Assembly (NCBI GenBank): GCA_902779165.1
Contig: CACZAN010000018.1
Location: forward strand, 1 to 64,000
DNA length: 64,000 bases
From: an uncultured Bacteroidales bacterium
GTDB taxonomy: Bacteria > Bacteroidota > Bacteroidia > Bacteroidales > Bacteroidaceae
Reading direction: 5' to 3'
The position numbers were made by a program, and so were the translations under genes. Position 1 is the first letter of the stretch, and the number at the start of each line of letters is the position of its first letter. Positions 1-64,000 of this stretch are shown here, piece after piece. The notes under the pieces are model-generated. The model did no database searches, had not been told where the DNA came from, and saw nothing but the letters and a program-made list of their open reading frames with translations.

Positions 1-112
1 ACGCTTTTTCCTAGCTGCTTTATACCAGCCGTTGAAACGGCTGGCTACCATTGTCACGCCCCGCTGGGGCTTTGCATTACAGCTGGTTGGCATACTTGCG
101 AAGCTTGAGTTA
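1..112. repeat. MITE-like palindromic element, right part (copy M1)
   Basis: This is the right-hand part of an interspersed element whose fuller copies lie at 40376-40550 and 52600-52795. It contains the palindrome CCAGCCGTTGAAACGGCTGG (25-44), the GCCCCGCTGGGGC palindrome and the terminal motif ACTTGCGAAGCTTGAGT near 94-110. The other copies read CCAGCCATTTCAATGGCTGG at the same place, so both arms of the stem have changed together. The left end lies outside the window. Nothing else is seen before the Nudix gene that ends at 161. Confidence 0.6.
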
Positions 113-160
113 CTAAGATTGAATTGTCGCCATATTTTTTACCGCTGTTGTGCTATGGGT

Positions 161-553
161 TTATCCATAAGAATACTGTTTTAGCTGTTCGATAATCTGC
201 ACATCTGCCGGCAGCCACTGCACGCTGTCCAGTTCCTCTTTCGGCAGCCAGCGTGCTGCCTCATGTTCATTCAGATGCAGTGCCTCCGTCAGCAGCGAGC
301 AGAGATAACAATGCATGGTCAGGTGGAACTTTGGATAATCCCATTCCACTGTACAAAACAGCTTATCAACTTGGATTTCCGTAGACAGTTCCTCGCGTAT
401 CTCCCGCTTCAACGCCCCTTCTGGCGTCTCACCAGCTTCCATCTTACCGCCAGGAAACTCCCACCAGTCTTTCCAGTCTCCATATCCCCTTTGGGTGGCG
501 AAGATACGGCCATCCTTATGTATGATTGCAGCTACGACTTCTATCTGTTTCAT
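161..553 (-). CDS. Nudix hydrolase, MutT-like (deoxy)nucleoside triphosphate pyrophosphohydrolase
   Basis: A 130-residue single-domain Nudix protein, the usual length for MutT-type enzymes. The Nudix box spans residues 35-58: GGKMEAGE, then REIREEL with the catalytic glutamates; the final Gly of the consensus is Ser. Such enzymes hydrolyse (d)NTPs, classically 8-oxo-dGTP, to the monophosphate and pyrophosphate. ATG start at 553, 20 bp below the patatin stop, so the two are probably co-transcribed. A stub of a paralogous gene, identical over its first 20 bases, lies at 3403-3462 behind the helicase. The family assignment is firm; the exact substrate is inferred. Confidence 0.88.
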   Translation of the reverse strand: MKQIEVVAAIIHKDGRIFATQRGYGDWKDWWEFPGGKMEAGETPEGALKREIREELSTEIQVDKLFCTVEWDYPKFHLTMHCYLCSLLTEALHLNEHEAARWLPKEELDSVQWLPADVQIIEQLKQYSYG

Positions 554-573
554 TATTATTGAATGAGACCTTA

Positions 574-1434
574 TTATGAGATTTTGCTGAGGGATTGCTT
601 GGTCTTCTGGCTGCCGATGGCGATGAGTTTCTCTGACTTGTCGTAGTCAAAGGAGCCGTAGCGCGCCATCTGGATATCGACAAGCACATCGGGCTTCATC
701 AGCTTGGCCATGAGGATGGAGTTCTGACGAATCATTAGGGAACTGACGCGTGAAAGCATCGTGTAGTGATTGAATTCGATATTGTCTGGTCTCAGACGGT
801 TAAGGATTTGCTGCGATAGCGAGGTGCTGCGCTTGCGCCGTTCAACCAACGCTTCTTTCTCCTCCCACTGGGCCGCGTAGTCATGACCGCTCACATCAAT
901 GCCGACGAGAATGTCGCCTTCATGGCGTGCCACGCGATTCAAGGGGATTGGATTTGTCACGCCACCGTCAATAAGAATCATACCATCGCGACGTACAGGT
1001 TCGTAGAATACCGGTAGCGAGATAGATGCACGTATGGCCTCGAAGAGACTGCCCTCGCGGAATACTACTTCACGTCCAGCCTTCCAGTCTGTGGCTACGG
1101 CACAATAAGGAATCGGCAGTTCCTCGATGAGAACGTCAGGCACGAATTCCATGATGGCCTCGATGATGCGTGTTCCCTTCACAAAGTGGTTGAGGCTGAG
1201 CGAGAAGTCCGTCAGCTCAAGCATCTTCTTCCTATCTATCGTCTTCATCCACTCACGGAATTCTTCCAGTTTGCCTGCAGCATAGACCCCGCCGATGAGA
1301 GCACCCATGGAACAGCCGGCAATGGAGGTGATATGGTAACCCTCTGCCTCCAATTCCTCGATAGCACCGATATGGGCGAGTCCTCTGGCACCACCACTTG
1401 ATAATACTAATGCTACATTCTGCATTTTCTCCAT
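574..1434 (-). CDS. Patatin-like phospholipase family protein
   Basis: A 286-residue protein with the patatin catalytic elements: the oxyanion-hole glycine loop SGGARG (about residues 13-18), the nucleophile elbow GCSMG with Ser42, and the dyad aspartate in DGG (about 156-158). Family members are Ser/Asp lipid acyl hydrolases that release fatty acids from phospholipids. No signal peptide or transmembrane segment is evident, so this is the cytoplasmic RssA/YchK-like bacterial type. A strong Bacteroidetes promoter lies 43-74 bp upstream, and the Nudix gene follows in the same direction. Physiological substrate unknown. Confidence 0.88.
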   Translation of the reverse strand: MEKMQNVALVLSSGGARGLAHIGAIEELEAEGYHITSIAGCSMGALIGGVYAAGKLEEFREWMKTIDRKKMLELTDFSLSLNHFVKGTRIIEAIMEFVPDVLIEELPIPYCAVATDWKAGREVVFREGSLFEAIRASISLPVFYEPVRRDGMILIDGGVTNPIPLNRVARHEGDILVGIDVSGHDYAAQWEEKEALVERRKRSTSLSQQILNRLRPDNIEFNHYTMLSRVSSLMIRQNSILMAKLMKPDVLVDIQMARYGSFDYDKSEKLIAIGSQKTKQSLSKIS

Positions 1435-1476
1435 ATTTCTCTACCTTGCAATCTTATATTTCTCGTTAAGAGGCTA

Positions 1477-1508
1477 CAAAGATACTCTTCTGCACAATTG
1501 CCTCCAAA
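1477..1508 (-). promoter_or_regulatory. Bacteroidetes-type promoter for the patatin-Nudix unit
   Basis: On the minus strand TTTG (1508-1505) is followed by exactly 20 bp and TATCTTTG (1484-1477), matching the -33/-7 consensus of the primary Bacteroidetes sigma factor. The ATG at 1434 is a normal leader distance away. Confidence 0.7.
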
Positions 1509-1559
1509 TATTTGCAGTTAAAATCTATTATCTGCCCCCTTATATCTCTTATTTCCCCC

Positions 1560-1593
1560 CTCTTCGTCCCGTTCAGCGCACCTTAGTGCGATG
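1560..1593. repeat. REP-like palindrome, variant copy
   Basis: CTCTTCGTCCCGTTC followed by the palindrome CGCACCTTAGTGCG. It shares the left arm and the CCTTTAGTGCGA core with the REP copies at 2174-2253 and 3316-3413, but the stem bases differ and remain self-complementary. It sits at the 3' end of the YgjP-type gene. Confidence 0.6.
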
Positions 1594-1601
1594 TATATTC
1601 A

Positions 1602-2153
1602 TTATCCCCCCTTTGCTATTCTGCGCGTTTCTATTCTTGCCTCTCTCCATTTCGGATAGTATTTGTCCATCAACGCGTGAAAACGGGCATTATGACTGGG
1701 TTCTATCAAGTGACAGAGCTCATGAACCACCACATGCTCGATACACCAATCCGGCAACAGCAGCAGATAGGTAGAATAGCAGATGCTACCCTCCTTCACT
1801 TTGCACACCCCCCAACGGGATATCATCGGTTTATAACCGACAGAGGTAGGGCGAACCCCCATCTTCTTCGAATGCTGTTCTATCATAGGTTCAACCAATG
1901 CCCTTATCCTCTCCTTTGCTTCGACCTTTTGAGCCCTCGTGGTCAATGGCAGCTGGTCATAGAAGTCTGCTCGCTGCTTCTGTCGTTCTGCAGTCTTCTT
2001 TCTTGCATCAACAATCCATTCCTGATGCTGGCTAATAAACGCCTCCACCTCTTTTTTCGAAATACCGATAGGTGCCGACACGTGTATATCCCCATTCTTC
2101 ACGATGCGCATCGACAACCTTTTAGTCCGTCTGTATGTCAATTGTATAGCCAT
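1602..2153 (-). CDS. YgjP-like (DUF45) metallopeptidase-family protein
   Basis: A 183-residue protein with the zinc motif HELCH (residues 144-148) followed by the downstream histidine of the SHNARFH segment, as in the YgjP/SprT-like DUF45 family. The N-terminal half has the family's basic strand pattern (YRRTKRLSMRI). The fold is a gluzincin-type metalloprotease; cellular targets are not established. ATG start at 2153 follows the REP-flanked transposase gene. The gene is thus enclosed by REP palindromes (1560-1593 and 2174-2253). No signal peptide. Confidence 0.85.
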   Translation of the reverse strand: MAIQLTYRRTKRLSMRIVKNGDIHVSAPIGISKKEVEAFISQHQEWIVDARKKTAERQKQRADFYDQLPLTTRAQKVEAKERIRALVEPMIEQHSKKMGVRPTSVGYKPMISRWGVCKVKEGSICYSTYLLLLPDWCIEHVVVHELCHLIEPSHNARFHALMDKYYPKWREARIETRRIAKGG

Positions 2154-2173
2154 TGTTGTTTCTATTTTCGTTC

Positions 2174-2253
2174 CTCTTCGTCCCGTTCGTCGCCCTTTAG
2201 TGCGACGTTTCCCTCCCCTCTTCGTCCCGTTCGTCGCCCTTTAGTGCGACGTT
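2174..2253. repeat. Two REP palindromes, the right one translated as the RAYT C-terminus
   Basis: Two direct copies (2174-2208 and 2218-2253) of CTCTTCGTCCCGTTCGTCGC plus CCTTTAGTGCGACG. The core is the hairpin CGTCGC-loop-GCGACG. On the minus strand the right copy is read in frame as part of the transposase gene, and the left copy supplies its TAA stop (2197-2199) inside the loop. Confidence 0.8.
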
Positions 2254-3228
2254 AGCTAAATCCGCTGCAAATCCATTCATATCAAGACATTGAGCCCGCG
2301 TGATACGAGTTGCAGCCGTTTCTTCGCTATAATCAGCGTAAGGAGCCAGCACCAACAAAAAACCATCCGAGCAACCCGTCAAATCCCTCCCCGATGGATA
2401 AATAAACTTTCCATCCAAGCCACGATTAACAATATGTATCATCGGTAATTTTTCCTTGTAACAAGCATCATATACGGCTTTCTCTGCCGGTGAGATAAAA
2501 GGCGAAATCAATACCGTTCCCCGTCGTGCTTCTTTTAGATAGGTTGCCACCTCTTCTTGTATCTGCTCCTCTGTCAAGTGTCGATGACAGCGGACCTGCA
2601 AACGTTCAGGATATGTAACCAAAAACGTATTGCCAACGGCAGTATATGGATGCCCTTTCTTTCCTGCCGAGAAATTATAAACCTTACGCAGACGATCCGG
2701 GAAATGGCTTTTGAGCCAGAGCCGACGCGGATTATCATTCAGATATGCAATCCACGTTTGCAATTGCCCCTCTCGGAATAAGATGCGATCATTAAATCCA
2801 CGTGAAAAGAGAGGGGGCTTCTCAGAACTAAAGTACTGAGCACAGAACGAAGAATCATTCCATAAAGCATGAGAACAATCACTCTTCCAGGCAGCTATGA
2901 TCTTTCCCAATGAATAGTCGGCAGGAAGGGTATCACGAACATAAAGTATACCATGGAAATGGTCTGGCATGATTTGATAATGGAGCACTTGAACGCGGCA
3001 GCCAGTTTTCTTCGTTGTCTCTGCTGCTATCTTTCGGAAAGCCTCAGCCACGTAATCACCCAAGGCTGTTGGCGCTATCGCTGCCGTGTTCGGACCATCG
3101 CCCACAAGCGAACCTAATACACGCTTGCGGTCAATCGTCGTTACCGTAATTAGATAGATGCATGCCGAAGTATAGTCATGCTCCTCCATCCGGCGCAATC
3201 TGTTATGTTTAACAGGTGCTTTCTCCAT
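2197..3228 (-). CDS. REP-associated tyrosine transposase (RAYT, Y1/HUH) with extra C-terminal domain
   Basis: 343 residues. The N-terminal ~175 residues are an IS200-like Y1 transposase domain: the HUH pair HFH (residues 90-92, in MPDHFHG) and the late catalytic-type tyrosine in AYLNDNPRR (about Tyr162). RAYTs nick and rejoin single-stranded DNA at REP hairpins and are normally domesticated single-copy genes. Here REP palindromes flank the gene on both sides (2174-2253 and 3274-3413), the hallmark of the family. Residues ~205-325 form an additional domain not needed for the Y1 fold; the pattern GTVLISPFISPAEKAVYD ... SDGFLLVLAPY suggests a Rossmann-like, perhaps DprA/SLOG-like unit (low confidence). 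The last ~14 residues are translated REP sequence. Confidence 0.85.
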   Translation of the reverse strand: MEKAPVKHNRLRRMEEHDYTSACIYLITVTTIDRKRVLGSLVGDGPNTAAIAPTALGDYVAEAFRKIAAETTKKTGCRVQVLHYQIMPDHFHGILYVRDTLPADYSLGKIIAAWKSDCSHALWNDSSFCAQYFSSEKPPLFSRGFNDRILFREGQLQTWIAYLNDNPRRLWLKSHFPDRLRKVYNFSAGKKGHPYTAVGNTFLVTYPERLQVRCHRHLTEEQIQEEVATYLKEARRGTVLISPFISPAEKAVYDACYKEKLPMIHIVNRGLDGKFIYPSGRDLTGCSDGFLLVLAPYADYSEETAATRITRAQCLDMNGFAADLANVALKGDERDEEGRETSH

Positions 3229-3273
3229 TATTATTTCATTTCTCTTATAGTTATGTTGTTTCTATTTTCGTTC

Positions 3274-3413
3274 CTCTTCGTCCCGTTCTTTTCCCTCTTC
3301 ATTTCGTCCTCTCCCCTCTTTGTCCTGTTCGTCGCCCTTTAGTGCGAAGCCAACTCCCCTCTTCGTTCTGTTCTCTTCCCTCTTCGTCCCGTTCGTCGCC
3401 CTTTAGTGCGACG
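3274..3413. repeat. REP cluster upstream of the RAYT gene
   Basis: Two near-complete copies (3316-3347 with three changes, 3380-3413 complete) and two truncated left arms (3274-3290, 3359-3374) of the same REP. A 34-bp block ending CCTCTTCGTCCCGTTC is also shared between 2155-2188 and 3255-3288, so the gene is bracketed by a longer direct repeat as well. Confidence 0.75.
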
Positions 3414-3462
3414 TTGGATTTCCCTTGCAAATATTCGCTGCAACGACTTCTATCTGTTTCAT
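3403..3462 (-). pseudogene. 5' stub of a second Nudix (mutT-like) gene, truncated by a REP
   Basis: Minus-strand reading from ATG at 3462 gives MKQIEVVAANICKGNPTSH and stops. The first nine residues equal the start of the intact Nudix protein at 161-553, and the first 20 bases are identical. After about 15 codons the frame enters a REP palindrome, whose CAC-TAA ends it. The ATG lies 4 bp beyond the helicase stop, so the ancestral order was helicase then Nudix, a pairing I recall as common for DUF3427 helicases. Function is lost. Confidence 0.7.
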
Positions 3463-3466
3463 ATCA

Positions 3467-6400
3467 TTATGCAATTTCTCTTATTCTTGCAAAATGCATA
3501 ACGCTACCAGGAATCGGTTCCACCATATTCCAGCGTATCTGCATCTGCATCCGTGTCCCTAAATTCTTAAATTCCCAATCACTCAATGTGACTCGGCCCA
3601 AATAGACATATCCCAACGTACGGTTTTTATCCTCTACGAAGTTTTTCTGTTCGCGAACAAACAGTAACATTGTCTGGGTTTGGTGAATATATGCCTGACC
3701 TTCATTCGATTCCGGTTTTACACGATTCTGCGTATCCCACTGGAATAAATATGGCGAAAGGGCCTTGTCATCATAATCAGTTGTAGAGCCTTCTTCGCGA
3801 TTCTTAATAATATCCACAAACATGGCTTCTAGATTCATCTGTTTATTACGCTCCACACCTTCACGTGCTGATGATTTTTTCTCAAGCGTCGATGTACCAA
3901 TAGCTACCTGTATCTGTGCCTTCGTATAGACACCATGCAACTTCAACGGGAAGTTTGGTAAAAGAGAATTGTCAGCCTTTTCGTATGCTTTGTTATCATT
4001 AAGCAATAAAGGCATCACTTCTTTCAGTTCCTCACAAAATAAAGTATCTCTCGAAAGTGCGTCAACCATTTCCTGAAGGTTTTGGAAACGACCAGCATTT
4101 TCAAATAAATCGTAATACAACATCAGCAACCGCTTCTGGTCAATAGCATTCATCTCGGAGACCTTGACCCTAAATGACTGACGAGCCAACTTCTCGATGA
4201 AACTCAAATATGAATGCGAATCAGTAGCCAGCCATTTACGGAATACTGCACGGCTCAATTCTTCGTTGTAAGCTGACTGCTTATGCTTAATCCCAGCTTC
4301 ATACATTACCTGATTCCACGTTCTGTTTCTATATAGTTTATCCAGCGGAAGCTGGTATATCTTAACAAAATTGGTAAGAGTGAGCGGCACTGAGTGGTGT
4401 CTCTCAAAGTTTTGTACCAACGCTGTGACTTTCCGTGCCGTGAAACGCTGTATGGCCCCCTTGATATTGTTCATGATGTACTCTTTCGCCTTAGGCTCCA
4501 AAATAATCCGACATCCCAAAGGCAGATGAGGACAATCGCGCTCAATTTCCTCAACGACACTCATCGAAGTACGTCCCAGCATTACACGCATACGATCGGT
4601 ATAATTGAACTCTGCACGGCAATTACCCACGAAATCGAGGATGTTCACATGGGACTTCCCTACAGCCTTGCGCAAACCACGTCCGAACTGCTGGATAAAC
4701 ACAGTGAGGCTCTCCGTAGGGCGAAGGAACAGGATGGTGTCAACTTCAGGTATATCCACACCCTCGTTGAACATATCCACCAAAAACAGGTAGTTTATCT
4801 CCTTGTTCTTTAATCGCTTGTAAAGTGGCGCACGCATTTTGGCGTTCTCGCTGGTCAAAACATCTGCTTTCAATCCACACAACGTGAATTTTGATGCCAT
4901 ATATTTAGCATGTTGCTGGTCAACACAGAAACATAAGGCCCTGACATCTCGGATATTCGTCAAATACTTCTGTAAAGACTGTAGAATTACAGCGGTACGG
5001 GCATCATTGTAACTATATATACGCGAAAGTTCAGATGCAACATAATGACCTTTGTCCCAAGCGACTTCTGAATAATCGACGGAGTCTGTTATACCATAAT
5101 AACAGAATGGAGCCAGCAAACCTTTGTTCAAGGCATCATCCAAACGAATCTCTGCTGAGATAGTTCCATCAAAATCTTGTGTAATGTCTTCTCCATCCAT
5201 TCGTTCAGGAGTTGCGGTCAGTCCTAATAGCACTTTAGGCCTAAAGTGGTTGATAATCTTACGATAAGACGATGCAGCCACGTGATGAACTTCATCAATA
5301 ACGATGTAATCATAGTAGTCAGCAGGAAATGGTAAACTATCCAAACGGTTGTTCAACGTATCTTTAGAGGCAAACACGTATTCATAGTTTGCTGGTTCTT
5401 CGCCTCCATACCACTTCTCGCCAAAGTTGTAGTTAGAGAGCACTTGTCGGAAGGTCTGTAGACTTTGCCGTAGGATTTCTTCTCGATGAGCTACAAACAA
5501 CAAGCGAGCGCGCTCATGTTTCTCAGTAAATGCCTTATAGTCACTGGCGGCCATTACGGTTTTACCAGTTCCCGTTGCTGCTACCACCAGATTGCGCCAA
5601 TGGTTGCGTACCTCGCGCTCCACCAGCAAACGTTCAAGAATCTCCTGTTGATAGTCAAAGGGATGAATCAATCCTTTAAGCGTTGAAAAGTCTATCTCAT
5701 TATCTACTTCCTTGTTTAGGGCCGCTTTTAGCCGCTCGTTATCCTCGCCGTTAACATACGTATCGTAGCCATCGGCCCACCATGAAGCATCAAAGGCACC
5801 GAGAATGGTCTTCATCATTCGCGGTTGCTCCATCTGTGTCACCTTCACATTCCATTCCGCACCAGTATCAAGTGCTTGTTCAGAAATATTCGAAGAACCA
5901 ATATATGCTGTGTTAAAACCCGTATCGCGAAGAAAAATATAAGCTTTGGCATGTAGACGTTCAGAAGTGATATCATAGGTAATCTTGATTTCCGTATTCT
6001 TCAACGCTGCCAGTTGAGTGACGGCCTCATAGTCAGTAGCCTGCATATAGGTCGTCGTAATGACCTTTAGTCGACCACCTCTGCAGGTAAAATCCTTCAA
6101 TTGTGGCAAAATAAGGGCAAGTCCACGTTTCTTGATGAACGACACCATCAATCGGATTTCATTGGCTGAAATAATCTCTTTCTGCAGCTCTGTGTACATT
6201 TTCATGCCCTTGCCCGTAAATAGTGCACCGTTTACCAGACCTTTCATAGGCATCATCTCTTCCAACCGTTTTGCCAAATCAGGATAATCCGATTGTGTCT
6301 TATCAATCACCGCCGTCAGAATCTTGGCCTGAGCAGACAATAGGTTTCCAGAATCCAAATGGAACTCATTGACCAGCTTACGAATGATGGCATTAGCTAG

Positions 6401-6640
6401 GTCCAATCCTTTCATTACTGAATTGTTCTTTCGTTCCTCCACTTCTTCTTCATCATCATTCGTATCAACCATATCTGATAACACCTGCTCAAAGATGCTC
6501 GTCAGATACATCGAAAGCAGTTTTGACACCTCATCCTTTTTGATAACCCGTTCCCCGATATAAAACCGGTTCTGGTCAATCGTTGCGATCTTCTCCTCAA
6601 ACAACTGATTGATAATCTGCTCGTATATCCCAATCTTCAT
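3467..6640 (-). CDS. PLD-domain / DEAD-box superfamily 2 helicase with DUF3427-type C-terminus
   Basis: About 1057 residues from ATG 6640; an in-frame TTG at 6703 would add 21 residues that do not resemble the family start (MKIGIYEQIINQLFE). Domains in order: a helical N-terminus; a phospholipase-D-like segment with HAK (about 230-232) and GSSNIS; helicase core with Walker A AATGTGKT (about 354-361), DEVH (about 449-452), LGLTATPER and the arginine-finger motif QQFGRGLRK; then a DUF3427-like C-terminus. Such proteins combine a putative PLD nuclease with an ATP-dependent nucleic acid translocase; roles in DNA repair or phage defence have been suggested for relatives but not shown here. A promoter lies at 6773-6804, and a Nudix stub follows 4 bp downstream. 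Confidence 0.88.
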   Translation of the reverse strand: MKIGIYEQIINQLFEEKIATIDQNRFYIGERVIKKDEVSKLLSMYLTSIFEQVLSDMVDTNDDEEEVEERKNNSVMKGLDLANAIIRKLVNEFHLDSGNLLSAQAKILTAVIDKTQSDYPDLAKRLEEMMPMKGLVNGALFTGKGMKMYTELQKEIISANEIRLMVSFIKKRGLALILPQLKDFTCRGGRLKVITTTYMQATDYEAVTQLAALKNTEIKITYDITSERLHAKAYIFLRDTGFNTAYIGSSNISEQALDTGAEWNVKVTQMEQPRMMKTILGAFDASWWADGYDTYVNGEDNERLKAALNKEVDNEIDFSTLKGLIHPFDYQQEILERLLVEREVRNHWRNLVVAATGTGKTVMAASDYKAFTEKHERARLLFVAHREEILRQSLQTFRQVLSNYNFGEKWYGGEEPANYEYVFASKDTLNNRLDSLPFPADYYDYIVIDEVHHVAASSYRKIINHFRPKVLLGLTATPERMDGEDITQDFDGTISAEIRLDDALNKGLLAPFCYYGITDSVDYSEVAWDKGHYVASELSRIYSYNDARTAVILQSLQKYLTNIRDVRALCFCVDQQHAKYMASKFTLCGLKADVLTSENAKMRAPLYKRLKNKEINYLFLVDMFNEGVDIPEVDTILFLRPTESLTVFIQQFGRGLRKAVGKSHVNILDFVGNCRAEFNYTDRMRVMLGRTSMSVVEEIERDCPHLPLGCRIILEPKAKEYIMNNIKGAIQRFTARKVTALVQNFERHHSVPLTLTNFVKIYQLPLDKLYRNRTWNQVMYEAGIKHKQSAYNEELSRAVFRKWLATDSHSYLSFIEKLARQSFRVKVSEMNAIDQKRLLMLYYDLFENAGRFQNLQEMVDALSRDTLFCEELKEVMPLLLNDNKAYEKADNSLLPNFPLKLHGVYTKAQIQVAIGTSTLEKKSSAREGVERNKQMNLEAMFVDIIKNREEGSTTDYDDKALSPYLFQWDTQNRVKPESNEGQAYIHQTQTMLLFVREQKNFVEDKNRTLGYVYLGRVTLSDWEFKNLGTRMQMQIRWNMVEPIPGSVMHFARIREIA

Positions 6641-6772
6641 CGGCTTTGATAATTTAAGCAATTTAACCTTAATATCTTTATCTGTGAACGGTTCTATCTT
6701 CAATGCGATTTCAGAGGCCGATAGCCCTTGTTTTAGGCATCAAAAGAGGCACTTTTGAGTGCTTAACCGCCG

Positions 6773-6804
6773 CAAAGATAGTGTTTTTTTCGTGAATAAG
6801 CGAA
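6773..6804 (-). promoter_or_regulatory. Putative promoter of the helicase gene
   Basis: Minus-strand TTCG (6804-6801), 20 bp, TATCTTTG (6780-6773). The -33 box has one mismatch to TTTG. The leader to ATG 6640 is long and contains the small hairpin GCACT-TTTG-AGTGC (about 6749-6762). Confidence 0.5.
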
Positions 6805-6929
6805 GAAAATGAGGTAAAAGAAGTGGAGATGGGGTTGAGATGAGAATAAATCAAAGGGAAAATGATAAAGCGTCTCCCCTATCCTCTTCAATACAAAAAG
6901 GGAAAGATGAATAGAGGGAGGGACAAAGA

Positions 6930-7016
6930 CATTAGGACGCGAGGGCCGAGACGTATATACGTAAAGGTAGAGACGAAGGGACGTAGGGGCTGATACGACA
7001 GGATGTGTTGGAGGAG
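6930..7016. repeat. ACGT-rich interspersed repeat (copy F1)
   Basis: Begins AGGACGCGAGGGCC and contains GAGACGTATATACGT and GGACGTAGGGGCTG. Related sequence occurs at 32549-32660 and, in reverse orientation, at the ends of both 455-bp island repeats (45829-45906, 49137-49220). No credible gene is seen anywhere in 6704-7656; short open frames there have no recognisable protein character. Confidence 0.5.
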
Positions 7017-7159
7017 GAAGTTGTAGTTCCAGCGGCGAGGAAGTAGTAGTTTGTCGTGCAAGTAACTATAGTTTGTTTGACGAGTAGGTGTTGTTGTTTG
7101 CTGCAACAGATGATGATGAGCGTGGAAGGGTGCCCTCTGGTATAGAAAAAAGAATTTTG

Positions 7160-7480
7160 CAAAAAAGCTTTCACCTTTCACAAATGGGGTCTAAGGATTT
7201 GAAATTCATGATATTGCAAGGTGAAAGCTCTTTAAAAAGCTTTCACGAAGCTTTCACCAGGCTTTCACTCATCATTTGTGAAAGGAACTGCTGATTGCAT
7301 GAAAGGAGTTTGGGAGGTTTCGGAGGTAGGGTAGGTTGTGGTACATTGGAGTTTTTTGGGAGATCATTTAGTGAATCTTTGGTGAAAGCTTGGTGAAAGC
7401 TTTTTGGAAAAGTTTTACGATGTAAGCAATTGTAATAAAGGAGTTTGCATGGCGTTCGTGAAAGATGAAAGCTTTTTGAA
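7160..7480. repeat. Array of direct and inverted GGTGAAAGCTTT oligomers upstream of vapE-like gene
   Basis: At least eight copies of GTGAAAGC or its complement GCTTTCAC occur irregularly, some adjacent (GGTGAAAGCTTGGTGAAAGC near 7381) and some facing each other across AAAAAGCTTT. They lie in the untranslated stretch between an F-type repeat and the ATPase gene. The arrangement resembles clustered protein-binding sites or replication iterons; function is inferred only. Confidence 0.55.
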
Positions 7481-7577
7481 GAAATTCTATTTTTTGTGCT
7501 ATAAGCTTCCACAATTTTATCCTGAAAAAACTGAATGCTTTTTTTGCTTATTTTTGAGCTTTTATTTTCCAAAATAC

Positions 7578-7608
7578 TTGTGGATATCAACTATTTTTTG
7601 TATCTTTG
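7578..7608 (+). promoter_or_regulatory. Promoter of the VapE-like gene
   Basis: TTG (7578-7580), 20 bp, TATCTTTG (7601-7608): a good Bacteroidetes -33/-7 pair, 48 bp before the ATG at 7657. Confidence 0.7.
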
Positions 7609-7656
7609 CACCCGAATTGGCGATGGTGCCATTCACAACCTTAAACCTATTTACTT

Positions 7657-8988
7657 ATGGTACAAAATTTACCTTTTGAATTAACCGAAGAGAGCATGGA
7701 ACCGACCATGCAGAACAAGAGTGATGCCATGCCCACAGAGGCTGTTGCGACTAACCCTATCCCTCTCGGCCAGACCTTAGATGCCGGACAGCAGATGGAG
7801 GAAAGCCCTGTAGAGGAAGATGGAGGCGATGCCGAGGATTTCCGTATGCTTCAGCAGTTTCTCTCAGAGCGCTATGAACTGCGCAACAACGTGGTTGCCG
7901 GACGTTTGGAGTTCCGGCTGCGCGATGGAAGAAATGCTCCCTTCCGCCAGTTGACCATCGAGGCCGAGAACTCCATGATTATCCAGGCGAAACTGGCATT
8001 AGGAGACGTCAAAGGCTTGAAGGCAAACCTCACGATGCTGCTGCATTCGGAAGAAATAGAGGAGTACGATCCTGTAAGTGCGTACCTCTCTAACCTACCC
8101 CACTGGGACGGACAAAATCGTGTGGCAGAGCTGTTTGGACGCTTGCCTGGTATCTCCAGCGAGAACATCCTCAGATGTTCTGTATGGATGCGATCAGCGG
8201 TGGCCCATTGGCTGAAGATGGACCTCCTGCACGGCAACGACACCGTCCCCACCCTGATTGGCGATCAGGGATGCGGTAAGACCGTTTTCTGCAGACGCCT
8301 GCTGCCGCCGGTCCTGCAAGGCTATTTCCTCGACAGGATAAATCTCTCGAACAAATTCGACAAAGATATGGCGTTGACGAACAACATGATTGTGGTGCTC
8401 GATGAGTTTGACCAGTACACAACGAGCCAGCAGGCTTCGTTGAAGCAGGCCATCTCGCGCAGCACCGTGAATGCCCGACCGATCTACAAGGGCACTCAGG
8501 TGGTGAGGCACCGCTATGCCTCGTTCCTGGCTACGACCAACAACCAGCACCCGCTGAATGACCCCACCGGTTCCCGTCGTTACATCTGCATCCGAATTAC
8601 GCCTGGCGCCATTATCGACAACGACTCTTCCATCGACTACGACCAGCTCTATGCCCAACTTGTGGAGGAAGTGTGTGTGAAGAAGATGAAATATTGGTTC
8701 GATGCGGAAGAGACGCACCAGCTGCAGATCGACAATGTTCCCTTCAATAGGGAGGTCAGCATCGACGAGATGGTGGATGCCTGTTTCCAGAAACCATCGA
8801 ACGGAGAACAGGCGAAGGAATATTCGATGAACGAGATTGTGGAACTCGTGGTGATGCGTTATCCTCATCTGAAGTGTAACCAGTCCTTGAAGATGCGACT
8901 GGGTAGTGCTCTGAGAAAACATGGTTTCGCACTCCGACATCACAACACGGGTAATTCTTATGTTCTCGTTCCGAAGAAGGCTGCTTAG
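7657..8988 (+). CDS. VapE-family P-loop ATPase (SF3-helicase-like), stand-alone
   Basis: 443 residues. A low-complexity acidic N-terminus (about 1-60) precedes a VapE-type NTPase: Walker A GDQGCGKT (202-209), Walker B VVLDEFD (246-252), sensor-like ATTNN (292-296) with following RR (307-308), then a DUF3874-like C-terminal segment (about 330-400) and a winged-helix-like tail. VapE proteins normally act in replication of phages and mobile islands alongside a primase. Here there is no primase, integrase or Rep gene, so it is a solitary domesticated or stranded gene. It has its own promoter and a bidirectional terminator. Ribosomal start chosen at the only ATG near the promoter. Confidence 0.85.
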   Translation: MVQNLPFELTEESMEPTMQNKSDAMPTEAVATNPIPLGQTLDAGQQMEESPVEEDGGDAEDFRMLQQFLSERYELRNNVVAGRLEFRLRDGRNAPFRQLTIEAENSMIIQAKLALGDVKGLKANLTMLLHSEEIEEYDPVSAYLSNLPHWDGQNRVAELFGRLPGISSENILRCSVWMRSAVAHWLKMDLLHGNDTVPTLIGDQGCGKTVFCRRLLPPVLQGYFLDRINLSNKFDKDMALTNNMIVVLDEFDQYTTSQQASLKQAISRSTVNARPIYKGTQVVRHRYASFLATTNNQHPLNDPTGSRRYICIRITPGAIIDNDSSIDYDQLYAQLVEEVCVKKMKYWFDAEETHQLQIDNVPFNREVSIDEMVDACFQKPSNGEQAKEYSMNEIVELVVMRYPHLKCNQSLKMRLGSALRKHGFALRHHNTGNSYVLVPKKAA

Positions 8989-9074
8989 GGCGAAGAGTGA
9001 ACATAAAAATACAGAAAGCAAGGAATTTTAACACTTGATTTCTGGTTGGACGTTTCATTCTAACAGAAAAAGTA

Positions 9075-9114
9075 AGCCCAAAGCGCTCGATATGAGGGCT
9101 TTGGGCTCTTTTTT
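9075..9114. terminator. Bidirectional intrinsic terminator between vapE-like gene and deoC
   Basis: Stem AGCCCAAAGC (9075-9084) pairs with GCTTTGGGCT (9098-9107), followed by CTTTTTT on the plus strand. On the minus strand the hairpin is followed by TACTTTTTC, so it can also end deoC transcripts. The flanking genes converge. Confidence 0.8.
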
Positions 9115-9117
9115 CGC

Positions 9118-9179
9118 CTCTGAGAATCGCTTAAAATCTACTTTTCGTCCACGAGGACGCAAATTCTGGATTCTCAGAG
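9118..9179. repeat. Nested inverted repeat of unknown function
   Basis: CTCTGAGAATC (9118-9128) is perfectly complementary to GATTCTCAGAG (9169-9179), and between them CGTCC-ACGA-GGACG (9146-9159) forms an inner hairpin. No T-run follows on either strand, so it is not a classical terminator. Confidence 0.5.
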
Positions 9180-9208
9180 CGTGAATTTCAAGAAAGATTT
9201 CTCATTTC

Positions 9209-10096
9209 TCAAAAGAACTTCGTTTCCTGACCGACGACTTCCGAGAGAAGGAGGTTGGCGAGACGGGAGGTGCCGAGACGAAGCCATTGGTTGGTTAGCC
9301 ATTGTTCGCCGAGTACTTCCTTGACGATGGTGTAGTAGACGAGTGCATCGTGAACGGTGTTCAGACCGCCGGCAGGTTTGAAGCCGATCTGGATGCCGGT
9401 CTTCTCGTAGTACTCCTTGATGGCCTGACACATCACGTATGCGGCTTCGGGTGTGGCGGCAGGTTTCTCTTTGCCGGTGGAAGTCTTGATGTAGTCGGCT
9501 CCAGCATACATCGAAAGAATGGAGGCGCGCTTGATGTCGGAGCAAGAGGGTAGGAGACCGGTCTCGAGAATGACCTTCATCTTGCGAGCACCGCAAACGG
9601 CCTTCAATTCGCTGATTTCATCGCATAATGTCTCATAGTCGCCGCTCAAGTATTTACCCACGCTCATGACGATATCAATCTCAGTTGCACCGTCTTTAAG
9701 CGCCAAGGCTGTTTCTGCTACTTTAACCTCTAAAACGGCCTGTGAGCTCGGAAAACTACCGCTGACGCACGCTACCTCTACACCTTCGACTTCAAGGCTC
9801 TGAGAGACAATCTGCGCGAAACACGGGTATACACAGATGGTTGCAACGTGCGGCAGGTCGGGATATGCGTCCTCAAACTTGTTGACTTTCTCCGTGAAGG
9901 CCAGCACGCTCTCTTCGGAGTCGGTGGTCTTCAGGGTGGTCAGTTCCACGCTGCCCATGAGGAATTTCTTCACTTCAACGGTGTCGTTCTCCGGCACTTT
10001 CTTCTCGATGATGTACTTCACGGCGGCTGCCACTTCGGCATCGCTGATGTTGCAGTTGTACTGCGACAATGCTTGTTCGTACTTGTTCTGTTCCAT
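9209..10096 (-). CDS. deoC: Deoxyribose-phosphate aldolase
   Basis: 295 residues, a TIM-barrel class I aldolase that converts 2-deoxyribose-5-phosphate to glyceraldehyde-3-phosphate and acetaldehyde in deoxynucleoside catabolism. The Schiff-base lysine is in DYIKTSTGK (about Lys204), the second active-site lysine in GFKPAGG (about Lys239), and the catalytic Asp in TEIDIVMS. The protein is somewhat longer than the 220-260 residues usual for the family because of an N-terminal extension of about 40 residues. ATG at 10096. It follows the DUF4038 gene in the same direction and is ended by the hairpins at 9075-9179. Confidence 0.95.
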   Translation of the reverse strand: MEQNKYEQALSQYNCNISDAEVAAAVKYIIEKKVPENDTVEVKKFLMGSVELTTLKTTDSEESVLAFTEKVNKFEDAYPDLPHVATICVYPCFAQIVSQSLEVEGVEVACVSGSFPSSQAVLEVKVAETALALKDGATEIDIVMSVGKYLSGDYETLCDEISELKAVCGARKMKVILETGLLPSCSDIKRASILSMYAGADYIKTSTGKEKPAATPEAAYVMCQAIKEYYEKTGIQIGFKPAGGLNTVHDALVYYTIVKEVLGEQWLTNQWLRLGTSRLANLLLSEVVGQETKFF

Positions 10097-10181
10097 GTTG
10101 ATATTTAATGATTTAATGATTAAAGGTCTTATAGACTTTGTAACCTTTAGAGATTTGAGGATGTACTATAGTTTTGTTCGG

Positions 10182-11612
10182 TCAGTTCTTATATTCTTTG
10201 CTTCCTGGTTTAGGATATCCCTTGGATGCATCGTCAATCACGAGAATCCAGTCGAGTTGTTCGCCTGGGGTAGGGGAGAGGAAGGTTTTCTGACCTTCAT
10301 TCCTGAACTTTCCGATGTTCGCTGCTTTTCCTGTTCTGGGATTAAACCACCAGGCTTTCAGGTTTTTACCTCGTATGTAGGAGGTACGTACACTGAAGGC
10401 TCTCCCCACGGGTACGTACACAAGAATATAGGTACTATCGGTGTCGGCTGTAGCCACGAACCGATATTCACCGCGACCCGGTACTGCCGTGTTTACTTCA
10501 TGGGGAATAAGCACTTGGTCAGTGGCTGGTATGCGTGTGAAGTAAGGGCGTGAGAGGAGTAGGCGTTTGGCATGAACCATCTGGCTTGAACCTGGTTGGT
10601 GGATGGCGTCTTGCCAGTCCATGAGCGGCACGTTGATGGGGCTGCGTTTCTTGTGGTCGTACATCTGCCAGATGCTGTGATGACCATAGGTGTGACCGCA
10701 AGCACCCCAGAAGAGGTCCCAGTACAGGGCTCGTCGGCAGTCGGCAGCTACGCTATGCCCACGTTCGTTGGGGTTGAAGGCGAGTGGATGGTCTTCGTAG
10801 ACAGGCTCTCCGTCCAGCACGGGCTTGACAGGCTCGCGTTGATAGTCCTCGTAGGTCTTGCTATAGAGGAACCAGTGGTTGTTGTGCCCATTCTGTCGCA
10901 TGTTGAAATCCAGCCATTTATCTGCATGGTAGAAGTCTGCTGAACTGGATCCTCCCGTGGGGTGATAGGTGATGAGATGTTTGCCACCGTCGCCTTCACG
11001 TAAGCCTTTGGCCATCGCACGGATTATAGCTTTATCACGGTCGCTATCGGAGTTACGGTCGCCTCCGAGGATCCAGATGAGGTTGGCATTCTTGTAGCGA
11101 CTGGCCAGCCAGCGGCCATAGATTTCTGCGTTTTTGGGGTCAAAGACAGGTCGGTCGCCATCGTGCCAGTAGCGTCCCCATGTAGGCAGCATACCTATAG
11201 TTAGTCCTAATCTATTCGCTTCATGAACAATGAAATCTACTTGATCCCAATAGTCATTTTCGGGGCCGTCGGCTACTGCTGGCCTGGTCGGATTTTGATT
11301 TTCGAAAGGTAAGTGTCCGTAAGCATTCGGTGTACTGATTCCATCTAACTCTGATATGGCTACAGCCTGAATGACCGTGAATCCTTTCTTCGCGCGATCC
11401 TCTATATACAGCTTGGCTTCGCCTTGGTCGAGTCGGTGGAAAAGTTCCCAGGCTGTGTCGCCCAAATAAAAGAATGGTTTGCCTCCTTGATGAGTCAGAA
11501 AACGTTGGTTTTCAGATACTTCAATGTGGTCAATAGGAACATCGCCCGATGCCTTGATGGAATCAAGCCACATCAGCGCAAAGCAACTGAGGAGTAGCGA
11601 TCTCACGTTCAT
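10182..11612 (-). CDS. Secreted DUF4038-type glycoside hydrolase (GH140-like)
   Basis: 476 residues with an N-terminal signal peptide (about 1-22, [16 protein letters not shown]). The barrel begins with the DUF4038 signature [18 protein letters not shown] and contains [10 protein letters not shown] and [10 protein letters not shown], the acidic strand ends that carry the catalytic residues of this clan; a small C-terminal beta domain (about 385-470) follows. GH140 members cleave apiose in rhamnogalacturonan II, but other DUF4038 proteins differ, so substrate is open. It begins 3 bp after the dtd stop, an odd companion for a run of nucleic-acid housekeeping genes (mnmG-apt-uvrC-dtd). Confidence 0.8.
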
Positions 11613-11615
11613 TTT

Positions 11616-12092
11616 TTATTCCTTGTTATGGGTGTCCATCAGGATGGTTACAGGTCCGTCGTTGCAGAGTGTCACCTTCATGTCTGCGCCAAATTCGCCA
11701 TGTCCTACTGGGCGTCCTATTGCTTCTGAAAGCCTTTGGACGAAAGCCTCGTAGAGGGGAATGCTGATGTTGTGGGTGGCTGCACGTAGCCAGGAGGGAC
11801 GGTTGCCTTTCTTGTAGGAGGCGAAGAGCGTGAACTGGCTGACAACAATGATGTTGCCGTCGGCTCCTTCATGTTCTCCTGCAATGTCCAAAATGCTGCG
11901 GTTCATGACTCCGTTTTCGTCGTCGAAGACGCGTAGGGCAGCTACTTTTCGCACCAGCCAATCCACGTCCTCGAGGGTGTCTGTAGCCTCGATTCCGAGT
12001 AGAATAAGGTAGCCCAGTCCATGGAACTCTGCGTTCACGCGACCTCTTATTTCGACGTTAGCACCTTTGGCTCTTTGGATTACTATTCGCAT
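11616..12092 (-). CDS. dtd: D-aminoacyl-tRNA deacylase
   Basis: 158 residues. Hydrolyses D-amino acids (and glycine mischarged on tRNA-Ala) from tRNA in the cytoplasm. Both family motifs are present: SQFTLFA (about 85-91) and the cross-subunit NDGPVT (about 144-149). Two bases separate it from the uvrC stop, so the genes are translationally close. Typical family length is about 145-150. Confidence 0.95.
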   Translation of the reverse strand: MRIVIQRAKGANVEIRGRVNAEFHGLGYLILLGIEATDTLEDVDWLVRKVAALRVFDDENGVMNRSILDIAGEHEGADGNIIVVSQFTLFASYKKGNRPSWLRAATHNISIPLYEAFVQRLSEAIGRPVGHGEFGADMKVTLCNDGPVTILMDTHNKE

Positions 12093-12094
12093 AA

Positions 12095-13912
12095 TTAAAG
12101 GCTTCTTTTTATAGCTTTTGCTTTAGCTTCTCCGACCACTTTTGCCAGTTCTTCTTCGCTGGCTTCGCGGATACGTTTTACGCTCTTGAATGCTTTCAGC
12201 AGGGTTTGTTTTGTCTTAGGTCCTACACCGGGAATAGTGTCTAATTCTGACCTCAATTGGCTCTTGCTGCGTTTGTCCCGATGGAAGGAAATAGCGTAGC
12301 GATGTACCTCATCCTGTATTTGTGTCAACAGGCGGAAGAGAGCACTGTCTTGTTTCAGTCCTATGGTCATTGGAGGGTTACCATACAATAGTTCGTGGGT
12401 GCGATGGCGGTCGTCTTTTGCAAGTCCGGCAATGGGAATCTGGAGCCCTAATTCATCTTCTACTACGGTTCGCACAACACTCATTTGACCCGCACCACCA
12501 TCCGTAATGATGAGGTCGGGTAGGGGAGTGCCTTCTTCCATCATTCGGCTATATCGACGTCTGACAACCTCCTGCATGGAGGCATAATCATCTGGTCCAA
12601 CTACCGTCTTGATATTGTATTTTCGGTAGTCTGCTTTACTTGGTTTGCATTTCTTGAATACCACGCATCCTGCTACGGCATCTGTTCCTGATATGTTCGA
12701 GTTATCGAAGCATTCTATCTGGTAGGGTAGGGTAGGGAGCTTCAAGTGATCCTGTATTTCCTTCATCAGCCTGACGGCTTTTTGCTCGGGATTCAGTTTG
12801 TCTTGTTGCTTGAGCCTATCTAATTTATATTGTCTGACATTGAGTTCGGATAACGCCAAAAGTTGTCTTTTATCTCCACGCATAGGTACCGTGATTTCCA
12901 CATTGTTAAGTGGTAGTTCCACGGGGAACGGTAGTACGATTTCCTTCGCCTCTGAGCCCCATCGGTCACGCATGTCCATAATACCACGAACCATTAACTC
13001 TTCTTTCGATTCGTCGAGTTTCTTCTTATATTCGAATGTGAAGGCTTGGTTGATGGCGCCTTCAACGACGTGTAGGTAATTGATGTAGGCCACTGGTCCA
13101 TCATCATCGATGGAAAAAACGTCGATGTTATGACTTGAAGACGTGATGACCTGACTCTTTTCCTGATGTGCTGTAATGAGGTCGTAGCGCCGTTTGACTA
13201 CTTGTGCTTCTTCAAATTTCATTTCCGATGCCAGCTGTTGCATGGTTGTCAGCATTTCACGACGCAATGCTGCAGTATCTCCTTTCAAAATTCTTATAGA
13301 AGCATCAATATATTGCATGTATTCTTCATGACTTTGGTATCCCACACAAGGTCCAAGGCAGTTCTTCATGTGGTATTCCAAGCAAAGTTTGTATTTTCCT
13401 GATTCTACCCCTTCTTTGCTCATGGGTTGATGGCATCGACGGATAGGATAAAGGTTCTTGAAGAGTTCAAGCAATCCATTGATCGTTGGAATATGGCTAT
13501 ATGGCCCAAAATAATATGCTCCTTTACGGTCAATGTGCCGCGTTTTGAAAATTCGAGGCAGGTATTCTTTGGTGACTGCAATACTGGGATACGATTTACC
13601 GTCCTTCAGTAAGACATTGTAGCGAGGCTGGAACTGTTTGATGAGTTGGTTCTCGAGCAGTAATGCTTCGGCTTCTGTCTTGACGATGGTATAGGTGATA
13701 TCATATATCTTACTCACAAGTACCTTTGTCTTGAAGCGATCTACCTCTGTATGAAAATAGGAAGAGCAACGCGCTTTGAGATTCTTGGCTTTGCCAACGT
13801 ATATAATAGTACCATTTTCATCGTAGTACTGATAGCTGCCAGGCTTTTCTGGCATGTTGAGCACGATAGCTTTGAGACGCTCTATACGTTGTTTGTTCTC
13901 TTCCTTGGTCAT
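12095..13912 (-). CDS. uvrC: Excinuclease ABC subunit C
   Basis: 605 residues, the usual UvrC length. It makes the two incisions in nucleotide excision repair with UvrB. Order of domains: GIY-YIG nuclease (about 17-95, GSYQYYDENGTIIYVGKAKN), Cys-rich linker, UVR segment that contacts UvrB (about 205-240), RNase H-like endonuclease domain, and a tandem HhH at the C-terminus (DTIPGVGPKTKQTLLKAF). ATG at 13912, 23 bp below the apt stop. Confidence 0.96.
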   Translation of the reverse strand: MTKEENKQRIERLKAIVLNMPEKPGSYQYYDENGTIIYVGKAKNLKARCSSYFHTEVDRFKTKVLVSKIYDITYTIVKTEAEALLLENQLIKQFQPRYNVLLKDGKSYPSIAVTKEYLPRIFKTRHIDRKGAYYFGPYSHIPTINGLLELFKNLYPIRRCHQPMSKEGVESGKYKLCLEYHMKNCLGPCVGYQSHEEYMQYIDASIRILKGDTAALRREMLTTMQQLASEMKFEEAQVVKRRYDLITAHQEKSQVITSSSHNIDVFSIDDDGPVAYINYLHVVEGAINQAFTFEYKKKLDESKEELMVRGIMDMRDRWGSEAKEIVLPFPVELPLNNVEITVPMRGDKRQLLALSELNVRQYKLDRLKQQDKLNPEQKAVRLMKEIQDHLKLPTLPYQIECFDNSNISGTDAVAGCVVFKKCKPSKADYRKYNIKTVVGPDDYASMQEVVRRRYSRMMEEGTPLPDLIITDGGAGQMSVVRTVVEDELGLQIPIAGLAKDDRHRTHELLYGNPPMTIGLKQDSALFRLLTQIQDEVHRYAISFHRDKRSKSQLRSELDTIPGVGPKTKQTLLKAFKSVKRIREASEEELAKVVGEAKAKAIKRSL

Positions 13913-13934
13913 TGTACAAGATGGAACAGGTGGA

Positions 13935-14462
13935 TTATATTGTTACCAATGTGGTGAGGTCTATGCCATCAAAAAGGTCGCGCCCATGAAGACCTTCATC
14001 GGTAATTTCGATGATGAAGTTAATGAATATTTTCTTCGGGTTGAAGTGTTTGACCAGCTTATAGGTGGCCATCGCCGTTCCACCTGTTGCCAGCAAATCA
14101 TCATGGATGAGTACGACGTCGTCTGCATTAATTGAGTCAATATGCATTTCTACTGTATCCACTCCATATTCTTTGGAGAAAGATTCTTTAATTACAGTAG
14201 CGGGCAGCTTTCCTGGTTTGCGTGCTAATACTACGCCGCATCCTAAGCGTGCGGCCAGTGCTCCAGCCATTATAAAACCTCTACTTTCTACGCCGACGAT
14301 TTTGGTTATACCCTTGTCTTTGTATAGTTCATACATCTCGTCGAGCATAATTTTCATGCACTCTGCGCTTTTGTAGAGTGTTGTAACATCACGGAAGTTG
14401 ATACCCTTTTTAGGGAAATCTGGAATACAACGTAGGTTGTCAATTAATACTTGGTTGTTCAT
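13935..14462 (-). CDS. apt: Adenine phosphoribosyltransferase
   Basis: About 175 residues from ATG 14462 (MNNQVLIDNLRCIPDFP). A GTG at 14492 would add ten residues but lies inside the parS-like site and does not match the family N-terminus. The protein joins adenine to PRPP to give AMP. Visible motifs: IPDFPKKGINFRDVT, the adenine-pocket segment ESRGFIMAGALA and the PRPP loop VLIHDDLLATGGTA. It lies between mnmG and uvrC in one orientation. Confidence 0.93.
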   Translation of the reverse strand: MNNQVLIDNLRCIPDFPKKGINFRDVTTLYKSAECMKIMLDEMYELYKDKGITKIVGVESRGFIMAGALAARLGCGVVLARKPGKLPATVIKESFSKEYGVDTVEMHIDSINADDVVLIHDDLLATGGTAMATYKLVKHFNPKKIFINFIIEITDEGLHGRDLFDGIDLTTLVTI

Positions 14463-14485
14463 ATATGTGAATAGTTTAGGTTTTA

Positions 14486-14499
14486 GTTTCACGTGGAAC
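14486..14499. promoter_or_regulatory. parS-like ParB binding site
   Basis: GTTTCACGTGGAAC, whose complement GTTCCACGTGAAAC matches the 14-bp core of the bacterial parS consensus TGTTNCACGTGAAACA at every specified base. It sits in the 37-bp gap between mnmG and apt. ParB loads here for chromosome segregation; parS sites usually cluster near the origin, and mnmG (gidA) is a common origin neighbour. No parA/parB is in the window. Confidence 0.7.
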
Positions 14500-16425
14500 T
14501 TATCTTCCTAATAGCACCAATAGGACGTTAATGTCAGAGGGAGAGACACCGGGAATTCTTGAGGCTTGAGCCAATGTTTCAGGATCATGTCGAAGCAGCT
14601 TCTGACGTCCTTCGGTGGATATAGACTGAAGGGTGGAATAGTCGAAACGTCCGCGGATACGGATATTCTCTAACCGATGCATCTTCTCGGCTTGTTCCAC
14701 TTCGCGCATGATGTAGCCTTGATACTTTATTAGTATCTCAGCCTCTTCGATGATTTCTGCACTTCTTTCCTGTATGGTTCCGATTATTTCACGTAGTCGG
14801 GGTAGGGCAGGGGAGAGATTATCGATGGTCAACTGAGGTCGTCCGAGCAGTTCCATTAGCTTGCAACCCCGCGTAAGAGGAGCAGTACCGAGTTGTTCGA
14901 GGAGGCTGTTGACATCCTTCATCTTCACGGAATATTCCTCCGCAAAGCGGATGATTCGTTCTACTTCTTCTTTCTTTTTTAAATAATGCTGCAGTCGCTG
15001 GTTGGTGGCTACACCCATGCGATGTCCGAGTTCTGTGAGGCGGGCATCTGCATTGTCCTGGCGTAGCAGGATACGGTATTCTGCGCGTGAGGTGAACATC
15101 CTATAGGGTTCGTCTACACCTTTACAAACGAGGTCATCAATGAGTACGCCTATGTATGCCTCATCCCGCTGGAGTACCAGCGGTTCCTGGCCGGTACAAT
15201 TCCTGGCTGCATTGATTCCTGCCAGAATTCCCTGTCCTGCAGCTTCCTCATAGCCTGTGGTTCCATTGACTTGTCCTGCAAGATAGAGTCCGCTGACAAC
15301 GCGTGATTCTAATGAGTGATGTAGCTGTGTGGGATCGAAGAAATCGTATTCGATGGCATAGCCTGGACGATAGATTTCGAGGTTTCGGAAGGCTGGAATA
15401 AGCCTCAAAGCCTCTATCTGGACATCTATGGGTAGTGATGAAGAGAAGCCATTGAGGTAGTATTCATTGGTGTTCGTACCCTCCGGTTCGAGGAATAGCT
15501 GGTGCTGATCCTTGTCCGGGAACGTTACCAGCTTAGTCTCTATGCTGGGGCAGTAACGCGGCCCTATGCTTTGTATCTGGCCGTTATAAAGCGGAGAATC
15601 GGGCAGCCCTTGGCGTAGACGCTCGTGAACAGCCTCGTTGGTATATGTTATCCAACAAGGGAGTTGGGAGAGCTTAGAAGGCTTTTTTGACGCCAAATTC
15701 GGTGTCTCTGCGCTTGGGAAGTAGGAGAAGGTGCGTCCGTCGGTATCGCCCGGCTGTTCGGTCATAAGTGAGAAGTCCACACTACGGGCGTCTATGCGTA
15801 CAGGGGTGCCAGTCTTCATCCGTGCGACTCGTAATCCATGTTGTGATATACTTTCTGCCAATTCCAAAGATGGAGGTTCTGCACAACGACCACCAGGCAA
15901 TTTCACGTGTCCAATGTGCATCAGACCATTTAGGAATGTGCCTGCTGTGAGGATGATACTCTTGGCTCGGAAGTTTATGCCGAGATAGGTTTCAACACCT
16001 GTGGCAACGACTCCCCGCGTTCCTTCCGAGGATGTTATGAGCCGACGCACCTGATCCTGCCAAATATGTAGGTTGGGTGTGTTCTCCAAAATATCTCGCC
16101 ATGCCCAGATGAATTTCGCGCGGTCGCATTGTGCACGCGGACTCCACATCGCAGGGCCCTTAGAGCGATTGAGCATGCGAAACTGAATGGAGGTTCGGTC
16201 TGTTACCCAGCCCATAGCGCCTCCAAGCGAGTCTATTTCTCTGACTATCTGTCCTTTAGCTATTCCGCCGACAGCGGGATTGCACGACATTTGCGCTATC
16301 TTGTTCATATCCATTGTGATGAGCAATGTGCGCGCGCCAATGCATGCGGCAGCATGTGCAGCCTCACATCCAGCGTGACCTGCGCCAATCACAATGACGT
16401 CGTAATTCAGTTCCAAGCTTTTCAC
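14500..16425 (-). CDS. mnmG: tRNA uridine-5-carboxymethylaminomethyl modification enzyme MnmG (GidA)
   Basis: 641 residues. With MnmE it installs the cmnm5 group on wobble U34 of several tRNAs. The FAD-binding dinucleotide motif GAGHAGCEAA is at the N-terminus; the family signatures GPRYCPSIETK and GQVNGTTGYEEAAGQG are present, and the C-terminal helical tRNA/MnmE domain is complete. The start at 16425 is GTG, needed to keep the FAD strand. A weak -7-like TATCTTCG lies 22-29 bp upstream. The 114 bp up to queH contain no gene. Confidence 0.96.
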   Translation of the reverse strand: MKSLELNYDVIVIGAGHAGCEAAHAAACIGARTLLITMDMNKIAQMSCNPAVGGIAKGQIVREIDSLGGAMGWVTDRTSIQFRMLNRSKGPAMWSPRAQCDRAKFIWAWRDILENTPNLHIWQDQVRRLITSSEGTRGVVATGVETYLGINFRAKSIILTAGTFLNGLMHIGHVKLPGGRCAEPPSLELAESISQHGLRVARMKTGTPVRIDARSVDFSLMTEQPGDTDGRTFSYFPSAETPNLASKKPSKLSQLPCWITYTNEAVHERLRQGLPDSPLYNGQIQSIGPRYCPSIETKLVTFPDKDQHQLFLEPEGTNTNEYYLNGFSSSLPIDVQIEALRLIPAFRNLEIYRPGYAIEYDFFDPTQLHHSLESRVVSGLYLAGQVNGTTGYEEAAGQGILAGINAARNCTGQEPLVLQRDEAYIGVLIDDLVCKGVDEPYRMFTSRAEYRILLRQDNADARLTELGHRMGVATNQRLQHYLKKKEEVERIIRFAEEYSVKMKDVNSLLEQLGTAPLTRGCKLMELLGRPQLTIDNLSPALPRLREIIGTIQERSAEIIEEAEILIKYQGYIMREVEQAEKMHRLENIRIRGRFDYSTLQSISTEGRQKLLRHDPETLAQASRIPGVSPSDINVLLVLLGR

Positions 16426-16539
16426 TCTTCTTTCAGTTTCACGGCGCGAAGATACATTAAATCCGCGAGAGAAAAAAAAGTTTGTGCAAAAAACTATGCA
16501 AATACTGCTATTTTGGCATCAGAAAAGCCCTAAAATGGC

Positions 16540-17115
16540 CTACTTAGGCATAGAGAACTCACACCCGCAGTAGCGTTGGTTGTAAAAGCCATATTCTTTT
16601 AATAGTTGGTTTCTGCGTTCTTGCAGTCCCCCCTTGCGCCAGTTATGAGCCCAAAAACGAGCTCCTATTACTGCCTGTTCTGCTCTTTTTCCGGCTAACT
16701 CAATCTGGTCAAGTCGTTTCCATCTTGAGGAGGCCAGTGTGGTGGCAAACACGTTGATGCCCAGTTCCACTGCTTTTTCTGCGGCAGTTCTCAACCGTAG
16801 ATCGAAACAACGCTGACAACGAGCACCTCGTTCAGGTTCGTTCTCCAACCCGCAGACCTCGCACAACCAGCTGTCGTGATTCCAATCCTCATCTATCCAG
16901 TTGATTCCCAACGATTCGGCGTGACGTTTGCTTTCAGCCTTACGTATCTCGTATTCTGTCTGGGGAAAAATGTTGGGATTGTAGTAAAAGATGGTTGGCT
17001 GGATATGTGCAGCCAGCATCCATTCTACAATGGCACTGGAACAAGGAGCACAACAGGCGTGAAGCAGTACTTGCTCCACGCCTGCAGGCACTTCTATGCC
17101 GTTTAGGGATTTCAT
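16540..17115 (-). CDS. queH: Epoxyqueuosine reductase QueH
   Basis: 191 residues of the DUF208/QueH family, which performs the last step of queuosine synthesis, reducing epoxyqueuosine in tRNA. Cysteine motifs expected for its iron-sulfur site and metal are visible: HACCAPCSSA (about 19-28), CEVCG (about 85-89), CQRC and the terminal RYCGCEFS. QueH replaces QueG in many anaerobes. The stop of ftsZ lies only 8 bp upstream of the ATG at 17115, so it is probably read from the dcw transcript. Confidence 0.92.
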   Translation of the reverse strand: MKSLNGIEVPAGVEQVLLHACCAPCSSAIVEWMLAAHIQPTIFYYNPNIFPQTEYEIRKAESKRHAESLGINWIDEDWNHDSWLCEVCGLENEPERGARCQRCFDLRLRTAAEKAVELGINVFATTLASSRWKRLDQIELAGKRAEQAVIGARFWAHNWRKGGLQERRNQLLKEYGFYNQRYCGCEFSMPK

Positions 17116-17122
17116 TATAAAA

Positions 17123-18454
17123 CTAGAATTGTATGGTAAAATCTACGGTGCCGTTCCGTGTGTTGTCAGTAGCTGTCTCGACAGTAGCGGCATTACTAGC
17201 CTTCTCCTGAATGCGATGCAACTCTGCTTTGTTGCGTTCTGAGGTAGGAGTGGATTCAACCATTGAAATAATATCGTCGTTATCAAGGTCCTTCTCACTG
17301 AAAACGAAGATTTGGCGTCGGGGTTTCTTTGGGCGGTTCTCGTCTTCATCGTAGTATTGACCTCTGCGCTCGGCTTTCTGCTCGCGCTCTTCTTCGCGCT
17401 TGCGCTCTTCTTCCTCTTCCTCGCGTGTACGTTTGCGTTCCACGGCTTCCATACCGGGGATGTTCTGAAGCCCGAATCCGGAGGCGAGAAGGGTTATTTT
17501 TACCTTATTGCCTAACGAGTCATCAATACCCATACCCCATTTGGTCTCCAATGTTTCCTGTTGGAATTTGGCCATGAAGTCATTGACTTCGTTCATCTCT
17601 TCCATGGTCAGCTGGTCATTCTCGTTGTTACGGCTGAAGGAGATGTAGAAGAGTACTTTCTTGGAGTTGTAGATGTCGTTGTTGTTGAGCAATGGGCTGT
17701 GCAGAGCTTCCTGAAATGCTTTGGTGACGCGGTTTTCGCCCTCGCCGTAGCCTGTTGACATAATGGCTACTCCGCCGTCCTTAAGAACCGTCTTAACATC
17801 CTGGAAGTCGAGGTTAATGATACCTCTCATGGTGATGATTTCTGCGATGCTCTTGGCTGCGATGCTGAGCGTGTCATCGGCTTTGGCAAAGCCATTGAGG
17901 ACGGTGAGTTCTGGGTATATCTGGCGCAGGAGTTCGTTGTTGATAACGAGGAGTGCATCAACGTGCTTGGCCATCTCCTCGACTCCGTCGAGTGCCTGAT
18001 CGATCTTCTTGTGTCCTTCGAAGCGGAAGGGGATGGTGACGATACCTACTGTGAGGATATCCATCTCGCGAGCACATTGTGCCACGATTGGAGCTGCACC
18101 AGTACCTGTGCCGCCTCCCATACCGGCGGTAATGAATGCCATGCGAGTGCCGTCCGTAAAGAGCTGCTTGATTTGTTCTATGGACTCCAGAGCTGCCTGA
18201 CGGCCTTTCTCCGGCTTGTTGCCGGCGCCGAGTCCTTCACCCATCTGCAGTTTGTTGGGGACTGGAGAGTCTGTGAGGGCTTTGTTGTCGGTATTACAGA
18301 GCACGTAGGTCACATCGTGAATGCCTTCGTTGAACATGTGGGTAACAGCATTGCCGCCACCACCGCCGACTCCCACCACTTTGATGATGCTTGGATTGCT
18401 GACCTGGAGGTTGAACTGGATTCCTCCAGCTTCGCTATTATTGTTGTCTGCCAT
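17123..18454 (-). CDS. ftsZ: Cell division protein FtsZ
   Basis: 443 residues. Tubulin-like GTPase that forms the Z ring. The signature GGGTGTG is at 113-119 and the N-terminal GGGGGNAVTHM at about 30-40. The C-terminal linker (about 330-430) contains a very charged Arg/Glu block (TREEEEEERKREEEREQK) and ends in the short conserved tail TVDFTIQF, which presumably binds FtsA. ATG at 18454; ftsA ends 40 bp upstream. Confidence 0.97.
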   Translation of the reverse strand: MADNNNSEAGGIQFNLQVSNPSIIKVVGVGGGGGNAVTHMFNEGIHDVTYVLCNTDNKALTDSPVPNKLQMGEGLGAGNKPEKGRQAALESIEQIKQLFTDGTRMAFITAGMGGGTGTGAAPIVAQCAREMDILTVGIVTIPFRFEGHKKIDQALDGVEEMAKHVDALLVINNELLRQIYPELTVLNGFAKADDTLSIAAKSIAEIITMRGIINLDFQDVKTVLKDGGVAIMSTGYGEGENRVTKAFQEALHSPLLNNNDIYNSKKVLFYISFSRNNENDQLTMEEMNEVNDFMAKFQQETLETKWGMGIDDSLGNKVKITLLASGFGLQNIPGMEAVERKRTREEEEEERKREEEREQKAERRGQYYDEDENRPKKPRRQIFVFSEKDLDNDDIISMVESTPTSERNKAELHRIQEKASNAATVETATDNTRNGTVDFTIQF

Positions 18455-18493
18455 AATTTCTACATTTTATTGTTAGCTTTATCGTTCATCTTC

Positions 18494-19903
18494 TCATTTC
18501 TCTTCTACGAGACTTTCGAGCGCATCAGATACGGCTCTGAAGAAACGCTTAAATGCTCCAGGCTTCTTTGGTTCTTCGGGCTGTTCAGGTTCTGAGTCTG
18601 TTGCAGGTTCAAATTCTGTTGGCTGCTCAATTTCAACCTCGGTGGCCTTGGGTTCTATGACGACACCTGTACCTGCCGAAATATTGGCTGGCTTGGGAGT
18701 AGTAAGAACATCATCTTCAAGATGTTGGTCGAAGAGGTCGGTAGGTTCATGGCGTTCGCTGGTGCATTCGGTTTCGCCTCGGCGAAGCATAGCAACGAGG
18801 GTTGCGATAGTATTGTTCTGAGGATCTAATTTCAGGCTGGTAGTGAACTCTGTTGAGCTGGGCATAAGGCGTGTCTTCACCTTATCGAAATGATGGTACT
18901 GGATGAATGCTGTCTCCAGATTGGGGATTATAGCTCCACCTCCAGTGAAAACGATTCCAGCGAGCAAACGATCGGAATAATCCTTAACCTGCTCCCAGAC
19001 ATTAGCCAGGATTTCCTGCTGACGGGCTTCGATGAGATTGAGAATTTTCTTCAGTTCAATGGTACGATCATTAGAGATATTGATTGTTCGTGTGGCGTCG
19101 ATTTGCTCCTCTTCGGTGTAAGCCGATCCATAGGTCAATTTGATCTTTTCGGCTTCCTCATGCTCTATATGCAGGCTGGTAGCGAGGTCATTAGTAATGT
19201 TTCCTGCTCCGAGGGGGATGACCACCAGGTGGCGGAGAATGCCTTTCTCGTAAATGCCCACTGTGGTGGTTTCGGCACCGAAGTCCACGAGAGCGCATCC
19301 TGAACGTTTTTCTGTATCTGTCAGGATGTAGTTAGAAAGCAACAGGGGTGAAATGAAGCAGTCTGCCACCTCTAACTTGGATTCTTTCAGACAGCGCATG
19401 ATGCTTTCACGCAGGGATTTACGTGCGACCACATTCTTATAGAAGCCTTCAATACGATCGGCCATGATACCCACAGGTTCGTGAGTAATATTGGAACCTA
19501 CGCGATATTCCTGGGTTACTACGTCCAGGATCTCCATATTGGGATATACTTGAGCGCGGTTCTCATCCAGCAGGCTGTCTACCATCTCGTCAGAGATAGT
19601 TACCTTGATGTCGAACTGACGATGTACGGCATTAGCCACCGTCCGTAGTGATTGCCCGCTAATACCCACGCACACACGCTCAATAACGAAATGTCCTCGT
19701 TCTTCAAGACGTTTCTTGATGTTTGAAATAGCCTGTACGGTCTTGTCAATGTTATAGACAACGCCCTTGTGGATGCTATCAGGTGCACTTTCTTTCTCGA
19801 AGCCCACTATTTGAAGACTTCCATCGGCTTTCTTCTGTCCGACAATGGCTCGGACGGATGACGATCCGAGCTCAATAGCTACGATGTTCTTTTCTGCTCC
19901 CAT
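18494..19903 (-). CDS. ftsA: Cell division protein FtsA
   Basis: 469 residues, an actin-fold ATPase that tethers FtsZ to the membrane. Phosphate-1 loop AIELGSSSVRA at the N-terminus, SHS2-type insertion, phosphate-2 region LVDFGAETT and GIVFTGGGA. After a Pro/Glu-rich linker the protein ends in an amphipathic helix (FKRFFRAVSDALESLVEE), the usual membrane-targeting sequence. The ATG is at 19903, 42 bp after ftsQ. Confidence 0.96.
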   Translation of the reverse strand: MGAEKNIVAIELGSSSVRAIVGQKKADGSLQIVGFEKESAPDSIHKGVVYNIDKTVQAISNIKKRLEERGHFVIERVCVGISGQSLRTVANAVHRQFDIKVTISDEMVDSLLDENRAQVYPNMEILDVVTQEYRVGSNITHEPVGIMADRIEGFYKNVVARKSLRESIMRCLKESKLEVADCFISPLLLSNYILTDTEKRSGCALVDFGAETTTVGIYEKGILRHLVVIPLGAGNITNDLATSLHIEHEEAEKIKLTYGSAYTEEEQIDATRTINISNDRTIELKKILNLIEARQQEILANVWEQVKDYSDRLLAGIVFTGGGAIIPNLETAFIQYHHFDKVKTRLMPSSTEFTTSLKLDPQNNTIATLVAMLRRGETECTSERHEPTDLFDQHLEDDVLTTPKPANISAGTGVVIEPKATEVEIEQPTEFEPATDSEPEQPEEPKKPGAFKRFFRAVSDALESLVEEK

Positions 19904-19945
19904 ATCTTATCAAATAATTAAATGTTGCAACTATTCTTCGGCATA

Positions 19946-20689
19946 CTACTTCACGCCTATCACCTGTCCGTTGAATTTCAAGTTGATGATTTTGTAACGA
20001 TTCCATCCAGCCTTGTCCAGGCCTTCAGAGTAGAAGCGACGCATGCGGCTGAGTTTGTCTTCGATTGCTGAGGTATCGCCCAGTAAGATGATGAAATCCC
20101 CTACGCGAGGTGTCAATTCTATTTCGCCGTCAGCATTGACGTGGATTTCCTGAATCTCCTGACTCCAGAAGGGATCACGATCCAACAGGGTGCCCATGGC
20201 AGCATAGCGTGGGCCTGAAGTCTTGCGGGGCGCATTGCCCGTCATGACGAGTAAGTCTGTGGTATGATGGCCGCGTGGCATCGTACCTCCTCGGCTATCA
20301 ATGTAGTAATCTTCACCGTCGGAATTGAAGACATGGAGGACCGGCACTCGAGGAGCGATGCGTATGGAGATACGTCCTTCTGCCGTCTTGAAGCAGAGAG
20401 CCTCGTCAATGTAGGGACTTGCTGTGAGCACGTTTTCCAGCTCCGTCAAATCCACATCATCCAATGGCTTTCCTTCTGGAAAGAGCTTCTTACTGACCAG
20501 CAGCTCGCGTATCTCGTTTTCGTTGATGAAACCTGTGCAATGCTCGTCGTCGATGACGATATCGAGTCCTGTGCATTCAGGACTATGGACAGGACGGTTG
20601 AATTTCACCAGCGCAAAGACAAAATAGGATGCCAGTCCAAGAAAGACCAACAGCTTCAATATCGTTTTTATGATGGAGCTCTTCTGCAT
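19946..20689 (-). CDS. ftsQ: Cell division protein FtsQ
   Basis: 247 residues, single-pass membrane protein with a short cytoplasmic N-terminus and a transmembrane helix at about 11-28, then a periplasmic POTRA-like and beta domain. Its position between murC and ftsA is the canonical dcw site. Sequence similarity within the FtsQ family is low in Bacteroidetes, so the call rests on context, size and topology. Confidence 0.88.
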   Translation of the reverse strand: MQKSSIIKTILKLLVFLGLASYFVFALVKFNRPVHSPECTGLDIVIDDEHCTGFINENEIRELLVSKKLFPEGKPLDDVDLTELENVLTASPYIDEALCFKTAEGRISIRIAPRVPVLHVFNSDGEDYYIDSRGGTMPRGHHTTDLLVMTGNAPRKTSGPRYAAMGTLLDRDPFWSQEIQEIHVNADGEIELTPRVGDFIILLGDTSAIEDKLSRMRRFYSEGLDKAGWNRYKIINLKFNGQVIGVK

Positions 20690-20706
20690 CGTTACTATCT
20701 CTCTTG

Positions 20707-22071
20707 TTACATTTGACTAACTACTTGAGCTATCTCGTTGGCATAGTTATCAAGGTCACCGGCTCCGAGTGTGATAAGAACATCAAAGTCAGTGTGGCGA
20801 ATGACATCTATGACCTCTGCCTTTTGTATCAGACGTCCTGGTACTCCCGGGCGGAGGTTGTCGAGGATGATTTGGCTGGTGATTCCTGCTATTGGCTGCT
20901 CTCGTGCCGGATAGATTTCTGTCAGAATAACTTCGTCAAGGAGTGAGAGTGCTTCTGCGAACTCATGGTAGAAATCGCGGGTGCGAGTATAGAGATGAGG
21001 CTGGAATATACCAACAATACGTTTCCCGGGATAGACCTCCCGAATGCTCTGGATACTGGCACGTATCTCCTCGGGGTGGTGGGCATAGTCGCTGAGATAT
21101 GCCTTGTCCGCTTTCCGTACGTGGAAATCGAACCGACGGTCTACGCCGCTGAAAGTCTTCATTCCCTGACGTATTTCCACTGCCGTAAGGCCTGCAATCT
21201 GTGCGAGTGCCATAGCTGCTATACCATTCTCGATGTTCACTCCCACGGGGACTCCCAGTTCGATGTCCTGAATGTTCTCGATAGGCGAGATGAGGTCAAA
21301 ACGAATTTCTCCGCCACCAATCTGAATGTTTTCTGCGTGGAAGTCACCTTTTTCCCGAGAGTAGGTATATGTAGTCACATCCTTGGGAGCATTGGGTTGC
21401 ATCTTTAGGTCAGTATGCAGGATGAGGTAGCCTCCGTGCTGAATGAGTTCTGTATAGTGTCTGAAGCTCTCGAGGTATGCTTCTTCCGTTCCGTAAATAT
21501 CCAGATGATCTGCATCTGTGGCAGTAATGACGGTTGCATAGGGCGACAGCCAGTGGAATGAACGATCAAACTCATCGGCCTCGATGACTACAAAATCACT
21601 CTTAGGGGCAAGGATATAGTTCGTACCGTAATTTTTGGTGATGCCTCCCAGAAATGCGTTGCAGTCCACGTGACTCTGATGGAGCAGGTGGGCTGTCATA
21701 CTGCTGGTCGTTGTCTTTCCATGGGTTCCTGCCACGCACAGGCCTTTGTGCATGCGCGTGAGGGTGCCCAAAACTTGTGCACGTTTCTGAACATCAAAAT
21801 GATGGACAAAGAAATATTGGAGTTCTGAGTGCTCTACAGGAATAGCTGGAGTATAGACGACGAGTGTCGAAGCCTCATCGCGGCAAGCTTCAGGAATAGC
21901 ATGGATGTCATCCTCATAATGGATGAGGGCACCTTCCTTTTCAAGGTCGCGGGTCAGAGGGGTCGGTGTCTTGTCGTAACCGGCCACTACCAGTCCTTTC
22001 TGAAGGTAGTATCGAGCGATGGCACTCATGCCAATGCCGCCAATTCCAAGGAAATATACTGCTTTTATCAT
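20707..22071 (-). CDS. murC: UDP-N-acetylmuramate--L-alanine ligase
   Basis: 454 residues. Adds L-alanine to UDP-MurNAc in the cytoplasm. Mur-ligase features: N-terminal Rossmann loop GIGGIGMSAIA, ATP loop GTHGKTTTSSM, central ATPase and C-terminal domain with the DYAHHP motif typical of MurC. ATG at 22071; 17 bp to ftsQ downstream. Confidence 0.97.
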   Translation of the reverse strand: MIKAVYFLGIGGIGMSAIARYYLQKGLVVAGYDKTPTPLTRDLEKEGALIHYEDDIHAIPEACRDEASTLVVYTPAIPVEHSELQYFFVHHFDVQKRAQVLGTLTRMHKGLCVAGTHGKTTTSSMTAHLLHQSHVDCNAFLGGITKNYGTNYILAPKSDFVVIEADEFDRSFHWLSPYATVITATDADHLDIYGTEEAYLESFRHYTELIQHGGYLILHTDLKMQPNAPKDVTTYTYSREKGDFHAENIQIGGGEIRFDLISPIENIQDIELGVPVGVNIENGIAAMALAQIAGLTAVEIRQGMKTFSGVDRRFDFHVRKADKAYLSDYAHHPEEIRASIQSIREVYPGKRIVGIFQPHLYTRTRDFYHEFAEALSLLDEVILTEIYPAREQPIAGITSQIILDNLRPGVPGRLIQKAEVIDVIRHTDFDVLITLGAGDLDNYANEIAQVVSQM

Positions 22072-22102
22072 TGCACTATGAAATATATAGGGCTTATGGG
22101 CT

Positions 22103-23218
22103 TTATGATTTTTTAGCTAATTTGATAACTTCTTCCGCGATGATGCGTGCAGAGTCGGGCAGGGCCATATCTTTAGCATTACTTCCCAATCGTTGTAGAG
22201 TTGGAATATCGAGTGCCGTTTTGATAGCCAGTGGCATCAGCTGTTCTTTCGCTTCTGCATCCTTGACCAGCAATGCTGCATCTTTTTTAACGAGTGCCAT
22301 AGCGTTGTGAGTCTGATGGTCTTCGGCCACGTTGGGCGACGGGACGAGTATGGAAGGTTTCCCGAGCAAACATAACTCCGAGATGCTGCTGGCTCCCGCA
22401 CGGCTGATGACGAGGTCTGCTGCACGGTATGCTTCATCCATATGGTTGATAAAGTCGGTGACTTTCAAGTTCACTGGACATCCCCTTTCTTCTAATTGCT
22501 GTTTGATATCATCGAAGTAATATCCTCCAGTTTGCCAGATGATTTGCACACGGCTATTGCTGATGAGTTCCAACTGTTTGAGTACACTTTCATTGATGGT
22601 TCGTGCTCCAAGACTTCCACCAATGATGAGGATGACAGGTCTCACGGGGTCAAATCCCATTTTCTCCACAGCCTCGGGTTTTGTCAGTTTGCATTCCAGC
22701 AACGACTGCCTCACGGGATTTCCCGTCATAATGATCTTCTCAGCGGGGAAGAAGCGTTCCATTCCCTCGTAAGCCACACAAATCTTTTTGGCTGATTTGG
22801 CCAGTTTCTTGTTGGCTAAACCTGCAAAACTGTTTTGTTCCTGCAGTAAGGTGGGAATCCCCAAGCTGTTGGCTGCACCCAGGGCCGCGCTACTGGCATA
22901 ACCACCGACACCTACTGCCACGTGGGGTTGGAATTCACGTAGCAGTTGTATAGCCTTGCGTTTGCTCTTAAAATAGTCTATGGCTACTCCAATATTTGCC
23001 AGTTTCCAAAGTGGACGGAAGAAACCACGAATGGGCAGTCCAACGATGCGGTATCCTGCATCTGGCACCCGTTTCATTTCCATACGTCCCTCGGCGCCGA
23101 CAAAAAGAATATCGGCCTCTGGTTCTATGATGCGGATAGCATTGGCAATGGACAGAGCTGGGAAAATATGGCCTCCAGTTCCGCCGCCACTAATGATTAC
23201 TTTGAGGGGTGCTGTCAT
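22103..23218 (-). CDS. murG: Undecaprenyldiphospho-muramoylpentapeptide beta-N-acetylglucosaminyltransferase
   Basis: About 371 residues from ATG 23218 (MTAPLKVIISGGG); an upstream in-frame TTG at 23242 adds only eight residues and is not favoured. Converts lipid I to lipid II at the inner membrane face. GT-B fold with the glycine loop GGGTGGHIFPA, a second G-loop GGSLGARTINE, and the UDP-GlcNAc-binding stretch SRAGASSISEL. Confidence 0.96.
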   Translation of the reverse strand: MTAPLKVIISGGGTGGHIFPALSIANAIRIIEPEADILFVGAEGRMEMKRVPDAGYRIVGLPIRGFFRPLWKLANIGVAIDYFKSKRKAIQLLREFQPHVAVGVGGYASSAALGAANSLGIPTLLQEQNSFAGLANKKLAKSAKKICVAYEGMERFFPAEKIIMTGNPVRQSLLECKLTKPEAVEKMGFDPVRPVILIIGGSLGARTINESVLKQLELISNSRVQIIWQTGGYYFDDIKQQLEERGCPVNLKVTDFINHMDEAYRAADLVISRAGASSISELCLLGKPSILVPSPNVAEDHQTHNAMALVKKDAALLVKDAEAKEQLMPLAIKTALDIPTLQRLGSNAKDMALPDSARIIAEEVIKLAKKS

Positions 23219-23307
23219 ATCACTTTTAAAAAAACTGCGCAAATATACAAATAATTCTCTTACGATGAATGTTTTATGGCTTCTTTTTTTACTTTAACCT
23301 TAAACTT

Positions 23308-24522
23308 TTATGCATTTCTTGCTTCCAAAGCCTTTTTTGACATAAAATTTGAGGAAGAACGGCTGATATTTATCATCAATCCAATGTAAAAACAGTTAAC
23401 CATGATACTTGAACCTCCGCGGCTTACCAAAGGTAAGGGTTGACCCGTAACAGGGAATAGACCTACGGCCACCGCCATATTAATGAGAGCTTGCGTCACG
23501 ATGAGTAGAGCCAGTCCAAGAACCATGAAAGAGAGCATCAGCGAATCGCTGCGCCGCGCTATCTGTGCCGCCCTGAAAAGCAGGATAATATAGAGGAACA
23601 TCACTATAAATCCGCCTTCTATTCCTAATTCTTCGATAATGATGGCATAGATGAAGTCCGAATATGCCTGTGGCAGGAAATCGCGCACGCGGCTGTTGCC
23701 GGGTCCGCGTCCTATGACATTACAGGTAGCAATCGCTATATGTGATTGCGTAATCTGTGGATTGGTGTTGAGATCGAACTTTTTCGGGTCATCAGGAAAT
23801 TCAACATGATTGCGTAGTCGATGTGACCAAGTCTTCACACGTTCTAAGGGAGTATCCTCGAACTTTTCGAGCACACTGTCTGGAGTGAAGCGAAGGGTAG
23901 AGTAACCCAGTGCAGCCCCGATGACAAGGAGTCCCAGTAGTCCGCCGAAGAGTTTCCAGGGTACCTGAGCAATGAACATCATCAGCAAGACAATAAAGAA
24001 TGTCAACGCCGCTGTTGAAAGGTTCTCCGTGACGATAAGTGCGCAGACCACACAGGTGATGCCAAGCACCCATTTGAAAGCTCTGGAGGTGGCTCCTTCT
24101 TCATCTCGGAAGTAGCTGAGTAACACAGCAGAAAGCATCACCAGGGAGCCCTTGGCAATTTCTGAAGGTTGAAAGGAGAAAAAGCCTAAGTCCATCCATC
24201 TTGCAGCATCGTTCGTAGTCTGACCTCGCATCATGGTAATGAGCAGGAAAATGATACTGACGAAAATACCAATTACTGCGATGTATCCGAAATATCGTTG
24301 AGGTATCTTGTGAGTACCCCATGCAACACTGACACCTACGCCGAGGAATAACCCATGCTTTAGCACGGGAGCCCAATAAGCACCTTTGTTGAATGTCATA
24401 GTGCTTGATGCACTATAGACTTCCAATACTGAGATGACACACAAGAAAAAAAGTATCATCCAGATAACTTTGTCGCCTTCAAAAAGGCTGCTGGCATTGA
24501 TGGTTTTGTTGCGTATTGTCAT
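23308..24522 (-). CDS. ftsW: Peptidoglycan glycosyltransferase FtsW
   Basis: 404 residues, SEDS family polymerase partnered with FtsI. About ten hydrophobic segments are seen, with the catalytic-loop region near DFIYAIIIEELG and the conserved C-terminal segment TGQPLPLVSRGGSS. ATG at 24522 lies 57 bp from murD. Complete and of ordinary length. Confidence 0.95.
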   Translation of the reverse strand: MTIRNKTINASSLFEGDKVIWMILFFLCVISVLEVYSASSTMTFNKGAYWAPVLKHGLFLGVGVSVAWGTHKIPQRYFGYIAVIGIFVSIIFLLITMMRGQTTNDAARWMDLGFFSFQPSEIAKGSLVMLSAVLLSYFRDEEGATSRAFKWVLGITCVVCALIVTENLSTAALTFFIVLLMMFIAQVPWKLFGGLLGLLVIGAALGYSTLRFTPDSVLEKFEDTPLERVKTWSHRLRNHVEFPDDPKKFDLNTNPQITQSHIAIATCNVIGRGPGNSRVRDFLPQAYSDFIYAIIIEELGIEGGFIVMFLYIILLFRAAQIARRSDSLMLSFMVLGLALLIVTQALINMAVAVGLFPVTGQPLPLVSRGGSSIMVNCFYIGLMINISRSSSNFMSKKALEARNA

Positions 24523-24578
24523 AGGAGGTGAAGTTTGATGGTGTGTGGGGTTTACAGATTGGTAGTCTGAGTATTCTA

Positions 24579-25910
24579 TTACAGAGCGTGTGCGAATTCC
24601 TTAAATTGTTCGCCACGGTCTTCCATATTCCTGAAGAGGTCAAAGCTGGCGCAACATGGGGAGAGCAACACGGTATCTCCGGGTGCAGCAAACCGATAGC
24701 AGGCTTCCACACATTCTTTCATGGAATGTGTTTCAGCAACTGGCAGTCCCAGTGGGTCGAAGAAGTCATGGAGTTTGCGGTTATCAACGCCCAAATAAAC
24801 CAACGCTTTGCACTTTTCCAGCACCAAATCCTTGATGGCAGTATAGTCGTTGCCTTTGTCCAGGCCGCCGAGGATGAGCACTGTGGGTTGTTTCATACTT
24901 TCCAACGCATACCAACAAGCATCGACATTAGTTGCCTTGGAGTCATTGATGAAGGTCACTCCGTGTATAGTGCAGACAAATTCCAAACGGTGTTCTACGC
25001 CTTGGAAATCGCTGAGGCTGGCCCGGATAACCTCATTAGAGATGCCGCTGAGGTCAGCGGTTATACCTGCTGCCAAAGAGTTATACATATTGTGTTTGCC
25101 GGTGAGCGAGAGTTCTTCTTGCTCCATGTTGAAGGGAGTGGGACGTTCAATGACATACTCGCCCTCGGAAATATAACCGATCATCCCTTGCTTCTCAATG
25201 ATGCTGAAGGGGCACATGCGGCTCTCGATGTGGTATTTCTCCAGTTCGCGCTTGATGACGGGGTCATCGTTCCAGTAGACAAAGGAGTCGTCTTTGGTCT
25301 GATTCTGAATAATGCGCATCTTTGCATCGGTGTACTCCTGCATGGAGTTGTGGTATCGGTCGAGGTGGTCAGGCGTGATATTCAGCAATACCGCAATGTT
25401 TGCCCGGAAGTCATACATGTTGTCCAACTGGAAGCTCGACAATTCAATGACATAGTATTCATGTGGCTCCTCTGCCACCTGAAGGGCTAGGGAGTTGCCG
25501 ATGTTTCCTGCAAGTCCTACATCGTATCCTGCCTTCTTGAAAATATGATAGATGAGGCTGGTCGTGGTAGTCTTGCCGTTAGAGCCGGTGATGCAGATCA
25601 TCTTGGAGTCCGTGTAGCGTCCTGCGAACTCAATCTCACTAATGATATTAATGCCTGCGGCCTTGATTTTCTGTACCATAGGTGCCGCGTCGGGAATTCC
25701 TGGGCTCTTGATAATCTCGTCGGCATTGAGGATGAGGGCCTCTGAATGTTGGCCTTCTTCCCAAGGAATATTACGCTCATTGAGCATCTCCTTGTAGTTG
25801 GGCTTGATTTTGCCCATATCGGTAACGAAGACATCGAAACCTTGTTTCTTTGCCAGCGCTGCTGCGCCCACGCCGCTCTCTGCGGCACCCAGTATGACTA
25901 TTCTTTTCAT
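24579..25910 (-). CDS. murD: UDP-N-acetylmuramoyl-L-alanine--D-glutamate ligase
   Basis: 443 residues. Adds D-glutamate to UDP-MurNAc-Ala. N-terminal Rossmann motif GAAESGVGAAALA, ATP loop GSNGKTTTTSL, Mur-ligase His/Asp motif around ITPDHLDRYHN, and FINDSKATNVDACWYAL in the C-terminal region. The mraY stop is 3 bp upstream of the ATG. Confidence 0.97.
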   Translation of the reverse strand: MKRIVILGAAESGVGAAALAKKQGFDVFVTDMGKIKPNYKEMLNERNIPWEEGQHSEALILNADEIIKSPGIPDAAPMVQKIKAAGINIISEIEFAGRYTDSKMICITGSNGKTTTTSLIYHIFKKAGYDVGLAGNIGNSLALQVAEEPHEYYVIELSSFQLDNMYDFRANIAVLLNITPDHLDRYHNSMQEYTDAKMRIIQNQTKDDSFVYWNDDPVIKRELEKYHIESRMCPFSIIEKQGMIGYISEGEYVIERPTPFNMEQEELSLTGKHNMYNSLAAGITADLSGISNEVIRASLSDFQGVEHRLEFVCTIHGVTFINDSKATNVDACWYALESMKQPTVLILGGLDKGNDYTAIKDLVLEKCKALVYLGVDNRKLHDFFDPLGLPVAETHSMKECVEACYRFAAPGDTVLLSPCCASFDLFRNMEDRGEQFKEFAHAL

Positions 25911-25913
25911 TTT

Positions 25914-27179
25914 CTATCTAATCTTTAGCGTCACAATGGCGAGTGCGCACATCATGATAGTTACAATCCAAAAGCGAGTGGTAATCTTTGATTCGAGCCA
26001 GCAACCTTTCGGCCAGTTAAATAGTACCTTGAAATCCGAGGGCAGCTGATTAGGTTTCACACGGAAGGTATCGTGCAACGGGGCACGTTTGAAGACACGT
26101 AGCTTCAAGCCTCGCTTATTACCGTATTTGGCATAGTTGGTCTGAAGAATTACACTGATGCTTTCCATCAGGAAAACAAAGCAAATCAGTGGCAAGAGCA
26201 GTTCCTTGTGGATAATGATTGCCGTCACAGCAATGATTCCTCCAATAGCCAATGAGCCCGTGTCGCCCATGAAGACCTGAGCAGGGTAAGCATTGTACCA
26301 CAGGAAACCGATGAGAGCACCGACGAAAGCCATTAGGAATACCACAAGTTCTTCACTTCCAGGAACGAACATGATATTAAGGTATGCGGCCAAGTTGATA
26401 TGTGACGACACATAGGCCAGGATGCCTAAAGCAAAACACATGATAGCTGAATTGCCTGCACATAGGCCGTCCATACCGTCGTTGAGATTCGCGCCATTGG
26501 AGACTGCCATCACGATGAAAACCGTCACGATGACAAAAAGAATCCAGCCAGCAGCTGTGCGATACTTTCCCATCCAGCGAAAAGCATCGGAATATCGTAG
26601 ATTGTTGTTTTTTACAAAAGGAATGGTGGTAACAGTGCTTTTTACCGGTTCGCTGGTGTGAACGACTACTTCCGTGCCATTCTGTCGCTCGGTAGTGACA
26701 TTCTCGTGGACCACGGCATCGGGGCTTTGCCACAATACTAATCCTACGACCAATCCCAGCAGTGCTTGACCTGCCAGCTTATAGATAGGACGAATTCCGT
26801 CCTTGGTCTTTTTCATTTTGGTCCAGTCATCGATGAAGCCAAGTATTCCAAGCCATATTGTTGTGCCAAGCATGATCAACATATATATGTTACGCAGGCG
26901 CCCGAAGAGGAGTGCGGGAATTACCGTTGCGATGATGATGATAATGCCACCCATTGTCGGGACACCTTGTTTGGTTACTCCGTATGGGTCAATACTTGCA
27001 TCTCGCTGCTCTTCACTGAGGTTTTTGCTTTTCATCCATTTGATAAACCATTCACCGAACCAGGCCGAGATGATGAGTGACAGCACCAGCGTGAGTATAG
27101 CGCGGAACGAAATGTAGCTCCACATGTGTGAACCGGGAATACCGAACTCACTGAGATAGCGGAAGAGATAGTATAGCAT
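25914..27179 (-). CDS. mraY: Phospho-N-acetylmuramoyl-pentapeptide-transferase
   Basis: About 421 residues from ATG 27179 (MLYYLFRYLSEFGIP), preferred over an in-frame TTG at 27215 that would overlap murE. Makes lipid I by moving phospho-MurNAc-pentapeptide to undecaprenyl phosphate. Around ten transmembrane segments; active-site stretches FIDDWTKM and NLNDGMDGL. It carries an insertion of roughly 50-60 residues (about 155-215) in a loop, which I recall as usual for Bacteroidetes MraY. Confidence 0.95.
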   Translation of the reverse strand: MLYYLFRYLSEFGIPGSHMWSYISFRAILTLVLSLIISAWFGEWFIKWMKSKNLSEEQRDASIDPYGVTKQGVPTMGGIIIIIATVIPALLFGRLRNIYMLIMLGTTIWLGILGFIDDWTKMKKTKDGIRPIYKLAGQALLGLVVGLVLWQSPDAVVHENVTTERQNGTEVVVHTSEPVKSTVTTIPFVKNNNLRYSDAFRWMGKYRTAAGWILFVIVTVFIVMAVSNGANLNDGMDGLCAGNSAIMCFALGILAYVSSHINLAAYLNIMFVPGSEELVVFLMAFVGALIGFLWYNAYPAQVFMGDTGSLAIGGIIAVTAIIIHKELLLPLICFVFLMESISVILQTNYAKYGNKRGLKLRVFKRAPLHDTFRVKPNQLPSDFKVLFNWPKGCWLESKITTRFWIVTIMMCALAIVTLKIR

Positions 27180-27204
27180 GGTCGTAAAGCTTATAGTTAA
27201 TTGA

Positions 27205-28665
27205 TTAGATTTCAAACGCTTCTCGTACTACTTCATGGTCGTCAAAATGATGCTTCACGCCCTTGATTTCCTGATAGTCTTCATGTCCCTTACCAGCAAT
27301 GAGAATGACGTCTCCTGGCTGAGCGAGAGTGCAAGCAGTACGAATAGCCTCTCTGCGATCTACAATGCTGATGACCTTACGTTTCTCTTCGACCGTTGTG
27401 ATGCCAGCCAACATATCATTGATGATATCTTGAGGCTCCTCGAAACGAGGATTGTCAGAAGTGATGATGACGCGGTCGCTGGCTCGAACGGCAGACTGTG
27501 CCATTAGCGGACGCTTGCCTTTATCGCGGTTACCGCCAGCGCCACAGACAGTGATGCACTGTCCTGGTTTCTTCAGAATTTCGTTGATCGTGGCCAGTAC
27601 ATTATCCAATGCATCTGGGGTATGGGCGTAGTCTATAATTGCTGTTATACCGTCCTTTGAACGAATGGTCTCGAAACGACCATTCACAGGACGCAGGGTG
27701 CTCAGGGCCACAAGCACATCCGTGGGCTGTTTGCCCATGCAGACAGCAGCACCGTAGACTGCCAACAGATTCGATACATTGAATCGTCCGATGAACTGAA
27801 CACAGACCTCGCGGCCGTCGATTTCCAGCTGCATACCATCAAATCCTTCTTCAAGTATGCGGGCACGGAAGTCTGCCATACTGCGGAGGCTATAGGTTTT
27901 CACAGTGGCCTGGGTATTTTGGGTCATGAAGAGGCCATTCTTATCATCTGCATTTGTAACAGCGAAAGCTCCTTTGGGCAACATGTCGAAGAAACCTTTC
28001 TTTGCATCGCGGTAGGCTTCTACGGTCTTGTGGTAATCCAAATGGTCGCGTGTCAGGTTCGTAAAGATACCTCCGCGGAACGTCAGACCTGCGATGCGGT
28101 GTTGAGCTACACTATGGGAACTAACTTCCATGAAAGCGTAGCGACAGCCTTCGTTGGCCATGCGGCCAAGCAGGCGGTTTAGTGTGATAGGATCTGGGGT
28201 CGTGTGGTCTGTGGGGATTGCTTCGTCATCGATGTAGTTGCAAACGGTGGAACACAGGCCGCACTTGTACCCGAAGCGGCGGAACATCTTAAATAATAAG
28301 GTGGCGATAGTTGTCTTGCCGTTTGTTCCTGTGACACCGATAAGGTCCAGTTTCTCTGTTGGGTCGCCGAAAAAGTGGTGGGCCAAAGGACCTACAACTC
28401 TTTCTGTGTCTTCTACCAGGATGAAGGTCGTGTTACTATCTGCTGGAATCGTAAACTCTGGGTTGCAGTATACGACAGCCACAGCGCCTTGCTCCGTAGC
28501 CTTGGGAATAAACGTATGGCCGTCGACCTGAGTGCCAGGCACAGCGATGAAAAGATGACCTGGACGTACTTGGCGAGAGTCGATGGCGACATCGAGTACT
28601 TCGACGTTCTCAGAGCCTGTCACTCGAACGGGCTTGATGACCTTGATTAGTTCCGATAGTTGCAT
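27205..28665 (-). CDS. murE: UDP-N-acetylmuramoyl-L-alanyl-D-glutamate--2,6-diaminopimelate ligase
   Basis: 486 residues. Adds the third stem-peptide residue. ATP loop [11 protein letters not shown], and the amino-acid selectivity motif DNPR (in SDNPRFEEP), which specifies meso-diaminopimelate. Complete Mur-ligase architecture. ATG at 28665, 31 bp after the ftsI stop. Confidence 0.97.
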
Positions 28666-28696
28666 AGGTTATATATTTTATGATTTTTTAGACTTC

Positions 28697-30739
28697 TTAT
28701 CGTTTTAGCTCCAACGTAACTTCTTGCCCCCTAACGACCTTGGAACCTGCAGCCACACTCTGACGGCTCACGCGTCCCTGACCATGGATGCGGACCTTGA
28801 GTCCTTGGGCTTCCAGCAGTGCTACCGCCTCGCGAGCGCCCAAACCGCTTACGTTCGGTACTTGTCCTCCAATGGTATCGGGTAGCGCCACGGCCTCTGG
28901 AGCTTGGAAGATGGAGGTGCTGTCGGCTGCATCGCTGGCAGGACGATATACACCTTTTGCCATCACATACTGTGCCAACTGACTGAAGACCGGTCCTGCC
29001 TGTCCACCACCTGAAGCCGGTAATCCGCGTTTCTTGATACAGACCACGCAGGAATATTTAGGATCCTCTGAGGGGTAAAAGCCTGCAAAGCTGACCATAT
29101 AGCGGGCCGGTGAACTGTGGTAACTGCCGCTTTCATCGGCCACCTGGGCTGTGCCAGTCTTGCCGCACACCTTAAACTGCTTACAGCCGGCTTTCTTTCC
29201 CAGACCAGTCGGGTCGTTGACCACACGTTCCAGTATCTCGTGGATATCGCGCAGGGTTGACGGGGAACAAATACGTTCCTTTACCACCTCCACGGGGAAC
29301 TCCTTCAGCACCACTCCGTCCTTTTCAATAGCACGGACAAAGCGGGGTTTCACCATACGACCGTTGTTTGCGATAGCATTGTAGAATGTGACGGTATAGA
29401 TAGGTGGAATCTGGGTCTCGTAACCAATGCTCATCCAGGCAAGTGCTGTCTTACTCCAGTTGCTGCCGTCAGGTTTGGGACGACGCACTTTCGGGAAACC
29501 TTGCCCTCTGAATGGCAGGGTGAAAGGTATACCCACGCCTTCGCGATACAGTCCATCGACATATTTTTCCGGATGGTCGTGGTAATATTTGTCGATAATC
29601 TTGCTTACGCCGACATTCGACGAGAACATCAGACATTCGTCCACAGTAATGGCACGGCCGTAGCCACCCTTGCGCCAGTTGTGGTCTTTCATCGGACGAC
29701 CGTGCATCATGTAAACACCATTGCCCACATCGACGGTTTCGCCGCGCTTCACAACACCGTCCTCCAGCGCCACCATCATTGATGCCGTCTTGAAAGTGGA
29801 ACCTGGTTCCCAAAGGTCGGTGATAGCATTGTTTTTCACTTCGGCGTAACGCCCGGGGGCGATGCGTGTAAGGTTAACGATGGCTTTGATGTCACCAGTC
29901 TTGACCTCCATGAGTACGACAACTCCAATTTCCGCATTGATTTCCTGTAACTTACGTTCCAGTATCTTCTCGGCAGCATCTTGCATACCTACGTCAATGC
30001 TTGTGATGAGGTCCAGTCCATTGATGGGTTCAAGATCAGTTCGGTCCATCCATGTGCGACGCACTTTCTCGCGGTGCATCTTCCCATTGATACCGCGCAG
30101 GATACTGTCGTAAGCTAACTCCAGTCCATTACGTGCAGAGTCTGATGTTGTCATCAGCGAGCCCAGTGTTCTGGCGGCCATAGGACCATAGGGCTTCTGC
30201 CGCTGAGGAATTTCTTCAGCATAAAATCCGGTTTTGATACGGCCGTGGCGCACATAAGGAAGATTCAAGAACTGTTTATATTTGATATAGGATACCGCGC
30301 GCGCGATAGGAAGATTGCGGCGGCGACGTTTCTCGCCATCCAGCAACATCTTTTTGTACTCCGCTGCTGAACGTTCGGGAAACAGATTGTGAAGTCCTAA
30401 GCAGAGGCTGTCCAATTCCGCATGGAAGTGTTCTTTGCGCCACTCACGAAGCTTGCGCTCTGCCACACTGTCATTGGGGTCTACGACCACAAAGTCGGCG
30501 CGAAGGGTATATACAGGCATTGAACCCACCAGCAGTTGCCCGTCGGCTGAATAGATGTTACCGCGTACCGCGGGAATATCCTTTTGCTGAGAGGCCAGAC
30601 GTTGGCGTACGGTCTCCCAGTAGTCCTTACGTACAAAGGACTCATAGGCGGCCTTGCCAACAATCAACAGTCCGAATACCGCCGCCAGGATGACGACGAA
30701 CAAATAACGAGATACTGTATGTTTGCTGTTGGATTTCAT
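28697..30739 (-). CDS. ftsI: Septal penicillin-binding protein FtsI with C-terminal PASTA domain
   Basis: 680 residues. Class B transpeptidase cross-linking septal peptidoglycan. Transmembrane anchor about 11-30, dimerisation domain, then the three penicillin-binding motifs: STFK (314-317), SSN (373-375) and KTGT (527-530). A single PASTA domain occupies about 625-680 (VPNVSGLGAREAVALLEAQG). PASTA on FtsI is a Bacteroidetes/Gram-positive trait absent from E. coli PBP3. ATG at 30739. Confidence 0.95.
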   Translation of the reverse strand: MKSNSKHTVSRYLFVVILAAVFGLLIVGKAAYESFVRKDYWETVRQRLASQQKDIPAVRGNIYSADGQLLVGSMPVYTLRADFVVVDPNDSVAERKLREWRKEHFHAELDSLCLGLHNLFPERSAAEYKKMLLDGEKRRRRNLPIARAVSYIKYKQFLNLPYVRHGRIKTGFYAEEIPQRQKPYGPMAARTLGSLMTTSDSARNGLELAYDSILRGINGKMHREKVRRTWMDRTDLEPINGLDLITSIDVGMQDAAEKILERKLQEINAEIGVVVLMEVKTGDIKAIVNLTRIAPGRYAEVKNNAITDLWEPGSTFKTASMMVALEDGVVKRGETVDVGNGVYMMHGRPMKDHNWRKGGYGRAITVDECLMFSSNVGVSKIIDKYYHDHPEKYVDGLYREGVGIPFTLPFRGQGFPKVRRPKPDGSNWSKTALAWMSIGYETQIPPIYTVTFYNAIANNGRMVKPRFVRAIEKDGVVLKEFPVEVVKERICSPSTLRDIHEILERVVNDPTGLGKKAGCKQFKVCGKTGTAQVADESGSYHSSPARYMVSFAGFYPSEDPKYSCVVCIKKRGLPASGGGQAGPVFSQLAQYVMAKGVYRPASDAADSTSIFQAPEAVALPDTIGGQVPNVSGLGAREAVALLEAQGLKVRIHGQGRVSRQSVAAGSKVVRGQEVTLELKR

Positions 30740-30764
30740 ATCACTTTACCTAATAATTCATTTC

Positions 30765-31328
30765 TTATTTTCCGATGACATAAGGAGGTTCCTTCGGAAT
30801 CTGCAACAGACTGTCGCCAAAGGTGCGAAGTTGCTCTTCCAGACCGCTTTGCCGGCTCATCATTGTCAGTTCAGCATACTGCGTTTGTGCGTAGTTCTTC
30901 TTTTCTACGAGTTCCTTACGCAGTTGCTCTTCTTCGATGATCTCCTGTTGAGCAGCATAACGATTACTGATATAGAAGATGGCTAACAGCACCAGGAAGA
31001 GTATAAATCCCACCTGACGACGCAAGAATGGACCGAAGATGAAGTCTCCGAAAAGGATCTCACGCAAAGGTAGCTTTGTACCTGTTGACTTGTCGACATA
31101 ATCATTGGCCGCTCTGTCATCGTCCAGTTCTTCGTCTTCTGAAGAGAACTCGTCTTCTTTCAACATATCCGACGCGTTGACGTTGTCCACGTCAGACCAT
31201 TCGACGGCAGCGACCTTGTCCGCATCCACGACATCCCGTGCATCCACCTCATTGGCGTCTACAACTGGTGCTTCCTCCGCCTTGCCAACTTCGATGGCGA
31301 AGGGGATTTCGTCCTTCTTCTTACTCAT
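30765..31328 (-). CDS. ftsL: FtsL-like divisome protein with acidic N-terminal extension
   Basis: 187 residues. The C-terminal part has the FtsL plan: one transmembrane helix (about 105-122) followed by a periplasmic coiled-coil-like segment (126-165). The first ~85 residues are strongly acidic and low in complexity (runs of DVVDADKV, EDEFSSEDEELDDD), so the cytoplasmic tail is much longer than in E. coli FtsL (about 35). Position between rsmH and ftsI is the canonical ftsL locus. The call is by context and topology. Confidence 0.8.
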   Translation of the reverse strand: MSKKKDEIPFAIEVGKAEEAPVVDANEVDARDVVDADKVAAVEWSDVDNVNASDMLKEDEFSSEDEELDDDRAANDYVDKSTGTKLPLREILFGDFIFGPFLRRQVGFILFLVLLAIFYISNRYAAQQEIIEEEQLRKELVEKKNYAQTQYAELTMMSRQSGLEEQLRTFGDSLLQIPKEPPYVIGK

Positions 31329-31407
31329 ATTTCGTTTCTACTCCTTAATTATCTTCAGAATATATATCGTTGCACTTCAGTCCGTTTCTTTCTGAATGCA
31401 ATACTAT

Positions 31408-32331
31408 TCAAATCTTTTCCGCCACTCTAAGCGTCGCACTTCGGCTTCGGGAATTCATTGCCAATTCATCTGCATCGGGTGTGATAGGTTTACCCACAGG
31501 TTTCAAAGGTGCTTGCACTCTTCCGTAAATATCTTGTTGGACGGTTCCTTCAATATTGCCCGAGCGCATCAGGTTCTTCACCATTCTGTCTTCTAAGGAG
31601 TGGTAGCTCATTACAGCCAATCGTCCTCCTGGTTTCAGCAACTCCACGGCGGCATTCAACATCTCTCGAAGGGAGTCCATCTCATGGTTTACTTCTAAAC
31701 GTAGCGCCTGAAATGCCCGTGCAAGGTCTTTTTTTTCGCGGTCGCGACCCAACAGCGGCGAAAGCAGTGCTGCCAGTTCCCCTGTCGTGCGGATTTCTGT
31801 TCGTTGTCTTGCTTTCACAATGGTGTCTGCCAAGCGATGTCCCTGCCGCAACTCACCATAAAGGCGGAAGAGCGATGCCAGCTGTTCTGTAGAATATGTG
31901 TTCACCACATCTGCTGCTGAAAGACCAGCCAGTTGGTTCATGCGCATATCCAGAGGAGCATCGGTGCGAAAGCTAAAACCGCGATCAGCCTCATCGAAAT
32001 GATGACTGGAGACTCCCAGGTCTGCCAAAAGCCCGTCGATTTGCTCTACTCCATAGTAACGCATCCAGTTCTTCAGGTACCGGAAATTGGAGCGCACCAG
32101 CGTCCATTGGTTGCTATCGGTTTTTTTCTCTGTTCGCTGCACTTGCATGATGGCATCCTCATCCTGATCGAAACTGTATAAATGTCCGTCAGGACCCAGA
32201 CGATTCACAATCTCTCGACTATGTCCGCCACCGCCCAAAGTGACATCCACATAAACACCTGAAGGATTGATGTTTAACCCATCCACCGACGGCATCAAAA
32301 GCACAGGAATATGGTATATGTGGGATTCCAT
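31408..32331 (-). CDS. rsmH: 16S rRNA (cytosine(1402)-N(4))-methyltransferase
   Basis: 307 residues, class I methyltransferase (MraW) that methylates C1402 in the ribosomal P site. SAM-binding DVTLGGGGHS at about 29-38 and the YHSLEDRMVK motif near the C-terminus. It is the first gene of the dcw cluster. The ATG at 32331 is required by homology (HIPVLL), yet the -7 box ends only 5 bases upstream, so the message may be leaderless. mraZ, its usual upstream partner, is missing. Confidence 0.96.
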   Translation of the reverse strand: MESHIYHIPVLLMPSVDGLNINPSGVYVDVTLGGGGHSREIVNRLGPDGHLYSFDQDEDAIMQVQRTEKKTDSNQWTLVRSNFRYLKNWMRYYGVEQIDGLLADLGVSSHHFDEADRGFSFRTDAPLDMRMNQLAGLSAADVVNTYSTEQLASLFRLYGELRQGHRLADTIVKARQRTEIRTTGELAALLSPLLGRDREKKDLARAFQALRLEVNHEMDSLREMLNAAVELLKPGGRLAVMSYHSLEDRMVKNLMRSGNIEGTVQQDIYGRVQAPLKPVGKPITPDADELAMNSRSRSATLRVAEKI

Positions 32332-32335
32332 GCCG

Positions 32336-32367
32336 CAAAAGTACGGACTTTTTTTTTATTATGCAAG
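32336..32367 (-). promoter_or_regulatory. Putative dcw promoter (possibly leaderless transcript)
   Basis: Minus strand CTTG (32367-32364), 20 bp, TACTTTTG (32343-32336). The expected start site falls at or next to the rsmH ATG (32331). Confidence 0.45.
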
Positions 32368-32548
32368 AACTTTTCGATTTTTCTTCAAAAAAAATTATAA
32401 ATCGCTAAAAATTCATATTTTATCACATTAAAGTATTACTTTAACTCTAAGCATGTTTCCTTAATTGCTCCAAGCATAATTAACTAACACTCCACTCAAC
32501 ATTTACTATTCATCATCACAGGACAAAAGTATTCTAACTCATGGATGT

Positions 32549-32660
32549 CAGGTCGTAAGGGTTGAGACGTATATACGTGTAGGCATTGACGTACGGACGT
32601 AAACGGCTTTACGTATATACATAAAGCTCCTGACGACAGGACGTCGTGGAAGGGATGTCC
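32549..32660. repeat. ACGT-rich interspersed repeat (copy F2)
   Basis: Starts AGGTCGTAAGGGTTGAGAC, contains GACGTATATACGT exactly as in copy F1 (6930-7016), and ends near CTGACGACAGGACGTCGTGG. GTCAGG at the left and CCTGAC at the right are complementary. It lies in the 378-bp gene-free stretch 32332-32709, otherwise AT-rich, where mraZ would be expected. Confidence 0.5.
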
Positions 32661-32709
32661 GGTTGTCATTACAGGGGCAATTTGTTCCTAAGAGAATGTA
32701 GTCAGGATT

Positions 32710-33195
32710 TCAGAGACTGTCGCGCCAAAGGCGGAAGGGGTAGTGGCGGAGATGGGAGTTGTAGAATCGGCGGTCTCCTGTGACTTCTTTACTGATGAAA
32801 TCGGGCTTTTTGAAGGGCTCTTCGGCACTTTGGAGTTCTACTTCGGCCATGATTAGCCCCTGATTATCGCCGTAGAACTCATCGATTTCGAAGATATGAC
32901 CATCGTCGGCGCGGACAAGGTATCGAGTCTTCTCGATGGTGCCTGGTTCGCAGATTGCCAGGAGGTCGCGGGCATCATTGAGGGCTATTTCCATCTCGAA
33001 TTCGTAGCGCGAGAGTCCTCCGTCTGCACTAGGCCCCTTGATGGTCAGGTAACCGCGGTCATCGCGAATGCGAATGCGGACCGTACGACCATTTCCGCTG
33101 GCGATGTAACCCTGAGTGATACGGGAAGAATCGAAGGCGATCGCCTTAAAGGCGTCGCCTTCGACAAGAAACTTGCGTTCAATTTCCTGTGCCAT
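32710..33195 (-). CDS. CYTH-domain protein (triphosphate tunnel metalloenzyme)
   Basis: 161 residues. Opens with the CYTH signature EIERKFLV (residues 4-11, ExExK) and keeps the alternating charged beta-strand residues of the tunnel (TVRIRIRDD, YLTIKGP, FEIDEFYG, MAEVEL). Bacterial members hydrolyse inorganic triphosphate or act as adenylate/thiamine-triphosphatases; substrate here unknown. It is last in a fadD-prfB-small ORF-CYTH series. Confidence 0.9.
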   Translation of the reverse strand: MAQEIERKFLVEGDAFKAIAFDSSRITQGYIASGNGRTVRIRIRDDRGYLTIKGPSADGGLSRYEFEMEIALNDARDLLAICEPGTIEKTRYLVRADDGHIFEIDEFYGDNQGLIMAEVELQSAEEPFKKPDFISKEVTGDRRFYNSHLRHYPFRLWRDSL

Positions 33196-33222
33196 AACGC
33201 AATAATAGATTCCGATTGTCTA

Positions 33223-33366
33223 TCAATTCAGGATTCCCCAAAGCACAAAAGTGACAATAAAGAGAATCGCAATGGCTCCGATAATCCAATTGATAACGCG
33301 TTTGGCTTGGCGTTCTTCGCGAGCAGCCTTCTTGGCTGCACGGAGATCTTTCTTTGTTTTACTCAT
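33223..33366 (-). CDS. Small membrane protein, 47 residues
   Basis: ATG at 33366 to TGA at 33223. The first ~23 residues are Lys/Arg/Ala rich (SKTKKDLRAAKKAAREERQ), followed by one hydrophobic helix (about 26-44: NWIIGAIAILFIVTFVLWG). It therefore looks like a positive-inside single-pass peptide. It is in line between prfB and the CYTH gene with 58- and 27-bp gaps. Function unknown. Confidence 0.65.
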   Translation of the reverse strand: MSKTKKDLRAAKKAAREERQAKRVINWIIGAIAILFIVTFVLWGILN

Positions 33367-33423
33367 AGTGGTTATTGATTATTTAGGGATGGACTATGAA
33401 TTGTTAAGAGATCTGGTGATAGA

Positions 33424-34536
33424 TTATGAATCTCCGCCAAATTCCATAAGATAAGCTTTGATGAAGGCGTCGATTTTGCCATCCATAACTCCGGCCACGT
33501 CGGAAGTCTGGTAGTTGGTGCGATGATCTTTTACTCGACGATCGTCGAAGACGTAGGAACGGATTTGGCTGCCCCATTCTATCTTCTTTTTTCCAGCTTC
33601 CACCTTTGCCTGCTCTTGCATACGATGCTGCAATTCCTTATCATAGAGCATGGAGCGTAGCAGACGTAGTGCGTTTTCTTTGTTTTTTGGCTGGTCGCGG
33701 GTTTCGGTGTTTTCGATGAGTATTTCTTCCTCTTCGCCCGTATATGGATCTTTGTATTGATAGCGTAGTCGAACGCCAGATTCCACTTTGTTCACGTTCT
33801 GTCCGCCGGCACCGCTACTGCGGAATGTGTCCCAGGAGATGCGTGCCTGCTCGATATTCACTTCGATGGAATCGTCGACAAGGGGAGTGACAAAGACACT
33901 GGCAAAGGATGTCATACGTTTGCCTTGGGCGTTGTAAGGTGATACGCGCACCAGTCGATGAACCCCATTTTCTCCTTTGAGATATCCGTATGCATAGTCA
34001 CCCATAATCTCCAGGGTACATGATTTAATACCAGCGTCATCGGCCTCCAGAAGGTTGCTGACCACGCACTTATAGCCGTTCTGCTCAGCCCAACGCATAT
34101 ACATTCTCATGAGCATCTGCGCCCAATCTTGAGCCTCGGTGCCACCTGCTCCAGAGTTGATTTTCAGGACTGCGTCCATTGGATCTTCTTCCTTTCTGAG
34201 CATGTTTTTCAACTCCAAGTCCTCTATAGAATTGAGGGTTTTGGCGTAGATTTCATCCACTTCCTGTTCGGTGACGAGTTCCTCTTTATAAAAGTCGAAT
34301 GCGGTGGAGAGTTCTTCGGTGAGGGTACGTACCTCATCATATCCCTTAATCCATTTTTCCAGACTCTTGACCTTTTTCATCTGTTCTTCGGCACGCTTGG
34401 CGTCGTCCCAGAAATCAGGTGCTTGGGTACGTAACTGTTCTTCCTCGTATTCCATTTGTTTGCTTGGAATATCAAGGTAATGGTTGAGTGCCTCGGTACG
34501 CTCCTGTATTTCTTTAAGTTGTTCAGCTGTTATCAC
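33424..34536 (-). CDS. prfB: Peptide chain release factor 2
   Basis: About 370 residues, starting at GTG 34536 (MITAEQLKEIQERTEAL); an in-frame TTG at 34563 is less likely. Recognises UGA/UAA and triggers peptide release through GGQ (in GAGGQNVNK). The anticodon-mimic region reads VSPYNAQGKR, with SPY where E. coli has SPF. The usual +1 programmed frameshift CTT-TGA is replaced by in-frame CTT-GAT at Tyr-Leu-Asp, so the gene is read continuously. The fadD gene lies just upstream. Confidence 0.95.
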   Translation of the reverse strand: MITAEQLKEIQERTEALNHYLDIPSKQMEYEEEQLRTQAPDFWDDAKRAEEQMKKVKSLEKWIKGYDEVRTLTEELSTAFDFYKEELVTEQEVDEIYAKTLNSIEDLELKNMLRKEEDPMDAVLKINSGAGGTEAQDWAQMLMRMYMRWAEQNGYKCVVSNLLEADDAGIKSCTLEIMGDYAYGYLKGENGVHRLVRVSPYNAQGKRMTSFASVFVTPLVDDSIEVNIEQARISWDTFRSSGAGGQNVNKVESGVRLRYQYKDPYTGEEEEILIENTETRDQPKNKENALRLLRSMLYDKELQHRMQEQAKVEAGKKKIEWGSQIRSYVFDDRRVKDHRTNYQTSDVAGVMDGKIDAFIKAYLMEFGGDS

Positions 34537-34569
34537 TGTGATTTTCTCAATTTTATGATTCAAATTCCA

Positions 34570-36378
34570 TTATTCTTCATACATCTTATCAATTTGTGCC
34601 TGGTAGTTCTTGGCAATAGCAGACCGCTTGATTTTGAGTGTATTAGTCAGTTCGCCTCGCTCCATGGAGAAGGGCTGGGGCAGGAGGGTGATACGTTTAA
34701 CTTGCTCGTAGTGGGCAAATTCTTGCTGTAGGGTTTCGATTCGTCCCATCACCATTTCATTTATGATAGGATTTGCGCAAAGTTCCTCACGGTTATCAAA
34801 AGCGATGGAGTTGTTGCGTGCCCATTGTTCGAGGAGTGTATAGTCGGGAATCACGAGGGCAGATACGAATTTGCGTTCATCGGCAATAATAGCCACTTCA
34901 TCAATATATCGGTCTACGACGAACTTTGATTCCAGTGCCTGTGGGGAAATATACTTGCCGTTGGATGTCTTGAAGAGATCTTTGATGCGGTCCGTGAGGT
35001 AGAGTTCGCCGTCTTTGATATATCCGCTGTCACCGGTATGGAACCAACCTTCTTCGTCATAGGATTGTGCGGTGATTTCGGCCTTGCGGTAGTATTGCTT
35101 GGTGATAGTGTCTCCACGCAGCAGAATCTCGTTCTGCTCGCCGAATTTGATTTCTATTCCTTCGAGCACCCGACCTACAGAGCCGATGGAAACTGGTGAA
35201 TGATGCCAGTCGCAGGATACAGTGGCTGTAGTTTCTGTCATTCCGTAGCCTGCAGTCATTTTGATTCCACATGAGTGCACGAATTCTTCGATTGCCGGTG
35301 GAATGAAAGAACCTGCCGTAGGGAAGAAATTTGCGTTCTCCAGCCCAAGGGTCTTCTTTAACAGGGCAATGATAGTCTTCTCATACACTTTATAACGCAG
35401 CTTCAGGGGTAGAGGTGGTTCGAGTCCGCGCATTTTGTAGTCCACATTATAACGTTTGCCCACATCCAGCGCATCGAGCATCAACTTTCGTTGCATATTG
35501 CTACTTTCGGCAATCTTCTCCTGAACGCCCGAATACACTTTTTCCCAGAAACGTGGCACAGCGGCCATACACGTAGGATGCACCTCTCGCAGCGTCATCA
35601 GAATATCCTGCGGTCGCAGGTTGATTGCTAATTGACAGCCGCGGCTGAGGCACCAGTAGCTCCATGCTCGTTCGAAGACATGTGTGAAAGGCAGGAAGCA
35701 CATGATGACATCCTTGTCGGAGAGATCCATGACTTTATCGTTGGCTGGAATCGCTGCAGCATACATTCGATATGTCAGTGTGACACCCTTGGAGACTCCT
35801 GTAGTACCACTCGTATACAGAATATTGACAAGATCATCAGGTTGTATGGCTGCAGAACGACGGGCCACTTCCTCGGCGTGCGGCAAGCCTTCGCCTAATT
35901 TCAGGAATTCATCAAAATACAACGAGATGCGATCCTGAGGATTTTTCACCACAGTGGGGTCAAAGATTATCAACCGTTCAAGCGTAGGACACATCTTTAA
36001 TACCCGGAAAGCGGTATCATATTGATATTGTTCTCCAACGAAGATGAAGCGAACGGAGGCATCGTTGATCATATACTGAATTTGGGCCTCGCTACTGGTG
36101 GCATAAAAGGGGATGGATACAGCCCGAATGCCATAAGTTCCGAAGTCAACACATACACCTTCAGGCTTGTTTTGGGTGAACACAGCTATATTCTCCTGTT
36201 CTGCGACACCCGATGCTATCAGAGCGTTGGAAACAAGTGATACCTTCTGGGAGAACTCATTCCAGGAAATGTTTTTCCACGTGGCCGTAGCATAGTCACG
36301 ATAACTCAAGGCTGTCTTCTCGCCGTAGACTTTTGCCTGCTCATGAATGAGCGTAGAAAGGGGAGAATTATTCAGCAT
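34570..36378 (-). CDS. Long-chain fatty-acid--CoA ligase (AMP-forming)
   Basis: About 602 residues from ATG 36378 (MLNNSPLSTLIHEQ). Adenylate-forming enzyme: P-loop ILYTSGTTGVSKGVTL, motif AGYGMTETTATVS, and the hinge region TGDSGYIKDGELYLTDRIKD. Activates fatty acids to acyl-CoA at the membrane. It matches FadD/FAA1-like AMP-binding proteins widespread in Bacteroidetes. A -7 box lies at 36406-36413, back to back with the promoter of the M20 gene. Confidence 0.92.
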   Translation of the reverse strand: MLNNSPLSTLIHEQAKVYGEKTALSYRDYATATWKNISWNEFSQKVSLVSNALIASGVAEQENIAVFTQNKPEGVCVDFGTYGIRAVSIPFYATSSEAQIQYMINDASVRFIFVGEQYQYDTAFRVLKMCPTLERLIIFDPTVVKNPQDRISLYFDEFLKLGEGLPHAEEVARRSAAIQPDDLVNILYTSGTTGVSKGVTLTYRMYAAAIPANDKVMDLSDKDVIMCFLPFTHVFERAWSYWCLSRGCQLAINLRPQDILMTLREVHPTCMAAVPRFWEKVYSGVQEKIAESSNMQRKLMLDALDVGKRYNVDYKMRGLEPPLPLKLRYKVYEKTIIALLKKTLGLENANFFPTAGSFIPPAIEEFVHSCGIKMTAGYGMTETTATVSCDWHHSPVSIGSVGRVLEGIEIKFGEQNEILLRGDTITKQYYRKAEITAQSYDEEGWFHTGDSGYIKDGELYLTDRIKDLFKTSNGKYISPQALESKFVVDRYIDEVAIIADERKFVSALVIPDYTLLEQWARNNSIAFDNREELCANPIINEMVMGRIETLQQEFAHYEQVKRITLLPQPFSMERGELTNTLKIKRSAIAKNYQAQIDKMYEE

Positions 36379-36405
36379 AATCAAAGATTTTTGGTTTTAA
36401 CGCCA

Positions 36406-36465
36406 CAAAGGTAGTGAGTTTTTTTCAATTAACCGCAGTAAATTGCATTTTTTTGCTTAACTTTG
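36406..36465. promoter_or_regulatory. Divergent promoter region between acyl-CoA ligase and M20 peptidase
   Basis: TACCTTTG on the minus strand (36413-36406) and TAACTTTG on the plus strand (36458-36465) are -7 boxes facing away from each other. Neither has a clear TTTG at -33; they would share the ACCGCAGT stretch near 36432-36439. Confidence 0.5.
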
Positions 36466-36485
36466 CCCCGTCAAAGCGAATAAAA

Positions 36486-37571
36486 ATGAATATAGAGTCA
36501 TTGACAACCGAAGCAGTGGAGCTGCTGAGCACCCTTGTTTCCACTCCTCGCACCAGCCGCAACGAGACTGATGCAGCTAATATCTTTGCCCATTTCATCG
36601 AAGAAAAAGGCTATCAGGTGCATCGCGAAGCGAACAACGTTTGGGTTGTCGCTGACGGCTATGAGGCAGCACGCCCTACTTTATTGCTAAATGCGCATCT
36701 CGACACGGTAAAAGCTGTTAATGGATGGACTCATAACCCTTTGGTGCCAACGTTGGAGGGTGATCGCCTTTACGGCCTTGGTACAAATGATGATGGAGCT
36801 TCGTTGGTGGCTCTGACACAGGCTTTTCGGATAATTACCTCCAAGCATCAGGCCTATAATCTGGTATTATTGGCTTCAGCCGAGGAAGAAGTGTCGGGGC
36901 ACGACGGTATAGAGCGAGTCCTGCCAATGTTGCCACATATCGATGTAGCTCTTGTGGGTGAGCCAACGGCCATGCAGCCTGCGATTGCAGAGAAGGGGTT
37001 GATGGTACTGGATATCACAGAACACGGGAAGGCTGGTCATGCGGCGCGTGAGGAAGGGGTGAATGCTCTTTACCGCGCTATCGACGATATCACGTGGTTC
37101 CGCACATTTCGTTTCCCTGAGGAGAGTCCATTACTTGGGCCTGTGAAAATGTCAGTCACCATCATTCATGCTGGTACTCAGCATAATGTAGTGCCTGATG
37201 AATGTCAGTTTACAGTAGATGTCCGCAGCAATGAATGTTATTCAAACCATGATATATTCAATAAGGTATGCGATGCAATACAAGGGGAGGTAAAAGCACG
37301 CTCTTTCCGCCTGAATTCATCTCACATTAATCCTTCTCATCCATTGGTCCAACGAGCCCTCTCCCTTGGCCCGACCATTGATGGACAGCCGCGGCGTGCT
37401 TTTGGTTCTCCGACCCTCTCGGACCAAGCCCTCATGCCTTGGCCTTCCATGAAGATGGGACCAGGTAATAGTGCCCGCAGTCACACCGCAGATGAATATA
37501 TCTGTATCAGCGAGATACGTGAAGCCATTAAGGATTATGTAGCACTATTGGATGGACTTGTCCTGATGTGA
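36486..37571 (+). CDS. M20 family metallohydrolase, ArgE-like deacylase of arginine synthesis
   Basis: About 361 residues from ATG 36486 (MNIESLTTEAVELLS); a frame extending up to 36414 includes promoter sequence and is rejected. Di-zinc ligands of M20 enzymes are seen: LLNAHLDTV, GTNDDGAS, ASAEEEVSGHDG, VGEPTAMQP and a C-terminal SHTADEY. It closely resembles the Bacteroides protein that removes the N-acyl group from acetyl- or succinyl-ornithine/citrulline. The exact acyl substrate cannot be read from sequence. Confidence 0.85.
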   Translation: MNIESLTTEAVELLSTLVSTPRTSRNETDAANIFAHFIEEKGYQVHREANNVWVVADGYEAARPTLLLNAHLDTVKAVNGWTHNPLVPTLEGDRLYGLGTNDDGASLVALTQAFRIITSKHQAYNLVLLASAEEEVSGHDGIERVLPMLPHIDVALVGEPTAMQPAIAEKGLMVLDITEHGKAGHAAREEGVNALYRAIDDITWFRTFRFPEESPLLGPVKMSVTIIHAGTQHNVVPDECQFTVDVRSNECYSNHDIFNKVCDAIQGEVKARSFRLNSSHINPSHPLVQRALSLGPTIDGQPRRAFGSPTLSDQALMPWPSMKMGPGNSARSHTADEYICISEIREAIKDYVALLDGLVLM

Positions 37572-37581
37572 TATGCTTTGT

Positions 37582-38031
37582 TCAGAACTGCGCCACGACA
37601 AAGATGAGTAATCCGTAGCGAAGTACCTTGCCGATGGTGATAGTCAGCAAGGAAAGCCAGGGATTAGCGCGTGTAAAGCCAAGGGTGACAGCAATCACGC
37701 TGCCAAGAATGGGAAGAAAACAAAGCACCCCGATCCAAGCGCCATAGCGCTCCATCCATCGTGAAGTGCGGTCCACTTTCTCCCGCTCTACGTGCAGGTA
37801 TTTTTCTATCCATTCCATCTTGCCAAGGGTGCCTACTCCGTAGTTGAGCATAGAACCAGCTACATTACCCACAGTGGCAGCGACAAACAGATGCATTGGG
37901 TCCAATCCAGCCAACAGGAGTGCTGTCAGCACAGCCTCACTGCTAAAGGGAAAGACAGAACCGGCGATGAAGGCTGATATGAACATTCCCATGTAGCCCC
38001 AGGATTCAAGCAGTGCGAGGAAGGAGGTCAT
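37582..38031 (-). CDS. YqaA/DedA-type (SNARE-associated) membrane protein
   Basis: 149 residues with four hydrophobic stretches and the family motif pattern GSVFPFSSEAVLTALL followed by AATVGNVAGSMLNYGVG. DedA/YqaA proteins are implicated in membrane lipid recycling and homeostasis. Its end converges on the M20 gene with a 10-bp gap. It follows the 338-residue membrane protein by 15 bp. Confidence 0.87.
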   Translation of the reverse strand: MTSFLALLESWGYMGMFISAFIAGSVFPFSSEAVLTALLLAGLDPMHLFVAATVGNVAGSMLNYGVGTLGKMEWIEKYLHVEREKVDRTSRWMERYGAWIGVLCFLPILGSVIAVTLGFTRANPWLSLLTITIGKVLRYGLLIFVVAQF

Positions 38032-38046
38032 GATGAATGCAGATAA

Positions 38047-39063
38047 TTATAAAAGATTATTGAATAATGTAATTATGCTGACAGCTGCCAGCCCCAAGCT
38101 CAGAATGATCGACCAGACGTTGGTGATCCATGTATGAGTCAGGGTAATGAAGTGAGCGGCAGTCGGCGCGGTGGACAGTAGCAACAATGGGAAAAGATAC
38201 ATGAAATCTTGTGGCCTCAAAAGAATCCAAAGAAATAAGACTATTTGGAAGACCATATAACAATAGTGACACATGCGAACACGTATCTTGTCGTCAAAAT
38301 TCTTGCGGCTGTAGTGTACCAAGCCTGTGAGGCCAAACCAAAACACGACTAACAGTGCAACACCTTCGGGCAGGTGACCCAGGAACAGATCATGGAATTT
38401 CGATAGGAACAAGCTCCAAAAGCTACTCCATTCATACAGGATTGCATCATCAATCACCCACTGCCAGTAGAACTGCTCACGAAATGGATAGATGATTGAA
38501 GTAATATGCTCTGACAACGGAGTTACATCATTAAGAAAGAAAGCGCCTGTCGCCCAAAATGCATAAGGCAATAGGACACCGCAGAGCACAGCACCAAAAC
38601 AGCGCCAAGATAATGACCGCAGATAGACCAACTGGCACCAGAACAGCACTATAGAAAGCAACAACAGGGGTGCCCAAACCAAACTGGCTAATGAGATGAA
38701 GAGGTATGCATGAAACGTGTTGACCTCTGGGTCATTCTTGTCGTATGTGCGCAGCAGATAGAAGAACGAGATGCTGAAGAAGCACAGTATGATTGTTCCC
38801 GATTGGAGGGGATGAAGGAACCCACACACAGCCAAGAACCATAGAAATAAGGCGCCTATCATTTGCGAGCGAACCCGCAAGAGAGCGTTGTCTGCAGCTG
38901 TCTTGATGACAAGGCAGGTCGTCACTGCACAAGTCAGCATCCCCAGCAGGTACTCTAAGGAATAACCTCCTTGTGGCAACCACCAAAGTAGCGCTGTCGC
39001 GACACATGTTATGGGTAGGGTCAACGCACTCTCGGCAATCTTATTTTGAAGCCTAATCTTCAA
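38047..39063 (-). CDS. Polytopic membrane protein of unknown function
   Basis: 338 residues, at least eight hydrophobic segments, no cofactor or catalytic motif that I can name. The frame starts with TTG at 39063 (MKIRLQNKIAES), 15 bp after the purD stop; no ATG is available before residue ~40. A long extracytoplasmic loop lies around 165-215 (TPLSEHITSIIYPFREQ). Operon order purD - this gene - yqaA-like. Proteins of this type are scattered through Bacteroidales with no assigned role. Confidence 0.75.
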   Translation of the reverse strand: MKIRLQNKIAESALTLPITCVATALLWWLPQGGYSLEYLLGMLTCAVTTCLVIKTAADNALLRVRSQMIGALFLWFLAVCGFLHPLQSGTIILCFFSISFFYLLRTYDKNDPEVNTFHAYLFISLASLVWAPLLLLSIVLFWCQLVYLRSLSWRCFGAVLCGVLLPYAFWATGAFFLNDVTPLSEHITSIIYPFREQFYWQWVIDDAILYEWSSFWSLFLSKFHDLFLGHLPEGVALLVVFWFGLTGLVHYSRKNFDDKIRVRMCHYCYMVFQIVLFLWILLRPQDFMYLFPLLLLSTAPTAAHFITLTHTWITNVWSIILSLGLAAVSIITLFNNLL

Positions 39064-39078
39064 CGTCGGAAGTTCTCT

Positions 39079-40350
39079 TTATAAGTCTGCTCCTATATCG
39101 CGACGGAAGTATTTTCCTTCGAACTGTATTTTCTGTGCTTCCGTGAAGCTCTTTGCGAGAGCCTCCTCCTTGTTCTTCCCATAGGATGATACAGCGATGA
39201 CGCGACCGCCTGCTGTTATTACTTCCCTGTCGGCATTAAGAGCAGTTCCAGCGTGGAAGACAACACTTCCTTGCACGTCCGGAATTCCTGAGATGACTTT
39301 CCCTTTCTCATAATGCCCCGGATATCCACCACTTACGAGCATGACGCACACAGCAGAACGTTCGTCGAACTCCAGTTGGCGGCTTGCTAAGTTTCCTTGA
39401 GCCACACCCTCGAGCAAGTCAACGAGGTCGCTTTTTATGCGTAGCATGACCGTCTCTGTCTCAGGATCACCCATGCGACAGTTATACTCAATGACTTTGG
39501 GGTCACCGTTGCAGTTAATCAGGCCGAAGAATATAAAGCCTTTGTACTCCAGACCTTCTTCCGCCAGTCCCTTCACGGTTGGACGGATGATGCGGTCTTC
39601 GACTTTCTTCATCCATATCTTGTCAGCAAAAGGAACAGGTGAAACACTTCCCATGCCGCCTGTATTCAATCCTGTGTCGCCTTCGCCGATGCGTTTGTAG
39701 TCCTTGGCTTCTGGCAGGATCTTATAGTTCTTGCCATCGGTGAGCACAAATACAGAGCACTCAATACCGCTCAGGAACTCTTCAACGACTACACGGGCGG
39801 AGGCTTGTCCGAACATTCCGCCCAGCATTTCTTTCAGTTCTTTTTGCGCCTCTTCCAAGGTTGGAAGGATGAGTACTCCCTTGCCGGCACACAAGCCGTC
39901 GGCTTTGAGGACATAGGGAGGCTGCAGCGTTTCGAGGAAGGACAAACCTTCCTCCAGGGTGGTGCCGTCAAAGGTCTGATAGGCTGCAGTCGGAATTCCG
40001 TGGCGCTGCATGAATCCTTTAGCAAAATCTTTGCTGCCTTCGAGTTGTGCACCTGCCTTGGAAGGACCAATAACAGGGATATTCTTTAGTTGTTCGTCGT
40101 TGCAGAAGAAGTCATAAATACCCTTCACTAATGGGTCTTCGGGACCTACTACCACCATATCTATCTTTTCGCGGAGAACAAAGTCTTTAATGCCTGCGAA
40201 GTCATCTGCTTTCAGGGCTACGTTCTCGCCCACCTCACTCGTTCCTGCGTTGCCAGGGGCGATGAATAGTTTTTCAATCTTGGGCGACTGAGCAATTTTC
40301 CAGGCGAGAGCGTGTTCGCGTCCGCCACTTCCAAGTAGCAATAGTTTCAT
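39079..40350 (-). CDS. purD: Phosphoribosylamine--glycine ligase
   Basis: 423 residues, ATP-grasp enzyme that makes GAR in purine synthesis. Starts [18 protein letters not shown]; signatures [11 protein letters not shown] and [11 protein letters not shown], and metal-binding [26 protein letters not shown]. Complete. The upstream gap holds a MITE-like element. Confidence 0.96.
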
Positions 40351-40375
40351 ATAATTATAAATGTATCATTATTTA

Positions 40376-40550
40376 ATTCAAGTTTCGTAAGTGATGCCGT
40401 AGGCATCAGACAATGGTAGCCAGCCATTTCAATGGCTGGTAATGAGGATGTTAACGGATAGCGTGCCGTAGGTACGCGACAGGGATTTGCTGGTTCTTCG
40501 AAGAGTCGAAGCGAACAAAGTTCGAGCGAGCATACTTGCCAAATTTGAGT
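40376..40550. repeat. MITE-like palindromic element (copy M2)
   Basis: 175 bp with imperfect terminal inverted repeats ATTCAAGTTTCGTAAGT and ACTTGCCAAATTTGAGT. Inside are short palindromes ATGCCGTAGGCAT, CCAGCCATTTCAATGGCTGG and CTTCGAAGAGTCGAAG. Its right end touches the TAA of the dipeptidyl peptidase gene. No coding capacity. Confidence 0.65.
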
Positions 40551-42757
40551 TATTTTAAATAGTCTTCAAAATAGCGGGTGATGCGTTCGTGAAGGTGGAT
40601 TTGGTCTGTTCCTGCCATATTGTGTTCATCTCCAGGGTAGAGGAAGAGGTCGGGCTGAGTTCCAGCATCAATGCAGGCACGGATAAAGCTTAGCGTGTGC
40701 TGTGGGACGCAAGTGGGGTCATTGTATCCGAGGATTATCTGGAGGCGACCCTTCAGGTTCTTGGCCTTTGGCAACAGGCTGCAGGAGGCATAGCCTTCCG
40801 CGTTTTCGTCCGGACGGTCCATATAGCGCTCGCCGTACATCACCTCATAATATTTCCAGTCGATGACAGGTCCACCTGCTACGCCTACCTTGAAGACATC
40901 GGGGTAGGAGCACATCAGATTCGTGGTCATGAAACCGCCGTAACTCCAGCCGTGCACTCCCAATCTGTTGGCATCCACATAAGGCAGTGTCTTCAGGAAT
41001 TCCACGCCACATAGCTGGTCTTTCATCTCCTCATCGCCGAGGTGACGGAAGGTGGCCTGCTCGAATTTCAAGCCTCGATACTGCGAGCCACGGTTATCGA
41101 GCACGAAGACCACATACCCCAGCTGAGCCATATAAATCTCCCAACCGCGGAAGTAATATCCGCGGGAAGCTTGAACGTTGTGAGCATGCGGACCTCCGTA
41201 AACATAGATGACAGTGGGATACTTCTTTGAAGCATCGAAGTCCACTGGTTTGATGAGGCGGTAGTAGAGGTCTGTCACCCCATCGGCGGCTTTGATACTT
41301 CCGCCACTGATTTCCGGCACATTGTAGTCCTTCCATGGATCCTCTGCTGTCAACACATTGGTGCTTTCGCCACTTTTAGTATTAATGAGGTCCACTTTTC
41401 GGGTGATGGTCGGCGACGAATAGGTGTCTATGATTTGAGTGCCAGCAACACTGAGCGAAGCGCTATGAACGCCCTCGCCTGTAGAGAGTAATCTGATATT
41501 TACACTTTTCGCTTTCTCACTCTTCACTTTCACAGCGTGAATCGTGTGGTGCAGTGGATGTGTCACATTTCCCACGAACAGAGCCGTCTTCTCTTTCTCG
41601 TTGAAGCCGATGAAATCGCGGATTTCGAATTCTCCAGGGGTCAGGAGCGTTACCGCCACATGGTCACAGGTGGTGCCTCCGCCCTGTGCATCTCTCCATT
41701 CAGGATAAACCGCCTTCTTGAAGTCCACCAGGTAGAGATGATTCCAGTTGTCACGGCGTGTCTGCATTACCGCCTTCGTGGCGTCCCAAGGCAGGAAGCG
41801 CAATATATTCTCTGGCTCTACGTATTTCGGGTGCTTCTCTTCCACCAGCGGTTCTGCGTCCTTCTCGCCTGTAGTGGCGTTGTAGCCGAAGAGCTGCATG
41901 TGGTTTTGGTCGCGGTTGAGTTCGAAGACAAAGAGCTTGCTTCCGTCGGGAGCCCATGAGAGGTTTGTCATATAATCAGTCATGGGTTTTGGATTCTTCA
42001 GCCATACGACCTTCTCTGTGGTGAGGTCAAAGACAGCCACGCTGACATCCTCTGTTTCCTCTCCGGCCATGGGGTATTTATCTACATAAGTGGCAGCAAT
42101 ACGCTTGGTGATATCTACCTGCGGGTAGCTCGGAATTCGGCTTTGATCCTTCTTGTAAAAGGCCAGCCGCTGCCCGTTGGGACTCCAGAAGAGTCCACTG
42201 CTTATGCCGAATTCATCGCGGCTTACGCTGTGTCCATAGACAATATCGTCATTGCCGTCTGACGTTATCTGTATTCTGCGCCCTTCAGCTGTTTGGACAA
42301 AGACATTGCTGCCGATGCAATATGCCATTGCACGGCTTTCCTTGTTCCACACCAGTTCGCTGGCACCTTCCTGAATCTGTCCGCGCCAAACGATACTTTT
42401 CTGCTTGAAGTCTACCAGGATGATTTCCTTATTCGTTTGTATCTTCACGATAGACTGGTCGGCGTAGGGAAAGGTGACAGAGGTGCAGGAACGAAGTATC
42501 TTCTCGCCTAACACAGCATTAATGTCATTGCAAGTGAACAATGTGGTTTTTTCACTCCCAATAATCTTTGCATCTTCCACGGTCAGTTCCACGGGCCTCT
42601 CGCCCCACCAAGTGGAAAACATATACTTCGGCTGAAGGTTCCAGAACGTGGAACCACCTCCCAGCAGGTCGTTCAGCGTAAAGCTTTTTTTTGTGGTCTG
42701 TGCCATTGTCGTTGCGGCAGCTATCAATACTGCCGCCAATAGTTTAATCCTCTTCAT
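40550..42757 (-). CDS. Secreted S9 family dipeptidyl peptidase (DPP IV-like)
   Basis: About 735 residues from ATG 42757; the signal peptide MKRIKLLAAVLIAAATTMA fixes the start, although the frame is open far upstream inside the methyltransferase gene. An eight-bladed propeller (about 50-470) precedes an alpha/beta-hydrolase domain with nucleophile GWSYGGF, Asp in GYNDPTCV and His in GDEHNM. DPP IV enzymes cut X-Pro dipeptides and feed peptide nutrition in these asaccharolytic/proteolytic anaerobes. The start overlaps the methyltransferase stop by 14 bp, indicating coupling. Confidence 0.92.
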   Translation of the reverse strand: MKRIKLLAAVLIAAATTMAQTTKKSFTLNDLLGGGSTFWNLQPKYMFSTWWGERPVELTVEDAKIIGSEKTTLFTCNDINAVLGEKILRSCTSVTFPYADQSIVKIQTNKEIILVDFKQKSIVWRGQIQEGASELVWNKESRAMAYCIGSNVFVQTAEGRRIQITSDGNDDIVYGHSVSRDEFGISSGLFWSPNGQRLAFYKKDQSRIPSYPQVDITKRIAATYVDKYPMAGEETEDVSVAVFDLTTEKVVWLKNPKPMTDYMTNLSWAPDGSKLFVFELNRDQNHMQLFGYNATTGEKDAEPLVEEKHPKYVEPENILRFLPWDATKAVMQTRRDNWNHLYLVDFKKAVYPEWRDAQGGGTTCDHVAVTLLTPGEFEIRDFIGFNEKEKTALFVGNVTHPLHHTIHAVKVKSEKAKSVNIRLLSTGEGVHSASLSVAGTQIIDTYSSPTITRKVDLINTKSGESTNVLTAEDPWKDYNVPEISGGSIKAADGVTDLYYRLIKPVDFDASKKYPTVIYVYGGPHAHNVQASRGYYFRGWEIYMAQLGYVVFVLDNRGSQYRGLKFEQATFRHLGDEEMKDQLCGVEFLKTLPYVDANRLGVHGWSYGGFMTTNLMCSYPDVFKVGVAGGPVIDWKYYEVMYGERYMDRPDENAEGYASCSLLPKAKNLKGRLQIILGYNDPTCVPQHTLSFIRACIDAGTQPDLFLYPGDEHNMAGTDQIHLHERITRYFEDYLK

Positions 42758-44294
42758 TATTGTCGTCGGAATTAAAGAAACGTTTGCGGGCAGCCTGTCG
42801 GGCAGCACGGTTGTCTCCCTTGGCGCGATAGTCACCGCGTCCACCATCTCGCTTGCCGCCTTTTCCTCCGAAGCCTTCGCGGCGCCCTTTGTAGTTGTCG
42901 TTCTTAGAGAATCTGTTGAAGCGGTGGTTGTCTTCGCCTTCTTCGCGGTCGCCACGGAACCCTCTGCGCTCTCCACCATTTCTGCGGTCGCGGTCTCCGC
43001 TACCTCTTCGTTCGCGGAATTCACGATGTTCGCCGCGTTCCTCGTCATCGAAGCTCCTTCGGAAATCATCACGATGCTTCTTGAAGCGGTGCTTTTGGGC
43101 CATCTCTCGCCGTTCTTCATCTGTCTTCACGGTGCCACCAGCCGCGCGGTGCTCATCTAATCGTCCATCAAAAAGCACATATTTCCGGAGCTCGCATTCG
43201 AGTGAGCCATTATAAAGAGGTGTCTTCAGCGAAGGCTTCAGTCCAATTTGTTCGAAGCATTCTTCACGGAAACTAAGTACCCAAGCCTCGCCACCAGTGT
43301 GTTCTCGTTTCAGTTTCTGGCCAATAGTCTTGTAGAGACCCAGCAGGTCGGGCGATGAGATTCGTTCGCCATAAGGCGGATTCGTGACAATCAGAGGGCA
43401 GTTTTCCATCTGTCCTTTCAGAGGCACCTTTGTGAAGTCGGCATCCTCGATTGTGATATCCTTTGAGAGTCCTGCAGCGCGAACATTGCGCGAAGCAATT
43501 CCTACTGCTTTTGGATCGTTGTCACGTCCGTAGATGTGGTGTTCGAATTCGCGTTCGTTGCTGTCATCATTATACACCTGCTCAAAGAGGTCGCGGTCAA
43601 AATCCGGCCATTTCTCAAAGGCATAACTCTGACGGAAAATGCCAGGAGCTATGCCGCAGGCTATGAGTGCTGCCTCTATACATAGGGTACCGCTGCCGCA
43701 GAACGGATCAAGGAAGTCTGTCTCACCCTTCCAGCCGGTCATCATAATAATACCAGCAGCCAGCACCTCGTTTAAAGGTGCAGCTACGGTCTCCTGACGG
43801 TAGCCCCGACGGTGTAAGCTTTCGCCACTGCTGTCCAGAGCCAGGGTGGCATCGTAGTCCGAGATGTGGATATGCAGTTGGATATCAGGATTCGAGACGC
43901 TGACATTCGGGCGCGAGCCAGTGCGCTCGCGGAACTGGTCGGCGATAGCGTCCTTGACCTTATAGGCCACGAATTTGGAATGATGGAATTCTGGCGAGAA
44001 GACCACGCTGTCCACCGCAAAGGTGGTCTGTGGCGACAGGTACTCCGTCCAGTCTATCTCCTTCACGGCAGCATAGACATCATCGGCGCTTTTGGCCTTG
44101 AAGCACTTGATAGGCTTCAGGATGCGAATGGCAGTACGCAGACAGAAGTTTGCGCGGTACATCATTTCCTTGTCTCCGGTAAAGGTCACCATACGGCGTC
44201 CAATCTGGATGTCGCTGGCGCCCAGTTCCGTAAGCTCCTGTGCCAGCAGGGGTTCAAGGCCTTGGAAGGTCTTGGCGATAAGTTCGCTTGTCAT
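42744..44294 (-). CDS. THUMP-domain class I rRNA/tRNA guanine-N2 methyltransferase with basic RG-rich tail
   Basis: 516 residues. THUMP domain (about 45-155), Rossmann methyltransferase with DPFCGSGTLCIEAAL and the NPPY motif (TNPPYGER), as in the N-terminal half of RlmL (m2G2445) and in TrmN-type enzymes. After about residue 390 comes a ~125-residue low-complexity tail rich in Arg, Gly, Asp and Glu (RRNGGERRGFRGDREEG, GGKGGKRDGGRGDYR), probably disordered RNA-binding sequence. A 33-bp piece of this gene (43936-43968) recurs in the accessory island. The gene follows cysE by one base. Confidence 0.9.
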   Translation of the reverse strand: MTSELIAKTFQGLEPLLAQELTELGASDIQIGRRMVTFTGDKEMMYRANFCLRTAIRILKPIKCFKAKSADDVYAAVKEIDWTEYLSPQTTFAVDSVVFSPEFHHSKFVAYKVKDAIADQFRERTGSRPNVSVSNPDIQLHIHISDYDATLALDSSGESLHRRGYRQETVAAPLNEVLAAGIIMMTGWKGETDFLDPFCGSGTLCIEAALIACGIAPGIFRQSYAFEKWPDFDRDLFEQVYNDDSNEREFEHHIYGRDNDPKAVGIASRNVRAAGLSKDITIEDADFTKVPLKGQMENCPLIVTNPPYGERISSPDLLGLYKTIGQKLKREHTGGEAWVLSFREECFEQIGLKPSLKTPLYNGSLECELRKYVLFDGRLDEHRAAGGTVKTDEERREMAQKHRFKKHRDDFRRSFDDEERGEHREFRERRGSGDRDRRNGGERRGFRGDREEGEDNHRFNRFSKNDNYKGRREGFGGKGGKRDGGRGDYRAKGDNRAARQAARKRFFNSDDNNEED

Positions 44295-44295
44295 G

Positions 44296-45216
44296 TTAGT
44301 GGCAATATTTGTTCTGAAGAATTTTTGTTTCCGGCTCCACGTCCTCTGTCACCCAGATGTTACCGCCGATGATGGCATGGTGTCCTATGGTGATGCGGCC
44401 GAGAATGGTGCTGTTGGCATAAACGATTACATGGTCCTCCAAAATCGGGTGACGGGGAATACCCTTGATGGGATGTCCGTTATCATCCATGGGGAAACTT
44501 TTAGCACCCAGCGTGACGCCCTGATACAGCTTCACATGGTTACCGATAATGCAGGTGGCTCCTATCACTACGCCTGTTCCGTGGTCGATGGTGAAATGAT
44601 GACCTATCGTGGCACCTGGATGGATGTCAATACCCGTCTCGCTATGTGCCATTTCTGTGATGATTCGTGGAATCAGAGGCACCCCCAGACACAGCAGCTC
44701 ATGGGCAATACGATAATTCGTGATGGCTTTGATGACAGGATAGCACGAGATAACTTCCCCATAGCTCTCTGCCGCTGGGTCGCCCAAGTAAGCAGCCTCC
44801 ACATCTGTGGCCAGCGTTTGGCGAAGCACCGGCAGACGGTCAATCATGGCTCGTGCCAGTTCGCCGGCTTTCTGTCGGCGTACATCCTGTGCTGTGATGT
44901 AAGTGTTGCCGTAGGCCTCTACCTCTGCCCAGCCTGTGGCAAAACACAAGCCCGCCTGGATCTGCTCACACAGCAAGGTATAAAGCTGCTCCACAGAAAC
45001 ACCGATATGGTAAAGGAGGTTTTGGTTATTAACATTACTCTTCCCGTAGAAGCCGGGGAAGAGGATGCTGCGGCACAAATCCATAGCCTCAGCCAGCGCA
45101 GGTTGAGAGGGGAGGGGGTCGCCATCACGATGTTCGTGAAACAGGCCGCACAGCGATTCGGGTTTGGCCAACTCTGTGGCCACCTTCGTCAGTAGAGTTT
45201 GTGTAGAACGATTCAT
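44296..45216 (-). CDS. cysE: Serine O-acetyltransferase
   Basis: 306 residues. Acetylates L-serine for cysteine synthesis. An N-terminal helical SATase domain (about 1-170) is followed by left-handed beta-helix hexapeptide repeats with the active-site region IHPGATIGHHFTIDHGTGV and GVTLGAKSF, the EpsC-type long form. First gene of a cysE-methyltransferase-peptidase unit. Confidence 0.95.
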   Translation of the reverse strand: MNRSTQTLLTKVATELAKPESLCGLFHEHRDGDPLPSQPALAEAMDLCRSILFPGFYGKSNVNNQNLLYHIGVSVEQLYTLLCEQIQAGLCFATGWAEVEAYGNTYITAQDVRRQKAGELARAMIDRLPVLRQTLATDVEAAYLGDPAAESYGEVISCYPVIKAITNYRIAHELLCLGVPLIPRIITEMAHSETGIDIHPGATIGHHFTIDHGTGVVIGATCIIGNHVKLYQGVTLGAKSFPMDDNGHPIKGIPRHPILEDHVIVYANSTILGRITIGHHAIIGGNIWVTEDVEPETKILQNKYCH

Positions 45217-45265
45217 TTTCTCACCATCTTGGCATCAGTATTTGTCTGGTGCCAAGTTCTGGGCG

Positions 45266-45273
45266 CAAAGGTA
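45266..45273 (-). promoter_or_regulatory. -7 promoter box for cysE
   Basis: TACCTTTG on the minus strand, 50 bp before the ATG. No clear TTTG at the -33 spacing. Confidence 0.45.
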
Positions 45274-45324
45274 CAATAAAATTGTGAGTTCTCTCTCATT
45301 TTTAGCGAAAAAACTGCACGAAAG

Positions 45325-45364
45325 GCACACGCAATCGATGATTTGTACCTAAAAACCACCCTAA
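45325..45364. repeat. 40-bp direct repeat R1, left copy
   Basis: Begins GCACACGCAATCGATGATTT and ends ACCTAAAAACCACCCTAA. An identical 40-bp copy is at 50869-50908. The pair brackets about 5.5 kb of accessory DNA and marks its left limit beside cysE. Confidence 0.75.
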
Positions 45365-45394
45365 TTGATTATTTCTCCCGTAGCGATTTGTTAT

Positions 45395-45450
45395 AATTTC
45401 AAGTTTAGAAGTGATGCCTATACATCTGTCATCGGCAGATGGACAATGAC
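45395..45450. repeat. MITE-like element, left-end fragment (copy M4)
   Basis: TTTCAAGTTTAGAAGTGATGCC and the hairpin CATCTGTCATCGGCAGATG followed by GACAATG match the left end of copies M2 and M3. The similarity stops where the 455-bp repeat begins (45452), as if that repeat had inserted into or replaced the rest. Confidence 0.45.
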
Positions 45451-45451
45451 A

Positions 45452-45906
45452 GTGACGAAACTGGCAGGTGAGTTTTTGGTGAGTTTTTTGTTAGGTTTTG
45501 AAACGTAAATATTGGGCACAACATTCTAATACACAGGGTGTTGTGCCATTTTCCGTTAGGTTTTGCATGTTTTTCTCAAAAAACTTTCTACAGACCCCCT
45601 CTCAAAATTTTTTTTTCGGAAAAAAGATACAAAACCTAACATAGAGTGTGTTAATGTGTTAACTTACAGCCGATTACAAGCCTGTTTTTAGCTTCAAAAC
45701 CTAACGAAAACCTAACGAAAACCTAACAAAAACCTAACAAAACCTAACACAAACTAACCAGGCTCTTCGGTTCGCAGCCTTCAGATAATTCTCTATTGAA
45801 GTATCGGAAGTGATGTTAAAGCACCACGTCCCGTTGTTTCGGCTTATACGTCCAGTCCCTCAGCTGACGACCCGAGGCTCGTCAAGGCTTACGTCCTGAT
45901 ATCTGA
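45452..45906. repeat. 455-bp direct repeat L1
   Basis: Near-identical to L2 (48764-49220), with about 17 differences counted by eye. Its left part carries GTTAGGTTTTG boxes, its right part a run of CAAAACCTAAC boxes in the opposite sense, and its right end an inverted F-type ACGT-rich segment (45829-45906). No open frame. The remaining 45907-46115 up to the secreted-protein gene holds only a weak hairpin AACGG-TCTATAG-CCGTT (about 46044-46060). Confidence 0.85.
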
Positions 45907-46115
45907 GTCTATCTCACTATATGTAATCTATCTCACGTCTATTAGATTTCGCCATTCTTCCTATGCGTATGGAGGATTCCAAGTCAGGAAACGTTTTTCG
46001 TAGGCGTGGAACCATACATTATCATATGACGACATTTCAGAAACGGTCTATAGCCGTTATTTTGCTAACTGGAGAATTATTATCTATTCATGGATGACGT
46101 TTGTTTTAGGAAACT

Positions 46116-47672
46116 TTACATGGAAACTTTCTTGACAACTTCACCAGCTGATATTATATATATTCCTTGAGGTAAAACGAGATGATTTGAGCCATTAGAT
46201 ATTTGTCGTAAAACAACCGTTCCATTCATATCATATACAGTAATAGGAGTACCAGCAACGACTCCACTGATTTCTATTCCTTCGTTGGCTCTTTCTATTA
46301 TGAATGCATCTGCTCTACTTTCCTCCTTAATACTATTTGATACATCGCTATATACTATTAACAGATGCTTGTTTTCTTGAATGTCCTCAAGTACTAATGT
46401 ATTTCCCTTTATAAGGCTTGTCACATCTTCTTGGTTCACATAAATTGTTTCTATTTGCCATCCAATAGATGGTATTAATTTGATACGGGCAGAACCACCT
46501 TCCTCAACACAATAAGCAATCGAACCTTGTTCATTAGTGGTATAAATACCATATTCGGGAATGAGACTTTTTAATCTTGGCCATTTACCGTTAGAGAAAT
46601 CCCAAAGTTGAGAATCATAACCAGCTAAAGGTATTCCAGATTTTAAATCCTCAGAAAGAATACCTGTACCATTTTCCTGAATACGACTACTAATACCGAT
46701 TATGTAATAACAATTTGTAGCATTGCTACACATCATATTAAATACTCCATTAGGATTATTGGACATGGTAGAAGGTGCAGATATGACATTATTAGCTATT
46801 AAATCACTGCTTATGCTGATGGCATTCACTATACAGGTATTATCCGCAGTTTCAATGTTGATGCTACCTGTAAATATTGCATCATGAAGTGTACCACTAG
46901 CACATATCCCAGAAATATACGTCCTATTACCTCCATTAATGATGATATCAACGTCTGAAAAGATTTCAAATAAATCAGCAACTCCATAAGATATAATACC
47001 TGCAATATGGCAACCTTGTCTCATTGTATAATATGTCTTCCGCAATTGAATATTCCCTTCTGCCTTGACTTGATGTATTTCAACCTCTCCATTTGAGCGT
47101 CCCACGACTAATGAAAGAGCATCAAATGGTGCATTTACAACATCTGCATCAATATTGTAGTTCACATTAATATTATTGATTTGGGTTGAATAACAATAAC
47201 CAACCAATACGCCAAAAGAAGCAACATTATTCATATCGCCAAAATCTGTGCTACCAGTTATTTGAAGGTTCTGAATAGTCGCTCCATATACATAGCCAAA
47301 TAAACCTACTGCATCTGATTCCAGATTGCTATTGATATCTTGGCTAGGTTTAAAATTTGTAATACAATGTCCTTGACCATCAAAAGTGCCCTGAAAAAAA
47401 TGTCCTCTCCAACCAATAACACCTAATGGATGATTGTTCAAATTAATATCATCATCTAAAAAGAAAGTACAACCTTGGAATTCCTTCTCAATAGACAAGG
47501 ATTGTAATCCTTTTAATTGTGCACCTGTATTAATATGGAAAACCGTTTCTCCTTCTGTATACCAACTTGTATCTATACTATTTCCATCCCATGTATTAGC
47601 ATGAGATTCTAGATCTATAAATGCTAATAATGCTACCAAGAAAAAATGCAAAAAATGATGATAATTATTCAT
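46116..47672 (-). CDS. Secreted repeat protein with probable T9SS sorting tail
   Basis: 518 residues, signal peptide about 1-25. The body (about 60-370) is made of beta-helix/GLUG-like repeats: FQGTFDGQGHCITNF, VGLFGYVYGATIQNLQITG, GVLVGYCYSTQINNINVN. The last ~60 residues (ITVYDMNGTVVLRQ ... LPQGIYIISAGEVVKKVSM) match a type IX secretion type A sorting domain. Probably a cell-surface or released adhesin-like protein. The gene is clearly more AT-rich than its neighbours and lies between the two 455-bp repeats, so acquisition is likely. Confidence 0.78.
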   Translation of the reverse strand: MNNYHHFLHFFLVALLAFIDLESHANTWDGNSIDTSWYTEGETVFHINTGAQLKGLQSLSIEKEFQGCTFFLDDDINLNNHPLGVIGWRGHFFQGTFDGQGHCITNFKPSQDINSNLESDAVGLFGYVYGATIQNLQITGSTDFGDMNNVASFGVLVGYCYSTQINNINVNYNIDADVVNAPFDALSLVVGRSNGEVEIHQVKAEGNIQLRKTYYTMRQGCHIAGIISYGVADLFEIFSDVDIIINGGNRTYISGICASGTLHDAIFTGSINIETADNTCIVNAISISSDLIANNVISAPSTMSNNPNGVFNMMCSNATNCYYIIGISSRIQENGTGILSEDLKSGIPLAGYDSQLWDFSNGKWPRLKSLIPEYGIYTTNEQGSIAYCVEEGGSARIKLIPSIGWQIETIYVNQEDVTSLIKGNTLVLEDIQENKHLLIVYSDVSNSIKEESRADAFIIERANEGIEISGVVAGTPITVYDMNGTVVLRQISNGSNHLVLPQGIYIISAGEVVKKVSM

Positions 47673-47708
47673 GACAATATAAAAGGCGGAACTCTTCTTT
47701 GCTTATCT

Positions 47709-47850
47709 GAAGCTTGGTTACCGCCAAGTGACCATATACAAAACAAGCACGAATAGTTCACGCCTTACGACGTGACCCTTCATCTGCTTGTTCTTTTGTA
47801 TTGAATGTTTGGCGGTATTCAGCTTCAAAGAACAAGAGCGAAAGCTCTAT
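47709..47850. other. Large nested palindrome, candidate structured leader or MITE
   Basis: Outer arms GAAGCT and ACCGCCAA (47709-47727) pair with TTGGCGGT and AGCTTC (47809-47826). Middle arms TATACAAAACAAGCA (47735-47749) pair with TGCTTGTTCTTTTGTA (47785-47800). The innermost stem is TCACG/CGTGA. A second hairpin AGAGCGAAAGCTCT follows. It lies 37 bp and more upstream of the secreted-protein gene. Confidence 0.6.
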
Positions 47851-47957
47851 ATCATTTAGAAAGAAATCATTCCATGGGTTAAATAATTGAATGATTATAA
47901 TTAGTTTTGTTTAATGCTGTGACCGAGCAGGCTCTGAGCCGCTGAGTGGTCTGGAGA

Positions 47958-47994
47958 GAAAGGGGCCTTAGTTCATGGGCAAATCACTTTTCAA
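47958..47994. repeat. 37-bp direct repeat R2, left copy
   Basis: GAAAGGGGCCTTAGTTCATG followed by GGCAAATCACTTTTCAA; identical at 51014-51050. On the minus strand it reads ...KSDLPMN and stop, so it may be the 3' end of a lost gene. Confidence 0.7.
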
Positions 47995-48017
47995 AGAGAT
48001 AATAATTAAGCTAATTC

Positions 48018-48216
48018 AGCGTCTCTGCCATCAAGTCCTTACGACCAATAAGGCTAAAGATGGACACTTTGTTGTCTTCATTGAGGATGGTCGGCGATAG
48101 CGTCTTTGACCTTGTAGGCCTTTCCCATTCAAACCATCCACTTGGGTCAGCATTTTGTTTACGCGCTCCAATTCCAGTTGGATGACGATTCGTCTGTTTT
48201 CTTCGTTAAGACTCAT
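48018..48216 (-). pseudogene. Remnant of HEPN-family toxin gene fused to foreign fragments
   Basis: The ATG at 48216 overlaps the end of the nucleotidyltransferase gene by 11 bp, the normal MNT-HEPN arrangement. The first ~30 residues (MSLNEENRRIVIQLELERVN) resemble a HEPN N-terminus. Then 48088-48120 matches 31 of 33 bases of the THUMP methyltransferase gene (43936-43968), in another frame. After it, a different frame reads ILNEDNKVSIFSLIGRKDLM to a stop near 48018. The HEPN catalytic RxxxxH region is gone. Confidence 0.55.
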
Positions 48217-48529
48217 ATAATACTTTCTTATCTTCTTCTACATTGAAATAGAACATTGGATGCGGGCCGTCATTCCATTCTGCCTTTGTGTAGGCATGAA
48301 CGCGAATGTCTTCGCCGAAATCCCACCCCATAGTCATTAGGGGATAAGAGTATTTTCCGAAATCCTCGGATTCCAGCTTTGGCTTGTCGAGCAGCAACAG
48401 CAGATCCCAGTCTGACCCCTCGTGCGCATCACCTCTTGCCCGCGAGCCATAGAGGTAAAGCGAACTTCCCAGCGGAAGAACGTCCTTAGCCCTCTGTCGG
48501 ATATGATCTAAGACCTGTTTTGTCTCCAT
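48206..48529 (-). CDS. MNT-type nucleotidyltransferase domain protein (antitoxin-like)
   Basis: 107 residues. The polymerase-beta-like motif GSRARGDAHEGSDWDLLLLLD (about 28-48, with the G-S and DxD residues) is complete. In HEPN-MNT modules this enzyme neutralises the HEPN ribonuclease, in characterised cases by adding AMP. The promoter at 48561-48593 is intact, but the partner gene downstream is destroyed, leaving an orphan antitoxin. Confidence 0.85.
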   Translation of the reverse strand: METKQVLDHIRQRAKDVLPLGSSLYLYGSRARGDAHEGSDWDLLLLLDKPKLESEDFGKYSYPLMTMGWDFGEDIRVHAYTKAEWNDGPHPMFYFNVEEDKKVLYES

Positions 48530-48560
48530 TATGAATAACTATTTGGCTGTCTTTCGGCTG

Positions 48561-48593
48561 CAAAGGTAGCACTTATTATTGGAAATCTACAAA
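48561..48593 (-). promoter_or_regulatory. Promoter of the MNT gene
   Basis: Minus strand TTTG (48593-48590), 21 bp, TACCTTTG (48568-48561), 32 bp before the ATG. The rest of 48530-48763 shows nothing recognisable. Confidence 0.6.
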
Positions 48594-48763
48594 CTTTATT
48601 CAATTTATTTGTCCTAACCCCTGCTTTCTCAGGATTTTTAGCCGCTAAACAGACATTGAGGCCCAAGGAATGCTTTCTGTTCAGCTAAAAAAGACGGAAA
48701 ATGAGGGGTGAGGCGAAGAAAACGCGGAGATAAGTGCTTTCCGTAGATACTCAATTATTCAAC

Positions 48764-49220
48764 GTGACGAAACTGGCAGGTGAGTTTTTGGTTAGTTTTT
48801 CGTTAGGTTTTGAAACGTAAATATTGGGCACAACATTCTAATACACAGGGTGTTGCGCCATTTTCCGTTAGGTTTTGCATGTTTTTTCTCAAAAAACTTT
48901 CTATAGACCCCCTCTCAAAATTTTTTTTTTCGGAAAAAAGATGCAAAACCTAACATAGAGTGTGTTAATGTGTTAACTTACAGCCGATTACAAGCCTGTT
49001 TTTAGCTTCAAAACCTAACGAAAACCTAACAAAAACCTAACAAAACCTAACAAAACCTAACACAAACTAACCAGGCTCTTCGGTTCGCAGCCTTCAGATT
49101 ATTCTCTATTGAAGTATCGGAAGTGATGTTAAAGCACCACGTCCCGTTGTCTCGGCTTATACGTCCAGTCCCTCAGCTTGACGACCCAAGACTCATCAAG
49201 GCTCACGTCCTAATATCTGA
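48764..49220. repeat. 457-bp direct repeat L2
   Basis: Second copy of L1 (45452-45906), same orientation, about 96% identical by eye. Same plan: GTTAGGTTTTG boxes on the left, CAAAACCTAAC boxes at the right (about 49009-49062), ACGT-rich inverted F-type segment at the end. It finishes 12 bp before the nuclease-like gene. Confidence 0.85.
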
Positions 49221-49231
49221 CAGGGGATTTC

Positions 49232-49960
49232 TTATGTGATGGAGTATTCTGCACCTATTTCAACTGTTACTTTCTTTATCCAACATTTAATTCTTTTGCC
49301 TAAAATATTTCGATTGATATAACCATCTTGGACATTTATGAATTCGCAGAAACGTTTATAATCTTCGTTATTCTCCGTGCATTTTTCCTCATAGTTGGAT
49401 TCCTTACAAACATTGCCTTTAAAAACAATGAATAGCGCAATACAAACATCTTTTCCTGCATCTACAGCAGCTTTCATTGTTCCATAAGTAGCTGTGAACA
49501 GCTGATATCCAATATCCTTGTAGTTTGCTTTATTATCACTTAAAGCATTTGCTAACTTTTCCGAACGTACAATTTTCCCTTGTTTCTTTATCTTTTCTAT
49601 TTTTTCATCAAAGGATTCAGAAACTTTAGCTTCAACACCTATCACCATTTTCTCTCCAATCATCAACATATCATGAACTCGTTGTCCCCCTTGACCCATA
49701 CCTTCACCCAAAGAAGTTTTATACTCAGGATAGCAATCAAAGTCCATAGGTTCAAATCCACAATCGCAAAGGACAGAATTTATCAATAAAGAGAAATCGG
49801 CTCTATTGAGTACAAATTTTGCTAACTCCATAGCACTTCGACCCGATTTCCATTGTTTGGATGATTTCGGCGCAGGCCAATTATCAAAACCATAAATTTT
49901 ACACTTATTGCTATCTATGATTGTAAATTCCATATCAAATAAAGTTATTAAGTGATTCAC
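49232..49960 (-). CDS. PD-(D/E)XK-like protein, DUF6946-type (possible restriction/defence nuclease)
   Basis: 242 residues starting at GTG 49960, whose GTGA overlaps the TGA of the WYL gene; ATG 49933 is the alternative. The core reads CYPEYKTSL (Glu79), GGQRVHDMLMIG (Asp97) and VIGVEAKVSESF (Glu110-x-Lys112), which fits the E-D-ExK spacing of PD-(D/E)XK nucleases, followed by the helix with IGYQLFTATYG. The segment WKSGRSAMELAKF plus the rest recalls DUF6946 proteins. Substrate and activity are unknown. Translational coupling to a WYL regulator and the island setting suggest defence. Confidence 0.6.
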   Translation of the reverse strand: MNHLITLFDMEFTIIDSNKCKIYGFDNWPAPKSSKQWKSGRSAMELAKFVLNRADFSLLINSVLCDCGFEPMDFDCYPEYKTSLGEGMGQGGQRVHDMLMIGEKMVIGVEAKVSESFDEKIEKIKKQGKIVRSEKLANALSDNKANYKDIGYQLFTATYGTMKAAVDAGKDVCIALFIVFKGNVCKESNYEEKCTENNEDYKRFCEFINVQDGYINRNILGKRIKCWIKKVTVEIGAEYSIT

Positions 49961-50862
49961 TCATATCTCTCCCTCATCTTCCTTACCTCATCCTTCATCC
50001 TCTCCCTCAGTGTCTCAGGTTCCAACACCTCTATCTTATCCCCCATTGCCAAGAGCTGGCTGACGAGTTCTGGAGTCTCGCAGAGGCGATAGGTGAATTC
50101 GGCAAACTCGCCGTGTTTGTAATAAACGAGAGATTGACTTTTGTGCAGCGGCGTGGAGTTGAGATACTCTGCCTGCACACCGAAAGCTCGAATTTTCACG
50201 TTCACGACGGGGAGATTTTGGCTCGTATATATACCTACGACATTGCCGAAGTACTGGCGGGGGGTGAAGTCCTCGGGCAACGTGAAGCTCTTTGCGAGCA
50301 ACTTCAAGTGAAGAATGCGGTCTAAGGCTATTGTGCGCAGGCCGTTCTGTTCGGAGAGGAATCCCAGCAAATACCAGCGACGATTATAAACTTTCAGCGC
50401 GTAGGGCTGAATATGAAATGTCTGTAGGTGTTCCTCGTGTTCGTATTCGTAACGCTGATAGTCAACCTGCAGTTCCACGTTGGACTTCATCGCCTCGATG
50501 ATGTCATTCAGAAACGCCTGTCCCAGTGGTATCTCTTCCAGCAGAATGCGGTCTTTCATACTATGGAAGGTCGCGAAGTCCTGCGGGATACTATACTTGC
50601 GTAGCAGCCACTTCGCCATACGGTTGTCCAATATCTCCGGGTTCTTTATAAAATAGGTATTGTTCTTGCGGTCGCAATCTATATCCACGCCGAACATTTC
50701 CTTTATACCCTTGCGATGTTCGTGGAAAGTGCGAAGGGCCAATGGACCATCAGACATGGGATTCGCCTCCCACATCATGCAGATATCTTCATAGGGGAGT
50801 GGATCGCTGGTGAGCAACAAATCCAGCAACCATATATAGCGATAATACGTTTTCCCTTTCAT
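49957..50862 (-). CDS. WYL-domain transcriptional regulator
   Basis: 301 residues. N-terminal winged-helix part (about 1-85, LALRTFHEHRKGIKEMFG), then a WYL domain with the motif RWYLLGF and the ligand-binding IALDRI strand, and the C-terminal WCX extension ending EPETLRERMKDEVRKMRERYE. WYL proteins sense nucleic acids or nucleotides and often regulate phage-defence operons. It is the first gene of a two-gene unit; the R1 repeat begins 7 bp upstream of its ATG. Confidence 0.88.
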   Translation of the reverse strand: MKGKTYYRYIWLLDLLLTSDPLPYEDICMMWEANPMSDGPLALRTFHEHRKGIKEMFGVDIDCDRKNNTYFIKNPEILDNRMAKWLLRKYSIPQDFATFHSMKDRILLEEIPLGQAFLNDIIEAMKSNVELQVDYQRYEYEHEEHLQTFHIQPYALKVYNRRWYLLGFLSEQNGLRTIALDRILHLKLLAKSFTLPEDFTPRQYFGNVVGIYTSQNLPVVNVKIRAFGVQAEYLNSTPLHKSQSLVYYKHGEFAEFTYRLCETPELVSQLLAMGDKIEVLEPETLRERMKDEVRKMRERYE

Positions 50863-50868
50863 TTCTCA

Positions 50869-50908
50869 GCACACGCAATCGATGATTTGTACCTAAAAAC
50901 CACCCTAA
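50869..50908. repeat. 40-bp direct repeat R1, right copy
   Basis: Identical to 45325-45364. It overlaps the TAG stop of a truncated hydrolase fragment and lies directly upstream of the WYL gene. Confidence 0.75.
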
Positions 50909-51012
50909 AGCTGGTTTTGCCAGTCAAGAAATGCTTGTTCCCATTTTCGGCATTCTGCACTTCCTTTTTTGTCTGACGCTCCGAAACCATGTCCTCCCGT
51001 TGAGTTACTAAA
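50905..51012 (-). pseudogene. 3' fragment of an alpha/beta-hydrolase (esterase) gene
   Basis: Minus-strand reading gives NSTGGHGFGASDKKGSAECR ... WEQAFLDWQNQL and TAG at 50905. GGHGFG followed by a Trp-rich helix is the catalytic-His C-terminus of acetyl-xylan-esterase-like hydrolases. About 34 codons remain; the gene body is absent and the R2 repeat adjoins it upstream. Confidence 0.5.
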
Positions 51013-51013
51013 G

Positions 51014-51050
51014 GAAAGGGGCCTTAGTTCATGGGCAAATCACTTTTCAA
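51014..51050. repeat. 37-bp direct repeat R2, right copy
   Basis: Identical to 47958-47994. Marks the right limit of repeat-associated DNA. Confidence 0.7.
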
Positions 51051-51060
51051 CATATAGCCT

Positions 51061-51123
51061 CTGTCACGAGGGGGCCAGGAGAATCTGTGACAGTCACAAT
51101 GTGTCCTGACCTCCACGTGACAG
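51061..51123. other. Nested hairpin 3' of the lipoprotein gene
   Basis: CTGTCACG (51061-51068) pairs with CGTGACAG (51116-51123), CCAGGA with TCCTG, and TGTGACAGTCACA is at the centre. Possibly a terminator for the lipoprotein gene ending at 51155, though no T-run is evident on the minus strand. Confidence 0.4.
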
Positions 51124-51154
51124 GCGAGGCTTTTATAATGTCCGGTTGGCACAG

Positions 51155-52585
51155 TTAGTTCTCGTCCTGCGAGACACCAATCTCTGCGAGTTTTTGGTTG
51201 AAGAGCAGTGCAAACTCTATCAACTGACGCACGACGATGACGCTCTGCTGCATGTGGTCGGCAGAGTGATCCATGATATTGAGGACGTAGGCGAAGGTCT
51301 TCCTGTCGAGCATTGCGAGCAGGCTGACATAGTCCTCTTCGCTGAATTTGACTTGGTACACAGCCCAGTAGTCGATGCCCACCGGTGTGGTGGCAAGACG
51401 CATGGGGAGAGTCTGGTTAGTGCCCTTGCAGGAGATTTCAGCCTTCACCAGTTCATTCAGCTTCTTGGTGTATTCGTCGATGGTCTCCTTGGAAGCATAG
51501 TTGCGGCCGACGGTTCTGTACTCACTGTCAACCTCTAAGAGCTCCAGCAGATTGCTTACGCTGAAAGTGACGGTCAGATCATCGAGCAAGGTCACTTTGG
51601 CCTCATCAATGCTGCGTGTGCCCAGGATGGAGCCTATCACCTCGAAGATGGAGGACGATGATGTGAACTGGCTCATGTCGAGATTGCTTATACCGCCCAT
51701 GTTTTCGCCACTCTCCTTGAGGGAAAGTTCCAGCATCTTGCGGTCGTTCTGCGTCCAACTGCCAAAAGCAGTGGCGTGGCCGTTCACACGGTCGCTGGAA
51801 ATGGAGAGGTCCAGCTGTGTCTTGTCGCCTTTCTTTCCAGCTTCTGGGAGAATATGCGAATTTATCTTGGCTTCTGCAGTAAATCCCTTGCTGTCATCCG
51901 TGGCTCCCTCTGGCAGCTGATAGCGAATAACGCCAGAGAAATCGTCGTGCCATGCGCCGGAAACCTTGGAGGACAGAGCGAACTGTAAGTCAGAATGAAG
52001 CGTTACCACAATAGCTACACCATCTAAATTCTTGACCGATACCACTTTCTTCCGGTTTGAGCCATCCATCTTCATAGTCACTTTGTATATCCCATTTTCT
52101 AACTGCTTGGTCTCGGGGTTATATCCGTTAAGAATGATTTCAAACGCATCGGCCTCCTCAATGTCAAAGTCCGTTTGTCCGTTTTTCATCGTGAAGCGGT
52201 ATTTGAAATCAGACAAGTCGAGGTCGATGTATTGCTTGAAACCCATTGCGGCCAATTCGCTACCTTCCTCCACCTGCCGTACATTATCGGCAACCATGAG
52301 TAAGATGGACGATACTAATGAATTCTCGAACTCCTTATTGGCCAATACGTACTGATTGAAGTACAAGTTATAATTATTAGCAGCCTCCCACGACTCGAAA
52401 TTCAGGTTCTCGGCCAGGTCCTTCACCACGGCGCGGGTGTGCTCGATGAACTTATCGCGATTCTTCTCTGCCTCCGTCTGCTCCACGGCAGGGGTGTTGT
52501 CATCGTCATCCGACCCGCACGATGTGAATACACTTGCGCCGCAAATGAGGATGGCGGCGAGCATCCATGCATACATTCTTTTCAT
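51155..52585 (-). CDS. Lipoprotein of unknown function
   Basis: 476 residues. Signal peptide with lipobox-like VFTSC, Cys23, followed by GSDDDDN, typical of Bacteroidales surface-exposed lipoproteins. The rest is a soluble alpha/beta protein with no motif I recognise; residues ~30-100 are helical (EKNRDKFIEHTRAVVKDLAENL) and the middle is beta-rich. Isolated transcription unit; upstream sequence is occupied by MITE copy M3, so its promoter may lie inside that element. Confidence 0.8.
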   Translation of the reverse strand: MKRMYAWMLAAILICGASVFTSCGSDDDDNTPAVEQTEAEKNRDKFIEHTRAVVKDLAENLNFESWEAANNYNLYFNQYVLANKEFENSLVSSILLMVADNVRQVEEGSELAAMGFKQYIDLDLSDFKYRFTMKNGQTDFDIEEADAFEIILNGYNPETKQLENGIYKVTMKMDGSNRKKVVSVKNLDGVAIVVTLHSDLQFALSSKVSGAWHDDFSGVIRYQLPEGATDDSKGFTAEAKINSHILPEAGKKGDKTQLDLSISSDRVNGHATAFGSWTQNDRKMLELSLKESGENMGGISNLDMSQFTSSSSIFEVIGSILGTRSIDEAKVTLLDDLTVTFSVSNLLELLEVDSEYRTVGRNYASKETIDEYTKKLNELVKAEISCKGTNQTLPMRLATTPVGIDYWAVYQVKFSEEDYVSLLAMLDRKTFAYVLNIMDHSADHMQQSVIVVRQLIEFALLFNQKLAEIGVSQDEN

Positions 52586-52599
52586 AATTGTTTTAAGTT

Positions 52600-52795
52600 A
52601 TTCAAGTTTCGCAAGTGATGCCGTAGGCATCTGACAATGGTTCTTCAGGTATGAAGCGACCAGAGGTCGAGCGGCCAGCCATTTCAATGGCTGGTAATAC
52701 CATTGTCACGCCCCGCTGGGGCTTTGTATTACAGCTGGTTCTTCGAAGAGTCGAAGCGAACAAAGTTCGAGCGAGCATACTTGCGAAACTAGAGT
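52600..52795. repeat. MITE-like palindromic element (copy M3)
   Basis: 196 bp with terminal inverted repeats ATTCAAGTTTCGCAAGT and ACTTGCGAAACTAGAGT (14 of 17 paired). Contains ATGCCGTAGGCAT, CCAGCCATTTCAATGGCTGG, GCCCCGCTGGGGC and CTTCGAAGAGTCGAAG, the fullest set among the copies. It fills most of the 310-bp gap 52586-52895 with the hairpin after it. Confidence 0.7.
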
Positions 52796-52817
52796 AAATG
52801 ATATAAAGAGGTGTTGT

Positions 52818-52879
52818 GGTTATAAGGTCGTGAGGTGCTGAGGTGCTGCTTCACCTCATTACCTCACGACCTTATAACC
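52818..52879. terminator. Strong hairpin, probable terminator of sdhB
   Basis: GGTTATAAGGTCGTGAGGT (52818-52836) is perfectly complementary to 52861-52879, with an inner GAGGTG/CACCTC stem. It lies 16 bp beyond the sdhB stop. There is no long T-run, so it may also act as an RNA-stabilising stem. Confidence 0.6.
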
Positions 52880-52895
52880 TCACAGCCTTACAGAG

Positions 52896-53654
52896 TTAGT
52901 CGGCCAGCTTTGCCTTGATGAACTCGCGGTTCAGGCGGGCAATATTGGCGATGGTCTCGTTCTTCGGGCACACAGCCTCGCAGGCGCGGGTATTGGTGCA
53001 GTTGCCGAATCCGAGTTCGTCCATCTTGGCGACCATGGCCTTGGCGCGCTTGGCAGCCTCTACGCGGCCTTGTGGCAGCAGGGCGAGCTGAGAGACCTTG
53101 GAGCTGACGAAGAGCATGGCGGAGCCGTTCTTACAAGCGGCGACGCAGGCGCCACAGCCGATGCAGCTGGCGCAGTCCATGGCCTCGTCGGCATCCTGCT
53201 TGGGAATGAGGATGGCGTTGGCGTCCTGAGCCTGACCGGTGCGGATGCTGGTGTAGCCACCGGCCTGAATGATCTTGTCGAAGGCAGAGCGATCGACCAT
53301 GCAGTCCTTGATGACGGGGAAGCCGGCAGAGCGCCAGGGCTCTACGGTGATGGTCTCGCCGTCCTTGAACTTACGCATGTAGAGTTGGCAGGTGGTGGCG
53401 CCACGCTCGGTCTTGCCGTGAGGCGTACCGTTGATGTAGAGCGAGCACATGCCGCAGATACCCTCGCGGCAGTCGTGGTCGAAGACAAAAGGTTCCTTTC
53501 CGGCCTCAATGAGTTCCTCGTTCATGATGTCGAGGGCTTCGAGGAAGGAGGTGTCGTCGGGAATGTTCTTCAACAGGTGGGTGTCGAAGTGGCCCTTCTC
53601 CTTCGGGCCGTTCTGTTTCCAGAATTTTATTGTTACAGAAATATTCTTTGCCAT
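52896..53654 (-). CDS. sdhB: Succinate dehydrogenase/fumarate reductase iron-sulfur subunit
   Basis: 252 residues from ATG 53654 ([16 protein letters not shown]). Carries the electron relay between the flavoprotein and the membrane cytochrome. [2Fe-2S] ligands in [13 protein letters not shown] (Cys62, 67, 70) with a later Cys89; [4Fe-4S]/[3Fe-4S] ligands in [14 protein letters not shown] and [12 protein letters not shown]. In these anaerobes it works mainly as fumarate reductase. Its gene is separated from sdhA by the S23-type gene. Confidence 0.95.
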
Positions 53655-53664
53655 GATTTTTTTT

Positions 53665-53701
53665 AGTTGACAAGTAAACAAGTTGACGAGTTGACAAGTT
53701 G
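53665..53701. repeat. Octamer array, left arm around the S23-type gene
   Basis: Units of TTGACAAG/TTGACGAG, plus CAAGTAAACAAG (53671-53682). The opposite complement of these units flanks the other side of the gene (54101-54186), and CTTGTTTACTTG recurs at 54067-54078. Confidence 0.7.
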
Positions 53702-54052
53702 TTACTCTAAAGTTTTAATGAGAGCGGAAAGCATCCTGATTATTTCTGAAATCTGGTCTTGCAAGATATTTAGCTTATCCTCAGAAGCGAAACCAAGATT
53801 CCGTGAAATCATAATCTGTGTTTCTAATTCTGATGCTGATCCCAGAGCATTACTGAGGAACTTGACCGTTTCTTTTCCATAGAGTCTGCCATAGCCTTCA
53901 GAGATATTGGATGGAATGGAAACCGCTGCACGACGCATTTGTGATACAATCCCAAAAAGTTCATCTTGGGGGTAATCACGCGTAACCTTATAGATATCGG
54001 TTACAAGCTCCATGCTTTTTTTCCAAACAACCAAATCCTTGTGGTTTTGCAT
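53702..54052 (-). CDS. Four-helix-bundle protein (S23/IVP family)
   Basis: 116 residues of the S23 ribosomal / 23S rRNA intervening-sequence protein family: starts [19 protein letters not shown], with [10 protein letters not shown] and [16 protein letters not shown]. Members form pentameric four-helix bundles; relatives include the Avd factor of diversity-generating retroelements, but no retroelement is here. It lies between sdhA and sdhB on the same strand, enclosed by inverted octamer arrays that reach to its own stop codon. Probable recent insertion into the operon. Confidence 0.88.
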
Positions 54053-54100
54053 GTCTACTAACGTCTCTTGTTTACTTGAATTGGTTATTATTGTTTGTTT

Positions 54101-54186
54101 TAACTTGTCAACTCGTTAACTTGTCAACTTGTCAACTCATAAAATGAACCAACTTGTCAACTCGTCAACTCGTCAACTTGTCAACT
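54101..54186. repeat. Octamer array, right arm around the S23-type gene
   Basis: Nine or so units of AACTTGTC/AACTCGTC interrupted by CATAAAATGAACC. The array begins directly at the sdhA stop codon TAG (54185-54187). It is the inverted complement of the left array. Confidence 0.7.
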
Positions 54187-56173
54187 AATTCTTATAATTT
54201 CTCGTTTGTACCTTGATTGCTTCGTACTCCAGAGGCTCCTTGATGAGTTCAGGATCCTTGTCGGCACCCTGATACTCCCAGCAGCCGACGTAGAAGTAGT
54301 TCTCGTCATCGCGCTTGGCTTCGCCTTCCTCCGTCTGGTATTCCTCGCGGAAGTGGCCGCCGCAGCTTTCGTTACGGCTGAGTGCGTCGTGAGCCACAAG
54401 CTCGCCCATCGTGAAGAAGTCGCGTAGGTGGATAGCCTTATCAAGTTCTACGTTGAGGCCTTCCTTGCTGCCGGGCACGAAGAGGTTGGTGTCGAATTCC
54501 TTCTGCAGTTCCTTCATCTTCTGGATACCGGTCTTCAGACCCTCGGCGGTGCGACCCATGCCGACATATTCCCACATGATGTGGCCGAGTTCCTTGTGGA
54601 TGCTGTCTACAGAGCGCTTGCCCTTGATGCCCATCAGGCGGTCGATCTCAGCCTGTACGCCCTTCTCTGCCTCTGCGAACTCGGGCAGGTCGGTGCTGAT
54701 GCGCGGCCAGATAGCTTGATCGGCGAGGTAGTTCTGAATGGTGTAGGGGAGAACGAAGTAACCATCGGCGAGACCCTGCATTAGAGCACTGGCACCCAGA
54801 CGGTTTGCACCGTGGTCGGAGAAGTTGCACTCGCCGATAGCGAACAGTCCGGGAATGGAGGTTTGCAGCTCATAATCGACCCATACGCCGCCCATGGTGT
54901 AGTGGATGGCGGGGTAGATCATCATGGGCTTGTAGTACTTCACGCCATTAATCTCGTTGGCGAGGTCGCCGGGATAGACATCGGTGATCTCCTCGTACAT
55001 GTCGAAGAGGTTGCCGTAGCGCTGCTTCATGGCGTCGAGGCCAAGGCGGTTGATGGACTCGGAGAAGTCGAGGAACACGGCCAGACCGGTGTTGTTCACG
55101 CCGAAGCCCTTGTCGCAACGCTCCTTGGCAGCACGGCTGGCGACGTCGCGGGGCACGAGGTTACCGAAGGCGGGATAGCGGCGCTCCAGATAGTAGTCGC
55201 GGTCCTCTTCAGGAATCTCCCAGCCCTGCAGCGTACCTTCCTGCAGCTTCTTGGCATCTTCCAGCTTCTTGGGCACCCAGATGCGGCCGTCGTTACGCAG
55301 GGACTCGGACATCAGCGTCAGCTTGGACTGCTTGTCGCCATGTACGGGGATGCAGGTGGGGTGAATCTGTACGTAGGAGGGGTTGGCCATGTAAGCGCCC
55401 TTGCGGTAGCACTGAACGGCAGCCGTGCAGTTGCAACCCATAGCGTTGGTGGAGAGGAAGTAAGCGTTGCCATATCCGCCGGTAGCGATGACGACAGCGT
55501 TGGCGCTGAAGCGCTCCAGTTTGCCGGTCACCAGATTCTTGGCGATGATACCGCGGGCGCGGCCATCAACGATGACGACATCTTCCATCTCGTAGCGGGT
55601 GAAAAGTTTCACCTTGCCGGCCTGCACCTGTGCGCTGAGGGAGCTGTAGGCGCCGAGCAGCAGCTGCTGACCGGTCTGACCCTTGGCATAGAAAGTACGG
55701 CTCACCTGTGCGCCGCCAAAGGATCGGTTGGCCAACATGCCACCATATTCGCGAGCAAAGGGAACGCCTTGTGCCACACACTGATCAATGATATTGTTGC
55801 TGACCTCGGCCAGACGATAGACGTTGGCTTCGCGAGCGCGGTAGTCACCGCCCTTCACGGTGTCGTAGAACAGACGATAGACAGAGTCGCCGTCGTTCTG
55901 GTAGTTCTTGGCTGCATTGATACCGCCCTGTGCAGCAATGGAGTGTGCGCGACGGGGGCTATCCTGAATGCAGAAATTATAGACGTTGAAGCCCATCTCG
56001 CCGAGTGAGGCAGCGGCGCTGGCACCAGCCAGGCCCGTACCCACAACGATGACGTCGAGCTTCAGTTTGTTCTTCGGGTTCACCAGGCGCTGATGTGCCT
56101 TGTAGTTGGTCCATTTCTCAGCAACGGGTCCCTCGGGTATTTTGCTATTGATTTTCTTAACTTTATCTGACAT
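54185..56173 (-). CDS. sdhA: Succinate dehydrogenase/fumarate reductase flavoprotein subunit
   Basis: 662 residues. FAD-binding [19 protein letters not shown] near residue 40, [17 protein letters not shown] with the covalent-FAD/His region HSIAAQGG, and substrate-site segments [12 protein letters not shown] and [15 protein letters not shown]. Interconverts succinate and fumarate on the cytoplasmic side. ATG at 56173, 35 bp after sdhC. Confidence 0.96.
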
Positions 56174-56208
56174 AGTTGTATAGTTTTTGAGGTTGTTAGG
56201 TTATGAAA

Positions 56209-56895
56209 TTAACCACAAATGGGTGCACCGCCCCAAACGGCGAATTTGATGAGTACGGCGAAGAACATCAGAATGACGATCGTGGACCACCAGAAACCGA
56301 TGCACTGCCAGCGATTCAGCCAGATCTTGCCGCTCCAACCAATGGTTTGGATAGCGCTCCAGAAACCGTGGTTGATGTGGAACCAGATGGCACAGAGCCA
56401 GATGACGTACAGCACCACGAAGACGGGCTGAGCGAAGGTCTGCTCGATCCAGGCGTAACCGTCGCTGGGCGAGGGCAGCTGGACATAAGCATTACCCATC
56501 AGCTCACTCCACATCATGTTGTACCAGAAGTTGTAGAGGTGAAGGCAGAGTCCCAAGCAAACGATGATACCCAGCACCAGCATGTTCTGACTGGCCCACT
56601 CCACCTTTTCGGGCTTGTTGGTAACATTGTAAGAATCGGCACCGCGAGCCTTCTTGTTCTGCAATGTCAGCCAGATGGCATAAATGAAGTGCAGTGCCAT
56701 CAGGGCCGCCAAGCCAACGGTTGCGACCACGGCATACCAGTTGGCGCCGAGGAATTCGCAGATCATGTTGTAGCCTTCTGCGCTGAACAGGGCCACTACG
56801 TTCATGCACGCATGAAACGTCAGGAAGAGAATTAAGGCCAAGCCTGTCACGGACATGACCACTTTTCTTCCAATGGATGAATCAATTAACCACAT
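56209..56895 (-). CDS. sdhC: Succinate dehydrogenase/fumarate reductase cytochrome b subunit (B-type)
   Basis: 228 residues with five hydrophobic helices and histidines in FHACMNV, LMALHFIYA, LCLHLYNF and IWFHINHG that can bind two hemes, the diheme B-type arrangement (Bacillus/Wolinella). Anchors the SdhAB dimer and exchanges electrons with menaquinone. First gene of the sdhCA-(S23)-B operon. Confidence 0.93.
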   Translation of the reverse strand: MWLIDSSIGRKVVMSVTGLALILFLTFHACMNVVALFSAEGYNMICEFLGANWYAVVATVGLAALMALHFIYAIWLTLQNKKARGADSYNVTNKPEKVEWASQNMLVLGIIVCLGLCLHLYNFWYNMMWSELMGNAYVQLPSPSDGYAWIEQTFAQPVFVVLYVIWLCAIWFHINHGFWSAIQTIGWSGKIWLNRWQCIGFWWSTIVILMFFAVLIKFAVWGGAPICG

Positions 56896-56981
56896 AAATG
56901 ATAGAATTTGAAATTTAAATAATGATTGATTTTGGTTTCCTTTTTATTCTATTGTACCCCCGCACTACGCGTAAGATGCCG

Positions 56982-57012
56982 CAAATGTAAGTCTTTTTAA
57001 CGATTCAACAAA
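56982..57012 (-). promoter_or_regulatory. Promoter of the sdh operon
   Basis: Minus strand TTTG (57012-57009), 19 bp, TACATTTG (56989-56982). Leader of about 80 nt to the sdhC ATG. Confidence 0.6.
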
Positions 57013-57063
57013 AGAAAACTGCAAAAAAATGTAACGCTTTACACCAAACTCTAAACTTTTTTG

Positions 57064-57071
57064 TAACTTTG
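57064..57071 (+). promoter_or_regulatory. -7 box of the phosphoesterase-transporter unit
   Basis: TAACTTTG, 25 bp before the ATG at 57097, divergent from the sdh promoter. The -33 position is only TTTAC-like. Confidence 0.5.
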
Positions 57072-57096
57072 CCCCCGAAATTAGCAAACGAGACTT

Positions 57097-58503
57097 ATGA
57101 ACAGAAGAGATTTCTTCAAGAAAACCGCCATTCTTTCCGTGGCTGCAGGTGCTGCGGAAATTACGCGCGCCACAGAGCTCCTTCAGCCTACCTCCGAGCC
57201 TGCTGAAGAAGGGCTTCCTATTACCGCTTCGGAAGACGCTCACGAGGGTGCACTCATCATCTCTGCCCCCATGCTTCAGAACTACGCCGAGACCTCCATC
57301 GGTATCGCCTTTGCCGTCAGCGACCTGGCGAATGCCTACGTCGTCATTGGCCGTCAGCCTGACCTCACAGATGGTCGCAAGGTGCTCTGCGGAGGCTATC
57401 GAATGTCCGATCTCGATGACCGCGTGGTGCAGGTGCGCATCACCGGTCTGCAGCCCGCCACCACCTATTATTACCGTATCGGTGCCGACCGTATCGAATA
57501 CAAAAGCGGTTACAGGATGAAAGTCGTTGGCACGGAGGACGACCCCCGCACCTACCGTTTTACTACGGCAGGTGCTGCTGCCAAAGGACACTTCTGTGTC
57601 ATCAACGATACCCACGCTTCGTGGGAACCCTTTGGGCGGGCTATTGATATGATTGCTCAGTTGGCTCCTGCCTGCGTCGTCTGGAACGGCGATGCCTGCA
57701 ACTCCGAGGAAACCATCGAGGCACAGATGCGTATTTTCCTCAACCCGGAGATCAATCGCAAGGACTATGCCGCCGAGATACCCTACCTCTTCAGCCCAGG
57801 CAATCATGACTTCCGAGGCATGGCCAACCGTCATCTGGAGCGCGTGTGGATGTATCGTCAACCTGAAGAACGTCTGGCTCGCGACTGGAATCTCGGTCGC
57901 AACTACGCTGTGCGCACAGGTGATATAGCAATGATAGGACTCGACACGGGCGAAGACAAGTTAGATACCAACCCCAAGTTTGCCGGACTTTTCCAGATGA
58001 AATCCTACCGCGAGGCACAGACACAATGGCTGCGCGACGCGCTGCAGCAACCTGAGATTGCCAGCGCACCTTATCTCGTAGCGTTCTGTCATATTCCCCT
58101 CTTCGACAGCAATCCCAAGCACAATCCAGGCGACGTAGCACCTGCCGACCAGGACCCGAAGTATAGTACTGACTTCGCTATGTGGCAGCGCACCTGTGCC
58201 AACCTGTGGTCTCCGTTGCTTGCGGAAGCTGGTTGCCAGCTTGTCATCACCGCCCACCAGCATCAATATCACTATTTTGAACCTACAGCCGAACGCCCGT
58301 GGGCAGAACTCATAGGAGGCGGACCGGAAATGGGCGAAGAAGGAGGGCGGAAGTATGCTCACCTCTTCCCCACCGTCATCGAAGGCGAGGTGCGCCAGAC
58401 CCAGCTCCACATCACCGTCCACAACCTCCTCAGCGGTCATGTCCAGCAGGCATTTGCCATCAATCCGCGCAAAATCAGCAAGAAAGGCAAGCGTCGTAAG
58501 TAG
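57097..58503 (+). CDS. Secreted calcineurin-like phosphoesterase with purple-acid-phosphatase-type N-domain
   Basis: 468 residues. Tat-like N-terminus MNRRDFFKKTAILSVAAGAA, a fibronectin-like N-domain (about 70-145: VVQVRITGLQPATTYYYRIG), then the metallophosphoesterase core with all five metal blocks: INDTHA, NGDACN, PGNHDF, CHIPLF and TAHQHQY. Exported phosphatase/phosphodiesterase; substrate unknown. The DMT transporter starts 18 bp downstream. Confidence 0.87.
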   Translation: MNRRDFFKKTAILSVAAGAAEITRATELLQPTSEPAEEGLPITASEDAHEGALIISAPMLQNYAETSIGIAFAVSDLANAYVVIGRQPDLTDGRKVLCGGYRMSDLDDRVVQVRITGLQPATTYYYRIGADRIEYKSGYRMKVVGTEDDPRTYRFTTAGAAAKGHFCVINDTHASWEPFGRAIDMIAQLAPACVVWNGDACNSEETIEAQMRIFLNPEINRKDYAAEIPYLFSPGNHDFRGMANRHLERVWMYRQPEERLARDWNLGRNYAVRTGDIAMIGLDTGEDKLDTNPKFAGLFQMKSYREAQTQWLRDALQQPEIASAPYLVAFCHIPLFDSNPKHNPGDVAPADQDPKYSTDFAMWQRTCANLWSPLLAEAGCQLVITAHQHQYHYFEPTAERPWAELIGGGPEMGEEGGRKYAHLFPTVIEGEVRQTQLHITVHNLLSGHVQQAFAINPRKISKKGKRRK

Positions 58504-58521
58504 TAGTCTGCAAACCAACCA

Positions 58522-59424
58522 ATGAATAAGTACACGACACTCCTTTCTCACATAGTGGCCCTTGTGGTGGTAATCATCTGGGGTTCCACGTTTGTTTTCA
58601 CAAAGTTGCTCCTATTGGCAGGACTGACGGCGGCTGAGATCTTCGTCCTCCGCTTCATCATTGCCTACCTGATGCTCTTGGGATTCGCCCTGACCAAGAA
58701 ATCTTTCCGGTTGCTTTCTGCCTCGCTGAAGGACGAAGTGCTGATGCTGGCTCTGGGCATTGTGGGCGGCTCGCTGTATTTCCTTACCGAGAACAGTGCT
58801 ATGAACTATACCACAACCACCAACACATCGCTCATTGTCTGCATGTGCCCTCTGTTTGCTACAGCCCTTATCTCCCTCTTCTATAAGTCCCAGCGTCTCC
58901 ACGGCATCCAGATTTTGGGAACATTGATGGCAGCTGTGGGAGTTGTCGTCGTGGTACTTAACGGGCGCTTCGTGCTCCACCTCTCACCCTTGGGCGACAC
59001 ATTGGCCTTTGTCGCCTGTCTCTGTTGGGCGGTCTACTCCCTGCTGATGATTCCTGCCACCCGCCACTATAGTACCCTCTTCATCACCCGCAAGGTCTTC
59101 TTCTATGGTCTCCTGTCGATGGTTCCCTATTTTCTCATCTTGCCCTCGCATCCCTCGCTGCAACTACTTCTTCGACCCGACATTCTCGGCAATCTGCTCT
59201 TTCTGGGCTGCGTGGCCTCCATGCTTTGTTTTCTTGCCTGGAACTGGGTCATCCGCCAGCTGGGAGCCGTCGTTGCCACCAACTATGTGTACCTTAACCC
59301 TGTTGTCACTGCCCTCTTCGCCTGGCTCATTCTATCTGAGCGCATCACCGTCTTCTTCGTCCTCGGTAGTGTCCTCATCCTGGTCGGCATGTATCTGATA
59401 AGCAAGAAACGCCCGTATGTTTAA
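58522..59424 (+). CDS. DMT superfamily transporter (EamA domains)
   Basis: 300 residues, ten hydrophobic helices in two EamA repeats (about 8-145 and 155-295). Family signature WGSTFVFTKLLL near the N-terminus and the second-repeat NYVYLNPVVTALFAWL. Exports or imports small metabolites; cargo cannot be told from sequence. Short imperfect tandem copies of CTCATATTGCT lie just after the stop (about 59447-59500). Confidence 0.9.
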   Translation: MNKYTTLLSHIVALVVVIIWGSTFVFTKLLLLAGLTAAEIFVLRFIIAYLMLLGFALTKKSFRLLSASLKDEVLMLALGIVGGSLYFLTENSAMNYTTTTNTSLIVCMCPLFATALISLFYKSQRLHGIQILGTLMAAVGVVVVVLNGRFVLHLSPLGDTLAFVACLCWAVYSLLMIPATRHYSTLFITRKVFFYGLLSMVPYFLILPSHPSLQLLLRPDILGNLLFLGCVASMLCFLAWNWVIRQLGAVVATNYVYLNPVVTALFAWLILSERITVFFVLGSVLILVGMYLISKKRPYV

Positions 59425-59524
59425 GTTGTATTATATTGCTCTTATGCCGTTCTCATATAGATCTCATATTGCTCTCATATTGCTCTCCTATTGTTCTCAC
59501 GTTGTGATACCTTTCTTTTCATAT

Positions 59525-61192
59525 TTAGTCTTCTATTACCTTCATGTTCTTACTGTCCCAGAGGTGCTTGTCGGTAATCTTCAGTTCTGGGATGACGGGC
59601 AGACACATGAAGGCCATCGTGATGAAGGGTGCCTTCATCGTGCAACCGGTCAGGGCAGCCATGTCGCAGAGCAACCGGCAGCGGTAAGCCACCTCATGGC
59701 CGTCGAGCGGTGACATCAGCCCTGCAATGGGCAGTGCCATCTCGATGATCTCCTCATCGGTTATTACCACCTGTCCCCCCTGCATCTCTATGACGCGGTT
59801 GACGGCATGGACAATAAACTCGTCGGAGGAGCCGATGGCCACGATATTGTGACTGTCATGAGCCACTGACGAGGCAATGGCTCCATGACGAATGCCAAAG
59901 CCGCGCACCAGCCCGACGACAGGACGGGCCGACTGGATATAGCGGTTATAGACCACCACCTTCTGCACCTCATGCCACGGGTATTGAGAGTCCTTCATAG
60001 GGTCACCTGTCACCTCCACCACGTCGTGTCCGGTATACAGGCTCCTGTCTGCGGCAAGGATGATGTGCTTGGTGTCGCCGCAGTGGATGTCAAATTTGAT
60101 GTCGTCAGCTGTGATGGGAGTGGCGCAGAAGCGGTTGGGATAACTTTTGAGGTCGGCGATCGGCTGCCGTCGCGCGCTGATGCTTCCAAACGACAGGTTG
60201 TAACTGTAGACCTCAACACCACGGATGATGGTGTTCTGCACTCCCAGGAAAGGACCTGTATTGTTGACGATGAGGAATGTGGCTGGGTCGCCCTTTTGCA
60301 GTAGTCCCCAATTCACACCGTAGTGGCGCTGTGGGTTGATGCAAGACGCCTGAAGGACGTTCCAGAAATCGTGGTCATCGTAAAGTGCCCGCTTCACGAT
60401 GGAGAGGATGTGACCACGCACGAGGTCGTCGGCGTGGCAGTCATCGGTACACAGCATCACCTGGTCGGGATATTCGTCGATGAGCGGGTGCAGGTGGGCA
60501 TAGTCCTTGGCGGCACTGCCCTCACGGATGATGACCTTCATGCCGGCACGGATACACTCGCGCCCCTCGTCGAGCGTTGTACATTCGTGGTCGGTAGAGA
60601 TGCCTGCCCGGGCATAGTTCTGGCGCTGCTCTGGGGTAAGTCCGGGGGCATGGCCGTCGACGGGTTTGCCTGCCGCACGGGCAGCGGCTATCTTCGCCAT
60701 CACCTCGCTATCGCCCTGTAGCACACCTGTGAAGTTCATCATCTCGGCCAAGAAGCCAATGTCATCGCGCTGCATTAGGGCTGCTATCTCCTGACTGCCG
60801 ATGGTTGCACCGCTGGTCTCCACATCACCGCCCAACGCCGGTACGCAACTGGGAGCTCCGAACAGGAAGTTGAACTGCGCCTGACTGGCCGAGTGGATCA
60901 TCACGTCCACCCCTTCAACGCCCATCACATTAGCTATCTCATGCGGATCGGCGATGACCCCGATGGTGCCGTGCTCCGCCACTACACGGGCGAACTCCAA
61001 AGGCGTCATCATACTGCTCTCGATATGTACATGGCTGTCGATAAAGCCGGGCATCAGATAGGGCCATTGCTTTTCATCCCCTGGCAACTCGCAACGATTC
61101 ACCTGTACAATGCGTCCATCGTCCACCACCAGTTCGCCATCGTAAATCTCGCGGCTAACCGCATCAACGATATGTCCTTGATATGTTTTCAT
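59525..61192 (-). CDS. ade: Adenine deaminase
   Basis: 555 residues of the amidohydrolase superfamily; converts adenine to hypoxanthine and ammonia. Metal-site motif PGFIDSHVHIESSMMTP, then GVIADPHEIANVMG, DGHAPGL, STDHECT and CTDDCHADDL; the C-terminal domain ends with PLDGHEVAYRCRLLCD. Works with apt in adenine salvage. ATG at 61192. Confidence 0.94.
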   Translation of the reverse strand: MKTYQGHIVDAVSREIYDGELVVDDGRIVQVNRCELPGDEKQWPYLMPGFIDSHVHIESSMMTPLEFARVVAEHGTIGVIADPHEIANVMGVEGVDVMIHSASQAQFNFLFGAPSCVPALGGDVETSGATIGSQEIAALMQRDDIGFLAEMMNFTGVLQGDSEVMAKIAAARAAGKPVDGHAPGLTPEQRQNYARAGISTDHECTTLDEGRECIRAGMKVIIREGSAAKDYAHLHPLIDEYPDQVMLCTDDCHADDLVRGHILSIVKRALYDDHDFWNVLQASCINPQRHYGVNWGLLQKGDPATFLIVNNTGPFLGVQNTIIRGVEVYSYNLSFGSISARRQPIADLKSYPNRFCATPITADDIKFDIHCGDTKHIILAADRSLYTGHDVVEVTGDPMKDSQYPWHEVQKVVVYNRYIQSARPVVGLVRGFGIRHGAIASSVAHDSHNIVAIGSSDEFIVHAVNRVIEMQGGQVVITDEEIIEMALPIAGLMSPLDGHEVAYRCRLLCDMAALTGCTMKAPFITMAFMCLPVIPELKITDKHLWDSKNMKVIED

Positions 61193-61267
61193 TGTCTGTT
61201 TGTTTTAATGAGTTCACTCGGAACTGTCCCTTCTGGGCGTTCGAGGTATAGACCACACAAGAAGTTG

Positions 61268-64000
61268 CTATCTCACCACGAAGTCGAGGGACTGGAGGTC
61301 GTTGTCGCGCGAGGAGCTGCCGTAGAGGATCTGGTAGCGGCCTGAACGCGTGGAGAGTTCATCGATGGAGGGATCGTAGTACTCGAACGCCTCGCCATCG
61401 AGGGTGATGGAGGCCTGAGCCGTCTGTCCTGCGGCCAGCGTCAGCTTCTGGAAACCTCGGAGCGACTTGATGGGGGCCTCAGGATAGTCGAGCGCCTTGA
61501 CGTAAATCTGCACCGTTTCAGCACCTTCGCGACTGCCCGTATTCGTGACGGGCACAGTGATCGTCACCTTTCCGTCGGCTTTCATACTGTTGCGCGAAAG
61601 TTTCCCTTTCCCATAAGCGAAGGTGGTGTAGCTAAGGCCGTAGCCGAAAGCATATTGCGGCTGGCCGCGGAAATAGCGGTAGGTGCGGTTCTCCATCGAG
61701 TAGTCAAGGAAGTCGGGCAGGTCGTCGTTCGTGCGGTAGAAGGTGACGGGGAGCTTGCCGCTGGGATTGTAGTCGCCGAAGAGCACATCGGCCAACGCCT
61801 TGGAGCCGCCCTGACCAGGGTACCAGGCTTGCACGAGGGCATCGTACTGACCCTCGACACTGCCGAAGGCGATGGCTGAGCCGGAACAGTTGACAAAGAC
61901 CACGGGACGACCTGTGGCGTGCATGGCGCGCACCAGTTTTTGCTGCACGGCAGGCAACTCGATGTCCGCCTTGTCGCCACCTTCACCCTCCATGCGTGCA
62001 GAGATGCCGCCAATGATGATGATGACGTCCATGTCCTTCACCTCCTCGGCAAGGTCGTCGAACTCCACAGGCTTGCGCTCGCAGATGTCGCCGCGCAACA
62101 TGGCGAACTGTCCGTTGCCGTGGCGGTATTCTATCACGACGTCGTAGGTCTGACCCTCCTGTACTGGGAAGGACTTGTATTCGACCCTCCTACGGAAGCC
62201 GCCGCGACGCCCTCCACCCTGAGCCTCTTCTACCACCTGTCCGTTCACCTTCAGGAGGTAGCCGTTGTCAGTGGCGAGTGTGTATTTCATGTCGCCGGTG
62301 AAGGTGGCCTTGTACTGTCCGCTGACGCGCACCGAGAGGGTATCCTTGCTGACGCCCTGGGCGAAGCCCCAAGCGCCGAAGGTGGAGAAGTTCAGTTCGT
62401 TGTAGTATCCTGTCGCAGCCGGCTCGCCGCTCAGTTCCTTATTATTGTAGAACTCCACGAACACGCCTTTGCCGTCGTTGAATTCCTGCAGGTGGTGGAT
62501 GGTGGTCTCGCCGTCAGCCAGCTCGCAGGCTTTCCGATAGAAGACATTGGCACCAGGCACGGCAGCCTGGATTCCTTCAAGCAACGAGTGCTGATGTTCC
62601 TTGGTGGGGGTGCCGCCGTAGTTACCGTTCAGCAGCTCGATGTCGTCGGCATTTGGTCCCACGACGGCGATGTTCTTCAGGTTTTTTGAAAGCGGCAGAA
62701 CCGCTTTCCACTCTCCTTGTCCGTCTTGCAACTTCTTGTTTTCCAGCAGCACCATCGATTCGCGGGCAGCCTGAATGGCGAGGTTGTTGTTTGCTTCGCT
62801 GCTGATGACGTCTGGCGTCAGGTTCGCCCATGGCAGCATCTCAGCAGGGTCAAACATTCCCAGCTCGAAGCGGCCATAGAGGGTGCGGCGCAGGTGGAAG
62901 TCGAGGGTGCTCTCCTGAATGAGTCCTTTTTCCAGCGCCTCGGTCAGTACCATAAACACTTTTCCGCATTCGAGGTCTGTGCCGTTGAGGACAGCATCCA
63001 CAGAGGCGGAGAGCGGGTCGGGATGCGTCTCGTGCTGTCCGCGGTTATAGAAGTTGTTGATGGCATCGCAGTCGGTGAGGACGATGGCCTCGTAGTTCCA
63101 CTTGCGGCGCAGGATATCGACGAGCAGGCGGTCGCTGGTGCAGCAGGGTACGCCTTCGTAGCGGTTGTAGGCGCACATCACCTCGCGGACGTTGCCCTTT
63201 GTGACCAGCGACTTGAAGGCAGGCAGGTAGGTCTCCCACAGGTCGCGCATCGATACGGAGGCATTGTATGAATGGCGCAGCGGCTCCGGTCCGCTGTGAA
63301 CAGCGTAGTGTTTGGCGCAGGCGTGGGTCTTGAAGTATCTGTCGTCGTTGCCCTGCATGCCGAGTACGGTCTGTACCCCCAGAACGGCGTTCAGATAGGG
63401 ATCTTCGCCGCAGGTCTCCTGTCCGCGTCCCCAGCGTGGGTCGCGGAAGATGTTGACGTTGGGACACCAGAAGGTCAGTTCCGGGTTGCCGGGATAATAG
63501 GTCACGCCCATGGGCACATTGTACAGCTTCGGGTCGCTGTGGTCGGTTCGGTTCCAGTTGGCGCGCGCCTCGTCGCTCACCGTCGAGAACACGTCATAGA
63601 CCTGCTGCGGATTGAAGGCGGCTGCCATGCCAATCGGTTGCGGATAAACGGTGTAGCCTCCCTGCCGCACACCATGACAAGCCTCGCTCCACCAGTTATA
63701 GGAGGGAATGCCCAGTCGGTCGATGGAAACGGACTTGTTCATCATCAGTCCCACCTTCTCCTCCGGCGTCAGCAGCGAGAGCAGGTTCTCTACGCGTTCG
63801 GCGTAGGAGAGTTTGGGATTTTGGTAGGGATATTGCATCACCGTTCCGCCCTCGTTCACCACCGCCTTGATAGACAGGGCGCCAAGGGTCTGACCGTTGG
63901 CATCGAGGAGTTCCACGCTGCGGAAACTCTTGCCCAACGACTTGGCAGGCTGGAAGACCACCATCACCTCGCCTGTTGCTCCGGGAGCAACGACCCCTTC
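61268..64000 (-). CDS. GH3 beta-glycosidase with PA14 insert, 5' end beyond window
   Basis: At least 910 residues; the frame stays open to 64000 (EGVVAPGATGEV precedes the first in-window GTG/ATG), so the start is missing. Sequence in order: an Ig/HYDIN-like stretch at the edge (VFQPAKSLGKSFRSVELLD), the GH3 barrel from YPYQNPKLSYAERVENLLSL with nucleophile Asp in VLTDCDAINNF, the alpha/beta sandwich, a PA14 domain (roughly 500-650), and a C-terminal fibronectin-like domain. This is the architecture of xylosidase/glucosidase-type GH3 enzymes. The extra module upstream of the barrel is unusual. Confidence 0.9.
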   Translation of the reverse strand, partial: EGVVAPGATGEVMVVFQPAKSLGKSFRSVELLDANGQTLGALSIKAVVNEGGTVMQYPYQNPKLSYAERVENLLSLLTPEEKVGLMMNKSVSIDRLGIPSYNWWSEACHGVRQGGYTVYPQPIGMAAAFNPQQVYDVFSTVSDEARANWNRTDHSDPKLYNVPMGVTYYPGNPELTFWCPNVNIFRDPRWGRGQETCGEDPYLNAVLGVQTVLGMQGNDDRYFKTHACAKHYAVHSGPEPLRHSYNASVSMRDLWETYLPAFKSLVTKGNVREVMCAYNRYEGVPCCTSDRLLVDILRRKWNYEAIVLTDCDAINNFYNRGQHETHPDPLSASVDAVLNGTDLECGKVFMVLTEALEKGLIQESTLDFHLRRTLYGRFELGMFDPAEMLPWANLTPDVISSEANNNLAIQAARESMVLLENKKLQDGQGEWKAVLPLSKNLKNIAVVGPNADDIELLNGNYGGTPTKEHQHSLLEGIQAAVPGANVFYRKACELADGETTIHHLQEFNDGKGVFVEFYNNKELSGEPAATGYYNELNFSTFGAWGFAQGVSKDTLSVRVSGQYKATFTGDMKYTLATDNGYLLKVNGQVVEEAQGGGRRGGFRRRVEYKSFPVQEGQTYDVVIEYRHGNGQFAMLRGDICERKPVEFDDLAEEVKDMDVIIIIGGISARMEGEGGDKADIELPAVQQKLVRAMHATGRPVVFVNCSGSAIAFGSVEGQYDALVQAWYPGQGGSKALADVLFGDYNPSGKLPVTFYRTNDDLPDFLDYSMENRTYRYFRGQPQYAFGYGLSYTTFAYGKGKLSRNSMKADGKVTITVPVTNTGSREGAETVQIYVKALDYPEAPIKSLRGFQKLTLAAGQTAQASITLDGEAFEYYDPSIDELSTRSGRYQILYGSSSRDNDLQSLDFVVR

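Follow-up and report, generated by a model that had tools for sequence, protein, structure and literature searches.

The window analysed here, a stretch of 64,000 nucleotides from an uncultured Bacteroidales bacterium, carries on its minus strand a succinate dehydrogenase operon in which sdhA and sdhB are separated by a gene of the S23 family (PF05635) with arrays of inverted octamers on either side. In the direction of transcription, sdhC (56209-56895) is followed by sdhA, encoding the fumarate reductase/succinate dehydrogenase flavoprotein (54185-56173; 1131.9 bits against NF005749, cut-off 866), the stop codon of which is contained in the outer end of the 5' array. This array, upstream of S23 (54102-54186; Tandem Repeats Finder period 8, 10.5 copies), is composed of octamers GTTGACAAG and GTTGACGAG with one short break, and an extra array unit, CAAGTAAACAAG on the S23 strand, lies between it and the S23 start (54067-54078). 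The S23 or four-helix-bundle gene (53702-54052) encodes 116 aa and matches PF05635 with 129.5 bits (cut-off 33.8) and the TIGR02436 'four helix bundle protein' profile with 129.3 bits, the nearest solved structure being 2gsc_A (E 1.1e-23). Its stop codon is adjoined by the 3' array (53665-53701; Tandem Repeats Finder period 8, 4.6 copies), whose units are the reverse complement of those of the 5' array. The iron-sulfur subunit gene sdhB (52896-53654; NF005746, 400.8 bits) is untouched by the 3' array, an A8 tract (53657-53664, minus strand) lying between them just ahead of the sdhB start. All of these features are on the minus strand.

The two arrays match each other closely: positions 53663-53701 are inverted to 54150-54188 over 39 nt with 92% complementarity, and CAAGTAAACAAG at 53671-53682 forms an exact inverted pair with CTTGTTTACTTG at 54067-54078. 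The inverted-match score of the flanks of this S23 gene is 31.5, compared with a maximum of 19 among 810 control positions. When folded as RNA, the gap gives -164.3 kcal/mol versus -116.5 +/- 5.9 for 100 shuffles (z -8.1), and the predicted structure is one long stem with S23 in the loop. The original prediction had described an S23 gene parting sdhA from sdhB inside inverted octamer arrays that touch the sdhA stop and the S23 stop, and the PF05635 match, Tandem Repeats Finder and the inverted-match search confirm this layout, the right array overlapping the former stop and the left one abutting the latter. The exact 'inner pair' that it named is exact and inverted, but this description is only half right because the left member sits in the outer half of its array. 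Directly downstream of sdhB (52831-52890), the window also contains an octamer hairpin of TGAGGTGC and ACCTCATA without S23.

The arrangement recurs around S23 genes of the same genus and order. At least 101 distinct S23 ORFs were obtained from these groups, with loci chosen from among the matches listed, and 92 were scored after leaving out 6 at contig edges and 3 fragments shorter than 75 aa. Flanks with an inverted-match score of 13 or more, a cut set after the controls had been seen, accompany 80 of the 92 S23 genes (among the matches listed), compared with 10 of 810 positions drawn at random from the same stretches and 3 of 54 genes of 80-220 aa called there; 12 of the 92 S23 genes, likewise among the matches listed, score below it. 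At a score of 20 or more, the figures are 56 of 92 S23 genes, again among the matches listed, and 0 of 810 random positions. The 80 array-bearing copies do not represent 80 independent events, since flank homology ties them into 27 groups, namely 10 linked sets (63 copies) and 17 singles. Of the 6 Pfam-grade S23 copies in the genome of the window, 4 pass the cut; the arrays of the other two, L112 and L116, do not register as inverted on this score. The matched flanks are tandem arrays, with a period of 7-8 nt in 122 of 131 scored copies, and their unit and period vary from copy to copy, even inside one genome, while the two sides remain complementary.

S23 genes in arrays of this kind mostly lie in sense orientation between the genes of an operon. 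In the genus set, where genes were called with a codon model, the upstream neighbour lies on the S23 strand in 76 of 76 cases and both neighbours do so in 70 of 74, compared with 193 of 293 control genes that are co-directional with both neighbours; the broad set gives 46 of 49 versus 78 of 118 controls, orientation being derived from codon or residue models and not from an annotation pipeline. A cruder longest-ORF call, prone to antisense frames, finds both neighbours co-directional in 57 of 80. The median distance is 3 nt from the upstream stop codon to the beginning of the 5' array and 8.5 nt from the end of the 3' array to the next start, with an A content in the 12 nt before the downstream start of 0.49 (57 loci) versus 0.25 at random positions. 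Domain searches, with gene names of our own reading, place S23 inserts in operons such as groES/groEL, serC/serA-like, pheT/yebC, etfA/acyl-CoA dehydrogenase and decarboxylase/spermidine synthase, and a table for Flavobacterium columnare in PMC5524665 has a four helix bundle protein between guanylate kinase and nicotinic acid mononucleotide adenylyltransferase. Lying in sense orientation between cistrons is consistent with an element that exploits the transcript of its host. As an observation apart, from about position 4505 onward in L070, the heptamer array downstream of S23 extends in frame into the beginning of a serA-like ORF, whose N-terminus is repetitive (NVQCSMF). The upstream ORF of L149 (Stygiobacter electus), GDP-mannose dehydratase-like by our own reading, contains an in-frame repeat, SAEVQSAEVLSAEV, that is perhaps intragenic array DNA.

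The sequences of the arrays follow the gene that they enclose. Among S23 pairs of at least 70% identity at sites unlinked by flank homology, either directly or via a third locus, 8 of 14 show an arm similarity of 12 or more, compared with 4 of 1121 pairs below 25% identity. Across unlinked sites of the genus and order, arm similarity is rank-correlated with S23 identity (0.29; Mantel, 0 of 1000 permutations). In the etfA copies L039, L048, L062 and L090, which occupy the same site in sister species, the units are quite different and the two sides still match. Because arm similarity tracks S23 identity and same-site units differ while their sides agree, the sequence comparisons indicate that the arrays travel with the S23 gene and drift fast, in step with each other. 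An AGT core, present in 19 of the 32 different units seen in one subfamily versus 7.7 expected (0 of 500 shuffles), may serve as a lead towards recognition. Between phyla, arm similarity is nearly flat, with a mean of 5.1 at 50-60% identity versus 4.5 below 30% and a rank correlation of 0.152 that lies above all 1000 permutations, so that a conserved recognition code is not claimed.

The sdhA-sdhB gap itself is variably occupied. Among 32 related genomes it is a clean spacer of 4-26 nt in 22 (exactly 8 nt in 13 of these), holds S23 in 5 and contains an unrelated palindrome in 5; 30 of the gaps are those of the highest-scoring loci among 50 genomes in which sdhB was matched, and L019 and L068, two of the five S23-bearing gap genomes, were added since they carry S23. 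The unrelated inserts (L120, L121, L122, L124 and L128, from G016, G067, G072, G084 and G011) are 127-168 nt long, with ends like GACCC...GGGTC and inner palindromes. In a tree of the sdhA/sdhB flanks that includes the named-scan loci described below, empty and filled gaps alternate at shallow depth, and its supported branches require at least 7 changes of the 'empty' state, with a bootstrap that has not settled. The S23 phylogeny rests on the broad set because a motif filter removed nearly all genus rows, and the window's own S23 was placed in a separate, later tree. The S23 genes of the window and of G002 are not part of the clade formed by the S23 genes of closely related genomes, and AU tests reject grouping them as their hosts group (p 0.0155 and 0.0036); the other S23 type as one clade is likewise rejected by the host tree (p 0.0104), and for L159/L163 inside the TCGTTTAG group the host order is not rejected (p 0.346). 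In L206, a distant Bacteroidetes genome, the sdh gap holds a second S23 clade with other repeat units. No empty/filled pair inside a single species was found among the genomes compared, and no clear target duplication was seen, the TTA..TAA at the window unit's ends, which would fit a 2-bp TA duplication, being ambiguous against cross-species empty sites.

The association extends well beyond this order. A named scan of a one-genome-per-species collection yielded 148 loci, of which the best 80 were taken and 78 scored; among these, 51 of 78 pass the cut and 27 fall below it, compared with 10 of 780 controls. Passing copies come from Bacteroidota, Ignavibacteriota, Melainabacteria, several candidate phyla, Elusimicrobiota, Bacillota, Acidobacteriota and Nitrospirota. 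S23 genes also occur on plasmids: 22 records matched, 8 were examined of 10 among the matches listed, and 7 of these 8 have inverted matches scoring 15 or more, in a sample without a control set of its own. Their units include AAAAGGG in Geminocystis, GGGAACA in Nostoc edaphicum and AAAAGCT in Pseudanabaena galeata, where the S23 gene lies between cas6 and cas4, and 5 of 7 annotated plasmid copies are co-directional with both neighbours. On a plasmid of Calothrix sp. PCC 7716 (L281), S23 (1501-1881) is opposed to both neighbours and has no arrays; on one of Stanieria sp. NIES-3757 (L285), S23 (1498-1848) is again opposed to both neighbours and scores 15. S23 was not detected in a phage collection at E 1e-8.

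The window's octamers are also found at places without S23. The pattern GTTGACRAGTTGACRAG has 36 matches in the window's own genome, at about 15 places of which one has S23, and occurs in 26 of 61 genus genomes, with 35 lacking it; the reversed control gives 0 throughout. The 14 extra places in the own genome (L236-L249) are mostly solo arrays, and L237 and L242 are compact inverted pairs that lack S23 and contain runs of window unit variants, such as AACTTGTCAACTCGTCAACTTGTTTACTTGTC in L237. S23-less pairs with other units occur as well. Octamer arrays are present in 3 of 3 genomes with a cognate S23 and 23 of 58 without (p ~0.07), a link too weak for S23 to be accepted as the driver of the dispersed octamers. 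The largest number of pattern matches in any genome, 132, was observed in G018.

These features closely resemble an established class of rRNA insert. The 23S rRNA intervening sequence (IVS) of Coxiella burnetii, as described in PMC4990558, carries an S23 ORF and inverted ends that form a 28-bp stem; two or three tandem heptamers (GACAGAT), with a further degenerate copy, directly precede the S23 start, and an RNase III site lies at the first of these repeats. S23-type ORFs are also reported from 16S and 23S rRNA inserts of CPR bacteria (PMC11270868). Relative to that Coxiella account, the window unit shares the S23 ORF, the complementary ends, the position of the ORF in the loop and the patchy presence, with a length of 522 nt here and 428 nt there, and in both cases tandem repeats adjoin the S23 start, as heptamers of strain-variable copy number in Coxiella and octamers here. 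Unlike the rRNA inserts, the window unit lies in mRNA between protein genes, has longer, fast-changing arrays on both sides and belongs to a type with several copies per genome and different units in each, and its cutting by RNase III is suggested by analogy. Its location in the sdhA-sdhB gap is outside rRNA, and Rfam gives no RNA family in the 20 S23 loci submitted, the window's included, so the unit is not a member of the rRNA IVSs proper, whose definition its location fails. Because the anatomy is that of the Coxiella IVS in another host RNA, it is instead read as an intercistronic IVS.

We consider it on balance probable that the window unit is a mobile element, consisting of an S23 gene in inverted arrays and lying on the sense strand between operon genes, that is the intercistronic counterpart of the rRNA IVSs and whose stem in the mRNA is cut by RNase III. 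According to this model, the two arrays would pair in the operon mRNA and make S23 the loop of a long stem, reaching from the upstream stop codon to about 8 nt before the next start. By analogy with the S23-bearing 23S rRNA IVS, we infer that RNase III would cut this stem and thereby excise the RNA, freeing the S23 message and leaving sdhA and sdhB as separate messages that could still be translated. The element would thus occupy a place where RNA cutting does no harm, and the S23 pentamer would presumably bind the arrays. The patchy presence, the clean empty sites and the arrays travelling with the gene also lead us to infer movement, for which some machinery would be required. The arm mismatches do not point to RNA: in 80 elements there is no excess of G.U, with 54 G.U versus 83 A.C (pooled p 0.016), and counted by element the figures are 19 versus 27 (p 0.30), in arms whose homogenisation limits the power of the comparison. 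The imbalance is in fact in favour of A.C, so the counts do not indicate that selection acts on an RNA stem as opposed to a DNA repeat, and the solo arrays and S23-less hairpins of the same octamers also count against an IVS-type reading. The minimal mobile unit originally predicted, one small gene with variable octamer ends that might be excised or processed at the RNA level, is on the whole supported: its patchiness, its clean empty gaps and its variable ends, with units that differ among copies, are upheld, whereas the RNA-stem test lent RNA-level excision no support. Comparison of sdhA-sdhB spacing, with 22 of 32 genomes empty, agrees with an insert and not with a fixture of the genus, and the arrays expected around S23 genes elsewhere were found in 80 of 92 cases in the genus and order and 51 of 78 across phyla, though not around every one.

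Several other explanations have to be weighed against the intercistronic IVS. Chance proximity, with S23 genes merely happening to lie in genomes full of short tandem repeats, may draw on the abundance of solo and paired arrays without S23, a search of 709,585 bases giving 39 such pairs away from S23, some of which overlap or enter the count through two stretches; it is scarcely credible, as only 10 of 810 control positions and 3 of 54 small control genes from the same stretches pass the cut, only 7 of the 39 S23-less pairs have a gap of more than 150 nt compared with 79 pairs that enclose S23, and the pattern is also present in other phyla. A more serious competitor is a transposable element acting at the DNA level, in which the arrays would act as terminal inverted repeats that S23, or a recombinase assisting it, recognises as DNA, the RNA stem would be incidental and the S23-less hairpins would be non-autonomous derivatives. 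The missing G.U bias and the clean empty sites suit such an element, as do the roughly 15 genomic places with window octamers, only one of which has S23, and the window unit variants in the compact pairs L237 and L242. Nevertheless, S23 has no recombinase family match in Pfam or NCBIfam at E 0.001, units and periods vary between copies in a way that fixed terminal repeats do not, and octamer-rich genomes mostly lack a cognate S23 (all 3 genomes that have it carry arrays, and so do 23 of the 58 that lack it). Insertions in antisense orientation or between convergent genes would also be expected of such an element, and an opposed upstream neighbour occurs in 0 of 76 genus copies. We regard a DNA-level element as rather unlikely.

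The S23 gene might alternatively be a resident regulator, inherited with the operon and often lost, whose product binds its own arrays in the transcript and so modulates or insulates the gene that follows, in the manner of a ring-shaped protein that binds RNA. The homopentameric ring seen in an S23 crystal structure (PMC4990558) would suit this role, as would the AGT core of one subfamily (19 of 32 units versus 7.7 expected), and in the broad set 17 of 18 sdh-site S23 genes cluster together, with one other-site row among them, at a support of 87/87. What makes such a regulator improbable is the patchy presence with shallow changes of state, the conflict between the S23 and host trees, the insertion into unrelated operons (groES/groEL, pheT/yebC, serC/serA and etfA/acyl-CoA dehydrogenase) and the second S23 clade, with other units, in the sdh gap of L206.

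Several known classes of repeat or element are also reminiscent of the unit. REPIN/RAYT systems combine one gene between inverted repeats with dispersed, gene-less inverted pairs of like sequence. The window unit is similar in that its gene is flanked by inverted repeats and gene-less pairs exist (L237, L242 and others), though most octamer arrays are solo and their link with a cognate S23 is weak; it differs in having arrays of short units instead of a fixed palindrome and in lacking a Y1/HUH transposase between the repeats, where Pfam gives only PF05635 and a sub-cut-off bAvd. The weak bAvd and Avd profile matches, both below cut-off, recall the Avd protein of diversity-generating retroelements. 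The Avd profile NF033474 gave 24.3 bits (cut-off 80), and no reverse transcriptase is linked to the gene, the sole RVT_1 match in the genome (86% complete) being on contig C17 and S23 on C18. Unlike insertion sequences and MITEs, the copies share no fixed terminal inverted repeats and differ in unit and period. Intergenic tandem arrays of 7 nt are described for Xanthomonas (GGGAATC) and Nostoc (PMC4692102) and, as TAACTGA, for Beggiatoaceae and others (PMC4679880), with 70 convergent inverted heptamer pairs given for Xanthomonas campestris (PMC4692102). The S23 genes of cyanobacterial plasmids sit in heptamer arrays like those reported in these accounts of Xanthomonas and Nostoc, and the term S23 has 0 occurrences in the main texts of PMC4692102 and PMC4679880.

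S23, IVSs and heptamer repeats are each already known; for S23 genes bounded by inverted short-repeat arrays in operons, no account was found in the open-licence literature. IVSs have so far been treated as inserts in rRNA genes, and S23 as a protein without known function. If S23 units are indeed common operon inserts in many phyla, nature provides numerous comparisons of empty and filled sites in which to test what they do and how they move, and an origin would be offered for intergenic heptamer repeats whose published descriptions leave them unexplained. A practical caution is that 'four helix bundle protein' genes in housekeeping operons may not belong to the pathway. A much wider version of the intercistronic reading is put forward only tentatively, as a possibility that would more readily fail than hold: selfish 'mRNA intervening sequences' spanning phyla, in which S23 would sit at operon stop/start junctions and be cut out via self-made, fast-drifting inverted heptamer stems read by the S23 ring, the rRNA IVSs would be copies that landed in rRNA, and much of the intergenic heptamer content of Bacteroidota, Cyanobacteria and Xanthomonas would be debris or non-autonomous kin.

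Inverted arrays of other periods are present elsewhere in the window. Positions 45467-45758 and 48779-49071, about 3.3 kb apart, are near-identical stretches of about 300 bp with arrays of 10-11 nt (GGTTAGTTTTT/AAAACCTAAC) that are inverted within each copy, and they may be the ends of a larger unit. At 7237-7402, inverted 11-nt arrays (AAGCTTTCACC/TTGGTGAAAGC) enclose a gap of 98 nt without S23.
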